A DNA stretch of 64,000 bases. Source: Actinomycetes bacterium. GTDB taxonomy: Bacteria; Actinomycetota; Acidimicrobiia; Acidimicrobiales; Palsa-688. The position numbers and the translations under genes were made by a program. Position 1 is the stretch's first letter. The number at the start of each line of letters is the position of its first letter. Below, piece by piece: positions 1-64,000 of this stretch. The DNA lies in contig JAKCDU010000002.1 in the NCBI GenBank assembly GCA_021838445.1, positions 1 to 64,000 on the forward strand, in the 5' to 3' direction. The notes under the pieces were generated by a model that saw only the letters and a program-made list of their open reading frames with translations, searched no databases and was not told the DNA's origin.

Positions 1-1559
1 GTCGAGGTGCTGACCCGGCGGGTGGCCGACGCGCCGGCGGCCGCCGCCGGGGCCGGCTCGGCCCAGTCGCCAAAGCCGGCCCCGGGAGGACCGTTGTAGC
101 CGCCCTCGCCAACGCCGCCCCCGGCGCCAGCAGCGCCGGCGGCGCCAGCGGCGCCAGCGGCGCCGGCGGCCGAGGCGGCACCACCCGCAGCCGATGCTGT
201 GGCGGCTGACCCCGCAGAACCGGCAGCACCGGCGGCCCCGAAGGCGGCGCGTGCCGATCGGCGTCCGCCTGACGCTTCGGCCGAGCCTGATCGGCCACGG
301 TCCCAGCGACGTCCACGCCGGGCGGCGCGCGACGCGCCGGTATCCGGTGCGTCCCACTCGTCGTCGGGTTCGTGGTCGTCAGGGATCTCCACCACGGTCA
401 GGTCCACGACGGGATTGGCTCCCGTCCGGTTGGTAACCCGCTCGAAATCGTCATCGAAGGAGTACAGATCGGAATGCTCAGTGCGATTCTGGTCGAGCGC
501 CCCTACCGGACCCGACTCGGGCACCAGGTCGCCCAGCTGGTCACCTTCGTCCCAGGCATCGTCGTCGCGCCAGCGCACCCCGCGGGTGCCCAGCGCCCGC
601 CAGGCCGCCAGCTGGTCGGGATCGTCGTCCTCCTCGGCGTCCTCGTCGACGCGCAGGCGCGGCACCTCGCCGGTCGGGGGATCACTCCAGTGGAGCATTC
701 CCTCGGTCCCCCCGGAGACGGTGATGCCCTCCTCGGGGATGGCAGGCGCCAGTTCGGTCGTGCTGTCGGAGCCGGCGGAGAACCCGCCGGGCACGGCCCA
801 CGGCGGGGCGTCGGCTTCCATCTGGTCATCTCCTCTGGTAGCAGTCTCGGTCTCAGCAGCCCAGTCGCCCGGCGCCCAGGGGCTGGGAGGCGGGGTAAGC
901 GGTGGTTGGCCGGCCAGATAGGGGGCTGGCCCCGACGCCGGCCGGCCGACGTCGGAGGTGCCGGAGGCACTCGGGCCCCGCTCGGATCCGGGCCACTCCC
1001 CGGGTCCGGGCCCGGGCCTCCCCCGGTCAGGTTCGCCACCTGCCGGGCCGGCCGAAGCCGCCGGTCGGTCCGAAGCCGCCGGTCGGACCGAGCCGAGCTC
1101 GACCCCCGCCGGCTCGGGCGCGTAGCCGTATTCGCCGCGGCCGGCCTCTGGACCCCCGGGAGAAGTATCCCCGTAGCCCGCCGGGTCGTCGGTCGTATCG
1201 GGGTACCGATCGTCGCGGTCGTCCTCGATGTCGTCTGAGGAGGCCGACCCGGGATGGCCGGCGGTCGAGCCCTGCGGATTGCGGGTAGGCCGACGCCACG
1301 ACCCCTGGGCGGGTGTAGCAAGCGGCGGAAGTGACACCGCCTCGGCCGGGTCCACCGAGTCCGGCAGTGGGAACCGGTGGGCCGGCCGCGGCCCGCTCGG
1401 CGCCGGCGGCACGTCGCCGAAACGCAACTGATCGTCGGGGCGGCGGCCGGCCGCCTCCCCTGCCTCCAATGCCGCCTGCGCCTCCTCGGCCTTGATGATC
1501 CGGACTCCTTCGGCCGGCTGACGTCCGGACCTGTTGCCCGGATTGTCCCGCTCGCTCAC
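1..1559 (-). CDS. Long disordered acidic N-terminal region of the gene in the cdsA position (truncated by window edge)
   Basis: An uninterrupted minus-strand reading frame of 519 codons starts at GTG 1557-1559, with GAGGAGG a few bases upstream, and runs off the left edge without a stop. It begins 10 bases after frr. The translation starts MSERDNPGNRSGRQ and is acidic, Pro/Gly/Ala-rich and probably disordered. It includes Asp/Glu clusters around residues 280-300 and 385-400 and, near the edge, a run of GAA-type repeats. No membrane segment or catalytic motif is visible in the part shown. In Actinomycetota the gene after frr is normally cdsA (phosphatidate cytidylyltransferase), a membrane enzyme making CDP-diacylglycerol, so this may be CdsA with a very long cytoplasmic extension; a separate gene is equally possible. 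The reading frame is convincing, the product is inference. Confidence 0.65.
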   Translation of the reverse strand, partial: MSERDNPGNRSGRQPAEGVRIIKAEEAQAALEAGEAAGRRPDDQLRFGDVPPAPSGPRPAHRFPLPDSVDPAEAVSLPPLATPAQGSWRRPTRNPQGSTAGHPGSASSDDIEDDRDDRYPDTTDDPAGYGDTSPGGPEAGRGEYGYAPEPAGVELGSVRPAASDRPAASAGPAGGEPDRGRPGPGPGEWPGSERGPSASGTSDVGRPASGPAPYLAGQPPLTPPPSPWAPGDWAAETETATRGDDQMEADAPPWAVPGGFSAGSDSTTELAPAIPEEGITVSGGTEGMLHWSDPPTGEVPRLRVDEDAEEDDDPDQLAAWRALGTRGVRWRDDDAWDEGDQLGDLVPESGPVGALDQNRTEHSDLYSFDDDFERVTNRTGANPVVDLTVVEIPDDHEPDDEWDAPDTGASRAARRGRRWDRGRSGSAEASGGRRSARAAFGAAGAAGSAGSAATASAAGGAASAAGAAGAAGAAGAAGAGGGVGEGGYNGPPGAGFGDWAEPAPAAAAGASATRRVSTS

Positions 1560-1569
1560 GGCGTCCTCC

Positions 1570-2148
1570 TCAGACAGCTAAGAGCTCTTCCTCTTTGTGC
1601 AGCAGCACCCGGTCGATCTCTGCGACGTACTCGTGGGTGACCCGCTCGAGATCCTTCTCGGCGCGCTCGAGCTCGTCGCTGGAGATGTCGCCGTCCTTTT
1701 CGAGGGCCTCGAGATCCTTGCGGGCCCCCCGGCGGGTGTTGCGGACGGCCACCCGACCCTCCTCCGCCTTGTGGTGGGCCACCTTCACCATCTCTCGGCG
1801 TCGCTCCTCGGTCAGAGGAGGGAACGTCAGGCGTATGACTACCCCGTCGTTATTCGGGTTGACACCCAGATCGGAATTCATGATGGCCTTCTCGATGGCC
1901 TTCAACGAACCCTTGTCGTAAGGGGTTATGACCATCAGCTTGGCCTCGGGAACCTGGATACCGGCGAGTTGCTGCAGCGGCACCTCCGAACCGAAGTAGT
2001 CCACCCGTAGCTTCTCCACCAGCGCCGGAGCCGCCCGGCCGGTCCGGATGGTCGCCATCTCCCCACGGGTGTGCTCGACCGCCCTGGCCATCTTGGCCCG
2101 GCAGTCCTCCATCACGGCGTCGGTGAAACTCTCGTCGCTGTCGGCCAT
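1570..2148 (-). CDS. frr: Ribosome recycling factor
   Basis: Ribosome recycling factor splits the post-termination 70S ribosome together with EF-G. The 192-residue product has family length and signatures: the N-terminal helix ending in TIRTGRAAPALVEKLRVDYFG, the segment IMNSDLGVNPNNDG and the basic helix PPLTEERRREMVKVAHHKAEEGRVAVRN. It ends in EEELLAV, slightly longer than the usual 185 residues. Its start codon overlaps the pyrH stop by one base (TGATG), so it is translationally coupled as the fourth gene of the rpsB-tsf-pyrH-frr cluster. Assignment is secure. Confidence 0.97.
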   Translation of the reverse strand: MADSDESFTDAVMEDCRAKMARAVEHTRGEMATIRTGRAAPALVEKLRVDYFGSEVPLQQLAGIQVPEAKLMVITPYDKGSLKAIEKAIMNSDLGVNPNNDGVVIRLTFPPLTEERRREMVKVAHHKAEEGRVAVRNTRRGARKDLEALEKDGDISSDELERAEKDLERVTHEYVAEIDRVLLHKEEELLAV

Positions 2149-2867
2149 CAGTGGATAAGCGTACCGATTTGTTCTCCCTGCAGTGTGCGACGCAGGTTCC
2201 CCGGCTCCATGATGGAGAAGACGCGGATGGCGAGATGGTTCTCCCGGCAGAGGGTGATGGCCGTCAGGTCCATGGCCCGCAGGCCCCGGGCGATGACTTC
2301 GTCGAAGCTGATCTCGGGCAACAGCCGGGCGTCCGGGTTGGTCTTGGGATCGGAGTCGTAGACGCCATCGGCGCCCCCGTGGGTTCCTTTGAACAACACG
2401 TCGGCCTCGATCTCGACGGCCCGCAACGCCCCGGCCGTGTCGGTGGTGAAGAAGGGGTTACCGGTCCCGGCGGCGAAGACGACCACCCGGCCCTTCTCCA
2501 GATGGCGGATGGCCCGCAGCCTTATGTAGGGCTCGGCGATCTGGGACATGCCAATGGCCGTCTGGACCCGGGTCGGCTGGCCCTGGCGCTCCAAGGCATC
2601 CTGGAGGGCCAACGCGTTGATGACCGTGGCCAGCATGCCCATGTAGTCGGCGCTGGCCCGATCCATGCCCGTCGCCAACCCGGTCGCTCCCCGCCAGATG
2701 TTGCCGCCGCCGACCACGACGGCGACCTGCACGCCTAACTCGGAGCTCACCTCGGCGATCTCCTTGGCGATGCGCTCGACCACCGAGCCGTCGATGGTCT
2801 CGTCGGCGGCGTCACTGGCGAAGGCCTCGCCGGACAGCTTGAGCACCACCCGGCTCCACTCGGTCAC
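2148..2867 (-). CDS. pyrH: UMP kinase (uridylate kinase)
   Basis: PyrH phosphorylates UMP to UDP with ATP, the first committed step from UMP to pyrimidine nucleotides, as a hexameric amino-acid-kinase-fold enzyme. The 239 residues show the family pattern [11 protein letters not shown] at the N-terminus, [10 protein letters not shown] for the nucleotide-binding glycine loop, the [15 protein letters not shown] segment, and the uracil-site region [13 protein letters not shown]. The gene lies between tsf and frr as in most bacteria and shares one base with frr. Upstream spacing to tsf is about 40 bases, consistent with one transcript. Confidence 0.97.
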
Positions 2868-2907
2868 GGAACGACGAGTCTACTCGCCGTCCGGGACGGG
2901 ATTCCCG

Positions 2908-3711
2908 TCAGGACCCGATGACGGCCTGGGCGAAGCCGATAACGCCGACCCCGCCGAGGAATTGGGTGACGCTGAGCTTGTCGTCCTTGGCATAGGGCTG
3001 CTCGATGAGGACACCCCCGGGCACCCGCTTGTACCAGCCGTTGAGCTTGCCGTCCACGATCTTGTCCACCGCGGCCTCCGGCTTGCCCTCGTTGCGGGTC
3101 TGGGCTTCGAGGGTAGAACGCTCCGACGCCACCTCCTCGGCGGCCACCTGGTCCCGGCTGAGCACGCTGGGCCGTCCGAAGGCGATGTGTACGGCCAGGT
3201 CGTGGGCCAGCTCCGATGTTCCCCCGTCGAGCAGGACGATCACCCCGTTGACGCCGCGACCGTTCTGCACGTGCAGGTAGGACTCGAGCACCTGGCCGGG
3301 CTCCGCCGACAGGCGGGCCACCGTACCGAGCTGGATGTTCTCCTTGAGCGTCACCCGCAGGTCGTCGAGGGCATCCTTGTGGGACTCGACGGCGCCCTCC
3401 CCGTCCGCGGCCACCGCGGCGGCCAGCTTCTCGATCATCGCGACGAACTGCGGAGACTTGGCCACGAAATCGGTCTCGGACTTGAGCTCGACGAGTGACG
3501 CCGCGTCGCCGACGCGCGCCACCGCCACCGCCCCGTCGGCACTCTCCCGGTCGGCCCGCTCGGCGGCCTTACCGAGACCCCGTTCGCGCAACCACTGGAT
3601 GGCCGCGTCGAAATCGCCGTCGGTCTCGGTCAACGCCTTCTTTGCGTCCATCATCCCGGCACCCGTGGAGTCCCGGAGGGCCTTCACGTCCTTCGCGGTG
3701 AAATCTGCCAT
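2908..3711 (-). CDS. tsf: Translation elongation factor Ts
   Basis: EF-Ts is the guanine nucleotide exchange factor for EF-Tu. The 267-residue product starts MADFTAKDVKALRDSTGAG, then GMMDAKKAL, the UBA-like N-terminal domain with the conserved TGAGMMDCKKAL region. The SETDFVAKSPQF motif follows, as does the core dimerisation domain around HIAFGRPSVLSRDQV. It lies 71 bases downstream of rpsB in the conserved rpsB-tsf-pyrH-frr order. Nothing looks unusual apart from an average-to-short length for an actinobacterial EF-Ts. Confidence 0.97.
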   Translation of the reverse strand: MADFTAKDVKALRDSTGAGMMDAKKALTETDGDFDAAIQWLRERGLGKAAERADRESADGAVAVARVGDAASLVELKSETDFVAKSPQFVAMIEKLAAAVAADGEGAVESHKDALDDLRVTLKENIQLGTVARLSAEPGQVLESYLHVQNGRGVNGVIVLLDGGTSELAHDLAVHIAFGRPSVLSRDQVAAEEVASERSTLEAQTRNEGKPEAAVDKIVDGKLNGWYKRVPGGVLIEQPYAKDDKLSVTQFLGGVGVIGFAQAVIGS

Positions 3712-3782
3712 TTTGGCCTTCTGCTCCTGAATATCGATTCGATCTGGACTGGAGGGACTTCGACTGCGGCCGGACCAACCGG

Positions 3783-4877
3783 CTAGCTGTCGGCTCCCTC
3801 CCCGGCCTGGCCGGCATGAGACTCGACCGGCGCGTCGGCCGGCGAAACGGACGGATCGGATGCGGCGGATGCGGCCTCGGCCAGGGTCTCGGTGGCCCCG
3901 GCCGGCGTGGCCACTCCCGACGCCGTCTGCTCGTCGCTCGGGGACCCGCCGGACGCCTCAGGCACGGGCTCGGCCTCGGGCCCGGGCCCGGGCGCCTCGT
4001 CGGGCTCGGCCGCCTCATCGGCTTGCTGGCGGGCCGCCAGCAAGCGGGCCTCGCGCTCAGCCTGAGCGATAGCCGCCTGACGGCGGGCCTGGCGCTGCTG
4101 CTCCTCGCGCTCGGCCTCCTCCTCGGGGGTGAGCGGGCGGGGGCCCTCTACCGCGGCGGGCGCACCGGCGCCCGAACGGGCGGCCCGCCTCGACGCGATG
4201 AACCGACCCTCCTCCACGGCGTCGGCGATCACCCGGCACATGAGGCTTCCGGCCCGGATGGCGTCGTCGTTGCCCGGGATGACGTACTGAATCAGGTCAG
4301 GGTCACAGTTGGTGTCCACCACGGCCACGATGGGCAGGCCGAGCTTGTTGGCCTCGGTGACTGCGATGTGCTCCTTCTTGGTGTCGATGATGAACACCGC
4401 GTCAGGAAGCCGGTTCATGTTGCGGATCCCGCCCAGGTTCCGGTGGAGCTTCTCCAACTCCCGGCTGAGGATCAGCGCTTCCTTCTTGGGCATGGCCTCG
4501 AAGTCGCCGGCGGCCCGCATGCGGTCGTACTCCTGCATCTTGCCCACCCGCCCGGCGATGGTGGTGAAGTTGGTGAGCATGCCGCCGAGCCAGCGCTCGT
4601 TGATGTACGGCATTCCGCACTTGGTAGCGAAGTTGGAGATGGGATCCTGCGTCTGCTTCTTGGTGCCGACGAACAGAATGGTCCCACCACCGGCGACGAG
4701 ATCACGTACGAACGAGTAGGCGCTGTCGATCCGTTCCAGGGTCTGGTTCAGGTCGATGATGTAGATGCCGTTGCGCTCTCCGAAGATGAAGCGACGCATC
4801 TTGGGGTTCCATCGGCGGGTCTGATGCCCGAAGTGAACTCCGGCCTCGAGCAACTGTCTCATGGTAACGACAGCCAT
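3783..4877 (-). CDS. rpsB: 30S ribosomal protein S2 with long acidic C-terminal extension
   Basis: Ribosomal protein S2 is a late-assembling small-subunit protein near the mRNA exit. Residues 1 to about 230 match the family: [20 protein letters not shown] at the N-terminus, [17 protein letters not shown], and [32 protein letters not shown]. The usual S2 length is about 230-260 residues. Here a further region of roughly 130 residues follows: first a charged helix-prone stretch ([16 protein letters not shown]), then an Ala/Pro/Glu-rich acidic tail. Extensions occur in some Actinomycetota, but this one is at the long end. Start is ATG with GGAGTCC-like spacing upstream. Leader and repeat region lie upstream at 4878-5409. 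Confidence 0.96.
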
Positions 4878-5193
4878 GGTTGGGGACTCCTTCCCATCGG
4901 TTGGTTGGCACCACCCGACGCGCGTCTCGATGGGAGACGACCGTGGGACCGTCGGGGGGTGGTGAACGGTTGGTTAACTGGGTGTGGTTCTGGCTCTAGC
5001 TTCTGCGGTTACTGCTCTGCTGCGTGCTTCCGTGGTGCTCTGCTGTGGTCTGGGTGCTCGGCCCGTCTCGCAACGCCATCGCCAAGCGGGGCATCGCCAC
5101 AGCCTGCGGGACCGAAGAGAGATGCTACCGCAGTCGAACCTCCCGGGGGAATCAGCGCTGGTGGGCGTCCCCCGGGCAGTGAGCGGGCGCAGT

Positions 5194-5265
5194 GCGGGCA
5201 GTGCGGGCAGTGCGGGCAGTGCGGGCAGTGCGGGCAGTGCGGGCAGTGCGGGCAGTGCGGGCAGT
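5194..5265. repeat. Eight perfect 9-bp tandem repeats (GCGGGCAGT) upstream of rpsB
   Basis: Eight exact copies of GCGGGCAGT run head to tail from 5194, with degenerate partial copies on both sides (GGGCGCAGT before, GCGGGCGAT after). They lie in the 532-bp gap between whiG (ends 5410) and rpsB (starts 4877), so probably in the rpsB leader or promoter region. A 9-bp unit keeps reading frame, but no plausible protein is encoded here. The remaining gap at 4878-5193 shows no gene that I can support. Confidence 0.95.
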
Positions 5266-5270
5266 GCGGG

Positions 5271-5345
5271 CGATTTTGTGAACCAAACCCATCAACTGTG
5301 ATCGAAAAGTGCTGCTATTGAGCCAAGTCGGTTCACAGATTGCAG
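5271..5345 (-). promoter_or_regulatory. Lower-GC patch with 8-bp dyad, likely rpsB promoter region
   Basis: Between the 9-bp repeats and whiG the base composition drops sharply compared with its surroundings. An inverted repeat TGTGAACC (5277-5284) / GGTTCACA (5330-5337) brackets it. No convincing -35/-10 pair could be fixed by eye. Position upstream of the rpsB operon makes a promoter or operator the simplest reading; this is inference. Confidence 0.35.
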
Positions 5346-5409
5346 CGAGCCGGAAGCGACCGACCAGCGGCGGCTGATGGCGACGGGGCGGGGCGGGCCG
5401 GAGCCGGGG

Positions 5410-6180
5410 TCAGGTCAGCCGGGAACGGAGCTGGGTGATCGCCCGGGTGTGGATCTGACAGACCCGGCTCTCGGTCACCCCGAGAACCTGGCCGATCTGG
5501 GCGAGGGTCAGGTTCTCGTAATAGTAGAGGCTGAGCACGATCTTCTCCCGGTCCCCCAACCGGTTGATGGCTTTGGCCAGGATCTGCTTCATCTCCTCGA
5601 CCTCGTAAGCCGCTTGGGGGCCGTCTCCGCTGTCGGGCAGCGTGTCGCGGAAGGTGGTCGGCTCGCCCCGCTCTCCCCCACTGCCGCTGTTGATGACCTC
5701 GTCAAGAGCCATCAAGCCCGTGTAGGAGATCTGCCCGTACATGGCCTGCACCTCGGGCACGCTGATGCCCAGTTCGGCGGCGACCTCCGCCTCGGTCGGG
5801 GCCCGGCCGAGCGACGCTTCGAGGGTGGCGTGGGCCCGTTCCAGGTCCCGAGCCTTCTGGCGGATAGAGCGGGGCACCCAGTCGATGGACCGGAGTTCGT
5901 CGATGATGTGGCCCTTGATACGGGTGATGGCGTAGGTCTCGAACTTGATGTTGCGCCCGGCGTCGAACTTCTCGATGGCGTCGATCAACCCGAACATCCC
6001 GTAGCTGACCAGATCGGCCTGCTCGATGGTGTGCGGAAGGCCGGCTGACACACGACCGGCCACGAACTTCACCAACGGCGAGTACCGCAGGATCAACTGC
6101 TCCCGGACCTGGGGATCCTTGGTGGACTTGTACTTAGCCCACATGGCATCGCCACCGAGGTCGTCTACGGCTGCCTCCAC
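5410..6180 (-). CDS. whiG: WhiG/FliA-family RNA polymerase sigma factor
   Basis: A sigma-70-family factor of the FliA/WhiG group, 256 residues. Region 2 is seen in [20 protein letters not shown], then [30 protein letters not shown], followed by the [18 protein letters not shown] segment typical of FliA/WhiG, a region 3 ([15 protein letters not shown]) and a region 4 helix-turn-helix [24 protein letters not shown] start at 6178-6180 with AGGAG seven bases upstream. In Streptomyces whiG lies in the same place between dprA and rpsB and drives sporulation genes. Whether this organism sporulates or uses it for motility cannot be told from the window. No flagellar genes are seen here. Confidence 0.93.
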
Positions 6181-6387
6181 AACGAGCTCCTAACGCCGTC
6201 CGTAGGCCAGCCCGACCAGCCCGTCGTCGAACCGCTGCGGCGTGATCATCTCCGAAAGGCTAGTCCTGATTGACCACTGACCGGCGACGAGGTTGGCATC
6301 CGAGCACCCGCAAGGCCCGAGACACCCGAAAGGCCTACCGGAATGCGTCTTTTGAGCGGCCCCACGCGCCACCGGCCGGCCCGATGG

Positions 6388-7848
6388 TCACCGTGGCGGG
6401 CGCATCCACCATCCCTGGCGTTGGTCGAGACGGCCCGCCTCGACCAGTCGATCGAGGCACCGGGCCGCAGCGGCGGCGTCCAGACCGGTCCGGATGAGGA
6501 TCTGCTCGGTCGTGACCGGTGTGGTGCCGACCGCCTCGAGCACCCGGCGACACTGCAGGTCGTCGGCGGGGATGGCTGGTACAGCGCCACCGGCGGATCC
6601 CGACGCGGTCGGGCCGGCCCCGCCGCTGACCCGACGGCCCTCCTTCCCTGGACCGCGAGGGGGGCAGCTCGGGGGCACCGACTGGAACATGCCCAGGGCA
6701 TCGAGGACATCCCGGGCGTCCCGCACCGGCCCGGCTCCGTCGTACAGCAGCTGGTTGGTGCCCTCGCTGGCCGGGCTGTGCACCGAACCCGGTACCACCC
6801 TGACCTCCACACCCCGCTCCAGCGCCGCCTCGGCGGTGTGCAGGCTCCCGCCCCGCAGACGGGACTCCACGATGACCACCAGAGACACCAACCCGGCTAT
6901 GAGGCGGTTACGGGTGGGGAACCGCCAGGCCTGAGCCGGCCGCCCCGGGGGATTCTCGGATATCACGGCCCCGTGACGGGTCACGTCGGCCCACAGCGAG
7001 GCGTGCCGGCGGGGGTAGACGATGTCGGGTCCGCTCGCCGCCACACCTACGGTCGTGGCTGGAGCGCCTTGAGCGAGAGCGGCCAAGGCTCCTGCGTGGG
7101 CTGCGCCGTCGATACCCAGAGCCAGTCCGCTGACCACGCATATGCCAGCGGCTGCCAGGTCCTGGCCGAGGCGGTAGGCGCTGGCCCGACCCTCCGGAGT
7201 GGCGTTGCGGGTGCCGACCACCGCGACACAGGTCCGGTCCAGGAACTCGATTGAACCCCGCCAGAACAGCACCCCCGGAGGGCTGGGATCGTCGACCAGG
7301 CGGCCCGGGAAGTCCGGCCCCTGCCACCAGGTGACCCGGCACCCCCGCCGGGCGTGAGGGGCCCACCACTCACACGGGTCGACCTGTCGAGAGATCTGCA
7401 CCCACGGGCGGGGTGGCCGACTGCGCTCGGCACCTGGGCCCCGGCCACCTGCCCGTCCCTCCCAGCCCGAGACCTCGTTCCCCACCTGGGCCGCCCCAAG
7501 ACCGCCGCCCCCCAAACCCGCGACCCCCGCCCCCCCGACCCCCGCCCCACCGCCCCCCGCACCCGCGAACCCCGCACCCGCGAACGCCGAACCCGCTGAC
7601 CCCGGATCGGCGTGCAGGGAGTCGCCGGGGCGGGCCGGTCGGGCCGGACGATCCTCGCCCTTGGCGGCGGGCCGCACGATCCGACCGCGGCACACCTCGG
7701 CCCAGGCCTGGCGGGGCGAGAACTGCGAGAGGATGGACCTCAGGGTGGCCGGGCCCATCCCGGGCAGTCCGGCCAGAGCCGCAGCGTAGGCCCCCTGATC
7801 GTCGGCGGTCACGACCCGGTCGATGGCTCGGGGACGCGGCCCGCTCAC
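6388..7848 (-). CDS. dprA: DNA-processing protein DprA with Gly-rich linker insertion
   Basis: DprA/Smf binds single-stranded DNA and loads RecA during transformation. Start chosen at GTG 7846-7848, forming a GTGA overlap with the comM stop; a longer upstream frame is only shadow. Of 486 residues, about 1-75 are an N-terminal SAM-like region (LPGMGPATLRSILSQF). About 82-145 are a low-complexity Gly/Ala/Pro insertion. The Rossmann-fold core then follows with VVGTRNATPEGRASAYRLG, VSGLALGIDGAAHAGAL and FPTRNRLIAGLVSLVVIVES. The C-terminus carries a winged-helix-like domain (TTEQILIRTGLDAAAAARCLDRL). The linker DNA (7480-7620) is extremely C-rich with a 15-bp duplication, unlike other dprA genes. 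Confidence 0.93.
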   Translation of the reverse strand: MSGPRPRAIDRVVTADDQGAYAAALAGLPGMGPATLRSILSQFSPRQAWAEVCRGRIVRPAAKGEDRPARPARPGDSLHADPGSAGSAFAGAGFAGAGGGGAGVGGAGVAGLGGGGLGAAQVGNEVSGWEGRAGGRGPGAERSRPPRPWVQISRQVDPCEWWAPHARRGCRVTWWQGPDFPGRLVDDPSPPGVLFWRGSIEFLDRTCVAVVGTRNATPEGRASAYRLGQDLAAAGICVVSGLALGIDGAAHAGALAALAQGAPATTVGVAASGPDIVYPRRHASLWADVTRHGAVISENPPGRPAQAWRFPTRNRLIAGLVSLVVIVESRLRGGSLHTAEAALERGVEVRVVPGSVHSPASEGTNQLLYDGAGPVRDARDVLDALGMFQSVPPSCPPRGPGKEGRRVSGGAGPTASGSAGGAVPAIPADDLQCRRVLEAVGTTPVTTEQILIRTGLDAAAAARCLDRLVEAGRLDQRQGWWMRPPR

Positions 7849-9392
7849 AGCCCGTAGCCGTGCTCGTCGGACTCCCAGGACGCTCCGTCGGCGCCGAAGA
7901 GCGGAGCCCTGAGGACCAGCGCGGTTCGGACGTGGTCCAACCCCACGGATCCGCTCCACCCGGACAGGTCGGCCACGGTGCGCGCCACTCTGCGCACCCG
8001 GTGGAGGCCGCGTCCCGATAGCTGCCCCTGTCTCAGGCGGGTCTCGAGGAGCCGGGTCGCGGCTGCCTCGAGGGGGGCGACGGCGTCGAGTTGCGCCGCG
8101 GCGATGGCGGCGTTGACGGCAACCCCTCGCTGCTCGGCCAGGGCCCTGGCCCGAGTCACCCGGGCGGCCACCACGGCGGTGGGCTCGCCGGGGCCGCCCG
8201 GGCCGGCCAGGAGGTCGCTCACGTCAGGTCGCTGAACGAGGATCCGCAGGTCGAACCGGTCCAGCAGGGGCCCCGACACCCTCGCCGCGTAGCGGGCCAG
8301 GGCCGAGGGCCGGCAGCGGCAGGAACCGGGACCGCGCTCGGCGCCGCACGGGCACGGGTTCATGGCCGCCACCAGCACCACCCGGGCGGGGAACAGCACG
8401 CTGGCCCGGGCCCGGCACACCAACACCTGGCCCTCCTCCAGCGGCTGTCGCAGCGTGTCGAGCACGGCGGTCGGGAACTCACCCAGCTCGTCGAGGAACA
8501 GGACCCCATGATGGGCGCAGCTGAGCTCGCCCGGCCTCATCTGGGGTCCACCGCCACCGATCAACGACACCGGCGAGGCGCTGTGGTGAGGCGCCCGGAA
8601 CGGGGGGCACCGGATGAGCGCGCCGGGCGGCAGGGGCAGACCCGCGGCGCTGTGGATGCGGGTGACCTCCAGCGCCGCCGCGGGGTCGAGCGGGGGCATC
8701 ACCCCCGGGAGGCGCTCGGCCAGCATGGTCTTACCCGAACCGGGCGGTCCGACCATGAGCAGGTGGTGGCCGCCGGCGGCGGCAACCTCGACGGCCAGCC
8801 GCCCGAGGGGCTGGCCCCGGACCTCGGCCAGGTCAGGCATGGGGCCCGGCCCGCCGTCAGCGGGTGGTGGAGGGGGGAGACACCACTGGCGTCGGCCCCG
8901 CAGGCACAGCTCGAGCTCGCCGAGGGTGGCGGCCGAGCGCAGCGCTAGGCCGGGCACGAGCGCCGCTTCGCGAGCCGCGGCCGGCGGCAGCACGATGGCC
9001 CGCGCCCCTACGGCGTGGACGAGCGCGAGGGTGCCCGGAACGGCCCGCAAGGACCCGTCCAGACCCAACTCCCCGACGAAGGCCAGGTCCTCCACGGACT
9101 GCGCCGGGAGCTGCTCGTCGGCTACGAGCAGGGCCACGGCTACGGGCAGGTCCAGTCCGGCCCCGCTCTTGCGCACCCCGGTGGGGGCCAGGTTCACCGT
9201 GATGCGCTTCTGCGGCCACCGCAGCCCGCTCGACAGGATGGCCGCCCGCACCCGGTCCCGGGACTCCCGACAGGATGCGTCGGGGAGGCCGACGATGCTG
9301 AACGAAGGGAGGCCCGTCGAGACGTGAACCTCCACCGATATGGCCTGTCCCTGGACCCCCACCAGGGTGGCCGACGCCACCATCGCCAGCAT
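7845..9392 (-). CDS. comM: YifB/ComM-family Mg-chelatase-like AAA+ ATPase
   Basis: A 515-residue ComM/YifB protein, an AAA+ helicase-like factor that helps branch migration during natural transformation and is also widespread outside competent bacteria. N-terminal Lon-like fold LPSFSIVGLPDASCRESRDRVRAAI. Walker A GPPGSGKTMLAERLPG, Walker B GVLFLDELGEF, the zinc-binding-like cysteines in NPCPCGAERGPGSCRC, and C-terminal SGRGLHRVRRVARTVADL. ATG preceded by AGGAGGAGCGGCGAG. It overlaps dprA by four bases, matching the actinobacterial yraN-comM-dprA cluster, here with a PLP enzyme gene inserted between yraN and comM. Confidence 0.95.
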   Translation of the reverse strand: MLAMVASATLVGVQGQAISVEVHVSTGLPSFSIVGLPDASCRESRDRVRAAILSSGLRWPQKRITVNLAPTGVRKSGAGLDLPVAVALLVADEQLPAQSVEDLAFVGELGLDGSLRAVPGTLALVHAVGARAIVLPPAAAREAALVPGLALRSAATLGELELCLRGRRQWCLPPPPPADGGPGPMPDLAEVRGQPLGRLAVEVAAAGGHHLLMVGPPGSGKTMLAERLPGVMPPLDPAAALEVTRIHSAAGLPLPPGALIRCPPFRAPHHSASPVSLIGGGGPQMRPGELSCAHHGVLFLDELGEFPTAVLDTLRQPLEEGQVLVCRARASVLFPARVVLVAAMNPCPCGAERGPGSCRCRPSALARYAARVSGPLLDRFDLRILVQRPDVSDLLAGPGGPGEPTAVVAARVTRARALAEQRGVAVNAAIAAAQLDAVAPLEAAATRLLETRLRQGQLSGRGLHRVRRVARTVADLSGWSGSVGLDHVRTALVLRAPLFGADGASWESDEHGYGL

Positions 9393-9482
9393 CTCGCCGC
9401 TCCTCCTTCGATACCCGTGGACACGAAAGGAGCCGTCGAGGCTGCCGAGACCCAGCCGGAGGCTAGGCCCCCGGTGTGACCG

Positions 9483-10634
9483 TCATGACCTCCCCAGGGC
9501 CTGTTCGAGGTCCCGCCACAGGTCCTCGACGTCTTCTATTCCGACCGACATCCGGACCAGGGATGGCGGAAGGGCCTGTTCCCCCTGCCACCTGCCCCTC
9601 CGCTCGATCAGCGTCTCCACGCCGCCGAGGCTGGTGGCCACCGTCAGCAGGCGGAGCCGGCCGAGGAGCTCTTCGGTCTCCTGCGCCCCTCCGGTCGTCT
9701 CGAAGCTGACCATGCTCCCGAAGCCGGCCATCTGCCGGCGGGCCACCTCGTGGGAGGGGTCGTCGGGGCGCCCCGGGTAGCGAACGGCCACCACCCGCGG
9801 GTGGGCGGCCAGTCGCTCGGCCAGGACCGCCGCGTTGGCCGCGGCGCGCTCGACGCGAAGTGACAGGGTCCGTATCCCCCGCAGGGCCAGCCAGGCCTCC
9901 CAGGGACCTGCTATGGCGCCGTGCAGAGAGCGCCGCCGGGTCAGCTGCTCCAGGACGTCAGGACGCCTGGTCACGGCCGCTCCGAGCACCACGTCGGAGT
10001 GCCCGGAGAGGATCTTGGTGGCGCTGTGCACCACGACGTCGGCGCCCAGCTCGAGCGGCTTCTGCAGGAGCGGCGAGGCGAACGTGTTGTCGACCACCAC
10101 GTCCATGCCCAGTTGGTGGGCTCCCTCGGCGAGAGCGGCCAGGTCGGCGACGGCCAGCAACGGGTTGGTCGGCGACTCGAGCCAGAGCAGCCCGCCGCCG
10201 CCGAACTGCTCCGAGCGCCCCGACGGGCGGCCCGGCGCCTGGCAGAACTCGGCGCAGGCCTGCAGCACCGCCTCCGTGTCGGCGACATCGACGGTCCGAA
10301 AGCGCAGCCTGCCTCTCTCGGCCACGTCCGCCAAGAACCTGCGGGTCCCGTTGTAGGCGTCGCCGGGGACCACCACCCGGCCCGGCACCGGCAGCGTTTC
10401 GAGCACCGCGGCGATGGCGGCCAAGCCCGAGGCGAACACCAGGCAGCTGCCTCCCTCGAGGGCCCCGATCACCTCCTCGAGCGCCACCCACGTCGGGTTG
10501 CCGTCCCGGCCGTAGACCGTATCGCCACCCTCGTGGAAGGTGGAGCTCAGCACCACCGGGGGGTTGAGAGGGCCGCCCGGCACCCTGTCGGGACGGCCCA
10601 GGTGCACCACCTCGGTGGCGGGTGCGAAATCCAT
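9483..10634 (-). CDS. Trans-sulfuration PLP enzyme (cystathionine gamma-synthase/lyase-like)
   Basis: A 383-residue Cys/Met metabolism PLP-dependent enzyme. Start chosen at ATG 10632-10634, sharing one base with the yraN stop (TGATG). Motifs: the N-terminal PPVVLSSTFHEGGDTVYGR tetramerisation arm, LVFASGLAAIAAVLE, WLESPTNPLLAVADL, VVDNTFASPLLQKPLELGAD, and the PLP lysine in VVHSATKILSGHSDVV. The C-terminal GVETLIERRGRW resembles the family LGGVESLIEHP signature, with a basic substitution. Gamma-synthase, beta-lyase and gamma-lyase cannot be separated by eye. The gene is not part of the usual yraN-comM-dprA order, so it looks like a local insertion in this lineage. Confidence 0.88.
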   Translation of the reverse strand: MDFAPATEVVHLGRPDRVPGGPLNPPVVLSSTFHEGGDTVYGRDGNPTWVALEEVIGALEGGSCLVFASGLAAIAAVLETLPVPGRVVVPGDAYNGTRRFLADVAERGRLRFRTVDVADTEAVLQACAEFCQAPGRPSGRSEQFGGGGLLWLESPTNPLLAVADLAALAEGAHQLGMDVVVDNTFASPLLQKPLELGADVVVHSATKILSGHSDVVLGAAVTRRPDVLEQLTRRRSLHGAIAGPWEAWLALRGIRTLSLRVERAAANAAVLAERLAAHPRVVAVRYPGRPDDPSHEVARRQMAGFGSMVSFETTGGAQETEELLGRLRLLTVATSLGGVETLIERRGRWQGEQALPPSLVRMSVGIEDVEDLWRDLEQALGRS

Positions 10635-11008
10635 CAGAAGGCTCCTTCGATCACGTCGATGCCGCCGGGGCCGACCGATGCCACGTCGAAGCGGATTTCG
10701 GGGGCCGGGCCGTCCCGGCGGGGGCGGGCCGGCGAGCGGAGCCATTCGGCAGCCAACTGGCGCAGGCGGACCTGCTTGGCCCGCGTCACCGCCTCGAAGG
10801 GCTGCCCGAAGCGGCCCGAGCTACGGGTCTTGACCTCGCAGAACACGAGCACCCCGCGAGCCCCCACGACGAGGTCGATCTCGCCTCTCGAACTGCGCCA
10901 GTTGCGGGCCAGGACCTCGTAACCGCGCTCGAGGTACCAGCCGGCCACCCGGTCCTCACCGGCGGCACCCAGGGCCCGACGACGGACCGAGGGGACGGCG
11001 TCGCTCAG
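10634..11008 (-). CDS. yraN: YraN/UPF0102 family nuclease-fold protein, probable CTG start
   Basis: A 124-residue UPF0102 protein with the restriction-endonuclease-like core: RALGAAGEDRVAGWYLERGYEVLARNWR, GEIDLVVGARGVLVFCEVKTRS, then VRLRQLAAEWL. The family start normally lies just before the RRALG segment. No ATG, GTG or TTG is available there; the only canonical in-frame start is 100 bases inside the upstream DUF2469 gene. A CTG at 11006-11008 sits in a CTGA overlap with the DUF2469 stop, with AAGGAG about six bases upstream, and gives the family length. I therefore place the start at CTG. Function of the family is unknown; it clusters with rnhB/comM/dprA. Confidence 0.88.
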   Translation of the reverse strand: MSDAVPSVRRRALGAAGEDRVAGWYLERGYEVLARNWRSSRGEIDLVVGARGVLVFCEVKTRSSGRFGQPFEAVTRAKQVRLRQLAAEWLRSPARPRRDGPAPEIRFDVASVGPGGIDVIEGAF

Positions 11009-11301
11009 TAGGTCTCCTTCTCGGGGAGCTCCTCGATGTTGACGTCTTTGAAGGTGACCACCCTCACCGACGACACGAACCGGGCCGGGCGGTACATGTC
11101 CCACACCCACGCGTCGCCGAGCGAGATCTCGAAGTAGGTGCGGTCGCCCTCCCCCCTAGCCTCCATGTGAACCTCGTTGGCCAGGTAGAAACGCCGCTCG
11201 GTCTCGACCACGAATTTGAACATGGCCAGCACGGCCCGGTACTCCTGATAGAGCTGTAGCTCGATCTCCGTCTCGTACCGTTCGAGATCCTCGGCGCTCA
11301 T
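11005..11301 (-). CDS. DUF2469 family protein
   Basis: A 98-residue acidic protein conserved across Actinomycetota next to rnhB/yraN. Start taken at the ATG giving MSAEDLERYETEIELQLYQE, the family N-terminus. The rest (MFKFVVETERRFYLANEVH, DAWVWDMYRPARFVSSVRVVTFKDVNIEEL) also matches. No biochemical role is established as far as I know. It overlaps yraN by a CTGA junction and is probably co-transcribed with it. Confidence 0.93.
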   Translation of the reverse strand: MSAEDLERYETEIELQLYQEYRAVLAMFKFVVETERRFYLANEVHMEARGEGDRTYFEISLGDAWVWDMYRPARFVSSVRVVTFKDVNIEELPEKETY

Positions 11302-11338
11302 CGGGACCATGGTAGGCCGCAGAGGGCCGGTAGGCGGT

Positions 11339-12592
11339 TCAGAGGACTGCCGCCCGGTCCAATCCCGCGAAGCGGCCCGAACCGGTCGCGCCCCGGTCGG
11401 CGGCCGGGGGACGGCTCACGGTGTACCCGGCGCTCGCGGTCAGGGCCACGACGATGACCGCGATGCCGGCCCACCACCAGCCCGTACGACCCGACTGCAG
11501 CAGGGCCCACACCACGAGCACCCCGGCCCAGGCGACGACCCTCCGGGTGACCGCCGGGCCGGCCTTCACCGCCACGACAATCAGCACGGCCACGCCGGGA
11601 GCCAGGTAGTAGGCGAACACCACCGGTTCGAGGAACATCCGCAGCATCAGCACCCCCGCCAGGGCCAAAGTCTGGGTCGCGGGCGGGCGGTGACGCACGA
11701 CGAGGGCGGCGACCGGCGCGGCGACCACCTCGAGTGCCCGCCCGACCACTGACGCGTGGTGGCCGGCCAGGGAGCTGAGAAGCGGGAGGATGAGGGACGT
11801 GTGCCCGCTGCCGACGTGCAGCGCCGTCGGGGGGAACAAGAGTGAGCGCGACGCGTCGGGCCAGTCGACGGCCAGCGGCACGGCGGCGAGCGCCAACGCC
11901 GGCGCGCTGGCCTCGAGAAGGACGCGAAGGCGCCGACCGGCGGGGGCGCCGACGATCAGGAACGGCAGGCCCACGATCGACCACTGCTTGGCGCACACCG
12001 CCACGGCCAGGAACCACGCCGCGGCGTCCCAGCGCCGGGCGCCGGTGGCGCCGAGCGAGTACAGCAGGAAGGCCATTGCCAGGAGGTCCTCGGGGTGACC
12101 CCAGAACTCGCAGGGGACGACCACGACGGCGGCCACCATCACCTGCAGGACCGTCGTCGCCAGCCGCCCCAGAGCCGTGGCGGTGAGCCGCCGCCAGGCG
12201 TGCAGCGCCGGGATGGCGGCCAGCATGGCCCACGGACCGACCACCAGCCAGGCGGTGGGCTTCGGGAGGGTGCGGGGGTAGCCTCCCACCATCTGCCAGC
12301 GGTCGTAGAGCCGCACGGCGGGCGCCATCAGCAGGGCGGGGAGGGGAAGCGAGTAGTAGCCGTTGCGGGCCGAGTACAGGTAGCCAAAGGCCCCGTCGGC
12401 CACATACCGGGCCGGTTCGGTGAGGATCCAGATGTCGTTGCTCACGATCCAGCCATGCTGAGCGTGCACCCACGGCATCCACCAGAAGCTGTAGGCCATG
12501 ACCAGAGCACCGGCGACCGCGCCGATGGCTATCGACCACAGCCAAGCCCCGGCGTTGCTCTCGGGTTGATCGAGGGGGCTGCGGGAAGCCAC
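11339..12592 (-). CDS. Polytopic membrane protein, GT-C/DUF2029-like
   Basis: A 417-residue hydrophobic protein with about ten predicted membrane segments, starting GAWLWSIAIGAVAGALVMAY and including AWFLAVAVCAKQWSIVGLPFLIV and GVLMLRMFLEPVVFAYYLAPG. The loop NDIWILTEPARYVADG after the first membrane helix and the CEFWGHPEDLLAMAFLLY segment resemble polyprenyl-phosphate-dependent GT-C mannosyltransferase-like proteins (DUF2029/GT87), but I see no unambiguous catalytic motif. It sits between rplS and DUF2469, where lepB and rnhB are usually found in Actinomycetota. Start is GTG at 12592. Function uncertain. Confidence 0.7.
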   Translation of the reverse strand: MASRSPLDQPESNAGAWLWSIAIGAVAGALVMAYSFWWMPWVHAQHGWIVSNDIWILTEPARYVADGAFGYLYSARNGYYSLPLPALLMAPAVRLYDRWQMVGGYPRTLPKPTAWLVVGPWAMLAAIPALHAWRRLTATALGRLATTVLQVMVAAVVVVPCEFWGHPEDLLAMAFLLYSLGATGARRWDAAAWFLAVAVCAKQWSIVGLPFLIVGAPAGRRLRVLLEASAPALALAAVPLAVDWPDASRSLLFPPTALHVGSGHTSLILPLLSSLAGHHASVVGRALEVVAAPVAALVVRHRPPATQTLALAGVLMLRMFLEPVVFAYYLAPGVAVLIVVAVKAGPAVTRRVVAWAGVLVVWALLQSGRTGWWWAGIAVIVVALTASAGYTVSRPPAADRGATGSGRFAGLDRAAVL

Positions 12593-12661
12593 GCCCTCTT
12601 ATTCGACCGCTCAGCGACTCACATGAAGCCCCCGGGCGTCAGCCTGCGGGAGCGTTGCGGC

Positions 12662-13018
12662 CTACTTACGGACCGGTTGACGCTTCTCCTTGATCTTGGC
12701 TGCCTTACCGGTGCGGTCCCGGAGGTAGTACAGCTTGGCCCGGCGGACGTCACCGCGGGTCACCACCTCGATCTTGGCGATCACCGGGGAGTGCACCGGG
12801 AAGGTCCGCTCGACACCCACGCCGAAGCTCAGCTTGCGGACCGTGAAGGTCTCACGCAGCCCGGAGCCCTGGCGCCGCATCACGGCCCCCTGGAAGACCT
12901 GGACCCGCTCGCGGTTGCCCTCGACCACGCGGACGTGGACCTTCAGGGTGTCGCCGGGCGCGAACTCGGGAACGTCGTCGCGCAAACTGTCGCGATCTAC
13001 GAGGTCGGTCGGGTTCAT
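12662..13018 (-). CDS. rplS: 50S ribosomal protein L19
   Basis: Ribosomal protein L19, 118 residues, at the 30S-50S interface. Start is the ATG giving [17 protein letters not shown]; an upstream in-frame extension is ignored because it overlaps the trmD end and lacks family similarity. Core [62 protein letters not shown] and C-terminal [20 protein letters not shown] are typical. It follows trmD by 40 bases, the standard rpsP-rimM-trmD-rplS cluster. Confidence 0.97.
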
Positions 13019-13058
13019 GGGGACGGCTCCTGCAGGTCGGTGAGGCGGGCAGTCAATA

Positions 13059-13793
13059 CTAGTCCGGCGAAACGGCGCTTGGGAACTCGGCCAGAATCGC
13101 CTGTTCCTCGGCCGACACGCCACCGCGCCGGTGGATCAGGTCGGAGCGTCGCTCCATGGTACGCCTTAGAGCCTGGGCCCGTCGCCAGCGGGCGACCCGG
13201 GCGTGGTCGCCGCTGCGCAGAACATCTGGCACACCCCACCCCCGGAACTCGGCGGGACGGGTGTACTGCGGGTACTCGAGGAGCCCTTCGACGAAGCTCT
13301 CGTCGCCCGCCGAATCGTCGTTGCCCATAACCCCGGGGACCAGGCGGGCCACCGCTTCGAGGACGGCCAGCGCCGCCACCTCCCCACCGGCCAGCACGAA
13401 GTCGCCGAGGGACAGCTCGTCGTCGACGAGGTGGTCGGCCACGCGCTGGTCCACCCCCTCGTAGCGGCCGCAGAGCAGGCTGAAGCCCCCGCTGGCGGCG
13501 AGCTGGCCGGCCAGGTCCTGATCGAAACGGCGGCCGGCCGGGCCGAGCAGGAACAGCGGGCGGGGGGGCGCCTCGCGCTCCACCACGGCGAATATGGGTT
13601 CGGGACGCAGGACCATGCCCGCCCCTCCGCCGAACGGGGCGTCGTCGACCGAGCGGTGCGGGTCGGTGGTACCCGAACGCAGGTCGTGGACGCGGATGTC
13701 GATGCGCCCGTCGCGCCGGGCCCGGCCGATGAGGCTGGCGTCGGTCCAGGGCGCGACGAGGTCGGGAAAGATGGTCAGCAGGTCGATTCTCAC
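13059..13793 (-). CDS. trmD: tRNA (guanine-N1)-methyltransferase
   Basis: TrmD methylates G37 of tRNAs with a guanosine at position 36, using SAM, and so prevents +1 frameshifting. The 244 residues show [13 protein letters not shown], the [13 protein letters not shown] linker, [16 protein letters not shown], the trefoil-knot SAM site [38 protein letters not shown] in consecutive segments, and the C-terminal [21 protein letters not shown]. Located between rimM and rplS as expected. Confidence 0.97.
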
Positions 13794-13815
13794 CCGATGC
13801 TCCCCGGTGCGCCGG

Positions 13816-14286
13816 TCACAGCTCGAGCAACCCTGGCGGCCCCTCCACCGTCAGGTTCCCCTCGCCGTTGCGCTCGACGAAGGTGAGCGGTACGAGCCGG
13901 CCGTCTTCGAGGACGAGGAGGTCGCTGGCCGGGTTGGCCTCGACCGACGCCACCCGGCCGACGGGGGTGCCGTCGCTATCGAACAGGGTCGCGCCGATCA
14001 GCTCGTGCACCCACAGGGCGCCGTCCACCTCGAGGGGAGGGGCCGACAGGACCTGGTCGCGCAACCCGTCGGCGTCCTCCCGGTCGGCGACCTCGTCGAA
14101 GGTCACCAGCCAGCGGTCACGGCCCCCTACGGCGCCGTGGCGCGACGCCGAGCGGACCGTCAGGACCCGGTCGGCGGTGTGGACGACCGCCCCGACTGCG
14201 AGTCGCTCGTCCCGGTTGGACCACAGCTCGACGACGAGTTGGCCGCGCAGGCCGTGGGGCCGCACGACGCGCCCGATCTCGAGCAC
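13816..14286 (-). CDS. rimM: 16S rRNA processing protein RimM
   Basis: RimM binds S19 and assists 30S head maturation. The 156 residues contain an N-terminal beta-barrel (IGRVVRPHGLRGQLVVEL, WLVTFDEVADREDADGLRDQ) and a PRC-barrel (LWVHELIGATLFDSDGTPVG, SDLLVLEDGRLVPLTFVE). The C-terminus is a little shorter than the 165-175 typical length. Gene spacing to the KH-domain gene is six bases. Confidence 0.95.
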   Translation of the reverse strand: MLEIGRVVRPHGLRGQLVVELWSNRDERLAVGAVVHTADRVLTVRSASRHGAVGGRDRWLVTFDEVADREDADGLRDQVLSAPPLEVDGALWVHELIGATLFDSDGTPVGRVASVEANPASDLLVLEDGRLVPLTFVERNGEGNLTVEGPPGLLEL

Positions 14287-14292
14287 TAAAGA

Positions 14293-14595
14293 TCAGTCGA
14301 CTATGTCGACATAGACGTCGATACCGTCGCGGGCGCCGGCGGCGCGGACCACGCTGCGGATCGATTGGGCCACCCGGCCCCGCCGGCCGATGACCTTGCC
14401 CATGTCGTCGGGTGCCACGTGCAGAGCCAGCTTGATGCCCTGGCGGTTCTCGCTGGTCTCGACCCGTACCGCCGACGGGTCGTCGACCAGGCGGGTGGCG
14501 AGGAAGGTGAGGACGGACTTGGCCCGGCCCCCGTCCACCTCATCGTCGCCCCAGTCGTCGACGCCTCCGTCGAGGCTCCCCTCGACGTCGCTCAC
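14293..14595 (-). CDS. khpA: KH-domain RNA-binding protein (KhpA/YlqC family)
   Basis: A 100-residue single KH-domain protein with the GxxG RNA-binding loop in [23 protein letters not shown]. The N-terminal 25 residues are an acidic extension ([16 protein letters not shown]) absent from the shortest homologues. GTG start overlaps the rpsP stop by four bases (GTGA). KhpA homologues bind structured RNA and affect cell size in Gram-positives; the rpsP-khpA-rimM-trmD order is conserved. Confidence 0.92.
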
Positions 14596-14861
14596 GAGGC
14601 GGTGCCGGACTTGAAGTCGTCCATGGCCCCCGACTGGGACAGGAGGCGGGCCACGGTGTCGGTGGGCTGGGCCCCGTTGCGCAACCAGCGGACGGCCTTG
14701 GCGTTATCGATGACCACCCGGCTCGGTTCGGCCCGGGGCTCGTAGGTCCCGAGAATCTCGATGAAGCGACCATCGCGCGGCGACCGGCTGTCAGCCGCGA
14801 CGACCCGGTAGACCGGCTGCTTCTTCTTGCCCATCCGCATCAGGCGGAGTTTGACTGCCAT
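14592..14861 (-). CDS. rpsP: 30S ribosomal protein S16
   Basis: Ribosomal protein S16, 89 residues: [20 protein letters not shown], then [22 protein letters not shown], and [15 protein letters not shown]-type C-terminus. S16 is an early assembly protein. It follows ffh? No: it lies 24 bases downstream of nothing else but the ffh gene's 3' side (ffh ends at 14886), so ffh-rpsP-khpA-rimM-trmD-rplS form one minus-strand run. Confidence 0.97.
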
Positions 14862-14885
14862 GTCGTTATCTGCTCTTCCTGCCGC

Positions 14886-16253
14886 CTAGCGGCGCTTCTT
14901 CTTCTTTTTGGGATTGGCGCGCTTGCCGCCCGAGGTGGCCCGGCGGGCCGCCCGGCCCATTAGACCGGACATCCCCGCCATCTGGCGCATGTACGACTGC
15001 ATCTGCTTGAAGCGGTCCAGCAGATTATTGACTTCGTTGACCGTAGTGCCACTGCCCTTGGCGATACGCGAACGGCGGGACCCGTTGATTATGGACGGAT
15101 CCTTGCGCTCGGCGGGGGTCATCGACCGGATGATGGCCTCGATGGGGCCCATCATCCCGTCGTCGATCTCGGCGTTGCGCAGCTCCTTGGGCAGACCCGG
15201 GATCATCCCGACCAGGCCTGACAAGGGGCCCATGCGCTTTACCTGCTGCATCTGGTCGAGGAAATCTTCGAGGGTGAACTGGCCCTGCTGGAGGCGGGCC
15301 ATGGCTTCTTCGGCCTGCTCACGATCGACGTTGGCCTCGGCCTTCTCGATCAGCGTGAGGACGTCACCCATGCCGAGGATCCGATCGGCCATGCGGTCGG
15401 GGTGGAACTGCTCGAAGTCGGCCAGCTTCTCACCGCTCGAGGCGAAGACGATCGGGCGACCGACGACCTCCTTGACCGACAGGGCGGCCCCGCCGCGAGC
15501 GTCACCGTCGATCTTGGTGAGGATCACCCCGTCGAGCTCGAGGGTCCGGTGGAAGGCCTCGGCGGTGGACACGGCGTCCTGGCCGATCATGGCGTCGATG
15601 ACGAGGAAGGTGTAGTGGGGTTGGACCGCCTCGGAGATCCGCCGGACCTCCTCCATCAACTCCTCGTCTATGGCCAGGCGGCCGGCGGTGTCCACGATCA
15701 ACACATCCCGGCCCAGACGGACAGCCTCCTCAAACCCCTTCTTGGCCACCGTTACGGGGTCGGAGGGCTCGCTGAAGACCGGCACACCCACCTGCTCGCC
15801 GAGGACGCGGAGCTGTTCGACGGCCGCCGGACGCTGGAGGTCGGCGGCGACGAGCAGCGGATTGCGCCCCTGGGAGCGCTTGTAGAACCCGGCCAGCTTG
15901 GCGGCGGTGGTGGTCTTGCCCGAGCCCTGAAGGCCGGCCAGCAGGATCACCGTCGGGGGCCGCGGGGCGTAGGTCAGCTTCAGGGTTTCGCCCCCGAGGA
16001 TGCGCTTCATCTCCTCGTGGACGACCTTGACCACCTGCTGGCTGGGGGTCAGGCTCTTGGAGAGGTCGAGCCCTACCAGCTCCTCCCTGATGCGCGTGAC
16101 GAAGTCACGAACGACGCGTAGGTTGACGTCGGCCTGCAGCAGGGCCAGACGGATTTCTCGCAGGGCTTCGTCGACGTCCGCTTCGCTGAGTCGCCCCCGG
16201 CCCCGCAGGCGCGTGAATACGGCGTCGAAGCGATCGGTCAGGGACTCGAACAT
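14886..16253 (-). CDS. ffh: Signal recognition particle GTPase Ffh (SRP54)
   Basis: Ffh binds signal peptides of nascent membrane proteins and the 4.5S RNA and docks with FtsY. Start at ATG 16251-16253 (MFESLTDRFDAVFTRLRGRG); the upstream open frame is not homologous. N domain then G domain: GLQGSGKTTTAAKLAGFYK (G1), DTAGRLAIDEELM (G3), TKIDGDARGGAALSV (G4), GEKLADFEQFHPDRMADRILGMGD. Methionine-rich M domain 330-430 and a basic tail ending in a run of lysines. 455 residues, slightly short but normal. Confidence 0.97.
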   Translation of the reverse strand: MFESLTDRFDAVFTRLRGRGRLSEADVDEALREIRLALLQADVNLRVVRDFVTRIREELVGLDLSKSLTPSQQVVKVVHEEMKRILGGETLKLTYAPRPPTVILLAGLQGSGKTTTAAKLAGFYKRSQGRNPLLVAADLQRPAAVEQLRVLGEQVGVPVFSEPSDPVTVAKKGFEEAVRLGRDVLIVDTAGRLAIDEELMEEVRRISEAVQPHYTFLVIDAMIGQDAVSTAEAFHRTLELDGVILTKIDGDARGGAALSVKEVVGRPIVFASSGEKLADFEQFHPDRMADRILGMGDVLTLIEKAEANVDREQAEEAMARLQQGQFTLEDFLDQMQQVKRMGPLSGLVGMIPGLPKELRNAEIDDGMMGPIEAIIRSMTPAERKDPSIINGSRRSRIAKGSGTTVNEVNNLLDRFKQMQSYMRQMAGMSGLMGRAARRATSGGKRANPKKKKKRR

Positions 16254-16288
16254 GGGAGATAGCAGCGTAGACGAGGATGAGCCGACCG

Positions 16289-16317
16289 CCGCCGCGCCGC
16301 TGATAGCGGCGTGGCGG
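16289..16317. other. 13-bp hairpin with 3-nt loop between ftsY and ffh
   Basis: The arms 16289-16301 and 16305-16317 pair over 13 bp with a single G-T wobble around the loop GAT. No T-run follows on either side, so it is not a standard intrinsic terminator. It overlaps the 5' end of the ABC-transporter remnant and lies upstream of the ffh start. Confidence 0.6.
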
Positions 16318-16616
16318 ACCTGGTGAAGCAAATCGGTGGGTTCCGGGCCCGTGGAGCGGATCAGCTTCGAGGTTCGCCGGGGTGAGGCCTTCGGCTTCCC
16401 CGGGCCCAACGGCGCCGGGAAGAGCGCGACCAACCCCGGTGGCTGCAGATCGTCGCGGAGTGCACACCCCCTCCACCACGGAGTGGTGCTCGAGCGGGCC
16501 ACAACCCTTGGGCTGATGAGCCCGGCCCTGCTCGGCCACGTCGCCTACCTGCCGGCCATGGGAACCCTGGGGTGGCGGTCACCGCTCGCCGCATGAGGCG
16601 CCTGCTGCTCAGCTGA
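16311..16616 (+). pseudogene. Degraded ABC transporter (ATPase start fused to permease end)
   Basis: On the plus strand a GTG at 16311 opens VADLVKQIGGFRA, like the first strand of an ABC-2 transporter ATPase. After a frameshift the next frame continues VERISFEVRRGEAFGFPGPNGAGKSATN, i.e. strand 2 plus a Walker A site with a damaged signature. About 100 bases later the sequence reads GHVAYLPAMGTLGWR. After another shift it reads TARRMRRLLLS then a stop, which looks like the last membrane helix and basic tail of an ABC-2 permease. So most of both genes has been deleted and the rest frameshifted. It sits between ftsY and ffh on the opposite strand. No intact copy is seen in the window. Confidence 0.6.
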
Positions 16617-16639
16617 TGCGACGGAGCCGGCCGGGCGGC

Positions 16640-17818
16640 TCAGTCGTCGTCGAAGAGGGCCTCGACGAACTCCTCGGGGTCGAACTCGACCAGGTCCCCG
16701 GCGCCCTCGCCCAACCCCACCAACTTGATGGGGATCCCCAGCTCGGACCGGATGGCCACCACGATGCCCCCCTTGGCGGTGCCGTCCAACTTCGTAAGGA
16801 CCACCCCGGTGACCCCCACCGCGGAGGCGAACTGGCGGGCCTGGACCAGGCCGTTCTGGCCGGTGGTCCCGTCGATGACGAGCAGGACCTCCGTCACCTG
16901 CCCCGGGGGCCGGGCGGCCACCCGGCGCACCTTCTTCAACTCCTCCATCAGGTTGGTCTTGGTGTGGAGGCGTCCGGCGGTGTCGGCCATGACCAGATCG
17001 GCGCCCCGGGCCGCGGCGTGCTGGACCGCGTCGAAGACCACCGCACCGGGGTCGCCACCCTCGGCCCCCCGTATCAGCGTGGCCCCGACCCGCTCCGACC
17101 ACCTCTCGAGTTGGTCGGCGGCCGCCGCCCGGAAGGTGTCCCCGGCGGCCATCACCACCTTGTGGCCGGCCATCACCTGGCGCATTCCGAGCTTGCCGAT
17201 GGTGGTGGTCTTGCCCACCCCGTTGACCCCGACGAACAGCCAGACGGTGGTGCCCTCCTCGGCCACTTGTAGTTCCCGGTCCCCCTGCAGGAGGGTGATC
17301 AGTTCGAGCTTCAGGGCCTCGACGAGCTGCTCCGAGTTCTGTATCCCCTCGCTCTTGACCCGGCCGCGCAGGTCCTCGAGCATCTGGTTGGTGACGTCGG
17401 CTCCCACGTCGGCCAATATCAGAGCCTCTTCGAGCTCGTCCCAGGTGGACTGGTCGATTCGATCCCGGGACCGGATGGCGGTCATGTAGCCGCCGAACAG
17501 CGACCGGGTCCGTCCGAGGCGGTCGCGGAACCGTGGTGCGACCAGCTCCTCGCCGACCGCCTCGACGGCCGGCTCGTCGACCTCGACCACCCCGACGGGG
17601 CCTTCGGTCACACCCGGCTCGTCCACCACTTCGACGGTGGTGACCGGGGAGGCCGCGGCGGGTGGGGCGGTCGCTTCTCTCGGCGGCCGTTCCTCCACCT
17701 CGGGTGGGCTGACGGGCCAACCGAAGATCGGTGGCCGCCGGCGGCGGGTGAGGACGAGGGTGGCCGAGGCAATGGCCAGCACGGCCAGCGCAATCAGCAC
17801 AACGAGCAGTATCAGCAT
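16640..17818 (-). CDS. ftsY: SRP receptor FtsY
   Basis: FtsY is the membrane-associated SRP receptor GTPase. The 392 residues begin with one N-terminal membrane helix (LILLVVLIALAVLAIASATLV), typical of actinobacterial FtsY, then an acidic/Pro-rich linker, an N domain (RDRLGRTRSLFGGY) and the G domain with GVNGVGKTTTIGKLG, MAAGDTFRAAAADQLERW, DTAGRLHTKTNLMEEL, TKLDGTAKGGIVVAI and LGEGAGDLVEFDPEEFVEALF. Stop at 16640, followed by the ABC remnant and then ffh. Confidence 0.97.
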   Translation of the reverse strand: MLILLVVLIALAVLAIASATLVLTRRRRPPIFGWPVSPPEVEERPPREATAPPAAASPVTTVEVVDEPGVTEGPVGVVEVDEPAVEAVGEELVAPRFRDRLGRTRSLFGGYMTAIRSRDRIDQSTWDELEEALILADVGADVTNQMLEDLRGRVKSEGIQNSEQLVEALKLELITLLQGDRELQVAEEGTTVWLFVGVNGVGKTTTIGKLGMRQVMAGHKVVMAAGDTFRAAAADQLERWSERVGATLIRGAEGGDPGAVVFDAVQHAAARGADLVMADTAGRLHTKTNLMEELKKVRRVAARPPGQVTEVLLVIDGTTGQNGLVQARQFASAVGVTGVVLTKLDGTAKGGIVVAIRSELGIPIKLVGLGEGAGDLVEFDPEEFVEALFDDD

Positions 17819-17914
17819 GCCTGGCCCACCCTACCTCCACCCCCGAGCGGGAGCCGGCTCCTCCCGGTTCAGGCTCAGCGGAACGAGGCGGGTACCGGCC
17901 CGGTCACGCCGAGT

Positions 17915-17984
17915 CAGGTTTGGGTGGACCCGATCAGGCCCGGTCAGGCTGGGGCGGGCCCGGTCAGGCTTGGGCGGGAGCCGC
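17915..17984. repeat. 20-bp imperfect repeats at the end of smc
   Basis: Three copies of a 20-bp unit of the form CAGGCTTGGGCGGGCCCGGT start at 17915, 17945 and 17965; a 10-bp half unit lies between the first two. The last unit covers the smc stop region, so the repeat encodes the final residues of SMC and continues into the intergenic gap before ftsY. Confidence 0.75.
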
Positions 17985-20900
17985 CTCGCGCAGGTCCAGC
18001 ACCGCCGGCCGCCCGTCTTGATCTTGATCTGCCCGAGGACCGTGATCGGCCGACCCGGCCACCTTCTCGCTCAGGACCTTCGACGATCCCCCGGGGGCCA
18101 TGGTGACCCCGTACAGGCAGTCGGCCGCCTCCATGGTCCGCTTCTGGTGCGAAACGATCAGCAGCTGGGCCTCGTTGCGGAACTCGGCGACGAGGCCGAG
18201 GAAGCGGTGCAGGTTCACATCGTCGAGAGCCGCCTCCACCTCGTCCATCATGTAGAACGGCGAGGGCCGGGAGCGGAACACCGAGAACAGGAAGGCCATG
18301 GCCACCAGGCTGCGCTCACCGCCCGACAGCAGCGAGAGCTTCCGCAGGTTCTTGCCCGAGGGGCGCCCCTCGATCTCGATCCCGGTGTCGAGGGGGTGTT
18401 CGGGATCGGTGAGCTTCAAGCGCCCTTCCCCTCCGGGGAACAGCGAAGCGAACAGCTTCTCGAAGTTGGTGGCGACGTCGGCGTAGGCCGCGCTGAACAT
18501 CTCCGCTATCTCCTGGTCGACGGCCCGGATCACCTTGGCTAGCTCCCGCCGGGCACCCCGGACGTCCTCGAGCTGGACTTCGAGGAATTGGTGGCGTTCC
18601 ATCAGAGCCGAGTGTTCCTCGAGAGCCAGGGGGTTGATGGGTCCCATGGCCCGCAGTTCGCGTTCGAGGTCGGTACGCCGGCTCGACGCCGAGATCCCCG
18701 GGGGCAGCTCCGGGCACTCGGCGCCCACGAGGGACGCGGGTTCGCAGTCGAGGTCGCGCCGGACGGAGTCGACGATGCCCTCCAGCCGCACCCGGCATTC
18801 GGCTTCCTCGAGCTCGACCCGTCCCGCTTTCTGACGGATCTCCGACAGCTGACGCTCGGCGGCGCTGCGCTCCCGGCGCAGCTGCTCGAGTCGGGCGCTG
18901 TCGCGCCGGCGCCGCTCGGCGTCCTCCCGACGGGCCTCCCGCAAGCGGGTGAGCGATCCGTCCAGGACGCTCTGGCGCCTGCCGACCAGCTCCTGGAGCG
19001 CTTCTATCACCCCCGCGGCGGCCTCCGCGGCCAGCCGGCGGGCCTCCGCCTGGTCCCTCTCGGCGACGTTGCGGCGCAGCCGCTCCTCGACCTCCCGCAG
19101 GCGCCGGGTGGTGAGCGAACGGCGCTCCTCCAGGCCCGCCGCCCGCACCTCGAGGTCCTTGCGCTGGGCGGCCACCCCGGCGGCCCGCTCGGACAGGCGG
19201 TAGCGGGCCGAGCGCTCGGCGGCGGCCCGTTGGGCCTCGGCGTCGGCCTGACGCTGCAGCTCGGGAAGGAGGACCTCCAACTCGCTCTTGCGCCGGGCTT
19301 CCCGGTCCCGGCGCTGGACCAGCTCCTCGCGCTGGTTGCGGGCCGCCTCGAGCTCGTGCTGACGTTCGGCACACTCGGCCTCGACACGGGCCAGCGCGTC
19401 AGCCGCGCTGCGCTGCCGTGACCGGTTGGCCTCCACCGCGGCCGTCGCCTCGGCCCGGGCGGCTCCGGCTCGCGACGCCGCGTCCTGGGCTCCCCGCAGC
19501 GCCAGGGCGGCGTCCCGGGCGTCCACGGCGGTGGCCTCAGCGCGGCTGCGGGCCTCCTCGAGGGCCGCCCCGGTAGCCCCCGGACCGCCCGCTCCCGTCC
19601 GCCACAGACCCTCGGAGAAACGGTCGCCGGCCTCGGTCACGATGACCAGGTCGGGACGCAGCAGGGCGGCGTCGAGCCCAACCTGCCAGCCCCCCTCGAC
19701 CACGAAGGCCCGGATCAGGAGATCGTCGAGCAGCCGCTCTACGGCGGGCAGGCGACCGCGCACGTGCAAGCGCAGGGGTCGGGCACCCCGCGGCAGGCCC
19801 GCACCAGCCGATCCGGCCGGCCACCCCGGCGCCGCCGCGGTCCCGGCGGCCCCGGACGGCGGTCGAAGGGGATCGGGATGGGCGTCCGACAGGACCATCA
19901 CCGCGCCCGCCGAAGCCGAGCGGTGCAGCTCGGCGAGAGCTCGGCGAGCCGAGTCCTCACCGTCGAGCACGACCGCCGCCAGGACCTCCCCGGCGGCCGC
20001 CTCGAACGCCGGGAGCAGGCCCTCGTCCACGTCCACCAGGTCCAACAGGATGCCGACCACCCCGCCCGACTCGGCCAGCTTCTCGGCTCCGGCTCTGGCC
20101 CGGGCCTGATCCAGGGCCTGGGCCAGGGCCTCGGCTCTCGCCGACCAGCGGTGGTGCTCGGCGTCGGCCCCCCGCCGACGCTCCTCGGCCAGCCGACGCA
20201 GCTCGGCGGCCTCGGCCTCGGCCAGGCGGGTCATCTCGGCCCGGGCGGCCAGGGGTTCGGCGACGGCTTCGGCCTCGGCCCGCGCCGCGACCAGCCGCTC
20301 CCGTTCGGCCACCAGCTTGGCGACCCGCTCCTGCAGATCGCCGAGCCGGGTCTCCAATCTGCGCCAGTCAGCCGTCGATCGTTCCTCGGCCGAGCGCAGC
20401 GCCGTCAACTCGCCGCGCACCTCCGCCGACGGGTCGGTCGGCGTCACCGGCGTGGACCCCCACTCGGACTCAAAGGCCGCCGTCTCCTCGCGCAGCAGGC
20501 GCTCGGCCTCGGCCAGGTCGTCGGCCTCGGGCAGCAGCCGGGCCGCCTCCGACTCAGTGCCCGCCAGTCGCTCGGTGAGCGTCGCGGCCTCGGCTTCGAG
20601 GCTGGAGATGACGTCCTGGTCGGCGGTGGCGCCCAGGGCCCGCTCTATGGACCGGCGTCGTTCGGCGATCACCGCCGCCAGCCCGGCGGCCCGCGCCGTC
20701 ATGCCCTCGGCTCGGGAGACCAGGTCGGCGAGGTCGGGCCCGGAAGCGGCCAGGGCCTCCTCCATGCGGGCCTCGGCCGACGCCACTTCGCGGTCGAGGC
20801 CGTCGAGGCTGGACGCGAGCTGCCCCTCGGCCTCGGCCAGGGCCCGGCGTTCGTGCCCCGAGCGCTCCAGCCGCTCCCGCACCGCGACCAGTTCCCGGCC

Positions 20901-21590
20901 GTGCAGGTAACGGCGCAGAGCGTCCAACTCCTCGACCAGGCCGCTGTGGCGACGGGCGGCGTCCGCCTGCTTCTCGAGCGGCCGCAGTTGGCGGCGTACC
21001 TCGCGGAGCAGGTCCTGGAGGCGCACCAGGTTGCCCTCGGTGGCCTCGAGGCGGCGCTCGGCCTTCTCCTTGCGGCGACGGAACTTCAAGATGCCGGCGG
21101 CTTCTTCGATCACCAGCCGGCGCTCCTCGGGCCGGGCGTTCAGTACGGCGTCGAGGTTGCCCTGAGAGACGATGACATGCTGCTGGCGGCCGATACCGGT
21201 GTCAGAGAGCAGGTCGGAGATGTCGATGAGCCGGCAGGGGACCCGGTTGATGGCGTACTCCGAGTCGCCGTTGCGGAACAGGGTCCGGGTGATGGTCACC
21301 TCGGAGAACTCGATGGGCAGCAGACCCGCCGAATTGTCAATGGTCAGCGACACCTCGGCCCGGCCCAGGGGGGCCCGCTTCGGTGTCCCGGCGAAGATGA
21401 CGTCCTCCATCTTGGTCGAGCGCACGGTGCGGGCCCCCTGGGCCCCCAGGACCCAGGCCACGGCGTCGACCACGTTGGACTTGCCGCTCCCGTTGGGCCC
21501 GACGACGACGGTCACGCCCGGTTCGAACTCGAGGGTCGTGGTGTCCGCGAAGGACTTGAACCCCTTGATGGTGAGGGATTTCAGAAACAC
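17964..21590 (-). CDS. smc: Chromosome segregation protein SMC
   Basis: SMC forms the condensin dimer that loops and resolves the chromosome with ScpAB. The 1208-residue protein has the N-terminal head MFLKSLTIKGFKSFADTTTL, then Walker A VVGPNGSGKSNVVDAVAWVLG, coiled coil about 170-500, a hinge about 500-660 (ESGGVVGILLDLVDVDEGLL onward), coiled coil to about 1010 rich in Ala/Arg/Glu, and the C-terminal head with signature LSGGERSLVAMAFLFSVFR and Walker B FYMMDEVEAALDD. Length and order are normal. Fpg and rnc lie upstream as in other Actinomycetota. Confidence 0.97.
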   Translation of the reverse strand: MFLKSLTIKGFKSFADTTTLEFEPGVTVVVGPNGSGKSNVVDAVAWVLGAQGARTVRSTKMEDVIFAGTPKRAPLGRAEVSLTIDNSAGLLPIEFSEVTITRTLFRNGDSEYAINRVPCRLIDISDLLSDTGIGRQQHVIVSQGNLDAVLNARPEERRLVIEEAAGILKFRRRKEKAERRLEATEGNLVRLQDLLREVRRQLRPLEKQADAARRHSGLVEELDALRRYLHGRELVAVRERLERSGHERRALAEAEGQLASSLDGLDREVASAEARMEEALAASGPDLADLVSRAEGMTARAAGLAAVIAERRRSIERALGATADQDVISSLEAEAATLTERLAGTESEAARLLPEADDLAEAERLLREETAAFESEWGSTPVTPTDPSAEVRGELTALRSAEERSTADWRRLETRLGDLQERVAKLVAERERLVAARAEAEAVAEPLAARAEMTRLAEAEAAELRRLAEERRRGADAEHHRWSARAEALAQALDQARARAGAEKLAESGGVVGILLDLVDVDEGLLPAFEAAAGEVLAAVVLDGEDSARRALAELHRSASAGAVMVLSDAHPDPLRPPSGAAGTAAAPGWPAGSAGAGLPRGARPLRLHVRGRLPAVERLLDDLLIRAFVVEGGWQVGLDAALLRPDLVIVTEAGDRFSEGLWRTGAGGPGATGAALEEARSRAEATAVDARDAALALRGAQDAASRAGAARAEATAAVEANRSRQRSAADALARVEAECAERQHELEAARNQREELVQRRDREARRKSELEVLLPELQRQADAEAQRAAAERSARYRLSERAAGVAAQRKDLEVRAAGLEERRSLTTRRLREVEERLRRNVAERDQAEARRLAAEAAAGVIEALQELVGRRQSVLDGSLTRLREARREDAERRRRDSARLEQLRRERSAAERQLSEIRQKAGRVELEEAECRVRLEGIVDSVRRDLDCEPASLVGAECPELPPGISASSRRTDLERELRAMGPINPLALEEHSALMERHQFLEVQLEDVRGARRELAKVIRAVDQEIAEMFSAAYADVATNFEKLFASLFPGGEGRLKLTDPEHPLDTGIEIEGRPSGKNLRKLSLLSGGERSLVAMAFLFSVFRSRPSPFYMMDEVEAALDDVNLHRFLGLVAEFRNEAQLLIVSHQKRTMEAADCLYGVTMAPGGSSKVLSEKVAGSADHGPRADQDQDGRPAVLDLREAAPAQA

Positions 21591-21701
21591 GGCAACACGA
21601 AACTACTGCTCTCGACGCCCACCCCTACACGCTGCCCGGCGGGCGACCGGAATTGGTGGACCCTCGGGGACCCCGGCGCCATGCGGTGGCCGAGGCGGCG
21701 G

Positions 21702-22526
21702 TCACACCTGGCAGCCGGGGCAGAAGTACCAGCTTCGACCACCGGCGCGGACCCGGGTCACCGTCCCCCCGCAGGCGCAGGGCTGACCCTCCCGGGCGTA
21801 GACCCGGTGATACTGCTGGTAACCGCCGATCCGCCCGAACAGATCGCGGTACTGCTCGTCGGCGAGGGACGAACCGCGGTGGCGCACCGCCGCCTCCAGC
21901 ACCGACACCATGGCCCGGTACAAGCGGCCGGTCTCGCTCGCCGACAGCGTGGTGGCCGGGCGATCGGGTCGCAGACCGGCCTCGTGGAGGATTTCGTCGG
22001 CGTACATGTTGCCGATGCCGGCGATACGGCTCTGGTCCATGAGCAGAGGCTTGAGCCGGGTGGCCCGCCGCATCAACTCGCCGATGCGCCGCTCGGCGTC
22101 GGGATCGTCGAGGGGGTCCACCCCGATGTGAGCCAGTTCGGCGATCCGGCCGGCCACCGGCGAGGAAACCCACATCTGGCCGAAGGTCCTCGGGTCGACG
22201 AAGCGCAGGTCGGGGCCGCCGACGAAGGCCAACCTCACCTGGGTGTGCTTGACCATCGCTTCGTCCGGTTCGGCGCGCAGGAGCTGGCCGCTCATACCCA
22301 TGTGGGCGACGACAACGTCGCCGTTGTCCAGATCGAGGGTCAGGTACTTGCCCCGCCGACCGGCCCCCAGGAGGGTCCGACCCCGGACCCTTCGCACGAA
22401 GTCGGCCGGGTCGGGGTGGCGGCGCACCGACCGGCTCCGGTGCACCTCTACCGACGAGATGGTGAGTCCCTGGTAGATAGCCACCAGGTCCCGCCGGATG
22501 GTTTCGGCTTCGGCCAGTTCGGGCAA
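21702..22526 (-). CDS. mutM: Formamidopyrimidine-DNA glycosylase, TTG start, altered zinc finger
   Basis: Fpg/MutM excises oxidised purines (8-oxoG, FapyG) and nicks the abasic site. The start is fixed by chemistry: catalytic Pro must follow the initiator Met, and TTG at 22524-22526 gives MPELAEAETIRRDL. Glu3 and the lysine of RRGKYLTLDLDNGD are present, as is the H2TH region SRIAGIGNMYADEILHEAGLRPDRP. Two oddities: family MPELPEVET is here MPELAEAET, and the C-terminal zinc finger reads C-A-C then 16 residues then C-P-G-C, one residue short of the usual CxxC-x16-CxxC. 274 residues. It follows rnc by eight bases. Confidence 0.93.
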   Translation of the reverse strand: MPELAEAETIRRDLVAIYQGLTISSVEVHRSRSVRRHPDPADFVRRVRGRTLLGAGRRGKYLTLDLDNGDVVVAHMGMSGQLLRAEPDEAMVKHTQVRLAFVGGPDLRFVDPRTFGQMWVSSPVAGRIAELAHIGVDPLDDPDAERRIGELMRRATRLKPLLMDQSRIAGIGNMYADEILHEAGLRPDRPATTLSASETGRLYRAMVSVLEAAVRHRGSSLADEQYRDLFGRIGGYQQYHRVYAREGQPCACGGTVTRVRAGGRSWYFCPGCQV

Positions 22527-22534
22527 CGGGGCTT

Positions 22535-23218
22535 TCAGGCCGACCTGACGTCGGTGACCTGGGACAGGTGCTCCCAGGCCTCGCGGGCCGCGGCCTGCTC
22601 GGCCTGCTTCTTGGACCGACCCCGGCCGAAGCCCCGCGGCTCCCCCTTCAGGGACACCGTGGCGTCGAACTCCTTGGCGTGATCGGGGCCCTGGTCGGTG
22701 ACGGTGTAGCGGGGCAGTTGGTCGAACAGTCGGGCGCACAGCTCCTGAAGCCGGGTCTTGTAGTCCTGCCCGCCGGGGCCGGCCGCCGCCTCCTCGATGC
22801 GGGCCCCGAAGCGGGCCATGACCGCGGCCTCGGCGGCGTCCCATCCCTGGTCGATGTAGCAGGCACCGATGAGCGCCTCGGTGGCGTCGGCCAGGATGGA
22901 GGGCTTCTCCCGGCCCCCCGACTGATCCTCGCCCTTGCCCAGCATCAGCGACGGCCCGAGGTCGAGCTCGATGGCCACTTCGGCGAGGGTGGCCGAGTTC
23001 ACCACCGAGGCGCGGACCTTGGTGAGCTCACCTTCGGGTATGTCGCTGTAGGTACGGAACAGGTGGGTCGTGACGATCAGGCCGAGCACCGAGTCTCCGA
23101 GGAACTCCAGGCGTTCGTTGGATTCCCAGCCGGGGTTCTCAGCGCACCACGACCGGTGGCGCAGGGCCTGTAGGAGAAGCCCCTCGCGGCGCACCACCCA
23201 CCCGAGGCGGTCGGCCAG
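22535..23218 (-). CDS. rnc: Ribonuclease III, start uncertain (no canonical codon at family N-terminus)
   Basis: RNase III cleaves double-stranded RNA in rRNA processing. Catalytic motif NERLEFLGDSVLGLIVTTHLF, then ADATEALIGACYIDQGWDAA, and a C-terminal dsRNA-binding domain (DYKTRLQELCARL, GRGRSKKQAEQAAAREAWEHL). The first canonical start is GTG at 23195-23197, giving VVRREGLLLQALRHRSW. The family helix just upstream (LADRLGW) is also encoded in frame, so the real start lies further up. Candidates are CTG 23216-23218, used here, or ATA 23264-23266 overlapping the acpP stop. The acpP-rnc-fpg-smc neighbourhood is conserved. Confidence 0.92.
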   Translation of the reverse strand: MADRLGWVVRREGLLLQALRHRSWCAENPGWESNERLEFLGDSVLGLIVTTHLFRTYSDIPEGELTKVRASVVNSATLAEVAIELDLGPSLMLGKGEDQSGGREKPSILADATEALIGACYIDQGWDAAEAAVMARFGARIEEAAAGPGGQDYKTRLQELCARLFDQLPRYTVTDQGPDHAKEFDATVSLKGEPRGFGRGRSKKQAEQAAAREAWEHLSQVTDVRSA

Positions 23219-23262
23219 GGCGAGCCGACCTCGTTGGAGGTCGTCGTGCTCCGGGGTAGCGG

Positions 23263-23574
23263 CTATCGCTGGTCCCCGGGCGGGGCCTGCAGCTTGGCCA
23301 TCACGTAGTCGACGGCGTCGCGCACCGTCTTAAGGTCCTCGAGGTCCTCGTCGTCGATGCGGAAACCGACCGTCCGCTCCGACAGGTCCTCCTCGAGGGC
23401 CTCGACCAGCTCGATGAGGGCCAGGGAGTCGGCCCCCAGGTCGTCACCGAAGGAAGCGCCTTCAGATATCGACTCGGGTTCGACCTCCAAGATGTCGGAC
23501 AGATTGTTCCTGATGAGCTCGAAGACCTGCTTGCGGTCCATCGGGCTTCCGGCGACGTGGGTCTCGGCGGGCAT
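23263..23574 (-). CDS. acpP: Acyl carrier protein
   Basis: ACP carries the growing acyl chain on a phosphopantetheine arm in fatty acid synthesis. The 4'-PP attachment serine is in FGDDLGADSLALIELVEAL. Residues 1-11 before MDRKQVFELIRNNL are an optional N-terminal extension; an internal ATG at 23539-23541 would give a 92-residue form. The C-terminus is about ten residues longer than standard (AKLQAPPGDQR). plsX lies directly upstream and rnc overlaps or abuts downstream, the classical plsX-acpP-rnc arrangement. Confidence 0.93.
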   Translation of the reverse strand: MPAETHVAGSPMDRKQVFELIRNNLSDILEVEPESISEGASFGDDLGADSLALIELVEALEEDLSERTVGFRIDDEDLEDLKTVRDAVDYVMAKLQAPPGDQR

Positions 23575-23584
23575 CGGGCGGATC

Positions 23585-24637
23585 CTACTCCCCCGGCTCG
23601 GGTCCTTCAGCCGAAGCGGCGACGGCCCGGCGCAGCTGACCGACCAGGTCGTCGGCGACGGCCCGGCGCCCGACCTCGACGGCGTTGACGATGGCCCGGG
23701 CCGACGAGGAGCCGTGGCTGATGATGCACACGCCGCCCACGCCGAGCAGGACGGCCCCCCCGTAGGTCTCGGGGTCCAGCTCACCGGCGAGGGGCATCAG
23801 GGCCCCGAGCAGGGCGGCCCCCGCCTCCTCGGGAACGCCGGGGCCGCCGACCGCCCCGAGGACGGCTTTCATGGCGAACTTCATCGAGCCCTCGAGGGTC
23901 TTCAGCACCACGTTGCCGGTGAACCCGTCGGTGACGATCACGTCGGCGGCATCCGACATCACATCGCGACCCTCGACATTGCCGACGAACTCGACGTCGG
24001 GTCCGCCCGCTCCGCCGGCGAGCAGCGCGTGGGTCTCCTTGGCCAAGGGGTTGCCCTTGCCGGGCTCCTCGCCGATCGACAACAACGCCACCCGGGGCCG
24101 GGCGATACCCAGCCTCACCCGGGCGAAGGCCGAGCCCATCTGGGCGAACTGAACCAGCCACGCCGGCGAGCACTCGGCGTTGGCGCCGGCATCGAGCAGG
24201 ACCGTCGGCGACAAGCCGGGGACGGGGATGATGGTGGCGATGGCCGGGCGGGCCACCCCTCGGATACGGCCCATGCGGAACAGGGCGCTGGCCATGGCCG
24301 CACCGGTGTTGCCGGCGCTCACCATGGCCCCGGCCCGACCGTCGCGCACCGCTTCGGCGGCGCGCACCAGCGAGGAGTCCTTCTTGGTCCGCACCGCCCG
24401 GCCCGGATCCTCGTGCATCTCGACCGTCTGCGAGGCGGGGAGCACCTCCAAGCCACCGGTGTCGCCCATGCGGGCGGGGTCACCCACGAGCAGCACCGGC
24501 GCCCCCGCCTCGGCGGCCAGGAGGGCTCCGGCCACGATCTCGGCCGGAGCCCGGTCGCCGCCCATGGCGTCGACAGCTATCGGCAGCTCCGCCCCCCGGG
24601 GCGGAGCCGCGGCGGGGGCGGGCGACCCGTCAGTCAA
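23585..24637 (-). CDS. plsX: Phosphate acyltransferase PlsX
   Basis: PlsX converts acyl-ACP to acyl-phosphate, the donor for PlsY in phospholipid synthesis. Family N-terminus LPIAVDAMGGDRAPAEIVAG, then LVGDPARM, MVSAGNTGAAMASALFRMGRI, VLLDAGANAECSPAWLVQFA, VTDGFTGNVVLKTLEGS, and C-terminal ILLELDPETYGGAVLLG-type segment with VCIISHGSSSARAI. Start chosen at TTG 24635-24637, just after the rpmF stop; the preceding codon pair CTG ATC also forms a CTGA overlap with rpmF. 350 residues. Confidence 0.95.
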   Translation of the reverse strand: MTDGSPAPAAAPPRGAELPIAVDAMGGDRAPAEIVAGALLAAEAGAPVLLVGDPARMGDTGGLEVLPASQTVEMHEDPGRAVRTKKDSSLVRAAEAVRDGRAGAMVSAGNTGAAMASALFRMGRIRGVARPAIATIIPVPGLSPTVLLDAGANAECSPAWLVQFAQMGSAFARVRLGIARPRVALLSIGEEPGKGNPLAKETHALLAGGAGGPDVEFVGNVEGRDVMSDAADVIVTDGFTGNVVLKTLEGSMKFAMKAVLGAVGGPGVPEEAGAALLGALMPLAGELDPETYGGAVLLGVGGVCIISHGSSSARAIVNAVEVGRRAVADDLVGQLRRAVAASAEGPEPGE

Positions 24638-24639
24638 GA

Positions 24640-24819
24640 TCAGCCGACGTCGATGGCTTGACGGCCCTTGTACCAACCGCAGTTGGGGCAGACCACGTGA
24701 GGCAGCTTGGCGTTGTGGCACTGCGGGCAGATGCTGCGCGCCGGAACGGTCAGCGACCAGGCACTGGCCCGCCGGCTCCGGCTCTTGGCCTTGGAGGTCT
24801 TCTTCTTGGGGACGGCCAT
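24640..24819 (-). CDS. rpmF: 50S ribosomal protein L32, zinc-binding form
   Basis: Ribosomal protein L32, 59 residues, MAVPKKKTSKAKSRSRRA at the N-terminus and a four-cysteine zinc site CPQC...CPNC. The DUF177-rpmF-plsX order is widely conserved and links translation to lipid synthesis. ATG is preceded by a GGGGATCTCC-type leader without an obvious strong Shine-Dalgarno. Confidence 0.96.
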   Translation of the reverse strand: MAVPKKKTSKAKSRSRRASAWSLTVPARSICPQCHNAKLPHVVCPNCGWYKGRQAIDVG

Positions 24820-24933
24820 GGTTGGGGGATCTCCGTAGGATGCGTGGGGCGGGTCCGGTAGACACCGGATCACTGGTCGGGCGGGGCCGGGCCGGACGCG
24901 CGTCAAGGACCAGCCCAGACCAGCCCAGTTAGT

Positions 24934-25521
24934 CTAGGCGGTTGGACCGGGGTCCGCACCAGCGGGCGGGCCGGCCCCCTCCTCGGGCACCCCGGGGGAC
25001 GGGTCGCGCAACACGTCGAGGCCGGCCCAGCGGGGGTCACCGCCGGCCGGCGGGCAGGTACAGGGGCCGTCGTTGAGGTCGGCGCCGCAGGTCGGGCACA
25101 GCCCGGCACAGCCCTCCCGGCACAAGGGGGCGATGGGCAGTTCGAGCAGGATGGCGTCGCGCACCAGCGGGCGCAGATCGAGCATTTCACCGGAGAGGGG
25201 GTAGGTCTCCTCGTCCTGGTCCGGTGGCTCGCCCGGACCGCGGGGGCGGTACAGCTCGCGTACCTCGCAGCGCAGCACCCCGCCCACCGGCCTCAGGCAC
25301 CTGCGGCACTCACCTACCCACGGCGCGTCGATGCCGGCGGCCACCTCTATGCCGCCGTCGACCGAGCACAGCGTGACCTCGGCCTGCACCTCTCGGTCCT
25401 CGGGCACTCGACTGTCGGCGACTCGCAGTTCGCCGATGCGCCCCGATCGGGTCTCCTGGCGGCGGTTGCCGAGCGACCGGCGCAGAGTGGTCACCGGCAC
25501 CAGCCATGGGTTGGTGGTCAT
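24934..25521 (-). CDS. DUF177/YceD family protein
   Basis: A 195-residue YceD/DUF177 protein, the usual partner upstream of rpmF, implicated in 23S rRNA accumulation in other bacteria. Motifs: PWVGECRRCLRPVGGVLRCEVRELY, then DLRPLVRDAILLELPIAPLCREGCAGLCPTCGADLNDGPC in consecutive segments, giving a likely zinc site with several cysteines. A Pro/Gly-rich C-terminal tail of about 35 residues is extra. Spacing to the SepIVA-like gene is 48 bases. Confidence 0.93.
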   Translation of the reverse strand: MTTNPWLVPVTTLRRSLGNRRQETRSGRIGELRVADSRVPEDREVQAEVTLCSVDGGIEVAAGIDAPWVGECRRCLRPVGGVLRCEVRELYRPRGPGEPPDQDEETYPLSGEMLDLRPLVRDAILLELPIAPLCREGCAGLCPTCGADLNDGPCTCPPAGGDPRWAGLDVLRDPSPGVPEEGAGPPAGADPGPTA

Positions 25522-25569
25522 ACCCGCATCACGCCGACCCTCCCGGCGCCACCCGGGGCCGAGGGCCGG

Positions 25570-26145
25570 TCAGGCCAGGTCCTGGTCGAAGAATGCCTCC
25601 TCACCACCCATCGAGTCGAACGGGTCGACCCCGGCCACCCGGCTGTCGGGGCCCTCCACGATGGGCGGCGGGGTGACCGACAGCTTCTCGCGTCCGGCGG
25701 CCACCGTCTTGATGGTGCGATCCAGGACCACCTCGAAGGCGGCGAGCTTCTGGTCGCAGTAATCCTCGGCCTCCATGCGCAGGCGGCGGGCCTCGTCTCG
25801 GGCTTCTTCGACCAGGCGCCGGGCCGTGGCGTGCGCCTCCCGGACGATCTCGGTGCGCTGGACCATGCGCTCGGCCTGCAGGCGGGCGGCCTGGACGATG
25901 TCGTCGCCCTCGCGCTGCATCTTGGCGAGGAATTCCTCGCGCTCGCGCAGCAGCCAACGGGCCTGTCGGGTCTCCTCCGGGAGGCGCCGGCACGCATCCT
26001 CGAGGAGGTCGAGGACCTCGTCCTTGTTATCCAGCTTCACCGATGAGGACAGGGGGAGGGCGCGGGTGCCCTCGATGATGTCGATCACCCGGCGCAACAG
26101 GCCCTCGGTGTCGGCGGGCAGGAGAGGCTCTTCGTCGATGGTCAC
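25570..26145 (-). CDS. SepIVA/DivIVA-like coiled-coil protein
   Basis: A 191-residue, strongly charged coiled-coil protein: VIDIIEGTRALPLSSSVKLD at the N-terminus, then a long helical stretch REREEFLAKMQREGDDIVQ...VREAHATARRLVEEARDEARR. The first part (PLSSSVKLDNKDEVLDLLEDA) and the position between coaD and DUF177 match the mycobacterial septal factor SepIVA (Rv2927c locus). SepIVA is a DivIVA-domain-like regulator of cell division and polar growth. The C-terminal 35 residues are acidic. Identity as SepIVA orthologue rests on synteny plus coiled-coil character. Confidence 0.8.
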   Translation of the reverse strand: MTIDEEPLLPADTEGLLRRVIDIIEGTRALPLSSSVKLDNKDEVLDLLEDACRRLPEETRQARWLLREREEFLAKMQREGDDIVQAARLQAERMVQRTEIVREAHATARRLVEEARDEARRLRMEAEDYCDQKLAAFEVVLDRTIKTVAAGREKLSVTPPPIVEGPDSRVAGVDPFDSMGGEEAFFDQDLA

Positions 26146-26161
26146 AAAACTGCTCCCACGG

Positions 26162-26644
26162 TCAGGCGAACTTGAGCTTCAGCATGTCCAGTACGGGACC
26201 GGGCACCGTCGAGCCGATACGGTCGGCACCCCCGAAGCGGGCGAAGTCGCGCACGTACTTGGAGGCGATGAACGAGTATTCGGACGAGCAGGGGATGAAG
26301 AGGGTCTCGATCCCGGAGACCTTCTTGTTCATCTGGGCCTGCTGCAGCTCCGATTCGGCGTCCGAGGCCACTCGCAGACCCTTGACGATGACATCGGCGC
26401 CCACGTCGCGGGCCAGGTCCACGACCAGGCTGGAGAACGAATCGAGCGACACATTGTCCAGGTGGGACACCGAGTCGGCGATCATCTTCTGCCGCTCCTC
26501 GAGGGTGAACAACGGCTCGCCCTTCTGGGTGTTGCGCATCGGCGCCACGACCACGTGGTCGAACAGGCGCGACGCCGCCTCCACGACCTCGAGGTGGCCG
26601 TTGTGGAAAGGGTCGAACGAACCCGGGAAGAGGGCTGTTCTCAA
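26162..26644 (-). CDS. coaD: Phosphopantetheine adenylyltransferase
   Basis: CoaD makes dephospho-CoA from 4'-phosphopantetheine and ATP, in CoA synthesis. Start at TTG 26642-26644, in a TTGA overlap with the rsmD stop, giving MRTALFPGSFDPFHNGHLEV with the T/HxGH nucleotidyltransferase motif in GHLEV context (NGHLEVVEAA). Further motifs NTQKGEPLFTLEERQKMI, VIVKGLRVASDAESELQQAQMN and CSSEYSFIASKYVRDFARFGG. 160 residues, exactly family length, which supports TTG over longer readings. Confidence 0.96.
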   Translation of the reverse strand: MRTALFPGSFDPFHNGHLEVVEAASRLFDHVVVAPMRNTQKGEPLFTLEERQKMIADSVSHLDNVSLDSFSSLVVDLARDVGADVIVKGLRVASDAESELQQAQMNKKVSGIETLFIPCSSEYSFIASKYVRDFARFGGADRIGSTVPGPVLDMLKLKFA

Positions 26645-27189
26645 GCTGGGATCTCGGGCTTCGCGATGGATACCAGAGTACCGCCGTATCTCCTGGCCTT
26701 CACAGTCTGCCACCCCGGGCCGGGACTCCACGGGGTCGTCGCCCCCTCCCACCCGGTCTCGGCCACGAGGAGGCGGCAACGCCCGGCCAGCGCCTCCAGC
26801 AACTGGGGCCAGGCGTCGAAACGGTACGGCGGGTCGGCGAACACCAGATCGAAGTCGGGGGCCCGCCGGACGTACTCGAGCGCGTCGGCGCGCACCACCG
26901 TGGCCCGGGCGACGTCGTCTCCCAGGACCTGGAGGTTACGCTTGATGGCCTCCAACGCGGCGGGGTGGCGCTCGACGAGGACGGCCGAATCGGCCCCCCT
27001 CGAGAGGCACTCGACGCCCATGGCGCCGCTACCGGCGAACAGGTCCAGGACCGACGCTCCTTCCACCTCGTCCATGCTCGACAGGATGTCGAAGACCGCC
27101 TCGCGCACCCGGTCGCTGGTCGGGCGGGTGGCCGACCCTCTCGGAGCCAGGAGGGTCCTTCCCCGGGCGCGGCCGGCCACCACTCTCAC
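26641..27189 (-). CDS. rsmD: 16S rRNA (guanine966-N2)-methyltransferase
   Basis: RsmD methylates G966 of 16S rRNA. Start at GTG 27187-27189 gives MRVVAGRARGRTLLAPRG, the family N-terminus. SAM motif I VLDLFAGSGAMGVECLSRGA, VERHPAALEAIKRNLQVLG, and the catalytic DPPY in LVFADPPYRFDAW. 182 residues. Overlaps coaD by four bases; rsmD-coaD is a conserved pair. Confidence 0.95.
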   Translation of the reverse strand: MRVVAGRARGRTLLAPRGSATRPTSDRVREAVFDILSSMDEVEGASVLDLFAGSGAMGVECLSRGADSAVLVERHPAALEAIKRNLQVLGDDVARATVVRADALEYVRRAPDFDLVFADPPYRFDAWPQLLEALAGRCRLLVAETGWEGATTPWSPGPGWQTVKARRYGGTLVSIAKPEIPA

Positions 27190-27207
27190 ATCGGGCAAGC
27201 TACCGGC

Positions 27208-27384
27208 ATGGAGCCCGACGCGACCATCACCTGCATCGACTGCGGCGGGGTGGCCCACCTGCTGTCGACGTGGCCCGAGGACGACCCGCCCCAGCCGGGC
27301 GACATCATGGTCTACCGCTGCGCCGACTGCCTGGACCGCTGGGACCTGGAGTTGCCCGCCGACGAGCAGCCCGGCGACGGGTGA
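27208..27384 (+). CDS. Small four-cysteine zinc-ribbon-like protein
   Basis: A 58-residue acidic protein on the plus strand, divergent from rsmD and convergent with recG: MEPDATITCIDCGGVAHLLS and later YRCADCLDRWDLEL, two CxxC knuckles 30 residues apart as in a zinc ribbon. The start overlaps nothing and no clear Shine-Dalgarno is visible. I do not recognise a named family. The spaced CxxC pairs make it likely to be a real gene. Confidence 0.7.
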   Translation: MEPDATITCIDCGGVAHLLSTWPEDDPPQPGDIMVYRCADCLDRWDLELPADEQPGDG

Positions 27385-27414
27385 TGGTCACCGCCCGGAA
27401 GCCCGGCGCGACGG

Positions 27415-29538
27415 TCAGCTCTTGAACAGGTAGGCCCGGTCCTCTTCTTCGAGCAGCATCTCGATCTCGGCCGCCAGCCCGGGCAGTCCCTCTAGACCGG
27501 GATGGTCGTCGACGAGGGCGAAGGCCACCCGGCGGGCCACCGCCACCAGCTCCTTGTCCCGGCGCAGCGACGCCAGCTTGAGGTCGGTGGCACCCTTCTG
27601 GCGGGTACCGAGGATGGTCCCCTCACCTCGCAGCTCCAGGTCCACCTCGGCCAGCTCGAAGCCGTCGGTGCTGCGCTCCAGGGCGCCGAGGCGCTCCTCG
27701 GAGTCGGGCCCCAGCCCCTCGCCGAGCAGGTAGCAGTACGAGACGGCCGCCCCCCGGCCGACCCGGCCGCGCAGCTGGTGCAACTGGGCTATCCCGAAGC
27801 GGTCAGCGTCCTCGATGACCATTACCGTGGCGTTGGGTACGTCCACGCCGACCTCGATGACCGTCGTGGAGACCAGCACGTCCAGCTCACGGCGTCGGAA
27901 CTCGGTCATGACCGCGTCCTTGTCCGCCGCGGTCATCTGGCCGTGGAGGAGGCCCAGCCTCAGGTTCTCGAGCTCGCCGCCGGGACCGCCCAGTCGGGCG
28001 AACTCCTCGGTGGCCGATTTGGCCTGAATCTTCTCCGATTCGTCGATTAGCGGGCAGACCACGTAGGCCTGGTGGCCGGCCGCCACCTCGGATCGCACCA
28101 TGTCCCACGCCGACGCCTCCTCGAGGGGGCCGCGGGCCCAGTGGGTGCGGATCGGGGTCCGGCCCGGGGGCAGCTCGTCGAGGATGGTGGTGTCGAGGTC
28201 CCCGTAGACGGTCATGGCGGCGGTGCGCGGTATGGGGGTGGCGGTCATCACCAGCACGTCGGGAACGGCGTCGCCCGCCCCCTTGTCGCGGAGGGCGGCC
28301 CGCTGCTCGACCCCGAAGCGGTGCTGCTCGTCGATCACCACGCAACCCAGGCTGCGGAAGGCCACCGACTCGGTAAGGAGCGCGTGGGTGCCGATGAGGA
28401 TGTCGACGCTCCCGTCGGCGAGCCGCTGGTGCAACCGGTTCCTCTCGGCCGCGGTCGTCCGGTTGGTCAGCAGCGCGACCTCGAGGGGGCGCTCGGCGAA
28501 GAGCGTGTCCTCGCTCGGCACCGTCAAGGCGGCCAGCAACTGCGACACCCCGGCGTGGTGCTGCTCGGCCAGCACCTCCGTCGGGGCCATCAGCGCTCCC
28601 TGGTGGCCCCCCTGCACGGCGGTCAGGAGGGCCATCACGGCGACCACCGTCTTGCCCGCGCCGACGTCGCCCTGCAGCAACCGGTGCATCGGGTGGGGGC
28701 CAGCCATGTCGGTGGTGATCTCGTCGACCGCCCGCTTCTGGGCTGCCGTCATGTCGAAAGGCAGGCGTTCCTCGAAGCGGGCCACCAGCTCCCCGCCGAC
28801 GCGGTGACGGAGGCCCTTGGCCTCGCGCTCCATGGCCCGCTTCCTCATCACCAGCACCACTTGCAGGCGTAGCAACTCGTCGAAGGCCAGGCGGGTGCGA
28901 GCTTTGGCGGCGGTAGCCATGGAATCCGGTTCGTGGATCTGCCGCAGCGCCCAGTCGCGGCTGACCAGGTCGAGCTCGTCGCGCCAGCGGGCCGGGAGCG
29001 GGTCGTCGAAGCCGGGTTGCACCCGACGCAGGGCTTCGGTCACCCAACCGGCCAGCTGCCAGGTCATCAGACCGGCCTTCTCCGACTGGGGGTAGACGGC
29101 GACGATCCGGCCGGTACGGTCCCCCACCAGATCGACCACCGGGTTGGTCATCTGCAGGCGACCCCGGAAACGCTCCACTTTGCCGAAGACGGTGACCTCG
29201 GACCCCTCCTGCAGCTGGCGTCCCCGCCACGGCTGGTTGAAGAACGACACCCGCAGGTAGCTGGAGCCGTCGAACAACTCGCTTTCGACCATGGTCCGGC
29301 CCTGGCGGGTCCGCCGACTGGTGGTCTTGCGCACCCGGGCCAGCACCATCGCCGGCTGGCCCTCGACCAGGTCGGCGATCGGCGACTGGTTGGAGCGGTC
29401 GATGTAGCGGCGGGGATAGAAGGTGACCAGGTCCAAGATGGTGGCGATACCTGTCTCGCGCAGGGCCTCGGCGTGTTTGGGCCCGACCCCGCGCAGGCGA
29501 TCCACCGGGATCCCGGCCAGATCCGGAAGGGATTTCAC
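27415..29538 (-). CDS. recG: ATP-dependent DNA helicase RecG
   Basis: RecG remodels stalled forks and Holliday junctions. Start at GTG 29536-29538, in a GTGA overlap with the preceding kinase-like gene. Of 707 residues, the N-terminal wedge domain includes LRGVGPKHAEALRETGIATILDLVTFYPRRYIDRS and an OB-fold (VTVFGKVERFRGRLQMTNPVV). Helicase motifs are LLQGDVGAGKTVVAVMALL (I), LIGTHALL (Ic), VVIDEQHRFGVEQR (II), VMTATPIPRTAAMT (III), and TTVIEVGVDVPNATVMVIEDADRFG (V), QLRGRVGRG (VI). A much longer frame upstream is a shadow of the neighbour. Confidence 0.97.
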   Translation of the reverse strand: MKSLPDLAGIPVDRLRGVGPKHAEALRETGIATILDLVTFYPRRYIDRSNQSPIADLVEGQPAMVLARVRKTTSRRTRQGRTMVESELFDGSSYLRVSFFNQPWRGRQLQEGSEVTVFGKVERFRGRLQMTNPVVDLVGDRTGRIVAVYPQSEKAGLMTWQLAGWVTEALRRVQPGFDDPLPARWRDELDLVSRDWALRQIHEPDSMATAAKARTRLAFDELLRLQVVLVMRKRAMEREAKGLRHRVGGELVARFEERLPFDMTAAQKRAVDEITTDMAGPHPMHRLLQGDVGAGKTVVAVMALLTAVQGGHQGALMAPTEVLAEQHHAGVSQLLAALTVPSEDTLFAERPLEVALLTNRTTAAERNRLHQRLADGSVDILIGTHALLTESVAFRSLGCVVIDEQHRFGVEQRAALRDKGAGDAVPDVLVMTATPIPRTAAMTVYGDLDTTILDELPPGRTPIRTHWARGPLEEASAWDMVRSEVAAGHQAYVVCPLIDESEKIQAKSATEEFARLGGPGGELENLRLGLLHGQMTAADKDAVMTEFRRRELDVLVSTTVIEVGVDVPNATVMVIEDADRFGIAQLHQLRGRVGRGAAVSYCYLLGEGLGPDSEERLGALERSTDGFELAEVDLELRGEGTILGTRQKGATDLKLASLRRDKELVAVARRVAFALVDDHPGLEGLPGLAAEIEMLLEEEDRAYLFKS

Positions 29539-31196
29539 TCGATGCTGAACAGGTACGGGTACAGCGGTTGGCCCCCGTGGTGGGTCTCGGTGGCCATCTC
29601 GGGACGGTACTGGGCCACCCACTCGGTGATCCGGCGGGTGCCGGCGGCATTGGCCCCCTCGCCGGCGATCACCGTCACTATCTCGTGACCGTCGCCGATC
29701 AACTTCTCGAGCAGGCCGGTCGCGGCGTCGGCGAGGTCGTGGGCGACGACCTCGATACGCTCCCGCGAGATCCCCAGGTAGTCGCCCTCCTCGATGGGCC
29801 CGGCATCGCAGACACTCGGGCGCACCGCCTGGGTCACCTCTCCGGCCACCACCCGCCCGGCATTGTCCGCCATCAACTCGGCGTTGGAGTCGGCGTCGCC
29901 CTCCGGGTCGTATTCGAGCAGGGCGGCGAAACCCTCCTGGATCCCGTGGGTGGGGACCACCCGCACCGGCTTGGACGCCTGCCCGGCCGCCTGGACGGCC
30001 ACCGGCACGATGTTCTTGTTGTTGGGAAGGAGCACCACCTGCTCGCTCTTGCACGCCTCGATGGCCTCGAGCAGGTCCGACGTGGAAGGGTTCATCGACT
30101 GGCCACCGTTGACCACGTGGTGAACCCCGAGGCTTCGGAAGATGCGGCGGATGCCCTCGCCGGTGCAGACCGCCACCACGGCGCAGAAGACCGGCTCCTC
30201 GGGCCCCTCCCCCTCGGCCGCGGTCCCCACTGCGGCCTGGACCCAACGCTCCTCCTCCACCTGCTCGAACAGATCGGTGACCCGGATGTCGCGGGGCCGG
30301 CCGGCTTGCAGGGCGGCTTCGATCGCCGCTCCGATCTCGTCGGTGTGGATATGACAGTTCCACAGACCGTCACCACCGACGACGACTATGGAGTCCCCGA
30401 GCCCGGACCACACCTCGCGAAAGGCGGGTATCAGCTCGTCGGGTGCCTCCAGCAGGTACATCACCTCGTAGCGCAGGTCGCCCACTCCCCCGTCGCCCGA
30501 CGGCGTCGCCGGCCGCACCGGGGCGACGGCCTCAGCGAGGCCGGGAGTCTGGGGGGCCTCGGGCAGCGGCCGGCCGTCGACCACGTGGAGGAAGGCGTCG
30601 AGCAGGAGCATCAGGCCGGTGCCGCCGGAGTCCACCACCCCCGCCGACTTCAGCACCGGGAGCAGGTCGGGGGTCCGGGCCAGGGCCTCGGCCGCCGCCG
30701 CCCGAGCGGCTTGGACCAGGTCCACCAGGCCCGTCCCGGGGGGCGTGGCCCGGGCCCCGTGGGCGGCCGCCCGCATCACCGTCAGGATGGTCCCCTCGAC
30801 GGGCTTCTGCACCGCCGCGTAGGCCCCATCGGCGGCCCGGGCCAGACCGTCGGCCAGGCCCTCCGGCCCCAGACCGGTGCCGGCGTCCACCGCTCCGGCG
30901 GCGTCGGCCAGACCCCTCAGGATCTGCGACAGGATGACCCCGGAGTTGCCCCGGGCCCCCATGAGCGATCCGTAGCTGATGGCGGCTGACACCTCGCTCA
31001 GGGTCCGACCGTCGCGCTCGGCGATCTCCTGGACGACAGACTCCACGGTGAGGGCCATGTTGGTCCCGGTGTCTCCGTCGGGGACGGGGTAGACGTTGAG
31101 GCGGTTGATGAAAGCTTGATGCGCTCTCAGGCCATCCCGGAAGGCGACCATGACCGCGACCAGGTCGGTGGCGGTGAGGCGATCCAGCGTCTCCAT
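29535..31196 (-). CDS. DAK2/FakA-like kinase domain protein (YloV family)
   Basis: A 553-residue YloV/FakA-type protein. The N-terminal DhaL (DAK2) domain has the magnesium-binding aspartates in INRLNVYPVPDGDTGTNMA, SYGSLMGARGNSGVILSQILRG and DSGGTGLMLLLDAFLHVVDG. The middle domain and a C-terminal DegV/EDD-like part follow (LPNNKNIVPVAVQAA, VPTHGIQEGFAALLEYDPE). FakA phosphorylates fatty acids carried by FakB in Gram-positives; whether this one does is not shown, as no degV/fakB lies nearby. Gene order rpmB-(this)-recG is conserved well beyond Actinomycetota. Confidence 0.9.
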   Translation of the reverse strand: METLDRLTATDLVAVMVAFRDGLRAHQAFINRLNVYPVPDGDTGTNMALTVESVVQEIAERDGRTLSEVSAAISYGSLMGARGNSGVILSQILRGLADAAGAVDAGTGLGPEGLADGLARAADGAYAAVQKPVEGTILTVMRAAAHGARATPPGTGLVDLVQAARAAAAEALARTPDLLPVLKSAGVVDSGGTGLMLLLDAFLHVVDGRPLPEAPQTPGLAEAVAPVRPATPSGDGGVGDLRYEVMYLLEAPDELIPAFREVWSGLGDSIVVVGGDGLWNCHIHTDEIGAAIEAALQAGRPRDIRVTDLFEQVEEERWVQAAVGTAAEGEGPEEPVFCAVVAVCTGEGIRRIFRSLGVHHVVNGGQSMNPSTSDLLEAIEACKSEQVVLLPNNKNIVPVAVQAAGQASKPVRVVPTHGIQEGFAALLEYDPEGDADSNAELMADNAGRVVAGEVTQAVRPSVCDAGPIEEGDYLGISRERIEVVAHDLADAATGLLEKLIGDGHEIVTVIAGEGANAAGTRRITEWVAQYRPEMATETHHGGQPLYPYLFSIE

Positions 31197-31278
31197 GCGG
31201 GGATGCTAACCTGACCCGCCGGTCCGGGCAGGTCCCCGGGAAGCTACCGACCCGATGGCAAAGAGGTGTGGATTACCG

Positions 31279-31473
31279 ATGGCAGCAGTCTGTGAGGTAT
31301 GCGGCAAGCGGCCGTCTTTCGGTATGAGCATAAGCCACTCGCACCGTCGGACCAAGCGCCGCTGGAACCCCAACATCCAGCGGGTACGGGCCCTCGTCGG
31401 GGGCCGGGCCAAGCGCATCCACGTGTGCACGTCCTGCATCCGTGCCGGCAAGGTGGTCAAAGCGACGCGCTGA
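31279..31473 (+). CDS. rpmB: 50S ribosomal protein L28
   Basis: Ribosomal protein L28, 64 residues from the ATG at 31279 (MAAVCEVCGKRPSFGMSISH); an ATG 24 bases earlier is possible but is not at the family start. Zinc-type cysteines CEVC...CTSC are present, with SHRRTKRRWNPNIQRVRA typical of the family. Divergent from the FakA-like gene. The 237 bases after it hold no gene that I can support. Confidence 0.96.
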   Translation: MAAVCEVCGKRPSFGMSISHSHRRTKRRWNPNIQRVRALVGGRAKRIHVCTSCIRAGKVVKATR

Positions 31474-31710
31474 CGGCGCTCCGACCCGACAGACGGGCCG
31501 ACCCCGCACACCAGCTGAGCCGAAAAGCCCGGCTGACGCGAAATGCCGGCTGGCCCGCCATACGGGCCGACCCGGCGCGGCCGTCCAACCGAGAACCGCC
31601 GCCCTCGCGGGCGGCGCGGGGAAACCCGGAAAGCACATCGGCGCCGCCCCTCTTCTGAGCAAGGAGGCGACGCCGACGGCGGAAGGCTGGAGGAAGTGGC
31701 GGGAACCGGC

Positions 31711-32487
31711 TCAGCCGGGCATCTCCCCGGCGCCGGAGAGCAGGCGCATGACGTCGTCGCGCCGGAAGCGCAGGTGGCCTCCGATGGTACGCAAGCTGGG
31801 CAGCTTCCCGGCCGCCGCCCAGTTGATGACGGTGCGCTCCGTGACATCGAAGATGGTAGCCACTTCGTGGCTGCGCAGAAGTTGCGGGGCGTCGCTGGTG
31901 GCACTCGACGCCCGGGAGCTGCGCACCGGCGGCAGCGGTCCGGATTTGGGCACTTGGCGTAGCACCGGAAGCTGATCCACCTGGTCGGCGGGGCGGCGCA
32001 GCTGGGTCAACTGAATGGAGATCTGGCGCCCCAGGGCGGCCATGGCCCGCTGCTCGCGCTTGCTCAACTGACGCAGCCAGCGGTCCATAACCGCCACCAC
32101 GCCTGTGACCAGGCCGTTGCCGTCGCGCAGAGCCACACCGTAGGCCCAGCGCATGGCGTGGGGGGCGTGGACGAGGGGGCTGCGAGGCAGGCTGGTGACC
32201 ATGTCGGTGAGCTCCACCGGCCCCGCCCCTGAGGCGATGGCCTCGTAGAGGGCACCGTCGTTGAGCCCGTTGCGGTGATCGAAGCCCTGCGAGAGGGTGC
32301 TCCAGCCCCCGCCCGGTTGGGGCACCGAGAGCACCGCCACCGGTGTCTGGCAGGCCAGAGCACCGAGCACGAGCAGGTCAGCCAGGCCCTGGCCCGGCGC
32401 GGCGGCGGTTGGCGAGGCGCCTGGGTGGGTGCCACGGTCCATCAAACCGCCACCAGAATCCGTCGGACTGAGGGGGGAAACCGGCAT
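31711..32487 (-). CDS. GAF-like sensor domain fused to BldC/excisionase-type helix-turn-helix
   Basis: A 258-residue protein. Residues about 35-165 look like a GAF domain (LADLLVLGALACQTPVAVLS, GAGPVELTDMVTSLPRSPLV, YGVALRDGNGLVTGVVAVMD), ending in a helix LSKREQRAMAALGRQISIQL as in signalling GAF proteins. After a Pro/Ser linker, residues about 203-253 are a BldC/MerR-like DNA-binding domain: LLRSHEVATIFDVTERTVIN, then WAAAGKLPSLRTIGGHLRFRRDDV. BldC itself is only the HTH; fusion to a GAF sensor is unusual. Start may be ATG 32487 or the ATG 45 bases downstream. Preceded by a strikingly AT-rich region. Ligand and targets unknown. Confidence 0.82.
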   Translation of the reverse strand: MPVSPLSPTDSGGGLMDRGTHPGASPTAAAPGQGLADLLVLGALACQTPVAVLSVPQPGGGWSTLSQGFDHRNGLNDGALYEAIASGAGPVELTDMVTSLPRSPLVHAPHAMRWAYGVALRDGNGLVTGVVAVMDRWLRQLSKREQRAMAALGRQISIQLTQLRRPADQVDQLPVLRQVPKSGPLPPVRSSRASSATSDAPQLLRSHEVATIFDVTERTVINWAAAGKLPSLRTIGGHLRFRRDDVMRLLSGAGEMPG

Positions 32488-32509
32488 GCATTTGGACTCG
32501 GTTCCCGCT

Positions 32510-32590
32510 CTTCCGAACTTGAGAAAAGATCAGAAAACGGCGAATAGCTTATACATGGTAAAACTAGCTATTTATCCCTCTTAACTAGTG
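32510..32590 (-). promoter_or_regulatory. AT-rich island with 7-bp dyad upstream of the GAF/HTH gene
   Basis: About 80 bases of low GC lie between thiD and the GAF/HTH gene, the strongest compositional dip in the window. Arms AATAGCT (32543-32549) and AGCTATT (32566-32572) form an inverted repeat whose right arm covers the thiD stop. On the minus strand TATAAG at 32548-32553 resembles a -10 box but there is no good -35. Likely promoter/operator of the GAF/HTH gene, perhaps autoregulated; inference. Confidence 0.5.
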
Positions 32591-33329
32591 CATTCAGCGC
32601 AAGGGTGACGTAAACCTTGCCCTGGCGGCAGGCCGCTCCGAGTCCCTCGCCCCGGGCCAGAGCGGCGGCCACCGCGGCGGAGAGAGTGCAGCCGGTGCCG
32701 TGGCTGTGCACGGCGTCGACCCGCCGGCCCTCGAGCCACACCACCGAGCGGTCGGTCCACAACAGATCGGGCGACTCCGGACCCTCCAGATGGCCCCCCT
32801 TGAGCAGTACCGCGGCCGGGCCCAGGGCCCCCAGAGCCGCCGCCGCGTCGACCATCTCGTCGCGGGTCTTGATGCGGGCTCCGAGGAGGGCCTCGGCCTC
32901 TGGGAGGTTGGGTGTGACCAGCGCGCTCAAGGGGAGCAGGCGTTCGACGAGCACGGGCAGGGCGGCCGGGTCGAGCAGCTGACCACCCTGTGACGCGGCC
33001 TGAACCGGGTCCACGACCAGCGGTCCGAGCCCGAGACGTTCGATCACGTCGGCGACGCGCTCTATGACCCGGGAGTCGCCCAGCATTCCCGTCTTGACCG
33101 CCCCGATCACCTCCGACTCGGCCACCGCCTCGATCTGGGCGGCGACCAGCCCGGGGTCCATGAGATGGGCGGCCAGCACGCCGCGATGGTTCTGGGCGGT
33201 GACCGCGGTGACCGCCGCCGTACCCCACACGCCGAGCGCGGCGAAGGTCCTCAGGTCGGCCTGCAGTCCGGCTCCGCCCCACGAATCGGACCCGGCCACC
33301 GTCAGGGCTGTCGGCCACCCGTCGATCAT
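32568..33329 (-). CDS. thiD: Hydroxymethylpyrimidine/phosphomethylpyrimidine kinase
   Basis: ThiD phosphorylates HMP and HMP-P in thiamine synthesis or salvage. The 253 residues show [68 protein letters not shown] and the C-terminal [21 protein letters not shown] anion-hole motif. GGAGG a few bases before ATG. It follows thiL, an unusual but logical pairing (HMP and thiamine-phosphate kinases). No TPP riboswitch is seen upstream of either. Confidence 0.94.
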
Positions 33330-33343
33330 GTCGTTCCTCCCGT

Positions 33344-33433
33344 CGCTGCAGTCCTAGCGGTCACAGCGTCCCTACCCGCTACTGCCCTCGCAGCGGTAAC
33401 TGCGTTCCTCGCGGTCGCTGCGTCCCTGGCGGT
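33344..33433 (-). repeat. Five 18-bp imperfect repeats between thiL and thiD
   Basis: On the minus strand the unit ACCGCnAGGnACGCAGnn repeats five times without spacer (33416-33433, 33398-33415, 33380-33397, 33362-33379, 33344-33361). A partial sixth copy supplies the GGAGG ribosome-binding site of thiD. The repeat array fills the whole thiL-thiD gap. Confidence 0.8.
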
Positions 33434-34419
33434 CACTTCTGCTCCCCCGGTCCCCCATCCCCCGCCCGGCGCGACCAGGCGTGCTCCCAGCCTCCCGGCA
33501 CATAGGGTCGACCGTCGAGGGTCCGCTCGGCCGGGTCAGCGACGCAGACCCCGATGCGCACCGGGGCGCCCAGCCCGGCGAACGCCTCGCCGACCGCTTC
33601 GTCGTCGGGGGCGCAGAAGACCAGTTCGAAGTCCTCCCCGCCCGAAAGGGCCTCCTCGACCGATGCCGCGTCGTGGGAGGGGACGACCCGGAGGCGCAGG
33701 CCCACACCCGAGGCCGAGGCCACGTGCTCCAAGTCGGCGGTAAGCCCGTCGGACACGTCGATCATGGCCGTCGCTCCGGCCCGGCGGGCGGCTGCACCGG
33801 CTCGCAGGAGCGGCACCGGCCGGGCATGGCGACGCTCCGCGTCGGCCGCGGCCTCGGTCTGCGGGCCGGTCCGGAGAGGGGGGTCACCATCAGCGCCGGA
33901 CCGTTCAGCGCGCAGCAGACGCAGACCGGCGGCCGCTCCTCCGAGTGGCCCGGTCACCCACACGCTCTCGCCGGGCTGGGCGCCATTCCTCCTCACCGGG
34001 GGGCCGTCGCAGTATCCGGTCACTGCGACGGTCACCACCAGGGTGTCGGAGTTGGTGAGATCCCCCCCCACCACCGGGCACCCGAAGGCCGAGGAGGCGG
34101 CCGCCACGCCGCGGTAGAGCAGCTCGAGATCGGTGTCGGGGGGCCCGGCCACGGTTACGAGGGTGTGGGCCGCCTCCCCGCCCATGGCCGCGATGTCGCT
34201 CACCGACGCCGCCACGGCCTTCCACCCGAGATCGTCGATACCGGTCAGTCCGAGATCGGCGTGCACCCCCCCGACCACGGTGTCGGCGGCGAGTAGCAGC
34301 CAGGAGCGCCCCTCGCAGCGGACCGCCGCGGCATCGTCTCCTATCCACACTGCGACGTCGTCTCCGGGGCGGGGTAGAAGTGCGGTCATGGCGACGATGG
34401 AGGCAAACTCGCCTCTCAC
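33433..34419 (-). CDS. thiL: Thiamine-monophosphate kinase
   Basis: ThiL phosphorylates thiamine monophosphate to the cofactor TPP. Start at GTG 34417-34419 gives [20 protein letters not shown], matching the GEFxxI N-terminus. Motifs: [80 protein letters not shown] and [11 protein letters not shown]. 328 residues. An Ala/Arg-rich loop near residue 200 is longer than usual. Divergent from pckG and upstream of thiD. Confidence 0.93.
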
Positions 34420-34487
34420 CGGACCGGTCCAGTACGCTCCTGCACAGGGGGATCGTAGGCAGAAGTGACAAGGAGAAACCTTCAGAC

Positions 34488-36290
34488 GTGACCTCCACCG
34501 AGCCACTCACCGGTAACCGGCGCCTGATCGACTGGGTCGACAGTTGGGCGGCGATCACCCAGCCCGATCGAGTCCTGTGGTGCGACGGCAGCGCGCAGGA
34601 GTACGACCAGCTCTGCGCCGACCTGGTGGCGAGCGGGACCTTCGAGCGTCTGTCGGATGCCAAGCGCCCCAACAGCTATTGGGCCACGTCCGACCCGGCC
34701 GACGTGGCCCGGGTGGAGGACCGCACGTTCGTCTGCTCGGCCCGAGAGGAGGACGCCGGCACGAACAACAACTGGCGCGATCCGGCCGAGATGAAGGAAC
34801 TGCTGACCGAGCTGTACCGGGGCAGCATGAGGGGCCGCACGATGTACGTGGTGCCTTTCTCCATGGGCCCGCTCGGCTCGCCCATCGCCCACATCGGGGT
34901 GGAGATCACCGACAGCGCCTACGTGGCGGCCAGCATGCGGATCATGACCCGGATGGGTCAGGGTGCTCTCGAGGTGCTCGGCGACGACGGCGAGTTCGTG
35001 CCCTGCGTCCACTCCGTCGGAGCCCCGCTGGAGCCGGGACAGCCTGACGTGGCGTGGCCGTGCAACGGTGACAACAAATACATAGTCCACTTCCCCGACA
35101 CCCGCGAAATATGGTCGTACGGCTCGGGCTACGGCGGCAACGCCCTGCTCGGCAAGAAGTGCTTCGCTCTGCGCATCGCCTCGGTCATGGCCCGCGACGA
35201 CGGGTGGCTGGCCGAGCACATGCTCATCCTCAAGCTGACCTCCCCCGGGGGTGAGGTCCGCTACGTGACCGGGGCCTTCCCGAGCGCCTGCGGCAAGACC
35301 AACCTGGCCATGCTCGTCCCAACCCTGCCCGGGTGGAAGGTCGAGACCATCGGCGACGACATCTGCTGGATGAAGTTCGGTCCCGACGGCCGCCTGTGGG
35401 CCATCAACCCCGAGTACGGCTTCTTCGGGGTGGCTCCGGGCACCAACAACAAGACCAACCTCAACGCCATGCTGACTCTCTCGGGGAACTGCATCTTCAC
35501 CAACACCGCCCGGACAGACGACGGCGATGTGTGGTGGGAAGGCATGACCGACGAGCCGCCCGCCCACCTCGTCGACTGGAAGCGCCAGGACTGGACCCCC
35601 GGATCGGGGACCCCGGCGGCCCATCCGAACGCCCGCTTCACCGCTCCCGCGGCCCAGGACCCGGCCATCGCCCCGGAGTGGGAGGACCCCGCCGGGGTGC
35701 CCATCTCGGCCATCCTCTTCGGGGGCCGCCGCTCCTCGGTCGTCCCCTTGGTGACGGAGGCCTTCGACTGGAACCACGGCGTGTTCATGGGCTCGATCAT
35801 GGCCTCGGAGACGACCGCGGCCGCGGCCGGAGCCGTCGGCAACCTGCGCCACGACCCCTTCGCCATGCTCCCCTTCTGCGGCTACAACATGGCCGACTAC
35901 TTCGCCCACTGGCTGTCGATCGGGGCCACCGCCGAGACCGACAAGCTGCCCAAGCTCTTCTACGTGAACTGGTTCCGCAAGAGCCAGGACGGGCGTTTCC
36001 TCTGGCCCGGCTACGGCGAGAACAGCCGGGTCCTCGAGTGGGTGTTCAAGCGCTGCAGCGGTGACGGTGAGGCGGTGGCCACGCCCATAGGTCTCCTCCC
36101 CACGGCCGAGGCGCTGCGCACCGACGGCCTCGACATCGATGCCGCCGACCTGACCACCCTGCTCGACGTAGACGTTGATGGATGGCGGGGAGATCTGGCG
36201 TCCATCCGCAACTACTACGAGGGACTCGGCGAGCGCATGCCGGCGGAGCTGCTCGACCAGCTCGGCGAGTTGGAGAAGCGCCTGAGTTGA
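34488..36290 (+). CDS. pckG: Phosphoenolpyruvate carboxykinase (GTP)
   Basis: GTP-dependent PEPCK interconverts oxaloacetate and PEP in gluconeogenesis. GTG start at 34488 with AAGGAGA upstream. In 600 residues: [40 protein letters not shown], the P-loop with reactive cysteine [33 protein letters not shown], and the guanine-binding [18 protein letters not shown]. Length just under the usual 605-610. The RAM-domain gene follows 38 bases downstream and may be co-transcribed. Confidence 0.97.
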
Positions 36291-36328
36291 GCAACCCGCT
36301 CAGACCCCGGTAACGACAGGAGATCCAC

Positions 36329-36568
36329 GTGGCCGTGAACGCCTATGTCCTGATCCAGACCGAGGTGGGTAGGGCCGCGACGGTAGCGGCGCAGGCACGC
36401 GACATCCCCGGGGTGACCGCCGCCGACGACGTCACCGGGCCCTACGACGTGATCGTGAGAGCCGAGGCTGAGTCGGTGGACGACCTGGGTCGGATGATCG
36501 TCAGCCGGTTGCAGATGCTGGAGGGGATCACCCGGACTCTCACCTGCCCGGTGGTCAACCTCCAGTAG
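36329..36568 (+). CDS. Stand-alone Lrp/AsnC ligand-binding (RAM) domain protein
   Basis: A 79-residue alpha/beta protein: AYVLIQTEVGRAATVAAQAR, then VTAADDVTGPYDVIVRAEAE and MLEGITRTLTCPVV. This is the RAM effector domain of Lrp/AsnC regulators without the DNA-binding part. Such single-domain proteins (SraM type) bind amino acids or modulate full-length Lrp proteins. No Lrp partner is encoded in the window. GTG start with AGGAGATCC upstream. Confidence 0.88.
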   Translation: MAVNAYVLIQTEVGRAATVAAQARDIPGVTAADDVTGPYDVIVRAEAESVDDLGRMIVSRLQMLEGITRTLTCPVVNLQ

Positions 36569-36616
36569 CGATCGCCCGGAGTTCGGTCGGGCGGCCGTCC
36601 GGGATGCTCCAGGCGC

Positions 36617-37768
36617 CTATCTGACGGCGCCCGACTGGCGCAGCCGGGCCACTTCGTCGTCGTCGAAACCCCAGTCCAGAAGAGTCTGGTCGGTGTGCTG
36701 GCCGGGTCGGGCCGGGGGCCCCGGGTGGCCCGGAGGAGTCCGGCTGAAGCGCGGTGCCGGCGCCGGTTGGAGCATGCCCTCCACGGTGGTGAACGTGCCC
36801 CGCGCCACGTTGTGGGGGTGGGCGGCCGCCTCCTCGGGGCTGAGCACCGGGGCGAAGCAGGCGTCGCTGCCCTCCATGATGCGGGACCACTCGTCCCGGG
36901 TCCGGATCTTGACGACCTCGGCCAGGCGCTGCTTCATTTGCGGCCAGGTGGACCGGTCGTGCTGGGGCGGCAGGTCCCCGGGTAGGCCGGTCAGGCGGAC
37001 CATCTCCTCCAGGAACTGCGGCTCTATGGACCCGAGGGAGATGTAGCGCCCGTCCTTGGTCTCGTAGACGTCGTAGAACCAGGCGCCGGTGTCGAGCAGG
37101 TTGGTACCCCGCTCCCCCCACTGCCCGGCACCGCGCATCCCGTAGATCATGGTGGCGAGCAGGGCCGATCCGTCTACCATCGCCGCGTCGATCACCTGCC
37201 CCTGACCCGAGCGCGCCGCCTCGAGGATGCCGCAGACGATGCCGAACGCCAGCAGCAGCCCACCCCCGCCGAAGTCGCCGACCAGGTTGAGCGGCGGCAC
37301 CGGAGCCTCCCCCCGCCGCCCGATCATGTCGAGGGTCCCCGACAACGCCACGTAGTTGATGTCGTGCCCGGCGGTCGGGGCGTAGGGCCCATCCTGGCCC
37401 CAGCCTGTCATGCGGGCGTAGACCAGCCTCGGGTTGCGCGCCGCGCAGTCCTCGGGGCCGAGCCCCAGCCTCTCGGTCACCCCCGGGCGGTAGCCCTCTA
37501 TCAGGGCGTCAGCCGCCTCGACCAGGCGCAGCACCGTCTCGCGGCCCTCCGGGTGCTTGAGGTCCACCGCCACCGAGCGCCGCCCCCGACCGAGCAGGTC
37601 GGCCGATGGACGACGGCTCCGGCCGGTGTCGGACGGGTCGTCAACGGCCTGGACGCGGTCGACGCGTACCACCTCGGCGCCCATGTCGGACAACATCATC
37701 CCGGCGAACGGGCCCGGCCCAATGCCCGCCAGCTCGATCACCCGGTAGCCGTCTAGAGGTCCTGACAT
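36617..37768 (-). CDS. mcr: Alpha-methylacyl-CoA racemase (family III CoA-transferase fold)
   Basis: A 383-residue CaiB/BaiF-fold protein of the alpha-methylacyl-CoA racemase group, which epimerises 2-methyl-branched acyl-CoAs for beta-oxidation. The diagnostic active-site pair is visible: His in TAGHDINYVALSGTLDMIGR and Asp in LNLVGDFGGGGLLLAFGI. The Glu-region FYDVYETKDGRYISLGSIEP is also present. The N-terminus LDGYRVIELAGIGPGPFAGM is typical. ATG at 37766-37768. No other branched-chain lipid genes are adjacent. Confidence 0.88.
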   Translation of the reverse strand: MSGPLDGYRVIELAGIGPGPFAGMMLSDMGAEVVRVDRVQAVDDPSDTGRSRRPSADLLGRGRRSVAVDLKHPEGRETVLRLVEAADALIEGYRPGVTERLGLGPEDCAARNPRLVYARMTGWGQDGPYAPTAGHDINYVALSGTLDMIGRRGEAPVPPLNLVGDFGGGGLLLAFGIVCGILEAARSGQGQVIDAAMVDGSALLATMIYGMRGAGQWGERGTNLLDTGAWFYDVYETKDGRYISLGSIEPQFLEEMVRLTGLPGDLPPQHDRSTWPQMKQRLAEVVKIRTRDEWSRIMEGSDACFAPVLSPEEAAAHPHNVARGTFTTVEGMLQPAPAPRFSRTPPGHPGPPARPGQHTDQTLLDWGFDDDEVARLRQSGAVR

Positions 37769-37779
37769 GGCGTCGATAC

Positions 37780-38616
37780 TTACCCGACGCCCAGCTCGTT
37801 CGCCATTTCTCGCAGCCGCCCTAGGGCCCCGGCGGTGCGGCTGCCCCACCAGAAGAGATCCCGGCCATCCACGAACACCACAGGTCCGGCCTGCTCCAGC
37901 TCGCGGCGGTGGCGTTCGGCGAACGCGTAGGGCTCCGACGGGGCCAGAACCAGATCGGGCCGGCGCCGGGCCACCTCGTCGAGCTCCACGGTCGGATAGG
38001 GGTCGGCGGCATCAGCGAAGATGTTCTCGAAACCGGCGGCCCGCAGTAGCGACGATCCGTAGGTGGCTCCACTCACCGTCATCCACGGCCGCCGCCAGAT
38101 GGGCACGAACACCCGGAGCAGGGCACCCGACGAGGCTGTCCCCGACCCGGCCCCCAGTGCTGTTCCCGACCCGGCCCCCAGTACTGTTCCCGACCCGGCC
38201 CCCAGTACTGTTCCCGACCCGGCCCGCAGTGCTGTTCCTGACTCGTTCGGCAGGCCTGTCCCCGGCCAGTTCTGCGGGGGGCCCTCTCGGTCGGTCGCCG
38301 GGTCGGCGACGCCGACCGCGTCAGCGAGGACCCCTAGAGCAGGCCCGACGTCGCCGACAGAGCGCACCGCGGTGGCCACCACCGGGATGCCCTCAGCTGC
38401 CAGCCGGGCGGCGTCGGGGGCCCGATTCTCCTCCTCGTCCATCAGGACCACGTCGGGGGCGAGGGCCTTGATGGCCTCCATATCGGGGTTCTTGGTCCCC
38501 CCGACCAGGGCGATCCCCTCCGTCTCGCAAAAGCGCGTCACGCCCACCGGGACGACCCCCCACGCAAGGAGGGTCTCGGTGATCGACGGGACCAGGCTGA
38601 CCGCCCGCCGGCTCAC
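37780..38616 (-). CDS. BtuF-like substrate-binding-fold protein without signal peptide
   Basis: A 278-residue helical-backbone metal-receptor family protein: RAVSLVPSITETLLAWGVVP, then VTRFCETEGIALVGGTKNPD, MEAIKALAPDVVLMDEEENR and C-terminal RPDLVLAPSEPYAFAERHRREL, as in vitamin B12 or iron-siderophore-binding proteins. There is no signal peptide or lipobox, so it would be cytosolic. No ABC transporter subunits are adjacent. In the middle a Gly/Ser/Thr-rich insertion (about residues 122-158), encoded by 24-bp repeats, breaks the family alignment. GTG start overlaps the PH-domain gene stop by GTGA. Confidence 0.82.
   Translation of the reverse strand: MSRRAVSLVPSITETLLAWGVVPVGVTRFCETEGIALVGGTKNPDMEAIKALAPDVVLMDEEENRAPDAARLAAEGIPVVATAVRSVGDVGPALGVLADAVGVADPATDREGPPQNWPGTGLPNESGTALRAGSGTVLGAGSGTVLGAGSGTALGAGSGTASSGALLRVFVPIWRRPWMTVSGATYGSSLLRAAGFENIFADAADPYPTVELDEVARRRPDLVLAPSEPYAFAERHRRELEQAGPVVFVDGRDLFWWGSRTAGALGRLREMANELGVG
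38144..38239. repeat. Four 24-bp tandem repeats inside the BtuF-like gene
   Basis: Four consecutive 24-bp units (38144, 38168, 38192, 38216) differ at only a few positions. Read on the minus strand they encode an eight-residue repeat of the form AGSGTVLG. The unit length is a multiple of three, so copy-number changes would keep the frame. Confidence 0.93.
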
Positions 38617-39215
38617 AGTCGGTCCAGCAGTTCGGCCTTCTTGCGCGCGAATTCCTCATCGGTGAGCACGCCCCGGCGGCGCAACTGGTCGAGCTGGTCG
38701 ATCTGCTCGGGTATCGACGGCGACGCCACCGCGCCGTCCGGGCCGGGCCGGCCCGGCTGCATCTGGGCGTAGATCTCGTTGTGCACGGCGGCGGGGTGGG
38801 GGATGTCGCTGAACACCTCCCGGCCGTCGCGGCCAGCCGACTCGATGACGACGTCGCCGGTACCGATCAGACGCTCGAAGATCGACTGGTGGTATCCGAT
38901 GTCGGTCAGCGCGGCGAGGGGGATCTCCCGACCGGACCGGCCGAGGATGCCCTTCCGCTCGATGATGCGGCTGGACGTGACGATCAGCCGGGTCGTGGTC
39001 CACCTCAGGTAGCGGGCAACGAGCCACAGCGCCGATATCCCGAGGGCGGCCACCACGAGCCACTTGGCCCACCCCGGGGCGCTCTCGACCAGGGCCGCCA
39101 CGGCCCCGGCGATGACCGCGGCCAGGACGGCGATGGGCCCGGCCAGATACCACCAGTGGGGACGGACGTCGACCACGACGTTCTCTCCCTCAGCCAGCCT
39201 TCTCACGCCCGACAC
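38613..39215 (-). CDS. Membrane protein with bacterial PH domain and C-terminal SHOCT motif
   Basis: A 200-residue protein: two membrane helices (WWYLAGPIAVLAAVIAGAVA and WAKWLVVAALGISALWLVAR), then a bPH domain (WTTTRLIVTSSRIIERKGILG, EIPLAALTDIGYHQSIFERL, GDVVIESAGRDGREVFSDIP), and a C-terminal short helical SHOCT motif (QIDQLDQLRRRGVLTDEEFARKKAELL). Typical of YdbS-like proteins of unknown role in membrane stress. Start at GTG 39213-39215; a second GTG nine bases on is possible. Confidence 0.85.
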   Translation of the reverse strand: MSGVRRLAEGENVVVDVRPHWWYLAGPIAVLAAVIAGAVAALVESAPGWAKWLVVAALGISALWLVARYLRWTTTRLIVTSSRIIERKGILGRSGREIPLAALTDIGYHQSIFERLIGTGDVVIESAGRDGREVFSDIPHPAAVHNEIYAQMQPGRPGPDGAVASPSIPEQIDQLDQLRRRGVLTDEEFARKKAELLDRL

Positions 39216-39424
39216 GCTAACGGCGCCGCAGTAAAGGCGGCAGCCCGCTTGACTTGGAAGTGTGCCGTCGGGCACACTCCTTGGCATCGACGACTAAAAC
39301 CCGGTTGCAGCGCCGGCTGGTTGGTTCGGGGGGATCGACCGCCAGGCGCGCAACCGGGTCGTCGAGCCCGCTTCGGGCCCGACCATCCCCCAGACCGTCA
39401 CACCCGGTCCGTATCGTCAAGGCC

Positions 39425-41506
39425 ATGCTCGACGGGACAGACCTTGCCCGGCTGCTCGAAGGCCTGAGCGGCCCTCAGCGGTCGGCAGTCGTGTCCGAGG
39501 CCACCCCGTTGTGCGTCGTGGCCGCCGCCGGAGCCGGCAAGACCCGGGTGCTGACCAGGCGTATCGCCTACCGCTGCGCCACCGGCCGGGCCGGCGCCGG
39601 GCACACCCTGGCCCTCACCTTCACCCGCAAGGCAGCCGGCGAGCTCCAGCACCGGCTGGCGGCTCTCGGCCTGCGTGAGCGGGTCGCCGCCGGCACCTTC
39701 CACTCCCATGCCTCGGCCCAGCTGCAGCGGTGGTGGACCGACCGTCGCCAGGCGCCGCCCACCCTGCTCGACCGCAAGTCCCGCGTCCTGGGCCCCCTCG
39801 TCGAGGGGCGCCCCGGTCTGGGCGCGGCGCCCCTTTCGGATCTGGCGGCGGTCATCGAGTGGGCCAAGGCCCGCACCGTGGCCCCCGAGGCGTTGGAGGC
39901 GATCCTCGCCGACGGACGCTACGTGCCGGGCGGTCGGGGCCTGCCTTCGGGGGTCCGCCCGGCCGACGTGGCGGCCCTCTACCGACGCTACGAGGACGAG
40001 AAGCGCCGCCGGGGCCTGATCGACTTCGACGACCTGCTCGGTCGGTGCGCCGATGCGCTGGAGACCGACCAGGAGTTCGCCAGGGCCCAGAGATGGCGGT
40101 GGCGCCACGTCTACGTCGACGAGTTCCAGGACCTCAACCCGCTGCAGTACCGACTGCTCAGAGCCTGGCTCGGCTCGTCCCAGGACCTGTGCGTGGTCGG
40201 CGACCCCAACCAGGCCATCTACGGGTGGAACGGTGCCGATCCGGGCCTCCTCCGTTCGTTCCAGGATCACTGGCCGTCGGCTCAGATCATCCACCTCGAC
40301 GCCAACCATCGCTGCAGCGAGCCGGTGGTGAGAGCCGCGGCGGCGGTGCTGGGCCGTGAAGGAGCCCACCTGAGCGGCGTCGGTCGTGGAGGACCGGTTC
40401 CGGGTATCCACCGCTTCGACACCGAATCGGCCGAAGCCGAAGCCGTTGCCGCAGCCTTGGCGGCCGGCCACGGCGAGGGCCGCAGGTGGGGTTCGATGGC
40501 CGTGCTGGTCCGCACCAACGCCCAACTCCCGGCGTTCCAGGAGACCCTCACTGCGGCCGGGATCCCGTGGTGGTCGGCTTCATCGGCGGCCCTGCTCGAC
40601 GAGCCTGAGGTGCGCGACACCATGAGCCAGTGGCGGTCCAATGCCCGCCGCCCCCTGCGCATGGCCGTCGCCGACCTCCAAGAGGCGATGCTCGCCGACC
40701 GACGGTCCGAGGCCGGGTGCGGGGAGGGCCACGATGCCCTGGCCGCCCTGGCCGACACCGCCTGGTCCCTCCTCGGGTCGCGTCCTGAGGCCAGCGTGGG
40801 CGACTGGCTGCAGTGGCTCCCCTCCACGGTCAAGGACCGCTCGGACCGCACCGGACCCGCTGACGCCGTCACGCTGAGCAGCTTCCACCGGGCCAAGGGG
40901 CTCGAATGGGACCTGGTCTGGGTGGCCGGCGTGGAGGAGGGCCTGGTACCCATGGGCCGCTCCACGGGCAGCGCCGCCGAGAGCGAGGAGCGGCGCCTCC
41001 TCTACGTGGCCCTCACCCGGGCCGGTCGCGAGCTGCACATGTCATGGTGCGCCGCCCGCTCGTTCGGGGGGAGGCCGGTGGTCCGCCGTCCCTCCCGATG
41101 GCTGGAGGCGGTGGCCCAGGTCTGCGAGACCATGATCGCCGACGAGAGCGACCGACGGGCCGGGCCGGGAGCCGACTGGCGGTCCCGCCTCGAGGCCCAG
41201 CGTGAGGCTCTGCGCCGATCGGCCACCGAGGCCGGCCGCCCTGCGGGCCGGACCAGCCCCCCCGGCTGGCCGGACCCCGACCCCGACCTGCGCCAGACCT
41301 TGCTCGCCTGGCGCCTCGACGCGGCCCGCAACAGCGGCGTGCCTCCGGGTGTGCTCCTCCACGACGCCACCGTCGAGGCGCTGGCCTCGATACGTCCCCG
41401 CACCATGGAGCAGTTGCTCGCCATTCCCGGCTTCGGGCCGGTGAAGGCATCCCGCTACGGTCCGATACTGCTCCACCTGCTCGGCGAGCGAGCCCTCAGC
41501 GCCTGA
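39425..41506 (+). CDS. uvrD2: UvrD2-type DNA helicase with HRDC domain
   Basis: Superfamily 1 3'-5' helicase, 693 residues. Motifs: LCVVAAAGAGKTRVLTRRIA (I), LALTFTRKAAGELQHRL (Ia), VYVDEFQDLNPLQYRLLRAW (II), VVGDPNQAIYGWNGADPGLL (III), VTLSSFHRAKGLEWDLVWVA (V), EERRLLYVALTRAGRELHMS (VI). C-terminal HRDC domain around LLAWRLDAARNSGVPPGVLLH and MEQLLAIPGFGPVKASRYG. This order is that of mycobacterial UvrD2. The usual cysteine cluster between helicase and HRDC is not obvious here, which is a difference from that family. Confidence 0.93.
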   Translation: MLDGTDLARLLEGLSGPQRSAVVSEATPLCVVAAAGAGKTRVLTRRIAYRCATGRAGAGHTLALTFTRKAAGELQHRLAALGLRERVAAGTFHSHASAQLQRWWTDRRQAPPTLLDRKSRVLGPLVEGRPGLGAAPLSDLAAVIEWAKARTVAPEALEAILADGRYVPGGRGLPSGVRPADVAALYRRYEDEKRRRGLIDFDDLLGRCADALETDQEFARAQRWRWRHVYVDEFQDLNPLQYRLLRAWLGSSQDLCVVGDPNQAIYGWNGADPGLLRSFQDHWPSAQIIHLDANHRCSEPVVRAAAAVLGREGAHLSGVGRGGPVPGIHRFDTESAEAEAVAAALAAGHGEGRRWGSMAVLVRTNAQLPAFQETLTAAGIPWWSASSAALLDEPEVRDTMSQWRSNARRPLRMAVADLQEAMLADRRSEAGCGEGHDALAALADTAWSLLGSRPEASVGDWLQWLPSTVKDRSDRTGPADAVTLSSFHRAKGLEWDLVWVAGVEEGLVPMGRSTGSAAESEERRLLYVALTRAGRELHMSWCAARSFGGRPVVRRPSRWLEAVAQVCETMIADESDRRAGPGADWRSRLEAQREALRRSATEAGRPAGRTSPPGWPDPDPDLRQTLLAWRLDAARNSGVPPGVLLHDATVEALASIRPRTMEQLLAIPGFGPVKASRYGPILLHLLGERALSA

Positions 41507-41590
41507 CCGTCTTCCCGAGACGCGCCCTCCGGGATCACGGCCTGAATCGGGGCTTTCCTCGATGACCGCAAAAGAGTAGAATCTCGCTCT

Positions 41591-42016
41591 ATGAGCACGT
41601 GGTATTCGATCGAGGTCTTCGATGGGGCCACGTCCGCCTCGGTTTGGGCGGAGGCCTACCGCGACGCGTTGATGGAGACGGCGGTCACATCGGGGGCCTC
41701 GGACTGGTCCTGGCACCGCCACACCTGGGGTGTGGTCTTCGAGGTCGCCTTCGCCGACGAGCAAGCGTGGGAGGACTACGCCAACCTCCCGGTGGTACGA
41801 GCCGCCCTCGACGCCGTGCCCGACCCCCTCACCGGCCTCATCGTCTACCGGGGCCGGGGTGGAAGCAGCGGGTCGCCTTTTCCCCGCAAGCCCCGCCCTC
41901 TGGTCGGTTCCGGCTCTGCTGCGCTCCCCCTCCCGTGGATCATGAGCAGCGACGACCTTCCTGCTCTCACCCCGCTGACCCTGCCGCTGGCCATCCCGGT
42001 CGCTGCCGGCGCCTGA
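41591..42016 (+). CDS. Hypothetical protein, ferredoxin-like fold probable
   Basis: A 141-residue protein that I do not recognise. Residues 1-90 (WYSIEVFDGATSASVWAEAY, WSWHRHTWGVVFEVAFADEQ, WEDYANLPVVRAALDAVPDP) alternate strand and helix as in small alpha/beta stress or dimeric barrel proteins. The C-terminal 50 residues are Pro/Ser/Leu-rich and end in an Ala-rich tail near a duplicated 20-base segment. ATG start, weak ribosome-binding site, downstream of uvrD2 by about 85 bases. Confidence 0.6.
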   Translation: MSTWYSIEVFDGATSASVWAEAYRDALMETAVTSGASDWSWHRHTWGVVFEVAFADEQAWEDYANLPVVRAALDAVPDPLTGLIVYRGRGGSSGSPFPRKPRPLVGSGSAALPLPWIMSSDDLPALTPLTLPLAIPVAAGA

Positions 42017-42075
42017 GACTCGTCGCCGGCGCCTGAGAGACCCGGTCGCCGGTCACCATTCGGGCCGGAGCCCGG

Positions 42076-42816
42076 TCAGTTCGGTAGATGTTGAGTTTCG
42101 TCGGACGTCGGCGAGGGCCGCGGCTGTCGCTGATCGGCCAGAGCCCTGAAGGTCTCGGCTTTCATGCTTACGAACAGCCCGGTGGCTTCGGCGGTGAGCG
42201 TTTCCCCGCAGTACATGCGCCCGCTGACCAGCACCTTGCGACCACTCACGGAGTCCACGGTGCCCTCCAGCCGCAGGACGCGGTGCAGGGGGGTCGGTCG
42301 GCGGTACTTCACCGTCAAGGTGCCGGTCATGCCGGCCTGCCCGGAGAGGGACTGGGTGAGACCCAGTAGTTCGTCGAAGGCAGCCGCGATGATCCCCCCG
42401 TGGACGCAGCCGGGAGGCCCCTCGTAGGCGATGCCGAACCGGGCTCGGCCGGCGATGCTGCGGCCGTCCACCCAGACCCGCATGGGGGGAGCCAGCGGGT
42501 TAGCCAGACCCAGCAGCGGGGACCAGTCGAAGAAGGCCCGGTCCGGGCCCAGACCGGAGGCCTCAGCCGTGCCGACGTAGCCCCGCACGACCTGGCCGTG
42601 GGGCTCGAGCAGCTCCTCCACGGGGGCCAGCCGGGCCACGATCTCGCGCAACACTCCGGGCGGAGCGGATGTAGCCGTGAAGCGATCGATGATCCGCCGC
42701 AGGGCCTCCCCGGCCTGGCGGGCGGCGGCCACGTCGTCGGTGACCGGCCCCTCGACCGCCACCAGGCGCTCGGCCATCCCGGCCGCTCTCGCCTCGTCGA
42801 TCTCGAACGGCTCCAT
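42076..42816 (-). CDS. PaaI-family hotdog thioesterase
   Basis: A 246-residue protein with a C-terminal hotdog domain of the PaaI type: RARFGIAYEGPPGCVHGGII, then AAAFDELLGLTQSL and TGTLTVKYRRPTPLHRVLRL, which line the acyl-CoA site. The N-terminal 100 residues are helical and not part of the hotdog fold. Start shares one base with the xth stop (TGATG), so it is translationally coupled to exonuclease III although functionally unrelated. Confidence 0.85.
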   Translation of the reverse strand: MEPFEIDEARAAGMAERLVAVEGPVTDDVAAARQAGEALRRIIDRFTATSAPPGVLREIVARLAPVEELLEPHGQVVRGYVGTAEASGLGPDRAFFDWSPLLGLANPLAPPMRVWVDGRSIAGRARFGIAYEGPPGCVHGGIIAAAFDELLGLTQSLSGQAGMTGTLTVKYRRPTPLHRVLRLEGTVDSVSGRKVLVSGRMYCGETLTAEATGLFVSMKAETFRALADQRQPRPSPTSDETQHLPN

Positions 42817-43592
42817 CAGGCCGCCTCGACGTCGACGAAGACCGGTGCGTGATCGGACGGCTGCTTGCCCTTGCGGGCGTTGCGGTCGACCAGAGCCCAG
42901 CGCATCCGGGCAACCAGCGGTTCGGTCATGAGCACCAGATCGATGCGCATCCCCCGGTGCTCATGGAAGTCCCCGGCCCGGTAATCCCAGTAGGTGTACA
43001 GCCGGTCGTCGGGGTAGCGCCGTCGGAAGGCGTCCACCAGCCCCCACTCCTCCAGACTGATCAGCGCCTGCCGCTCCGGTTGGCTCACGTGGGTGGAACC
43101 GCTGAACGCGGCGGGGTCCCAGACGTCGGCGTCGGTGGGGGCGATGTTGAAATCTCCGCAGACGGCCACCTCACCGTCGGGACGACCCAGGGCGTCGACG
43201 TGGTCACGCAGCCGTTCGAGCCACGCCAGCTTGTAGGCGTAGTGGTCCGAGTCGAGGCTGCGACCGTTGGGTACGTACACGCTGCTCACCGTCACCCCCC
43301 CGCAGGTGGCGGTGATGATGCGGGTGTCAGGGTCAGCTTCGAGGTGGGAGGCGAACCCCGCCACTGGGTCGTCGATCCCCACCCGGGACAGGATGGCCAC
43401 CCCGTTCCACTGACCCGAGCCGTGATGGACGCTCTCGTAGCCGAGGGAGGAGAAGGCCATGTGCGGGAACGCGGCGTCGCTCAGCTTGGTCTCCTGCAGG
43501 CACAGCACGTCGGGGCGGGCGTAGCTGATCCACTCCTCGACGCGCGGCATACGCACTTTCAGTGAGTTGACGTTCCAGGTGGCGATGCGCAT
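42816..43592 (-). CDS. xth: Exodeoxyribonuclease III (AP endonuclease)
   Basis: ExoIII-family AP endonuclease for base excision repair. Start at the ATG giving MRIATWNVNSLKVRM. Catalytic residues are in LCLQETKLSD (Glu), VYVPNGRSLDSDHYAYKL, VCGDFNIAPTDADVWDPAAF (Asp/Asn), RIDLVLMTEPL and QPSDHAPVFVDV (Asp-His). 258 residues. Lies between the NYN-domain gene and the thioesterase. Confidence 0.96.
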   Translation of the reverse strand: MRIATWNVNSLKVRMPRVEEWISYARPDVLCLQETKLSDAAFPHMAFSSLGYESVHHGSGQWNGVAILSRVGIDDPVAGFASHLEADPDTRIITATCGGVTVSSVYVPNGRSLDSDHYAYKLAWLERLRDHVDALGRPDGEVAVCGDFNIAPTDADVWDPAAFSGSTHVSQPERQALISLEEWGLVDAFRRRYPDDRLYTYWDYRAGDFHEHRGMRIDLVLMTEPLVARMRWALVDRNARKGKQPSDHAPVFVDVEAA

Positions 43593-43670
43593 GACCAAGT
43601 CATCGTAGGGGCCATCCCGGAGGTGGTGACCATCTCGGGTCCGCGGGAGGCAGCTGCCAGTTCGCTGAAG

Positions 43671-45764
43671 CTAGCCCCTACCGGTCGAGTACGGGTTCCT
43701 CCGGCCCGCCGGTCGAGCCGTCGCCTTGGTAGCGGCCTTCTCGACCGGCGCCTCCCTCGGAGCCGCCTGCTCGACCGAAGCCTTACGCGGGGCGGCCTTC
43801 CTCGAGGCCGCCTTTCCGGCTGCCACCCCCACGACTGAGGTGTCGCCAACCGCCTTGGTTGGGGTGGCCTTGTCGGCCGCCGACTTCCGAGGCGTGGCCT
43901 TGGTCGCCGCCGCCTTCCCGGCCGCCGCCTTCCCGGCCGCCGCCTTCCCGGCCGCCGCCTTCTTGGAGGCCGCCTTGTTGGGGGCCGCCCTTTCGGCTGG
44001 CGCTTTCTTGGGGGCCGCCTTTTCGGCCGGCGCCTTCTTGGCCGCAGCCTTCGGCGCAGCTGTCTTCGGCGCCGCGGCCTTCCCGGCCGCAGTCTTCCCC
44101 CCCGTGGCCTTACCGGCGCCGGCCTTACTGGCCGTGGCCTTACTGACGCTGGCCTTACCGGCCGCCCTCTCAGCAGGGGCCTTCCTCGGCCCAGTCTGCC
44201 CAGCCGGGGCCTTCTCGGCCGGAGCCTCGTCGGCCGCCGCTCTCCTCGGCGCCGCCTTCTTGGCCGCCCCCTTCGCAGCCGGGGCCTTCTCAGCCGGGAC
44301 CTGGCCGGCTACGGACCTGCCGGACCCGACCGACCGACCCGCCGCGGCGCGGCGCGGCGTCGAGCCCTCGGCCTCGGTCACTTCGGATACCGCCGTCTGT
44401 TCGGCCGCGACCCGCCTAGCCGGGGACTTCCGGGCCGGGGTGGCCACCGAAGCGGATCCAGCCGGGATCTGTGCGGTCGCCGCCTTGTCGGCCGCGGGCC
44501 TGCGGGGAGCGACGGCTGTCGCCGCGCTGAGCCCCTCACCTACGGCCTTGCGGCTCGCGGCCTTGCGAGCCGCCACCTTCCTGGCCGGCCCGGACTGGCC
44601 GGTGAGTGGGCCCGCAAGGTCTTCCGGTCCGGCCCCCTCCGACGCCATCGGGCGGCCGTCCACCGACGGGCGGGCCGCAGCCCGCGAAGCCGGCTCAGCC
44701 TCCCCCGCAGCGGTCTTGGCCGCCGCTCGACGGCGCGGCGCCCTCTTCACCGGCTCCGCCTCGGCAGGCGCGGCCAGGGCCGCCCCGACACCACTCAGTT
44801 CCTCGTCGTCATCGGGCTCGGCGGCGATCTCGGCTTCCACCGTCTCGGCCGTCGGGCTGCCCGCCACCCGGGCGAAGCCGGGCAGAGCCAACTCGACCCC
44901 CCGCCGGGGAGGATCGAATGCCTGGACCACGAAGGTGCGGGCCTCGCCCTTGGTGACCACTTCCCTCGCCCGCCGCGGCGGCGGGGACGCCATGGCCGAC
45001 AGCGGGATGTAGCAACGGGCCCCGTCGGCTTCGATGAAAGCACCGTGGGAGGAGTACTCGAGCACCGAACCCACCACGTCGCTCCCCAAAGGATGGGCGG
45101 CAATGAAGGTGATGAAGGCCAGCGGCTCGTTCACCGGTTCGGCCGGGGGGACACTGGAGCGGCGTCGGCGGGACTTGGACCCGCTGGCCGGCTCGACCAC
45201 CTCTTCGGTGGCGCGGGCGATGGCCCGGTCTATGGCCTTGGGCCGGGACTTCGGTCGGCTCTCGGGTGGGTGCTTGGCGCCGGCGACGTCGGCCTCCACC
45301 CGCTTCTTGCGCTTGGCCTCCTTGGTCACCTCCCGACTCTTGGCGCCCCGCACGGGTGTGCGATCCATGAAGATCCAGCCCACGCCCGGCACCGGCTTGC
45401 CGCCGACCAGCCGGCCCTTCTCGAACAGCCACACGTGCTCCCCGTGGAACTCCTGGAAGGAGTCGTTCGAGAGAACTGTGGCTCCGGTCTTCTCGGCGAT
45501 GCGCAGCAAGAAGGCGTCCCCCCGGCCGATGGCCCCCGCCGGTGGCGACACCACCTCCCCGGCGGCCTCAGCCCCCTCGAAGTCGGCCAGCTCCGACGGG
45601 TCGATCCGGTGACCGAACGAAGCGTCCACGACGACTGTCACCTGGTCGTCGGGGTTCTCGGCGATGAACTCTCTCACCGCCTGATCCAACTGGGCCAGAC
45701 TGGGCATGTTTCGGCCCTCGGTCGCCAGGTTGGACCCATCAACTATCACGTGGCGCACTGACAT
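43671..45764 (-). CDS. NYN/Zc3h12a-type nuclease domain, S1-like domain and histone-H1-like tail
   Basis: A 697-residue three-part protein. Residues 1-140 form an NYN (PIN-like) nuclease domain with candidate metal-binding acids in HVIVDGSNLATEGRN (Asp9), TVVVDASFGHRID (Asp47) and TVLSNDSFQEF (Asp101). Residues about 212-300 resemble an S1-like RNA-binding domain (DVVGSVLEYSSHGAFIEADG, ARCYIPLSAMASPPPRRARE, VELALPGFARV). Residues 320-697 are a Lys/Ala/Pro-rich tail like eukaryotic histone H1 or the tail of mycobacterial HupB, including repeated AAAGK units encoded by 15-bp repeats (about 43906-43965). NYN RNases with S1-like parts are known in Actinomycetota; the very long basic tail is the oddity. 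Predicted: structured-RNA or DNA-associated ribonuclease. Confidence 0.87.
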   Translation of the reverse strand: MSVRHVIVDGSNLATEGRNMPSLAQLDQAVREFIAENPDDQVTVVVDASFGHRIDPSELADFEGAEAAGEVVSPPAGAIGRGDAFLLRIAEKTGATVLSNDSFQEFHGEHVWLFEKGRLVGGKPVPGVGWIFMDRTPVRGAKSREVTKEAKRKKRVEADVAGAKHPPESRPKSRPKAIDRAIARATEEVVEPASGSKSRRRRSSVPPAEPVNEPLAFITFIAAHPLGSDVVGSVLEYSSHGAFIEADGARCYIPLSAMASPPPRRAREVVTKGEARTFVVQAFDPPRRGVELALPGFARVAGSPTAETVEAEIAAEPDDDEELSGVGAALAAPAEAEPVKRAPRRRAAAKTAAGEAEPASRAAARPSVDGRPMASEGAGPEDLAGPLTGQSGPARKVAARKAASRKAVGEGLSAATAVAPRRPAADKAATAQIPAGSASVATPARKSPARRVAAEQTAVSEVTEAEGSTPRRAAAGRSVGSGRSVAGQVPAEKAPAAKGAAKKAAPRRAAADEAPAEKAPAGQTGPRKAPAERAAGKASVSKATASKAGAGKATGGKTAAGKAAAPKTAAPKAAAKKAPAEKAAPKKAPAERAAPNKAASKKAAAGKAAAGKAAAGKAAATKATPRKSAADKATPTKAVGDTSVVGVAAGKAASRKAAPRKASVEQAAPREAPVEKAATKATARPAGRRNPYSTGRG

Positions 45765-45902
45765 GGGTTCCTAAGAGTCAAGCACCTGCGACACCGGCTG
45801 CAGTGGGACCCTGGCCCCAGCAGCCCTGGTCGCCGCCTGCGCTACTGGTCGCACCGCCAACTGGCCCCCCGCCCGGGCCGCTCCGGTAGCTTGTGTCCGC
45901 TC

Positions 45903-46631
45903 ATGGCCAGCCGACCCGACGCCGACGACCGTTCCCCCACCGAACACCGCTCCCCGACCCCCGGAGCGCCCGCCCCCGATAGGCCCGCCGCTTCCACATC
46001 TGGCCCCACACGGGCCGTGCGGGCCGTGCTGTGGGACTACGGCGGGGTGCTCACGACCAGCCCTTTCGAGGCCTTCCTCGCCTACGAGAAGGCCAACGGG
46101 CTCGAACCCGGCTTCATCCGCCGGGTGAATGCCACCAACCCCGACACCAACGCCTGGGCCCGCTTCGAGCGCTCGCAGGTCGGCGTTGCGGAGTTCGCCG
46201 AACTGTTCGAGACCGAGGCCCGGGCGGCGGGCGGCGAGGTGGACGCCGCGGCGATCCTCGCCGCCCTTCGCGGCGCCCTGCGGCCCGCCATGGTCCGAGC
46301 CGTCGAACGCTGCCGCCAGCACGTCAAGACGGCGTTGCTCACCAACAACTTCACCAGCGCCGCCAGAGAGGCCGACGCCCACGAGTCGGTGCTCGAACTG
46401 TTCGACGTGGTGGTCGAGTCGTCGAAGGTCGGCTACCGCAAGCCCGATCCCCATTTCTACCGACACGCCTGCCAGCTTCTCGGGATAGACCCCTCCGAGG
46501 CGATCTTCCTCGACGATCTGGGCATCAATCTCAAACCGGCCCGGGCCATGGGCATGCGCACCATCAAAGTGTCCGACCCGGCCACCGCTCTGGCTGAACT
46601 ACAGGAGATGGTCGACTTCTCTCTGGACTGA
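45903..46631 (+). CDS. HAD-superfamily hydrolase (subfamily IA)
   Basis: A 242-residue HAD phosphatase-like protein of the group that includes the soluble epoxide hydrolase N-terminal domain. Motif I is VRAVLWDYGGVLTTSPFEAF: the first Asp is present but the second position, usually Asp, is Gly. Motif II is TALLTNNFTS, motif III lysine in SSKVGYRKPDPHFYRHA, motif IV EAIFLDDLGINLKPARAMGM. The missing second Asp occurs in this subfamily. A disordered N-terminal 35 residues precede the domain. ATG chosen at 45903; a TTG lies 12 bases upstream. Confidence 0.85.
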   Translation: MASRPDADDRSPTEHRSPTPGAPAPDRPAASTSGPTRAVRAVLWDYGGVLTTSPFEAFLAYEKANGLEPGFIRRVNATNPDTNAWARFERSQVGVAEFAELFETEARAAGGEVDAAAILAALRGALRPAMVRAVERCRQHVKTALLTNNFTSAAREADAHESVLELFDVVVESSKVGYRKPDPHFYRHACQLLGIDPSEAIFLDDLGINLKPARAMGMRTIKVSDPATALAELQEMVDFSLD

Positions 46632-46653
46632 GTGGCGATCGACTGATCGGCGA

Positions 46654-49600
46654 TCAACCGAGCGCCCGCTCGAGCAGATCGCTCTGCTCCAGTTCGTGCA
46701 TGGCGTGGGAACCGGTGGCCGGGGATCCCGACGCCCGGCGCGTCTGCCTCGACACCCGGTAGTCGGAGCCGAACATCACATCCAGGCGGTCCCGCACGAA
46801 GTTGGCGGCGCCCATATTGGCCGGCTCCTCCTGCACCCAGACGATCTCCTGGGCCTGCTCGTAGTCGGCCACCGCCGCCACGATCTGCTCGGCCGGCCAC
46901 GGGTGCAACTGCTCGACCCGCACCACCGCCACATCGTGGCGCGCCGCCTTGGCCCGGGCGTTGGCCAGGTCGAGGGCCACCTTGCCGGTGGCCAGCACCA
47001 CCCGGCGCACCCCGCTCCGATCGGCCTCACCACCGGCAAACAACGGGTCGTCGAGCACCTCCCGGAAGTGCCCGGAGGCGAACTCCGACACCGGGCTGTA
47101 GGCCTCCCGACCCCGCAGGTAGCGCTTGGGGGTGAACACGACGAGCGGTTTGCGGCTCGACATCAGCACCTGTCGGCGCAACAGGTGGAACACCTGGGAG
47201 GCAGTGGTGACGTCGACCACCTGAATGTTGTCCTCGGCGCAGAGGTCCAAGAAGCGCTCCATGCGCGCCGAGGAGTGCTCCGCGCCCTGCCCCTCGTAGC
47301 CGTGCGGCAGCAGGAGGGTCAGCCCCGATGTCTGGCCCCATTTGATCTCGGCGGCGGCGAGGAACTGGTCGATGATGATCTGGGCCCCATTGACGAAGTC
47401 CCCGAACTGCGCCTCCCAGGCCACCAACCCGTCGCGGGCGATGAGGGAGTAGCCGTACTCGAAGCCGAGCGCCGCGTACTCCGACAGCAGCGAGTCGAAG
47501 ATGGTGAACCGCCCCGGACCGAGTTGGCTGAGCGGCACGTACTCCTGGCCGGTCTGGTAGTCGACGACGGCGGCGTTGCGGTGCCCGAAGGTACCCCGAC
47601 GGCTGTCCTGACCGGCGAGTCGTACGTCGTGGCCTTCGAGCAGGAGGGTCCCGTAGGCCAACGCCTCGCCCAGCGCCCAGTCGGCTTCCCCCGATGCCCA
47701 CAGTTTGGCCCGGGTGTCGAAGACCTTGATCAGCTTGGGGTGGACTGTGAAGCCCTCGGGGAACTCCGACAGGGCGTCGACGACACGATCGAGCCGGGCC
47801 GCCGCCACCGCCGTCTCGATGGGGGGTAGGACCGCGGCCGGCACGAGCGCCGGCGGCAGCGAGGTGACCGCCGGCGGGGCCGCCGCCCTCGTCTCGTCGA
47901 GCGCGGCCTGGAGACGCTGGGAGAAGTTCTCGAGGGCCTCCTGGGCCTGGTCCAAGTCGATGTCGCCCCGCCGGACCAGGGACTCGGTGTAGAGCTTGCG
48001 GACCGAGCGGTGCTCCTTGATCAACTGGTAGAGCAGCGGCTGGGTGAGGGAGGGGTCATCCTGCTCGTTGTGGCCGAAGCGGCGGTAGCAGACCATGTCG
48101 ATGACGACGTCTTTGTGGAACTGCTGGCGGAAGGCGAAGGCCAGCCGACCGACACGCACGCACGCCTCGGGATCATCGCCGTTGACGTGGAATATGGGGG
48201 CCTGCACCATCTTGGCCACGTCGGTGGCGTACACCGACGAGCGAGCCGACTCGGGGTTGGTGGTGAAGCCGAGCTGATTGTTGATGACCAGGTGTACGGT
48301 GCCGCCGGTCTCGTAGCCGGGCAGCGCCGACATGTTGAGGGTCTCGGCGACCACGCCCTGGCCGGCGAAGGCGGCGTCGCCGTGGATGAGCAGGGGCAGC
48401 ACCGGATGGGCGGCCCGGTCGGTGCTCTGGTCCTGCAGGGCCCGGGCCATGCCCTCCACCACGGGGTCCACGGCCTCGAGATGAGAGGGATTCGACGCCA
48501 GCCTCACGTCGATGGTCAGGCCCGATCGCCCGGTGAACTCGCCCTGGAAACCCTTGTGGTACTTGACATCCCCCGACCCCTGGACGGTCCCCGGGTCGAC
48601 GTTGCCCTCGAACTCGCTGAACAGTTCGCCGTAGCCCTTGCCGACGATGTTGATCAAGAGGTTCAGCCGGCCGCGATGGGCCATGCCGATGACGACCTGG
48701 CTCAGCCCATCGGTGGCGGCCTGGTCGATCACCGCGTCGACCAAGGGTATGGCCGACTCGCCGCCTTCGAGGCCGAAGCGCTTCTGGCCTATGTACTTGG
48801 TGTTGAGGAACTGCTCGAGGGCCTCGGCGGCGTTCAGGCGGTCGAGAATCCAGCGCTGCTCGTCGGGGTCGAGGTTGCTCGGCACCCCCTCCACCTGCTC
48901 CTGGATCCAGCGCTTCTGGTCCGGCTCTTGGATGTGCATGTACTCGACGCCGATGGTCCGGCAGTAGGCGTCGCGCAGGACGCCCAGGATGTCGCCGAGC
49001 TTCATGCGGTCAGAGCCGGCCAGACCGTTGGTGAAGAACTCCCTCCCCAGGTCCCACACCGACAGCCCGTGGCTGGCCGGGTCCAGCTCGGCGTGCATGT
49101 GCGGGTCGCGCCAGTCGAGCGGGTCGAGATGGGCGATCAGGTGGCCCCTCACCCGGTAGAGGTTGATGAGCTTCTCGACCTCCATCTGCTTGCGCAGGTG
49201 CAGCTCACCGCTCTCGCCGAGATCGTTGGTGTCGCGGTGCAACTGGACCGGCTCGTAAGGGACCCCCATCGCCTTGAAGACGTGATGGTAGAAGGAGTCC
49301 TCACCGTTCAGCAGCTGGTGCACCTTCTGGAGGAAAAGACCGGACTCGGCGCCCTGGATGATGCGGTGGTCGTACGTGCTGGTGATGGTGACCACCTTGG
49401 ATACGCCCAGTTCGGCGAGCACCCTCGGGTCGGCCGACTGCCACTCCGCCGGGTAGTCGATGGCCCCCACGCCCACGATGGCGCCCTGGCCGGGCATGAG
49501 CCTCGGGACCGACTGCACCGTGCCAATGGTGCCCGGGTTGGTCAGGCTGACCGACGCGCCGGCGAGGTCGTCGGCTCCCACCTTCCCGGTCCTCACCTTG

Positions 49601-50340
49601 CGGATGAGATCCTCGTAGGCGGCCCAGAAAGTCCGGAAGTCCTTGGTGTCGGCACCCTTGATGACCGGCACCATCAACGTGCGCGAGCCGTCGGGCCTCT
49701 CCAGGTCCACCGCGATCCCGAGGTTCAGGTGCTCGTGCCGTCTCACCGCCGGAGCGGCCTTGGGGTCGTCGGGGTCGGCCTCGACGAACGACGAGTTCAA
49801 CGCCGGCACCGCGCCCAGCGCCGTGACGACGGCGAACCCGATCAGGTGGGTGAAGCTCACCTTGCCAGCCGAGCCGGTACGCGACAGCTGGTTGTTGAGG
49901 ATCCGGCGGTTGATCTCGAGCAGCCCCGCCGGCACGACCCGGAAACTGGTGGCGGTGGGCACCGCCAGGCTGGCGGTCATGTTGGCCGCCAGCCGCGCCG
50001 CGCCGCCCCGCAGGGGACTGGCCGGCTCCTGCTCCACAGGGGTTCGCATCGTGGGCCCCGGTGCCGGGCGCGACGAAGGCGACGCCGGCGGGGCCGGGCT
50101 CCCGTCACCACCGGCCCCTCCGGCCACCTCGTCAGAGGTGGCCGGAGGGGACGGTGGGGCCGGACGGGCCTCGGGAGAGGAGGGCCGGGCCAGGTTCACC
50201 CCGCCGGGTCGGTAGTCGAGAAAGAACTCCCGCCAGCTCTCGCTCACCGACGAGGGATCCTGGCGGTACTGCTCGTACATGTCGTCGACCAGCCAGGCGT
50301 TGGGACCGAAGCTGGCCTCCCCGGGGGAGGGTGTGCTCAT
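46654..50340 (-). CDS. kgd: Multifunctional 2-oxoglutarate decarboxylase/dehydrogenase (Kgd/OdhA type)
   Basis: A 1228-residue fused E2-like plus E1o enzyme. Residues 1-40 give the E1o signature SFGPNAWLVDDMYEQYRQDP, followed by a Pro/Ser-rich linker. Residues about 115-340 are a 2-oxoacid acyltransferase domain lacking a lipoyl domain (TSFRVVPAGLLEINRRILNN, STYDHRIIQGAESGLFLQKV). The rest is thiamine-diphosphate E1o: GMAHRGRLNLLINIVGKG, HGDAAFAGQGVVAETLNMSA, HLVINNQLGFTTNPESARSS, CYRRFGHNEQDDPSLTQPLL and the C-terminal VVLATGKVALDLANARAKAA. This fused layout is characteristic of Actinomycetota, where GarA controls it. Divergent from ettA with 76 bases between. Confidence 0.95.
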   Translation of the reverse strand: MSTPSPGEASFGPNAWLVDDMYEQYRQDPSSVSESWREFFLDYRPGGVNLARPSSPEARPAPPSPPATSDEVAGGAGGDGSPAPPASPSSRPAPGPTMRTPVEQEPASPLRGGAARLAANMTASLAVPTATSFRVVPAGLLEINRRILNNQLSRTGSAGKVSFTHLIGFAVVTALGAVPALNSSFVEADPDDPKAAPAVRRHEHLNLGIAVDLERPDGSRTLMVPVIKGADTKDFRTFWAAYEDLIRKVRTGKVGADDLAGASVSLTNPGTIGTVQSVPRLMPGQGAIVGVGAIDYPAEWQSADPRVLAELGVSKVVTITSTYDHRIIQGAESGLFLQKVHQLLNGEDSFYHHVFKAMGVPYEPVQLHRDTNDLGESGELHLRKQMEVEKLINLYRVRGHLIAHLDPLDWRDPHMHAELDPASHGLSVWDLGREFFTNGLAGSDRMKLGDILGVLRDAYCRTIGVEYMHIQEPDQKRWIQEQVEGVPSNLDPDEQRWILDRLNAAEALEQFLNTKYIGQKRFGLEGGESAIPLVDAVIDQAATDGLSQVVIGMAHRGRLNLLINIVGKGYGELFSEFEGNVDPGTVQGSGDVKYHKGFQGEFTGRSGLTIDVRLASNPSHLEAVDPVVEGMARALQDQSTDRAAHPVLPLLIHGDAAFAGQGVVAETLNMSALPGYETGGTVHLVINNQLGFTTNPESARSSVYATDVAKMVQAPIFHVNGDDPEACVRVGRLAFAFRQQFHKDVVIDMVCYRRFGHNEQDDPSLTQPLLYQLIKEHRSVRKLYTESLVRRGDIDLDQAQEALENFSQRLQAALDETRAAAPPAVTSLPPALVPAAVLPPIETAVAAARLDRVVDALSEFPEGFTVHPKLIKVFDTRAKLWASGEADWALGEALAYGTLLLEGHDVRLAGQDSRRGTFGHRNAAVVDYQTGQEYVPLSQLGPGRFTIFDSLLSEYAALGFEYGYSLIARDGLVAWEAQFGDFVNGAQIIIDQFLAAAEIKWGQTSGLTLLLPHGYEGQGAEHSSARMERFLDLCAEDNIQVVDVTTASQVFHLLRRQVLMSSRKPLVVFTPKRYLRGREAYSPVSEFASGHFREVLDDPLFAGGEADRSGVRRVVLATGKVALDLANARAKAARHDVAVVRVEQLHPWPAEQIVAAVADYEQAQEIVWVQEEPANMGAANFVRDRLDVMFGSDYRVSRQTRRASGSPATGSHAMHELEQSDLLERALG

Positions 50341-50416
50341 AACAAACACCCAGCGTACGGCTCGCGGCCCCCAAACCAGGCGACCACCTGCCCCTGTCGT
50401 CCAGACTGGAGGGAAT

Positions 50417-52099
<1,683 letters not shown>

Positions 52100-52119
52100 G
52101 GCCTGGCTCGGCGCTTGCC

Positions 52120-52151
52120 GAGTGACCGGGCGCTGCTGCGCCCGGTCACTC
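52120..52151. terminator. Perfect 14-bp hairpin just after ettA
   Basis: Arms 52120-52133 and 52138-52151 are exactly complementary around loop TGCT. A competing 6-bp hairpin (52107-52122) overlaps its left arm. There is no T-run, so a rho-independent terminator is only a possibility; a recombination-end structure is another. Confidence 0.55.
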
Positions 52152-52716
52152 GACCGGGAGACCACCGACGACTACCGCTACAGCCTGACCCTGCTGTTCG
52201 CCCGGACGGGTGTCTCGTGCCCTGGCCTGTTGGACGAGGCGGGGGTGACGGCGTACTGCACCCACGTCAGCATCCTCTGGGCCGGCTTCTCGGTCTTCTG
52301 GGAAGCAGGCGTGCTCAGCAGCGGTGGCCCACCGTTCTTCGCCGTCTGGGCGATCCCATTCCTGGCCATGGGCTTCTACGTCACCATCGGCCGCTTCATC
52401 TGGAAGGCGCACCGCAAGCGTCGGACGGCCTACCTGCTGACTGATCGGCGAGCGGCCGTTCTGACTAGTGACGGGCAACTCGCTGAAGCCCCCCGGGCGG
52501 GGATCGCCCCGGCAGGTATCGCGCCACCGGGACGCATCACACGTCGACGTCATCTTCGATTCGCCCACCCCGATGCGTTGGCCGATGGCATCCCAAGCTG
52601 CCATGTACGCCAACACCGGCATGGACTTCTTCGTCCGCCGCAGCCTCGGCGTCGCATTCTTCGACGTAGCCGTTGGCGACGCCCTCCTGGCTGCCATGGG
52701 GCAACCAGGGCTCTGA
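52152..52716 (+). pseudogene. Frameshifted bacterial PH-domain membrane protein gene
   Basis: In one frame the sequence reads HVSILWAGFSVFWEAGVLSS, then FFAVWAIPFLAMGFYVTIGR and HRKRRTAYLLTDRRAAVLTS: two membrane helices and the first strands of a bPH domain. Near 52470-52500 the homology moves to the next frame, reading RQVSRHRDASHVDVIFDSPT and later ANTGMDFFVRRSLGVAFFDV with a stop at 52714-52716. A single frameshift would restore one product. N-terminal limit is unclear. It is the first gene inside the repeat-bounded segment. Confidence 0.65.
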
Positions 52717-52720
52717 CCCG

Positions 52721-52900
52721 ATGCCTGCCCCACGGCTGGTGCTCAGCCTCGATGAGGCCTTCCGGATTCTGGAGGCGTTGGAGGACTCGCTGTCCACCAT
52801 GGAAACCGCCGGGCTCGCTCCCGGGCTGGTCGACGAATTGGCGACGGTGATCAGAGCTCTCCACGGTAGGCTCGGCCTCGACGAGGGAGGCCAGCGATGA
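52721..52900 (+). CDS. Small hypothetical protein, helical
   Basis: A 59-residue acidic, helix-rich protein (LSLDEAFRILEALEDSLSTM, VDELATVIRALHGRLGLDEG). It starts four bases after the PH pseudogene stop and overlaps the next gene by ATGA, so the two small genes are a coupled pair. I do not recognise it. A partner role to the HTH protein, toxin-antitoxin-like or recombination-directionality-like, is a guess. Confidence 0.5.
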   Translation: MPAPRLVLSLDEAFRILEALEDSLSTMETAGLAPGLVDELATVIRALHGRLGLDEGGQR

Positions 52901-53082
52901 CGAGCTCGGAGATCCTGCGGCCAGCTGAGGCGGCGCGGCGCCTCGGGGTGCGGACTCGGGTGGTCATCGAAGCGATGTACTACAAGCGGCTTCCGCGTGT
53001 TCGGCTCGAGGACGGGACTCTCGGAATCCCGGCGGATGCCCTCGAAGATTTCGACCCGAGCGTGCAAGTAAGGAACAGTTGA
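52897..53082 (+). CDS. Excisionase/MerR-type helix-turn-helix protein
   Basis: A 61-residue DNA-binding protein: ILRPAEAARRLGVRTRVVIE, then AMYYKRLPRVRLEDGTLGIP and ADALEDFDP, the winged-helix pattern of Xis/BldC-like proteins. It ends ten bases before repeat copy B. An excisionase-like gene next to a candidate attachment site is suggestive, but no integrase gene is present. Confidence 0.7.
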   Translation: MTSSEILRPAEAARRLGVRTRVVIEAMYYKRLPRVRLEDGTLGIPADALEDFDPSVQVRNS

Positions 53083-53092
53083 CGTTGTCTCG

Positions 53093-53120
53093 AGTACAAG
53101 CCACTGGTCAGATAGGGCCT
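53093..53120. repeat. 28-bp direct repeat, copy B
   Basis: Exact copy of 52077-52104, 1016 bp downstream in the same orientation. It is not part of a gene here. The downstream side (53121 on) may be the original flank of ettA. Confidence 0.97.
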
Positions 53121-53126
53121 CTCCGG

Positions 53127-53148
53127 CGGCCGGACGGGGTGCCGGCCG
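53127..53148. terminator. 7-bp hairpin after repeat copy B
   Basis: Arms CGGCCGG (53127-53133) and CCGGCCG (53142-53148) with an 8-base loop, no T-run. It stands at the same place relative to repeat B as the 14-bp hairpin does to repeat A, so it could be the ancestral ettA terminator. Confidence 0.4.
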
Positions 53149-53194
53149 AACTGATCGGGCGGTAGAGCGGTGCCAGATCGCTCCCCTGGCCAGT

Positions 53195-53361
53195 TCAGGC
53201 TCGGTGGAAGCGGACGACGACTCCGGGAAGGTCGCCATAGGCGGAGCTGTCAGCGAGGTGGACCCCGACCAGCAGCTCGGCGACGGTGATGACGGCGATC
53301 GCTGCGTCGTCGCCATCGGCGATCAGCTCGTCGAGGGCCGATCCGGAGCGGCCGATCCGCG
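53195..53361 (-). pseudogene. Remnant of a VapC-type PIN-domain toxin
   Basis: On the minus strand a frame without its own start reads SALDELIADGDDAAIAVITV then AELLVGVHLADS, the second conserved block of VapC PIN domains (LDELLADDDDVAIAAITVAE type). It is followed after about 15 residues by a stop at 53195-53197. The first block with the essential first Asp (DTSxLI) is missing, as is the C-terminal half. No vapB is seen. The remaining gap to 53390 holds nothing else. Confidence 0.55.
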
Positions 53362-53390
53362 GCTGACCACCGCAGCGGCCCCGGAGGAGG

Positions 53391-54050
53391 TCAGGCGCCG
53401 AGCTCCCGCTTGAGCTCCCTGACCTCCTCCCTCAGCTCCTGGATCTGGCGGGCCAGGTCGTCCACCTCCGACCGCACGGCGTCCAGCTCAGCGGAGCTTC
53501 CCGGGTTGGCCGCCACCGGGGCCGGCCGGTCCCCGTCGAGGTCGTCGACGTCCATGAGCAACTGGGTCCAGCGCTCCTCCTTCTGGCCGGGCCGCCGGGA
53601 CAGGTGGGCCACGAGCGGCGGGTCCCGCCGGGTCAGCCCGGCGAGGTCGGATTCGACGGCGGCCACGTCGTCGAAATCGGCCATGCGCTCGGTCCGGCTG
53701 CGCAGCTCGCCGGCCGTCTGCGGGCCCCGCAGCAGGAGCACTCCGACCAGGGCCAGCTGGCGGGCATCGAGCGCCAGTCTCTCGTCGAGGACGTGGCGGT
53801 AGCGCACCACCGACCGGCCGTGGGAGGGCAGCACGAAGCGGACCAGGCCGTCGGCCTTGAGCGAGTCGAGGGCGGCGTGCACGTCGTCCTCGGAGAAGGA
53901 GACCACGGGGTGGCGGTTGGAGGTCTGGTTGCAGGCCAGGGTCAGGCTGTTGAGGGTGAGCGGGTACTGCTGCGGTGTGGTCAGGTGCTTCTCGATCAGG
54001 CTCCCGACCACCCGGCCGGCGACGGCGTCCAACGGCATGGCAGCGAGCAT
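53391..54050 (-). CDS. DUF480/YceH family protein
   Basis: A 219-residue YceH-like protein of two winged-helix domains: GRVVGSLIEKHLTTPQQYPL, TLNSLTLACNQTSNRHPVVS, RYRHVLDERLALDARQLALV and LLLRGPQTAGELRSRTERM. Then a short coiled-coil C-terminus (DDLARQIQELREEVRELKRE). Function of the family is not established. ATG at 54050 or at 54038. Confidence 0.9.
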   Translation of the reverse strand: MLAAMPLDAVAGRVVGSLIEKHLTTPQQYPLTLNSLTLACNQTSNRHPVVSFSEDDVHAALDSLKADGLVRFVLPSHGRSVVRYRHVLDERLALDARQLALVGVLLLRGPQTAGELRSRTERMADFDDVAAVESDLAGLTRRDPPLVAHLSRRPGQKEERWTQLLMDVDDLDGDRPAPVAANPGSSAELDAVRSEVDDLARQIQELREEVRELKRELGA

Positions 54051-54103
54051 ACGGCGGTCACCGGGCCGGCCCGGTGCTGCGGTCTTCGCTACCGTGACCG
54101 CTC

Positions 54104-54883
54104 GTGTCGGCCACCGGTAGACCCGAGCAGACCGACCGCGGCGGGCTGCGGGTCATTCAACGCGACGCCGTGGGGAACGGCCCGGCCCGGCGGTTGATCT
54201 GCGTCCACGGGGCCATGGACCGGGCGACGAGCTTCACCCGCCTGATGGGCCGGATGCGCGACTGGTCGATCGTCGCCTACGACCGGCGGGGCTACGGCGG
54301 ATCGGCCCACCTCGGGCCGCCGGTCAGCTTCGAGCAGCAGGTCGACGACATGGTCGCGGTCCTCGACGGTGAGCCGGCCGTGGCGTTCGGCCACAGCCTC
54401 GGCGGCGACGTGGTGCTGGCGACCGCCGAGCGTCACCCTGGGCTGATCCCGGCCGCCCTGGTTTGGGAACCCCCCCAGCCTTGGCTGCCCTGGTGGCCGG
54501 CGGACTCGGGGGCGAGCTCCGCGGGAGCCGATCTCGAACCGGAGGAACGGGCCGAGTGGTTCATGCGCCGGATGGTCGGCGACCGCGTCTGGGAGCGCCT
54601 GCCCGAGTCCACCCGCCGCCGGAGGCGGGCCGAGGGTACGGCGCTGGCCGCCGACCTGGCGCTCCTCGGGCGGGCGGTCTTCAACCCGGCTCGGATATCA
54701 GTACCCGTCCTGGTCGGACGGGGCGGGACGTCCCGCCCCCACCAGCGCCGCGCTGCCCGGGAACTGGCAGCCACCTTGCCGAATGGCCAACTGGTGGAGA
54801 TCCCCAGCTGCGGGCACGGCGCGCACCTGAGCCATCCCGGGGAAATGGCCGAGCTACTCAGCCAGATCGCCGAGCGGGCCTGA
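54104..54883 (+). CDS. Alpha/beta hydrolase
   Basis: A 259-residue alpha/beta-hydrolase-fold enzyme. Oxyanion region RRLICVHGAMDRATSFTRLM, YDRRGYGGSAHLG, nucleophile elbow AVAFGHSLGGDVVLATAERH (Ser), an acid candidate in VPVLVGRGGTSRP, and catalytic His in IPSCGHGAHLSHPGEMAEL. Substrate cannot be told. GTG start at 54104, divergent from yceH. Confidence 0.85.
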   Translation: MSATGRPEQTDRGGLRVIQRDAVGNGPARRLICVHGAMDRATSFTRLMGRMRDWSIVAYDRRGYGGSAHLGPPVSFEQQVDDMVAVLDGEPAVAFGHSLGGDVVLATAERHPGLIPAALVWEPPQPWLPWWPADSGASSAGADLEPEERAEWFMRRMVGDRVWERLPESTRRRRRAEGTALAADLALLGRAVFNPARISVPVLVGRGGTSRPHQRRAARELAATLPNGQLVEIPSCGHGAHLSHPGEMAELLSQIAERA

Positions 54884-54931
54884 GCGCCATTCGCCAAGAC
54901 GGTCCCATCCGGGCCGGGTGCGCCCGTCCGG

Positions 54932-55354
54932 TCAGGTGGCGACCGGCGAGGTGAAGTCGACGTGGAGGCGGGTGAGCACCGAGCTCTTGATCTTCCAGTC
55001 CCCGTCGATCTTCTGGTAGGTCTCGTGGTAATGGCCGTAGCCCACCATGCGGGTGCCGTCGGGCCACACGAGGGTGTCCTGCATGGCCCAGATCCCTCTG
55101 GCCTCGTGGGGTGAGAGCAGCTCGAGCTCGGGCATGTGGCCGTGATGGACGGTCACCACGTCGGCCAGCGTCGGCGCCAGGAACTCCAAGAACGCGTCGG
55201 CGCCGGTGATGATCCCGCCGCCGGAGGAGCTGGTGTCCATCACCACGTCGTCGGCGAAGACCGTCCGCATGCCGGCCCAGTCCTTGGTGTCCATGGTGCG
55301 GAAGTAGCGGGCCTTCAGCTGCCGCAAATGCTCCAGGTCCTCCATCTCGCCCAT
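54932..55354 (-). CDS. SnoaL-like/NTF2-fold protein
   Basis: A 140-residue NTF2-like protein: HLRQLKARYFRTMDTKDWAG, VFADDVVMDTSSSGGGIITG, VHHGHMPELELLSPHEARGI and YHETYQKIDGDWKIKSSVLT. Members include small cyclases, dehydratases and ketosteroid-isomerase-like proteins; the role here is unknown. Start taken at the ATG giving MGEMEDLEHL; an earlier start would add a low-complexity stretch. Confidence 0.83.
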   Translation of the reverse strand: MGEMEDLEHLRQLKARYFRTMDTKDWAGMRTVFADDVVMDTSSSGGGIITGADAFLEFLAPTLADVVTVHHGHMPELELLSPHEARGIWAMQDTLVWPDGTRMVGYGHYHETYQKIDGDWKIKSSVLTRLHVDFTSPVAT

Positions 55355-55506
55355 TCCCCCCGTCTGCTTACCCGTCTCCTCGGTCCGCCTGACACTAACC
55401 GCACCGACGACCGCCGACCGGCCCGGCACCCCGGGGGCAACGGGGACCGAGGCCGGTGTCGCTGCCGGGCCGAGGCCCGGACCAGGGTCGTCCTAGACTG
55501 CGCAGT

Positions 55507-55863
55507 GTGCCCACCTTCCACCATGTCAACCTGGGCGTCCTGCCCGGTCAGGCCGACGACGAAGGACGCTTCCTCGTCGACGTGCTGGGCTACCGCAAGG
55601 TGCCCGATGAGGAGCTACCGGAGGGTATCGACGTCCTCTGGTACCGGGCCGACGACGGCACCGAGGTCCACCTGAGCGATGACCCCGAGCACCGGGCGGC
55701 GCAGCGGGCCCATGTGGCGGTGGTCGTCGGCGAGACGCTCGGCGCCATCCGTGACCGCCTCGCGGCCAGCGCAGTCGAGTACCGCAGCTTCGAGCGGGAG
55801 GGATTTCCCCCCATCGTCACCTGCCGGGACCCGGCCGGCAACCTCTGGGAGCTACGCGGCTGA
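55507..55863 (+). CDS. VOC-family (glyoxalase/bleomycin-resistance fold) protein
   Basis: A 118-residue vicinal-oxygen-chelate protein: TFHHVNLGVLPGQADDEGRF, WYRADDGTEVHLSDDPEHRA, AHVAVVVGETLGAIRDRLAA and CRDPAGNLWELRG, giving the metal ligands His and Glu at the usual places. GTG start 55507. The stop abuts the stop of the convergent methyltransferase (TGATCA). Confidence 0.85.
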   Translation: MPTFHHVNLGVLPGQADDEGRFLVDVLGYRKVPDEELPEGIDVLWYRADDGTEVHLSDDPEHRAAQRAHVAVVVGETLGAIRDRLAASAVEYRSFEREGFPPIVTCRDPAGNLWELRG

Positions 55864-56478
55864 TCAGGCCGTGACGGCTACCCCCTCGAACATGTAGCCG
55901 ACGAACTTCGGCCCCGGCAGGTAGAAAGTGTCCAGGCGGTCCAGCTCGAAGCCGGCGCCGGTCACCAGGTCCGGTATCGCCCGGTTGAGATGGCAGCCAC
56001 CGAACAAGCGGCGCTGGATGGGGGTGAGGCGATCCTGCCACTCGGCCACCCGGGCCTCCGGCGAGCGGCCGTGCTCGACGAAGTGGAGGCTGCCCCCGGT
56101 GCGCAGCACCCGTCGCATCTCGGTCAGCGCCCGCCCGGCGTCGGGAATGGTGCAGAGCGTCCAGGTGACCAGCACGTGATCCACAGACGCCGACTCCAAC
56201 GGCAGTTCCTGGCCGTCCAGGCCCACGAACTCCACCGGCACGGAACTGGCGGCCAGCCGGTCCTTGGCCAGGCGCCGTCCCTGGCTGGCCGGCTCCACGG
56301 CGTACACCCGGCGGACACCCTCGGGGTAGAAGGGCACGTTCAGACCGGAACCGAAACCCACCTCGAGGACGTCACCCGTCAGGCCGGCGGCCACCCGCCG
56401 ACGGATACGGGACATCTCCTTGCCACTCAGGGCCAGATTGATGATGTAGGGAAGGATTCGGTCGTCGTACAAGCCCAT
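55864..56478 (-). CDS. Class I SAM-dependent methyltransferase
   Basis: A 204-residue methyltransferase of the Methyltransf_11 type: motif I DVLEVGFGSGLNVPFYPEGV, acidic SAM-ribose residue in RRVYAVEPASQGRRLAKDRL, motif II VDHVLVTWTLCTIPDAGRAL and RVLRTGGSLHFVEHGRSPEA. The N-terminal MGLYDDRILPYIINLALSGK and WQDRLTPIQRRLFGGCHLNR match a phospholipid-methyltransferase-like actinobacterial group. Substrate unknown. Confidence 0.86.
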   Translation of the reverse strand: MGLYDDRILPYIINLALSGKEMSRIRRRVAAGLTGDVLEVGFGSGLNVPFYPEGVRRVYAVEPASQGRRLAKDRLAASSVPVEFVGLDGQELPLESASVDHVLVTWTLCTIPDAGRALTEMRRVLRTGGSLHFVEHGRSPEARVAEWQDRLTPIQRRLFGGCHLNRAIPDLVTGAGFELDRLDTFYLPGPKFVGYMFEGVAVTA

Positions 56479-56511
56479 CCGCCCAGTCTGCCCGAGCCGC
56501 CACCCGGCTGG

Positions 56512-56563
56512 GGGTAGTGGGTCACTTTGACGGCGGGGTCCGAATCAAACTGACCCACTACCC
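56512..56563. repeat. Long inverted repeat next to tRNA-Ala, possible transposon-end remnant
   Basis: Perfect 13-bp arms at 56512-56524 and 56551-56563. After one mismatch a further 5 bp pair (TTTGA 56526-56530, TCAAA 56545-56549). The two halves each start TAGTGGGTCA or its relative and look like two abutting ends of an IS21-type element. No transposase is present. Confidence 0.6.
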
Positions 56564-56602
56564 GGCTGGGTGGCCCGGCGGAGGGGGCACTAGGATGCCT
56601 CC

Positions 56603-56678
56603 GGGCCTGTAGCTCAGTTGGAAGAGCGCCTCGGTCGCATCGAGGAGGTCGCCGGTTCGAGTCCGGTCAGGTCCACCA
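56603..56678 (+). tRNA. tRNA-Ala (anticodon CGC)
   Basis: Cloverleaf folds by eye. Acceptor stem GGGCCTG pairs with CAGGTCC, including the G3-U70 pair that defines alanine tRNA. D-stem GCTC/GAGC, anticodon stem CCTCG/CGAGG with loop GTCGCAT (anticodon CGC at 56636-56638), T-arm GCCGG-TTCGAGT-CCGGT, encoded CCA end. Position 32 is a purine (G), which is less common. Confidence 0.93.
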
Positions 56679-56786
56679 GCAGGATCAGACCCTTTTTCCC
56701 TTTGGCCCCCCGGCGCGCCGATAATTCTGCTCTTCGGCGGGGGTACCATCCCGCCACCATCTGGGCCGAAGGAAAGGGCAGGAGTA

Positions 56787-57500
56787 ATGGCGATTCAAGC
56801 TCCCGATGTGTGGCAGGCACTGGACGACGAGTTCTGGAGGAAGGAATTCGACCGCTGGGGTCAGCGCACCAACACCAATGTGGGTGACCTGGTCACTTTT
56901 GTCGACGCGGTGGAGCGGTTCCGCAGTCACCCGGTGATGGGGTTCGCCAACCTGGAGCTGGTGGTGCCGTTCATAGGTACGCCCGAGTACGACTGGAGCC
57001 ACGGCTGCACTTACGAGTTCCCCCGAGATCTCGCCATGACCATGACCCAAAGCCTGCGGACCAACATCGAAGAAGACCAGGAGTACGAGCAGCTGGCTCA
57101 GGCCGAGATCCCGGTGCCCCTGGACGCCTTCGACACCGGGCTGGAGTTCGCCGGCGCGGAGATCCAGGCGGCCTGGCCTCGGTTCTTCCAGGAGTGGGTG
57201 GACAGCTTCGATGCCACCTCGGTCAACCAGGCCGCCCTCAAAGGCATCGAGGACGGAGCCATGATCAATTTCGTCCAGAACGGCGAGCTGCTCCTCATCG
57301 GGGACCAGCATGAAGCCCGCCTCCTAGATATCGTCCGGAAGACGGCCACGTCGCTCGGCAGCATCCAAATCGAGAAGGGCGGCTTCCTGTCGACCGGCAA
57401 GCTGAAGGTCTGGGGCTGCGTGGCCGCCGACCAGGGCGCCTTCAAGACCGCCGTCGGCGGGTTCTCGCAGAAAGGCGTGAGTTTCGTATCCGACCGCTGA
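56787..57500 (+). CDS. Hypothetical protein downstream of tRNA-Ala
   Basis: A 237-residue protein I do not recognise: TNVGDLVTFVDAVERFRSHP, YDWSHGCTYEFPRDLAMTMT, DQEYEQLAQAEIPVPLDAFD, LLDIVRKTATSLGSIQIEKG. It is acidic, has no signal peptide or membrane segment, and has somewhat lower GC than its neighbours. ATG with AGGAGT just upstream. Location between a tRNA gene and a possible IS remnant hints at acquired DNA, but the composition shift is mild. Confidence 0.75.
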   Translation: MAIQAPDVWQALDDEFWRKEFDRWGQRTNTNVGDLVTFVDAVERFRSHPVMGFANLELVVPFIGTPEYDWSHGCTYEFPRDLAMTMTQSLRTNIEEDQEYEQLAQAEIPVPLDAFDTGLEFAGAEIQAAWPRFFQEWVDSFDATSVNQAALKGIEDGAMINFVQNGELLLIGDQHEARLLDIVRKTATSLGSIQIEKGGFLSTGKLKVWGCVAADQGAFKTAVGGFSQKGVSFVSDR

Positions 57501-57514
57501 TCCACCTCGCCCGG

Positions 57515-58285
57515 TCAGGGGTCGAAGGCGTCAGCTTCGATCCCGCTCGCAGCGGGCCCTCCCGGGTCGGTGACACCCTCGCCCGGGGGGCCGTCGGCGG
57601 GGTGGGTGCCGACCGCCGTCGAGCAGCGATCGAGGGCGGACTGCAGGCGCAGCTGCATGACGGTGGTGGTCACGTCGCTGCGGGTGCGCTCGACGACGGC
57701 CCGCAGGGCGTCGGCGCTGCGACGAAGCCCGCCGGTGATCGCATCGGGAAAGTCCACGCCGACCAGCGCTTCGTAGGTCTCCTCCATCCGCTCGAGCAGC
57801 CCTTCGGCGGTCTCGGTCCGTCCCTGACGGAGCCGGTCGAGCAGGTGTCGACGCAGCTCCGACGCCGCCTCGGCCAGGCCGTTGAGCCAGGCGGGAACTC
57901 CCACCCCCAGAACCTCCGGGCCGGGCAGGGGCAAGCCCCCCACCAGGGCTCGGGTCAGCACCGCCTCGGCGTACTCCTTCTCGGCGTCGTGGAGGAACCC
58001 GGCGTAGGCCACCACCGGGTACGGGGCGAGGACCTCCTGAGCCCGGCGCAGCGCCGCTTGGCTGTCAGCTATGAAGGCGGCGGCCTGGTCCTCGTCGAGG
58101 CGGTGCACCGCCCGAATGGCGCTGCTGGCCGCCCGTACCACCTCCCGGCAGCGAGGCAGGCCGGCCTCCCGGGCGCCGTGGACTGCGGCCAGCTCCTCTC
58201 GGGCGGCGGCTACGAGCGCCGCCAGTTCCGCGGCCGTCCCGAGGCGGGCCCCGGCGAGCGGTGGAGAGTCCTCCGACGGGCTCAG
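57515..58285 (-). CDS. Translin-family protein, probable CTG start
   Basis: Translin fold, helical. The C-terminal signature EETYEALVGVDFPDAITGGL then RRSADALRAVVERTRSDVTT matches prokaryotic translin proteins. The conserved N-terminal helix CREVVRAASSAIRAVHRLDE is only partly inside the GTG-started frame (GTG 58139-58141). The in-frame sequence above it (ELAALVAAAREELAAVHGAR) is also coding-like, with no ATG, GTG or TTG. CTG at 58283-58285 forms a CTGA overlap with the preceding gene and gives 256 residues. Eukaryotic and some archaeal translins bind and cut small RNA; the bacterial role is unknown. C-terminus Pro/Gly-rich. Confidence 0.8.
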   Translation of the reverse strand: MSPSEDSPPLAGARLGTAAELAALVAAAREELAAVHGAREAGLPRCREVVRAASSAIRAVHRLDEDQAAAFIADSQAALRRAQEVLAPYPVVAYAGFLHDAEKEYAEAVLTRALVGGLPLPGPEVLGVGVPAWLNGLAEAASELRRHLLDRLRQGRTETAEGLLERMEETYEALVGVDFPDAITGGLRRSADALRAVVERTRSDVTTTVMQLRLQSALDRCSTAVGTHPADGPPGEGVTDPGGPAASGIEADAFDP

Positions 58286-58848
58286 TTGGCTACGCGGCGC
58301 AGGTCCAGCTCGCCGTAGCCTGCGGCTCCGAAGTCATAACCTCCCCGGCGGGCCACCACCGCGGTGCGCGCCGGCGACATGTGCCGGAGCTTCATCTCCC
58401 GCTCCGCGGCGCGGTTGCGCAGGTTGACCAGGATGGCGACATAGGCCACGAAGACTACGTCGAAGAGGACCTGCACCGACCACATGATCGACATGCCGGG
58501 GAGCATGGCCAGGGCGAGCGAACCGACGGTGCCGGCGAGGAGCACGAAGAACACGTCCCGGCGACGCTTCTGGGTCTGGCGGCGACGCAAGGCGGCACCG
58601 TTGGAGGCGAGCGGCCGGGTGCTGTGGCCGGGGCCGGAGGCGGGACGACCGGCGAGGGGGGCGGGTTGGCGCCGGGTCGGGCCGGCCAGCCGGTTGGCCG
58701 GTCGCACCACCATAGGCGTGGTCTTCTCGAGCACGTTCAGGTGGCGACGGAAGGTCACCACCGGGTCGCTGAAACCCGCCGCCGAGCGGGAGCGCAGCCA
58801 TGAGAGCAGCAGAACTCCCCATATCAGTGCAAGCACCAGCAGAACCAC
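58282..58848 (-). CDS. GlpR/SepX-position membrane protein, three TM segments
   Basis: A 188-residue membrane protein. One N-terminal helix (MVLLVLALIWGVLLLSWLRS), then SAAGFSDPVVTFRRHLNVLE, a disordered Arg/Pro/Ala-rich cytoplasmic stretch, two helices (FFVLLAGTVGSLALAMLPGM, VQVLFDVVFVAYVAILVNLR), and a basic C-terminal tail. In Actinomycetota the membrane partner of the MoeA-like cell-division protein Glp (GlpR in corynebacteria, SepX in Streptomyces) has this layout and lies in the galU-glp operon. Orthology rests on position and topology. GTG 58848 is preferred because AAGGAG is too close to TTG 58857. The 202-bp gap upstream shows no gene. Confidence 0.75.
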   Translation of the reverse strand: MVLLVLALIWGVLLLSWLRSRSAAGFSDPVVTFRRHLNVLEKTTPMVVRPANRLAGPTRRQPAPLAGRPASGPGHSTRPLASNGAALRRRQTQKRRRDVFFVLLAGTVGSLALAMLPGMSIMWSVQVLFDVVFVAYVAILVNLRNRAAEREMKLRHMSPARTAVVARRGGYDFGAAGYGELDLRRVAN

Positions 58849-59050
58849 AGTGGTCAAGACTCCTTGGCCTACCCTTCGATGTCAGGGACCGTAAGGGATG
58901 ACGCGCTCAAAGTGGTGGATACCACCGCTTCTCCGCACAATCTCTCAGGTCCAGCCGGTTGGTTTCGGGGAACGAGAACTGGGAATTCAGCGATCGTTGA
59001 GGTCCCGGTCAACCTAGCCGACGCGATGGAGGCTGCCAACCGACGACCAC

Positions 59051-59638
59051 TCAAAGCGGTTGATCGTCGTCGCTCTCGGTGCCGATCAGAGCGTCGATGT
59101 CGCTGTCCAGGTCGTCGAGGTTGGGCATGGGCGTGTTCACGAGTGGCATCGACAGCTCCCCGGGGGGGCGCCGCCAATGACCGCTACGACCCCCTGTCTT
59201 CTCCCACAGGGCCAGCTCACCGATGACCATCGACCGGTCGGCCGACTTGCACATGTCGTAGATGGTCAGGGCGGCGATGGAGCAGGCCGTCATGGCCTCC
59301 ATCTCCACCCCCGTCCGGTCGACGGTCTCGACCTGGGTCTCCACCTCGACGTAGTTATCGCCGAGGTTGAAGTTGATGGTCACCGCCCCGACCAGCAGCG
59401 GGTGGCAGAGGGGGATCATGTCGGCGGTCCGCTTAGCGGCCTGGATGCCGGCGATGCGGGCCGCTCCCAGGACGTCACCCTTGGACATGGCGTTGGCCGC
59501 CACCTTGCCCGTGGTCTCGGGCATCATGAAGACCTTGCAGCGGGCGATGGCCCGACGGTGCGTGGCCTCCTTGGGGGTGACATCGACCATCCGGGCGCGC
59601 CCGAGGGGATCGATATGGGTGAGACCGCGGTCGGACAT
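59051..59638 (-). CDS. moaC: Cyclic pyranopterin monophosphate synthase MoaC
   Basis: MoaC acts after MoaA in forming cPMP, the first intermediate of molybdenum cofactor. Core LTHIDPLGRARMVDVTPKEA, KGDVLGAARIAGIQAAKRTA, DMIPLCHPLLVGAVTINFNL, ETVDRTGVEMEAMTACSIAA and TIYDMCKSADRSMVIGELAL. An extra C-terminal tail of about 40 residues, acidic and ending ESDDDQPL, follows the family end. It follows moaA by 24 bases. Confidence 0.95.
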   Translation of the reverse strand: MSDRGLTHIDPLGRARMVDVTPKEATHRRAIARCKVFMMPETTGKVAANAMSKGDVLGAARIAGIQAAKRTADMIPLCHPLLVGAVTINFNLGDNYVEVETQVETVDRTGVEMEAMTACSIAALTIYDMCKSADRSMVIGELALWEKTGGRSGHWRRPPGELSMPLVNTPMPNLDDLDSDIDALIGTESDDDQPL

Positions 59639-59662
59639 AGCCGCAAGTCTAGCTAGCCGGGC

Positions 59663-60658
<996 letters not shown>

Positions 60659-60671
60659 GACGCCGCTCAGC

Positions 60672-61892
60672 CTACGGGGTCAGACGCAGGACTGCGACGG
60701 TGTCGCCGCGTCCGACGTCGACCCCGGGCGGTGAAACGGCCAGAGAGTCGGCCTGGGCCATGGCGTAGAGCTGATGCGATGCCTGCCCACCGGAGCTGAC
60801 CACCCGCAGCCGGCCGTCGTCATCGAATCGGGTCGAGACCCGCACATAGCTGGTCCGGCCGTCCCGGCTGCCCGCCCACCCCTCGTCGTCGATCACCCCC
60901 GGCAGCGGTCGTCGGTGCAGGTCGTCGTCGGGGCGGCCCCCCATGCGCCGCAGCCCGGGCCGGGCCAGCAGCTCGTAGCTGACCATCGACGACACAGGGT
61001 TGCCGGGCAGCCCGAACACCGGCGTGTCACCGATGACGCCGAAGGCGAACGGCTTGGCCGGCCGGATGGCGACCTGCATCCAGCGCATCCGACCGATGCG
61101 GTCGAGCACCGCCTTGACGTAGTCGAAGTCCCCCATGCTGACCCCGCCGCTGGTGATCACCGCGTCGCAGCTCTCCACTCCGGCCCGCAGGGCGGTCTCG
61201 ATCATCTCCTCGTCGTCGCGGGCGATGCCCAGGTCCACTGCCCGGAAGCCGTCGCGGGTGAGCAGCGAGAGCAGGGTGCGGCGGTTGGAATCCCTGATCC
61301 GACCGGGTTGGAGCGGCTCGCCCCCCTCCACCAGCTCGTCGCCGGTGGACAGCACCCCGACCACCGGTGCCGGCACCACCTGCACCGACTGGCAGCCGAC
61401 GCTGCAGAGCACCCCGAGGTGACCGGGGCCGAGCACGGTGCCGGCGGGGAAGAGCTCCTGCCCGACGGCGATGTCGTCGCCGGCCGCCCGGATGTGGGCC
61501 CCGACGCGCGCCGGGGCGACGATCTCCACGAAGTCTCCGTCGCTACGGGTGCTCTCCACCACGGCGACGGCATCGGCCCCGTCGGGGAAGACGGCGCCGG
61601 TCATTATGCGCAGGGCCTCCCCTGGCCCCACCGTCTGGGACGGGGCTCGCCCGGCGCCGAGGGTGCCGATCACCTTCAAGCGGACCGGGTGGTCGGGTGA
61701 CGCATCGGCCAGATCGGCACCCTGCACGGCGAAGCCGTCCATGGCGGTGTTGCGGAACGGGGGGACCGCCTCGGCGGCGTCGACCCGGCCGGCCAGGGTG
61801 AGCCCCAGGACCTCGCCGACCGGGAGAGATACGGGCTCGGCCCGACGGCAGGCGGCCAGCACCTCGGCCTGGGCCTCCTCGAGCGGGGTCAC
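60672..61892 (-). CDS. glp: MoeA-family molybdopterin molybdotransferase / Glp
   Basis: MoeA/gephyrin-fold protein, 406 residues. RNTAMDGFAVQGADLADASP, GEALRIMTGAVFPDGADAVA, VGVLSTGDELVEGGEPLQPG, VITSGGVSMGDFDYVKAVLD, VFGLPGNPVSSMVSYELLA. With moaA and moaC adjacent it may serve molybdenum cofactor insertion. The galU-side position and the GlpR/SepX-like gene nearby instead match Glp, the gephyrin-like FtsZ-binding division protein of corynebacteria. Both roles remain open. GTG start in a GTGA overlap with galU. Confidence 0.88.
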   Translation of the reverse strand: MTPLEEAQAEVLAACRRAEPVSLPVGEVLGLTLAGRVDAAEAVPPFRNTAMDGFAVQGADLADASPDHPVRLKVIGTLGAGRAPSQTVGPGEALRIMTGAVFPDGADAVAVVESTRSDGDFVEIVAPARVGAHIRAAGDDIAVGQELFPAGTVLGPGHLGVLCSVGCQSVQVVPAPVVGVLSTGDELVEGGEPLQPGRIRDSNRRTLLSLLTRDGFRAVDLGIARDDEEMIETALRAGVESCDAVITSGGVSMGDFDYVKAVLDRIGRMRWMQVAIRPAKPFAFGVIGDTPVFGLPGNPVSSMVSYELLARPGLRRMGGRPDDDLHRRPLPGVIDDEGWAGSRDGRTSYVRVSTRFDDDGRLRVVSSGGQASHQLYAMAQADSLAVSPPGVDVGRGDTVAVLRLTP

Positions 61893-62764
61893 CTGCCGCG
61901 CACCACTTCTTCGAGGAACGAACGGAACTCCGGGCCGAGATCGTCGCGTTCGAGGGCGAAAGCCACGGTGGCCTTCAAGAAGTCCAGCTTGTTGCCCACG
62001 TCGAACCTTCCCTCCGAGAAGGTGTAGCCGAACACCGGCTCGCGGTCGAGCAGCCCCCTTATGGCGTCGGTGAGCTGGATCTCGCCGCCCCGGCCCGGTC
62101 TGGTCGCCGCGATGGCGTCGAAGATGGCGGGGGTGAGCACGTAGCGGCCCATTACGCCGAGGTCCGAGGGGGCGTCCTCGGGGGCCGGCTTCTCGACCAG
62201 GTCACGGACCTGCACCATCGACCCGTTGTACCCGTCGAAAGCCACGCAGCCGTACAGCGAGACCTCCCGGTGGTCCACCTGCTTCAGGCACAGCACCGAC
62301 GCGCCGGTCTGCTGGTGGGCCACCAACATTCCCGACAGGATCGCCGACTTCGGATGACACAGGTCGTCGGGCAGCATGACAGCGAAAGACTCGTCACCGA
62401 CATGGTGCCGGGCCAGGCCGATGGCATGGCCCAGCCCGAGCGGCTGGCCCTGGCGGATGAAATGGATCTGGGCCAGGCCGGAGATGGCCCGCACCGTGTT
62501 GAGCTCCTCCTCCTTGCCGGCCTCCCGCAGGAACGCCTCGAGCTCCACCGAACGGTCGAAATGGTCCTCGACATCGCGCTTGCCCCGCCCGGTGATGATC
62601 AGGATGTCGGTGATCCCGGCTGCGACGGCCTCCTCGACCACGTACTGGATGGAGGGCTTGTCCACCAGCGGCAGCATCTCCTTGGGGACCGCCTTGGTAG
62701 CCGGCAGGAACCGGGTTCCCAAGCCGGCGGCGGGGATCACCGCCTTGCGGACGGATCTGGGCAT
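61889..62764 (-). CDS. galU: UTP-glucose-1-phosphate uridylyltransferase
   Basis: GalU makes UDP-glucose for cell-wall and storage polysaccharides. ATG at 62762-62764 gives RKAVIPAAGLGTRFLPATKA, then PLVDKPSIQYVVEEAVAAGI, QPLGLGHAIGLARHHVGDES, AVMLPDDLCHPKSAILSGML and FDVGNKLDFLKATVAFALER. 291 residues. First gene of the galU-glp-moaA-moaC run, divergent from the CIRCE-controlled gene. Confidence 0.97.
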   Translation of the reverse strand: MPRSVRKAVIPAAGLGTRFLPATKAVPKEMLPLVDKPSIQYVVEEAVAAGITDILIITGRGKRDVEDHFDRSVELEAFLREAGKEEELNTVRAISGLAQIHFIRQGQPLGLGHAIGLARHHVGDESFAVMLPDDLCHPKSAILSGMLVAHQQTGASVLCLKQVDHREVSLYGCVAFDGYNGSMVQVRDLVEKPAPEDAPSDLGVMGRYVLTPAIFDAIAATRPGRGGEIQLTDAIRGLLDREPVFGYTFSEGRFDVGNKLDFLKATVAFALERDDLGPEFRSFLEEVVRGR

Positions 62765-62819
62765 GGGTGCCTTTCTACCACCCGACCCACCAGCCGAATC
62801 CTCATCGCGTCGGATACAC

Positions 62820-62846
62820 TTGGCACTCGACAGCTTTGAGTGCCAA
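62820..62846 (+). promoter_or_regulatory. CIRCE element (HrcA operator)
   Basis: TTGGCACTC, nine bases, then GAGTGCCAA: a perfect CIRCE-type inverted repeat with the exact N9 spacing bound by the heat-shock repressor HrcA. It ends 18 bases before the ATG of the zinc-ribbon gene and 56 bases before galU on the other side. It implies heat induction of the Ruc/FmdB-like gene. Confidence 0.9.
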
Positions 62847-62864
62847 CGGCCGGAGGAGCCACCC

Positions 62865-63197
62865 ATGCCCACCTACGAATACGCCTGCAAAGACTGCGGG
62901 GAGCACCTCGAGGTGGTGCAGTCGTTCAAGGACGATGCCCTGACCGACTGCCCGAGCTGCGGGGGGTCGCTGCGGAAGGTCTTCGGGAACATCGGCATCT
63001 CCTTCAAGGGGAGCGGTTTCTACAAGACCGACAGCCGTAGCTCCTCGTCGTCAAAGACGGCCACGTCTTCAACCTCCTCGGAAGGCTCGGCAACCTCGTC
63101 GGCAACCTCGCCGTCGAGCGACTCTTCGAGTGCATCGTCGGAGACCAAGACCACCGCCAAGAGCGATTCCTCTCCTCCCCCGGCCAAGGCCTCCTAG
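62865..63197 (+). CDS. Ruc/FmdB-like zinc-ribbon protein with disordered Ser-rich tail
   Basis: A 110-residue protein. Residues 1-45 are an FmdB zinc ribbon with cysteines 8, 11, 29 and 32 (MPTYEYACKDCGEHLEVVQ, DCPSCGGSLRKVFGNI). Residues 50-110 are almost only Ser, Thr, Ala, Lys. Mycobacterial Ruc (Rv0991c), a redox-regulated chaperone under HrcA control, has the same two-part layout and lies beside galU and moeA1. Orthology is inferred from layout, CIRCE and synteny. ATG with GGAGGAG. The stop shares CTAG with the convergent tag gene. Confidence 0.85.
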   Translation: MPTYEYACKDCGEHLEVVQSFKDDALTDCPSCGGSLRKVFGNIGISFKGSGFYKTDSRSSSSSKTATSSTSSEGSATSSATSPSSDSSSASSETKTTAKSDSSPPPAKAS

Positions 63198-63772
63198 CCT
63201 TCGCTCCGGCGCTTGGCCGGGCAGCCCTGTAGATGGTCGTCGATGACCCCGACCGCCTGCAGGAACGAATGCACGATGGTCGGCCCGACGAACCGGAAAC
63301 CGCGCTTCTTCAGGTCGGCGCTGAGCCGCTCGGACAGATCGCTGCGCGAGGCCACCTCGGCGGCATCGGCCGGATGGTTGACCACGGGTCGGCCGTCGAC
63401 CCACCCCCACAGGTAGGAGGCGAAGGACCCGAAGCCACGCTGGACCTCGATGAACGCCGCAGCGTTGGTGACGCTGGCCGCCACCTTCGAGCGGTGGCGC
63501 ACGATTCCCGAATCGGCGAGGAGCACGCCTTGGCGGTCCGGCCCGAAGGCAGCCACCACCGCCGGATCGAAGCCCATGTAGAGCTCCCGGTAGCGCGGCC
63601 GTTTGAACAGCACCACCGCCCACGACAGGCCCGCCTGGGCGCCCTCGAGGGTTAGCATCTCGAAGAGGTGAACGTCGTCGTGGCTCGGAACGGCCCATTC
63701 CCGGTCGTGGTAGTCCGCCATGGCATCCGACGACTCGGCCCACGGGCAACGCCGGCCCCGACTTTCGGTCAC
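63194..63772 (-). CDS. tag: DNA-3-methyladenine glycosylase I
   Basis: Tag removes 3-methyladenine from DNA. GTG start gives MTESRGRRCPWAESSDAMAD, then YHDREWAVPSHDDVHLFEML, SWAVVLFKRPRYRELYMGFD and the C-terminal VGPTIVHSFLQAVGVIDDHLQGC. Zinc ligands Cys near the start, His in YHDREW, and His/Cys in DDHLQGC are present. 192 residues. Convergent with the Ruc-like gene. Confidence 0.95.
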   Translation of the reverse strand: MTESRGRRCPWAESSDAMADYHDREWAVPSHDDVHLFEMLTLEGAQAGLSWAVVLFKRPRYRELYMGFDPAVVAAFGPDRQGVLLADSGIVRHRSKVAASVTNAAAFIEVQRGFGSFASYLWGWVDGRPVVNHPADAAEVASRSDLSERLSADLKKRGFRFVGPTIVHSFLQAVGVIDDHLQGCPAKRRSEG

Positions 63773-63885
63773 GGACAGAAGATTCGCACAGCCGCCCGCG
63801 CCCGCGACGCGAACTGTCCCTTCTCCCCTGGCGGTCGTCCCCGTCGGGGCGTGTAGTGGATCCGAGGGAGGAGCGCGGGCTGCCT

Positions 63886-64000
63886 GTGACGGATCTGCTG
63901 CGACGCTCAGCGGTGGGTACCCGACCCGACCAGACCGTGGCCCAGGCGACCGCCATCATGAACCAGGCCGGGGTGGGCGCACCGGCGGTGGTGGACGGCG
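63886..64000 (+). CDS. CBS-domain protein, N-terminal fragment (truncated by window edge)
   Basis: From GTG 63886 the frame reads MTDLLRRSAVGTRPDQTVAQ then ATAIMNQAGVGAPAVVDG and runs off the right edge: the first half of a CBS domain. AGGGAGGAG lies at 63865-63873. It is 12 bases from GTG 63886, but only about 6 from an in-frame CTG at 63880, so the start could be there. Product beyond one CBS domain unknown. Confidence 0.75.
   Translation, partial: MTDLLRRSAVGTRPDQTVAQATAIMNQAGVGAPAVVDG

Follow-up and report, generated by a model that had tools for sequence, protein, structure and literature searches.

A gene in the window (the whole stretch of DNA that was analysed, 64,000 nucleotides) encodes a 697-residue protein in which an NYN/Zc3h12a-like nuclease domain was joined by a basic linker to an S1 RNA-binding domain, followed by a long histone H1-like tail. 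The frame began with ATG on the minus strand, and an open reading frame check gave exactly the coordinates listed here. Pfam, profile searches, the AlphaFold model and fold searches agreed on this architecture, which the sequence-only reading had proposed, and the domains, active site and spread of the protein are solidly supported. The parts were located as follows:

43671..45764, minus strand: whole gene (NYN, linker, S1 and basic tail), 697 aa
45351..45764, minus strand: NYN/Zc3h12a-like PIN-fold nuclease domain, residues 1-138 (PF11977; KHNYN/ZC3H12A profile; fold Z 14)
45129..45350, minus strand: basic linker, residues 139-212 (AlphaFold model; charge)
44871..45128, minus strand: S1 (OB-fold) RNA-binding domain, residues 213-298 (PF00575; bS1 profile; fold Z 14.2)
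43671..44870, minus strand: low-complexity histone H1-like tail rich in K, A and P, residues 299-697, stop included (HC2; composition; rapid evolution)

In HMM searches, the isolated NYN and S1 parts matched PF11977 and PF00575, respectively, and the assignment to the NYN RNases held, since PF11977, the profile matches to KHNYN and ZC3H12A and the Regnase-like fold all concurred. When the whole protein was searched against NCBIfam, the only matches were weak histone-like and S1 ones, all below the NCBIfam cut-offs. A plus-strand ORF of 428 aa (43726-45012) was rejected as a true gene because it is antisense to the repeats of the tail and homologues kept the minus frame.

When residues 1-140 were searched by themselves, residues 3-110 matched RNase_Zc3h12a (PF11977) with an E-value of 1.5e-9 and 38.2 bits; the full 697-residue protein scored 33.3 bits, above the Pfam cut-off of 23 bits. 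The same domain was matched in 66 of 66 scanned family members (E 0.01 or better). A profile built from 22 homologous NYN domains gave human KHNYN (8wzc, E 1.7e-6) as its best match in the PDB and also matched ZC3H12A (3v32, E 2e-5), ZC3H12B and ZC3H12C; beyond KHNYN and ZC3H12A/B/C, this PDB search gave no match at E < 0.1. The AlphaFold2 model, made from an alignment of 66 sequences, had a mean pLDDT of 88 in the core and values above 90 along most of the length of the NYN and S1 domains. Comparison of residues 1-138 by VIA-align gave ZC3H12C at Z 14.5 (rmsd 2.6 over 131 residues), MCPIP1 at Z 14.4 and KHNYN at Z 14.2. Foldseek concurred, although its TM-score for the NYN part against Regnase, scaled by target length, was only about 0.6-0.66. 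The acidic residues of the domain are given below with their aligned counterparts in the human immune RNase Regnase-1:

45738..45740, minus strand: Asp9 of DGSN, equivalent to Regnase-1 D141 in the alignment
45516..45518, minus strand: Asp83 of GRGD, equivalent to Regnase-1 D226 in the alignment
45462..45464, minus strand: Asp101 of SND, equivalent to Regnase-1 D244 in the alignment
45450..45452, minus strand: Glu105 of SFQEF, aligned with Regnase-1 D248
45624..45626, minus strand: Asp47, non-acidic in Regnase and KHNYN and so not among the conserved metal-site acids

Residues D9, D83, D101 and E105, the DGSN motif and S99-N100-D101 were invariant in 116 of 116 homologues. An active site of D9, D47 and D101 had been proposed from the sequence; D9 and D101 were borne out. 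D47 was wrong: it was also invariant in the 116 homologues, but KHNYN has Q and ZC3H12A has S at this position. On this alignment the third acid should instead be D83, accompanied by E105. The NYN domain carries in these residues the complete acidic site of a predicted nuclease. In Regnase-1 the metal is bound by D141, D225, D226 and D244 (PMC12982082).

The S1 domain searched by itself matched PF00575 over residues ~227-292 (E 4.4e-5, 24.2 bits, against a Pfam cut-off of 22 bits); in the whole protein the score was 19.2 bits, slightly below that cut-off. PF00575 was matched in 57 of 66 scanned members (E 0.01 or better), and a search with the S1 domain of the window protein found a counterpart in 116 of 116 homologues. 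Whole bS1 chains were matched by the core profile with E-values down to 6e-26, and residues 213-297 of the model superposed on Mycobacterium tuberculosis bS1 at Z 14.2 with an rmsd of 1.3 Å over 85 residues. The domain is closest to those of ribosomal protein S1, with which it shares fold and sequence; unlike bS1, the Acidimicrobiia protein has just one S1 repeat, attached to a nuclease, and is not a ribosomal protein. In the linker, helices were predicted at residues 141-162 (confidently) and 177-184, with a disordered, low-confidence middle, and the net charge across residues 141-212 was +10. The linker of one homologue (L111) was filled by GKVAAAGGA-type repeats.

Several known systems share parts of this design. 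The Regnase-1/ZC3H12A-C (MCPIP) proteins, the best fold match, have an NYN/PIN domain with equivalents of the acids at D141, D226, D244 and D248, the last being E105 in the Acidimicrobiia protein. They are eukaryotic, have a CCCH zinc finger where the Acidimicrobiia protein has S1, and lack a histone-like tail. Consistent with this difference, C251 in the S1 domain was the sole cysteine among the 697 residues, and no zinc-finger Pfam family was matched. KHNYN, the best PDB sequence match, likewise joins an NYN nuclease to a small RNA-binding-type domain, but it is a vertebrate ZAP cofactor. Its module is of the KH type rather than S1, and its domain order is different. Among bacterial proteins that have been studied, the closest in function are Rae1/YacP, a ribosome-dependent endoribonuclease of the NYN superfamily, and a CRISPR-associated NYN RNase, which is Mn2+-dependent with a D13A-sensitive site (PMC11346440). 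Rae1/YacP belongs to another Pfam family (NYN_YacP, PF05991), which was not matched by the NYN-S1 protein; the only PF05991 match of the genome was on another contig (C61).

Taken together, the sequence and the model suggest that the protein is most likely, and with fair probability, a metal-dependent endoribonuclease of the NYN/Zc3h12a class, with S1 holding the RNA and the basic tail adding affinity, by analogy with Regnase and KHNYN. The S1 domain would capture single-stranded RNA, probably mRNA or another RNA, and hand it to the NYN site for internal cleavage that would depend on Mg2+ or Mn2+. The tail, rich in K and R, may help the enzyme to bind polyanions (RNA, ribosomes or nucleoid DNA) without specificity and to stay on them longer. 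The genome also encodes RNase E/G, RNase J and YacP; the NYN-S1 enzyme is therefore an addition and not a stand-in for a missing RNase.

The tail of the window protein had a short acidic start followed by degenerate KAA, KAP and RKA units, with a net charge of about +39. The Lys/Ala/Pro tail seen in the sequence-only reading was thus present, although it spanned about 399 rather than about 375 residues and its first stretch was acidic. It matched HC2 (PF07382; E 8e-13, 49 bits against a cut-off of 40, and 44.6 bits in a rescan within the genome), a match driven by K/A/P composition. Part of the tail was encoded by a repeat:

43867..44296, minus strand: 15-bp tandem DNA repeat, ~29 degenerate copies, encoding KAA/KAP units

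Third-position GC was 0.87 in the core and 0.84 in the tail. Compared with the homologue L059, the core was 98% identical, its codon differences being 33 synonymous and 5 replacement, against 51 synonymous and 110 replacement in the tail. The high third-position GC and the 110 replaced codons with zero stops indicate that the tail is read in the minus frame. The core is under strong purifying selection and the tail is not. At E 0.01, the genome had a single other HC2 place (L140 1570-2166, minus strand; G000:C30 near 230740), which argues against a lineage-wide habit of H1-like tails on every protein. The 198-aa protein encoded there had a KKAPAKKA-type tail and an N-terminal part that looked helical and phasin-like by eye.

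Long tails are usual in the family and not peculiar to the window protein. In the 87 complete homologues, the stretch that follows S1 was longer than 200 aa in 34, 100-200 aa in 39, 20-100 aa in 5 and at most 20 aa in 9, so that tails are common but are not one fixed tail. The nine proteins that end just after S1 (L042, L044, L046, L047, L048, L121, L132, L137 and L138) formed one clade without the tail. Their linkers, mostly of KKAP/KATK style, had a median length of 149 residues and a median charge of +25, compared with 79.5 residues and +10 in the others. The two-domain tree was consistent with a single origin of the tail-less form by one change (support 84/81), which was recovered in 82% of bootstrap trees, and repeated independent loss of the tail was rejected on this tree. 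Because the origin was single, the linker comparison (Mann-Whitney) counts as one event and not as independent evidence. In this clade, the basic disordered region was kept while its place in the chain shifted from the end to the middle.

These data bear on whether the tail is simply the neutral product of a slippage-prone, GC-rich 15-bp repeat, the working enzyme being NYN and S1 alone. This explanation concerns the tail only and is compatible with the RNase reading. The repeat array, a replacement rate far above that of the core, and tail lengths of 0-473 aa among the 87 complete proteins, including absence of the C-terminal tail in 9 of them, speak for it, and the long tail of L069 had a net negative charge. 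However, the net charge outside the domains was positive in 86 of the 87 (median +42) and zero in L069, the reading frame was preserved across indels, and the tail-less clade had the longer and more basic linkers, here again one clade and one event. A neutral tail is, on balance, doubtful. In a truncated protein (L086), the sequence ended in an acidic GQDSA pentapeptide run.

The family was confined to one class in the genomes sampled. The 116 distinct homologues with both domains and every catalytic acid were all placed in Acidimicrobiia, bacteria of soil and water, the placement being taken from the titles of the locus records. L059 and L121, whose records name Acidobacteriota or Acidobacteria, are probably mislabelled metagenome bins, because their protein and gene order fall among Acidimicrobiia. 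The gene was single-copy in its own genome, which had no second PF11977 match. Of 61 relatives taken from its genus, family and order, 52 had the gene, as did 95 of 246 genomes of the class, most of which belonged to the same order. All 20 PF11977 matches in a sample of 296 genomes from the phylum were in the same order or class and coincided with NYN-S1 family matches; no member was found outside Acidimicrobiia in this sample, other phyla being unevenly sampled. Phage and plasmid collections gave no match to the protein, and a mobile or phage origin was rejected. Some genomes that carry the main protein (G049:C36, G053:C13, G406:C130, G481:C28, G530:C139, G553:C1 and G558:C101) also had a remote second NYN-like match over residues ~3-95 (32-36% identity); the open frames concerned were 155-267 aa long.

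The surroundings of the gene had been read as a hint of genome maintenance. Downstream were found:

42816..43598, minus strand: xth, exonuclease III family (PF03372), 72 bp downstream of the NYN-S1 gene
42076..42816, minus strand: thioesterase-superfamily gene (PF03061), with one base in common with xth

Beyond the thioesterase gene, in convergent orientation, was the gene of a UvrD-type helicase that includes an HRDC domain, and upstream of the NYN-S1 gene came a HAD hydrolase gene in divergent orientation, followed by kgd. Between the helicase and thioesterase genes, a 141-aa ORF (41591-42016, plus strand) with no Pfam match was conserved at 60-98% identity in several relatives. Among loci with enough sequence, kgd was near the NYN-S1 gene in 68 of 75 and the HAD gene in 40 of 75, and for xth the figure was 47 of 59; these counts express nearness, as a match anywhere in the locus was scored and the available flank length varied. 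The order kgd-NYN-xth is conserved but functionally ambiguous: an old neighbourhood that mixes metabolism and repair does not decide the function. The protein might be a nucleoid-tethered nuclease of genome maintenance, its H1-like tail keeping it on DNA while it acts together with exonuclease III (and UvrD2). Its targets would be R-loops, damaged DNA or RNA within DNA. The HC2-like tail, the frequency of xth and the closeness of UvrD2 in several loci would fit, as would the H1-like lysine repeats of TopA, which act on DNA. Metabolic kgd, however, was at least as constant a neighbour as xth, which weakens the hint, and in many other members xth lay beyond kgd on the opposite strand; the S1 domain, moreover, resembles ribosomal S1 most. 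This role is judged unlikely.

A role in the processing of stable RNA (tRNA or rRNA maturation), of the sort played by protein-only RNase P or Rae1, in which S1 and the tail would dock the enzyme on the ribosome or the precursor RNA, appears similarly improbable. PRORP metallonuclease domains were matched in fold at Z ~13 (VIA-align), the conservation and single copy look housekeeping-like, and the S1 domain is similar to those of bS1. Against it, the sequence profile matched Regnase and KHNYN with no PRORP chain over threshold in the PDB searches, and the gene was missing from many well-assembled genomes of the class, hence it is not essential class-wide.

For the favoured RNase reading, the nearest precedent for the tail, by analogy, is the lysine repeats of actinobacterial topoisomerase I. 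Topoisomerase I with its C-terminal repeats and HupB/HupS also place an H1-like basic repeat tail on a nucleic-acid enzyme or binder, and the TopA repeats make the enzyme leave DNA more slowly and act more processively (PMC7398561). These proteins act on DNA, and their catalytic domains are unrelated to NYN. Polybasic tails bind polyanions without distinction, and the ribosomal type of the S1 domain makes mRNA or the ribosome at least as good a candidate as DNA. It is possible that the enzyme is held on the nucleoid or nascent RNA by its tail, as first suggested. The stronger proposal of chromatin-linked RNA surveillance, in which a polycationic region able to sit at different points of the chain would tether the Regnase-type nuclease to the nucleoid or to complexes engaged in transcription or translation, seems quite unlikely. 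A defence or toxin RNase degrading RNA in infected or stressed cells has a parallel in the CRISPR-associated NYN RNases (PMC11346440) but is very improbable given the single copy, the one conserved neighbourhood and the zero phage or plasmid matches.

The union of an NYN domain with an RNA-binding module, in Regnase and KHNYN, and H1-like tails on DNA enzymes are already established. What is apparently new is the combination of NYN, S1 and a polybasic region, together with the shift of that region from end to middle in one clade. No description of NYN with S1 was found in the literature searched on bacterial Zc3h12a-like and Acidimicrobiia NYN proteins, a scope outside which most subscription papers fell, or in a 2024 S1-domain survey, although it may have been listed earlier in a 2017 survey of the PIN superfamily. 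Many Acidimicrobiia have in common a bacterial Regnase-like nuclease that carries an RNA-binding domain of ribosomal type and a tail resembling histones. If chromatin-linked RNA surveillance were true, RNA would be cut at its site of synthesis by a lineage-specific bacterial RNase. The natural variants with a long tail, a short tail or an internal basic region offer a ready test of what disordered polycations do on an RNase.
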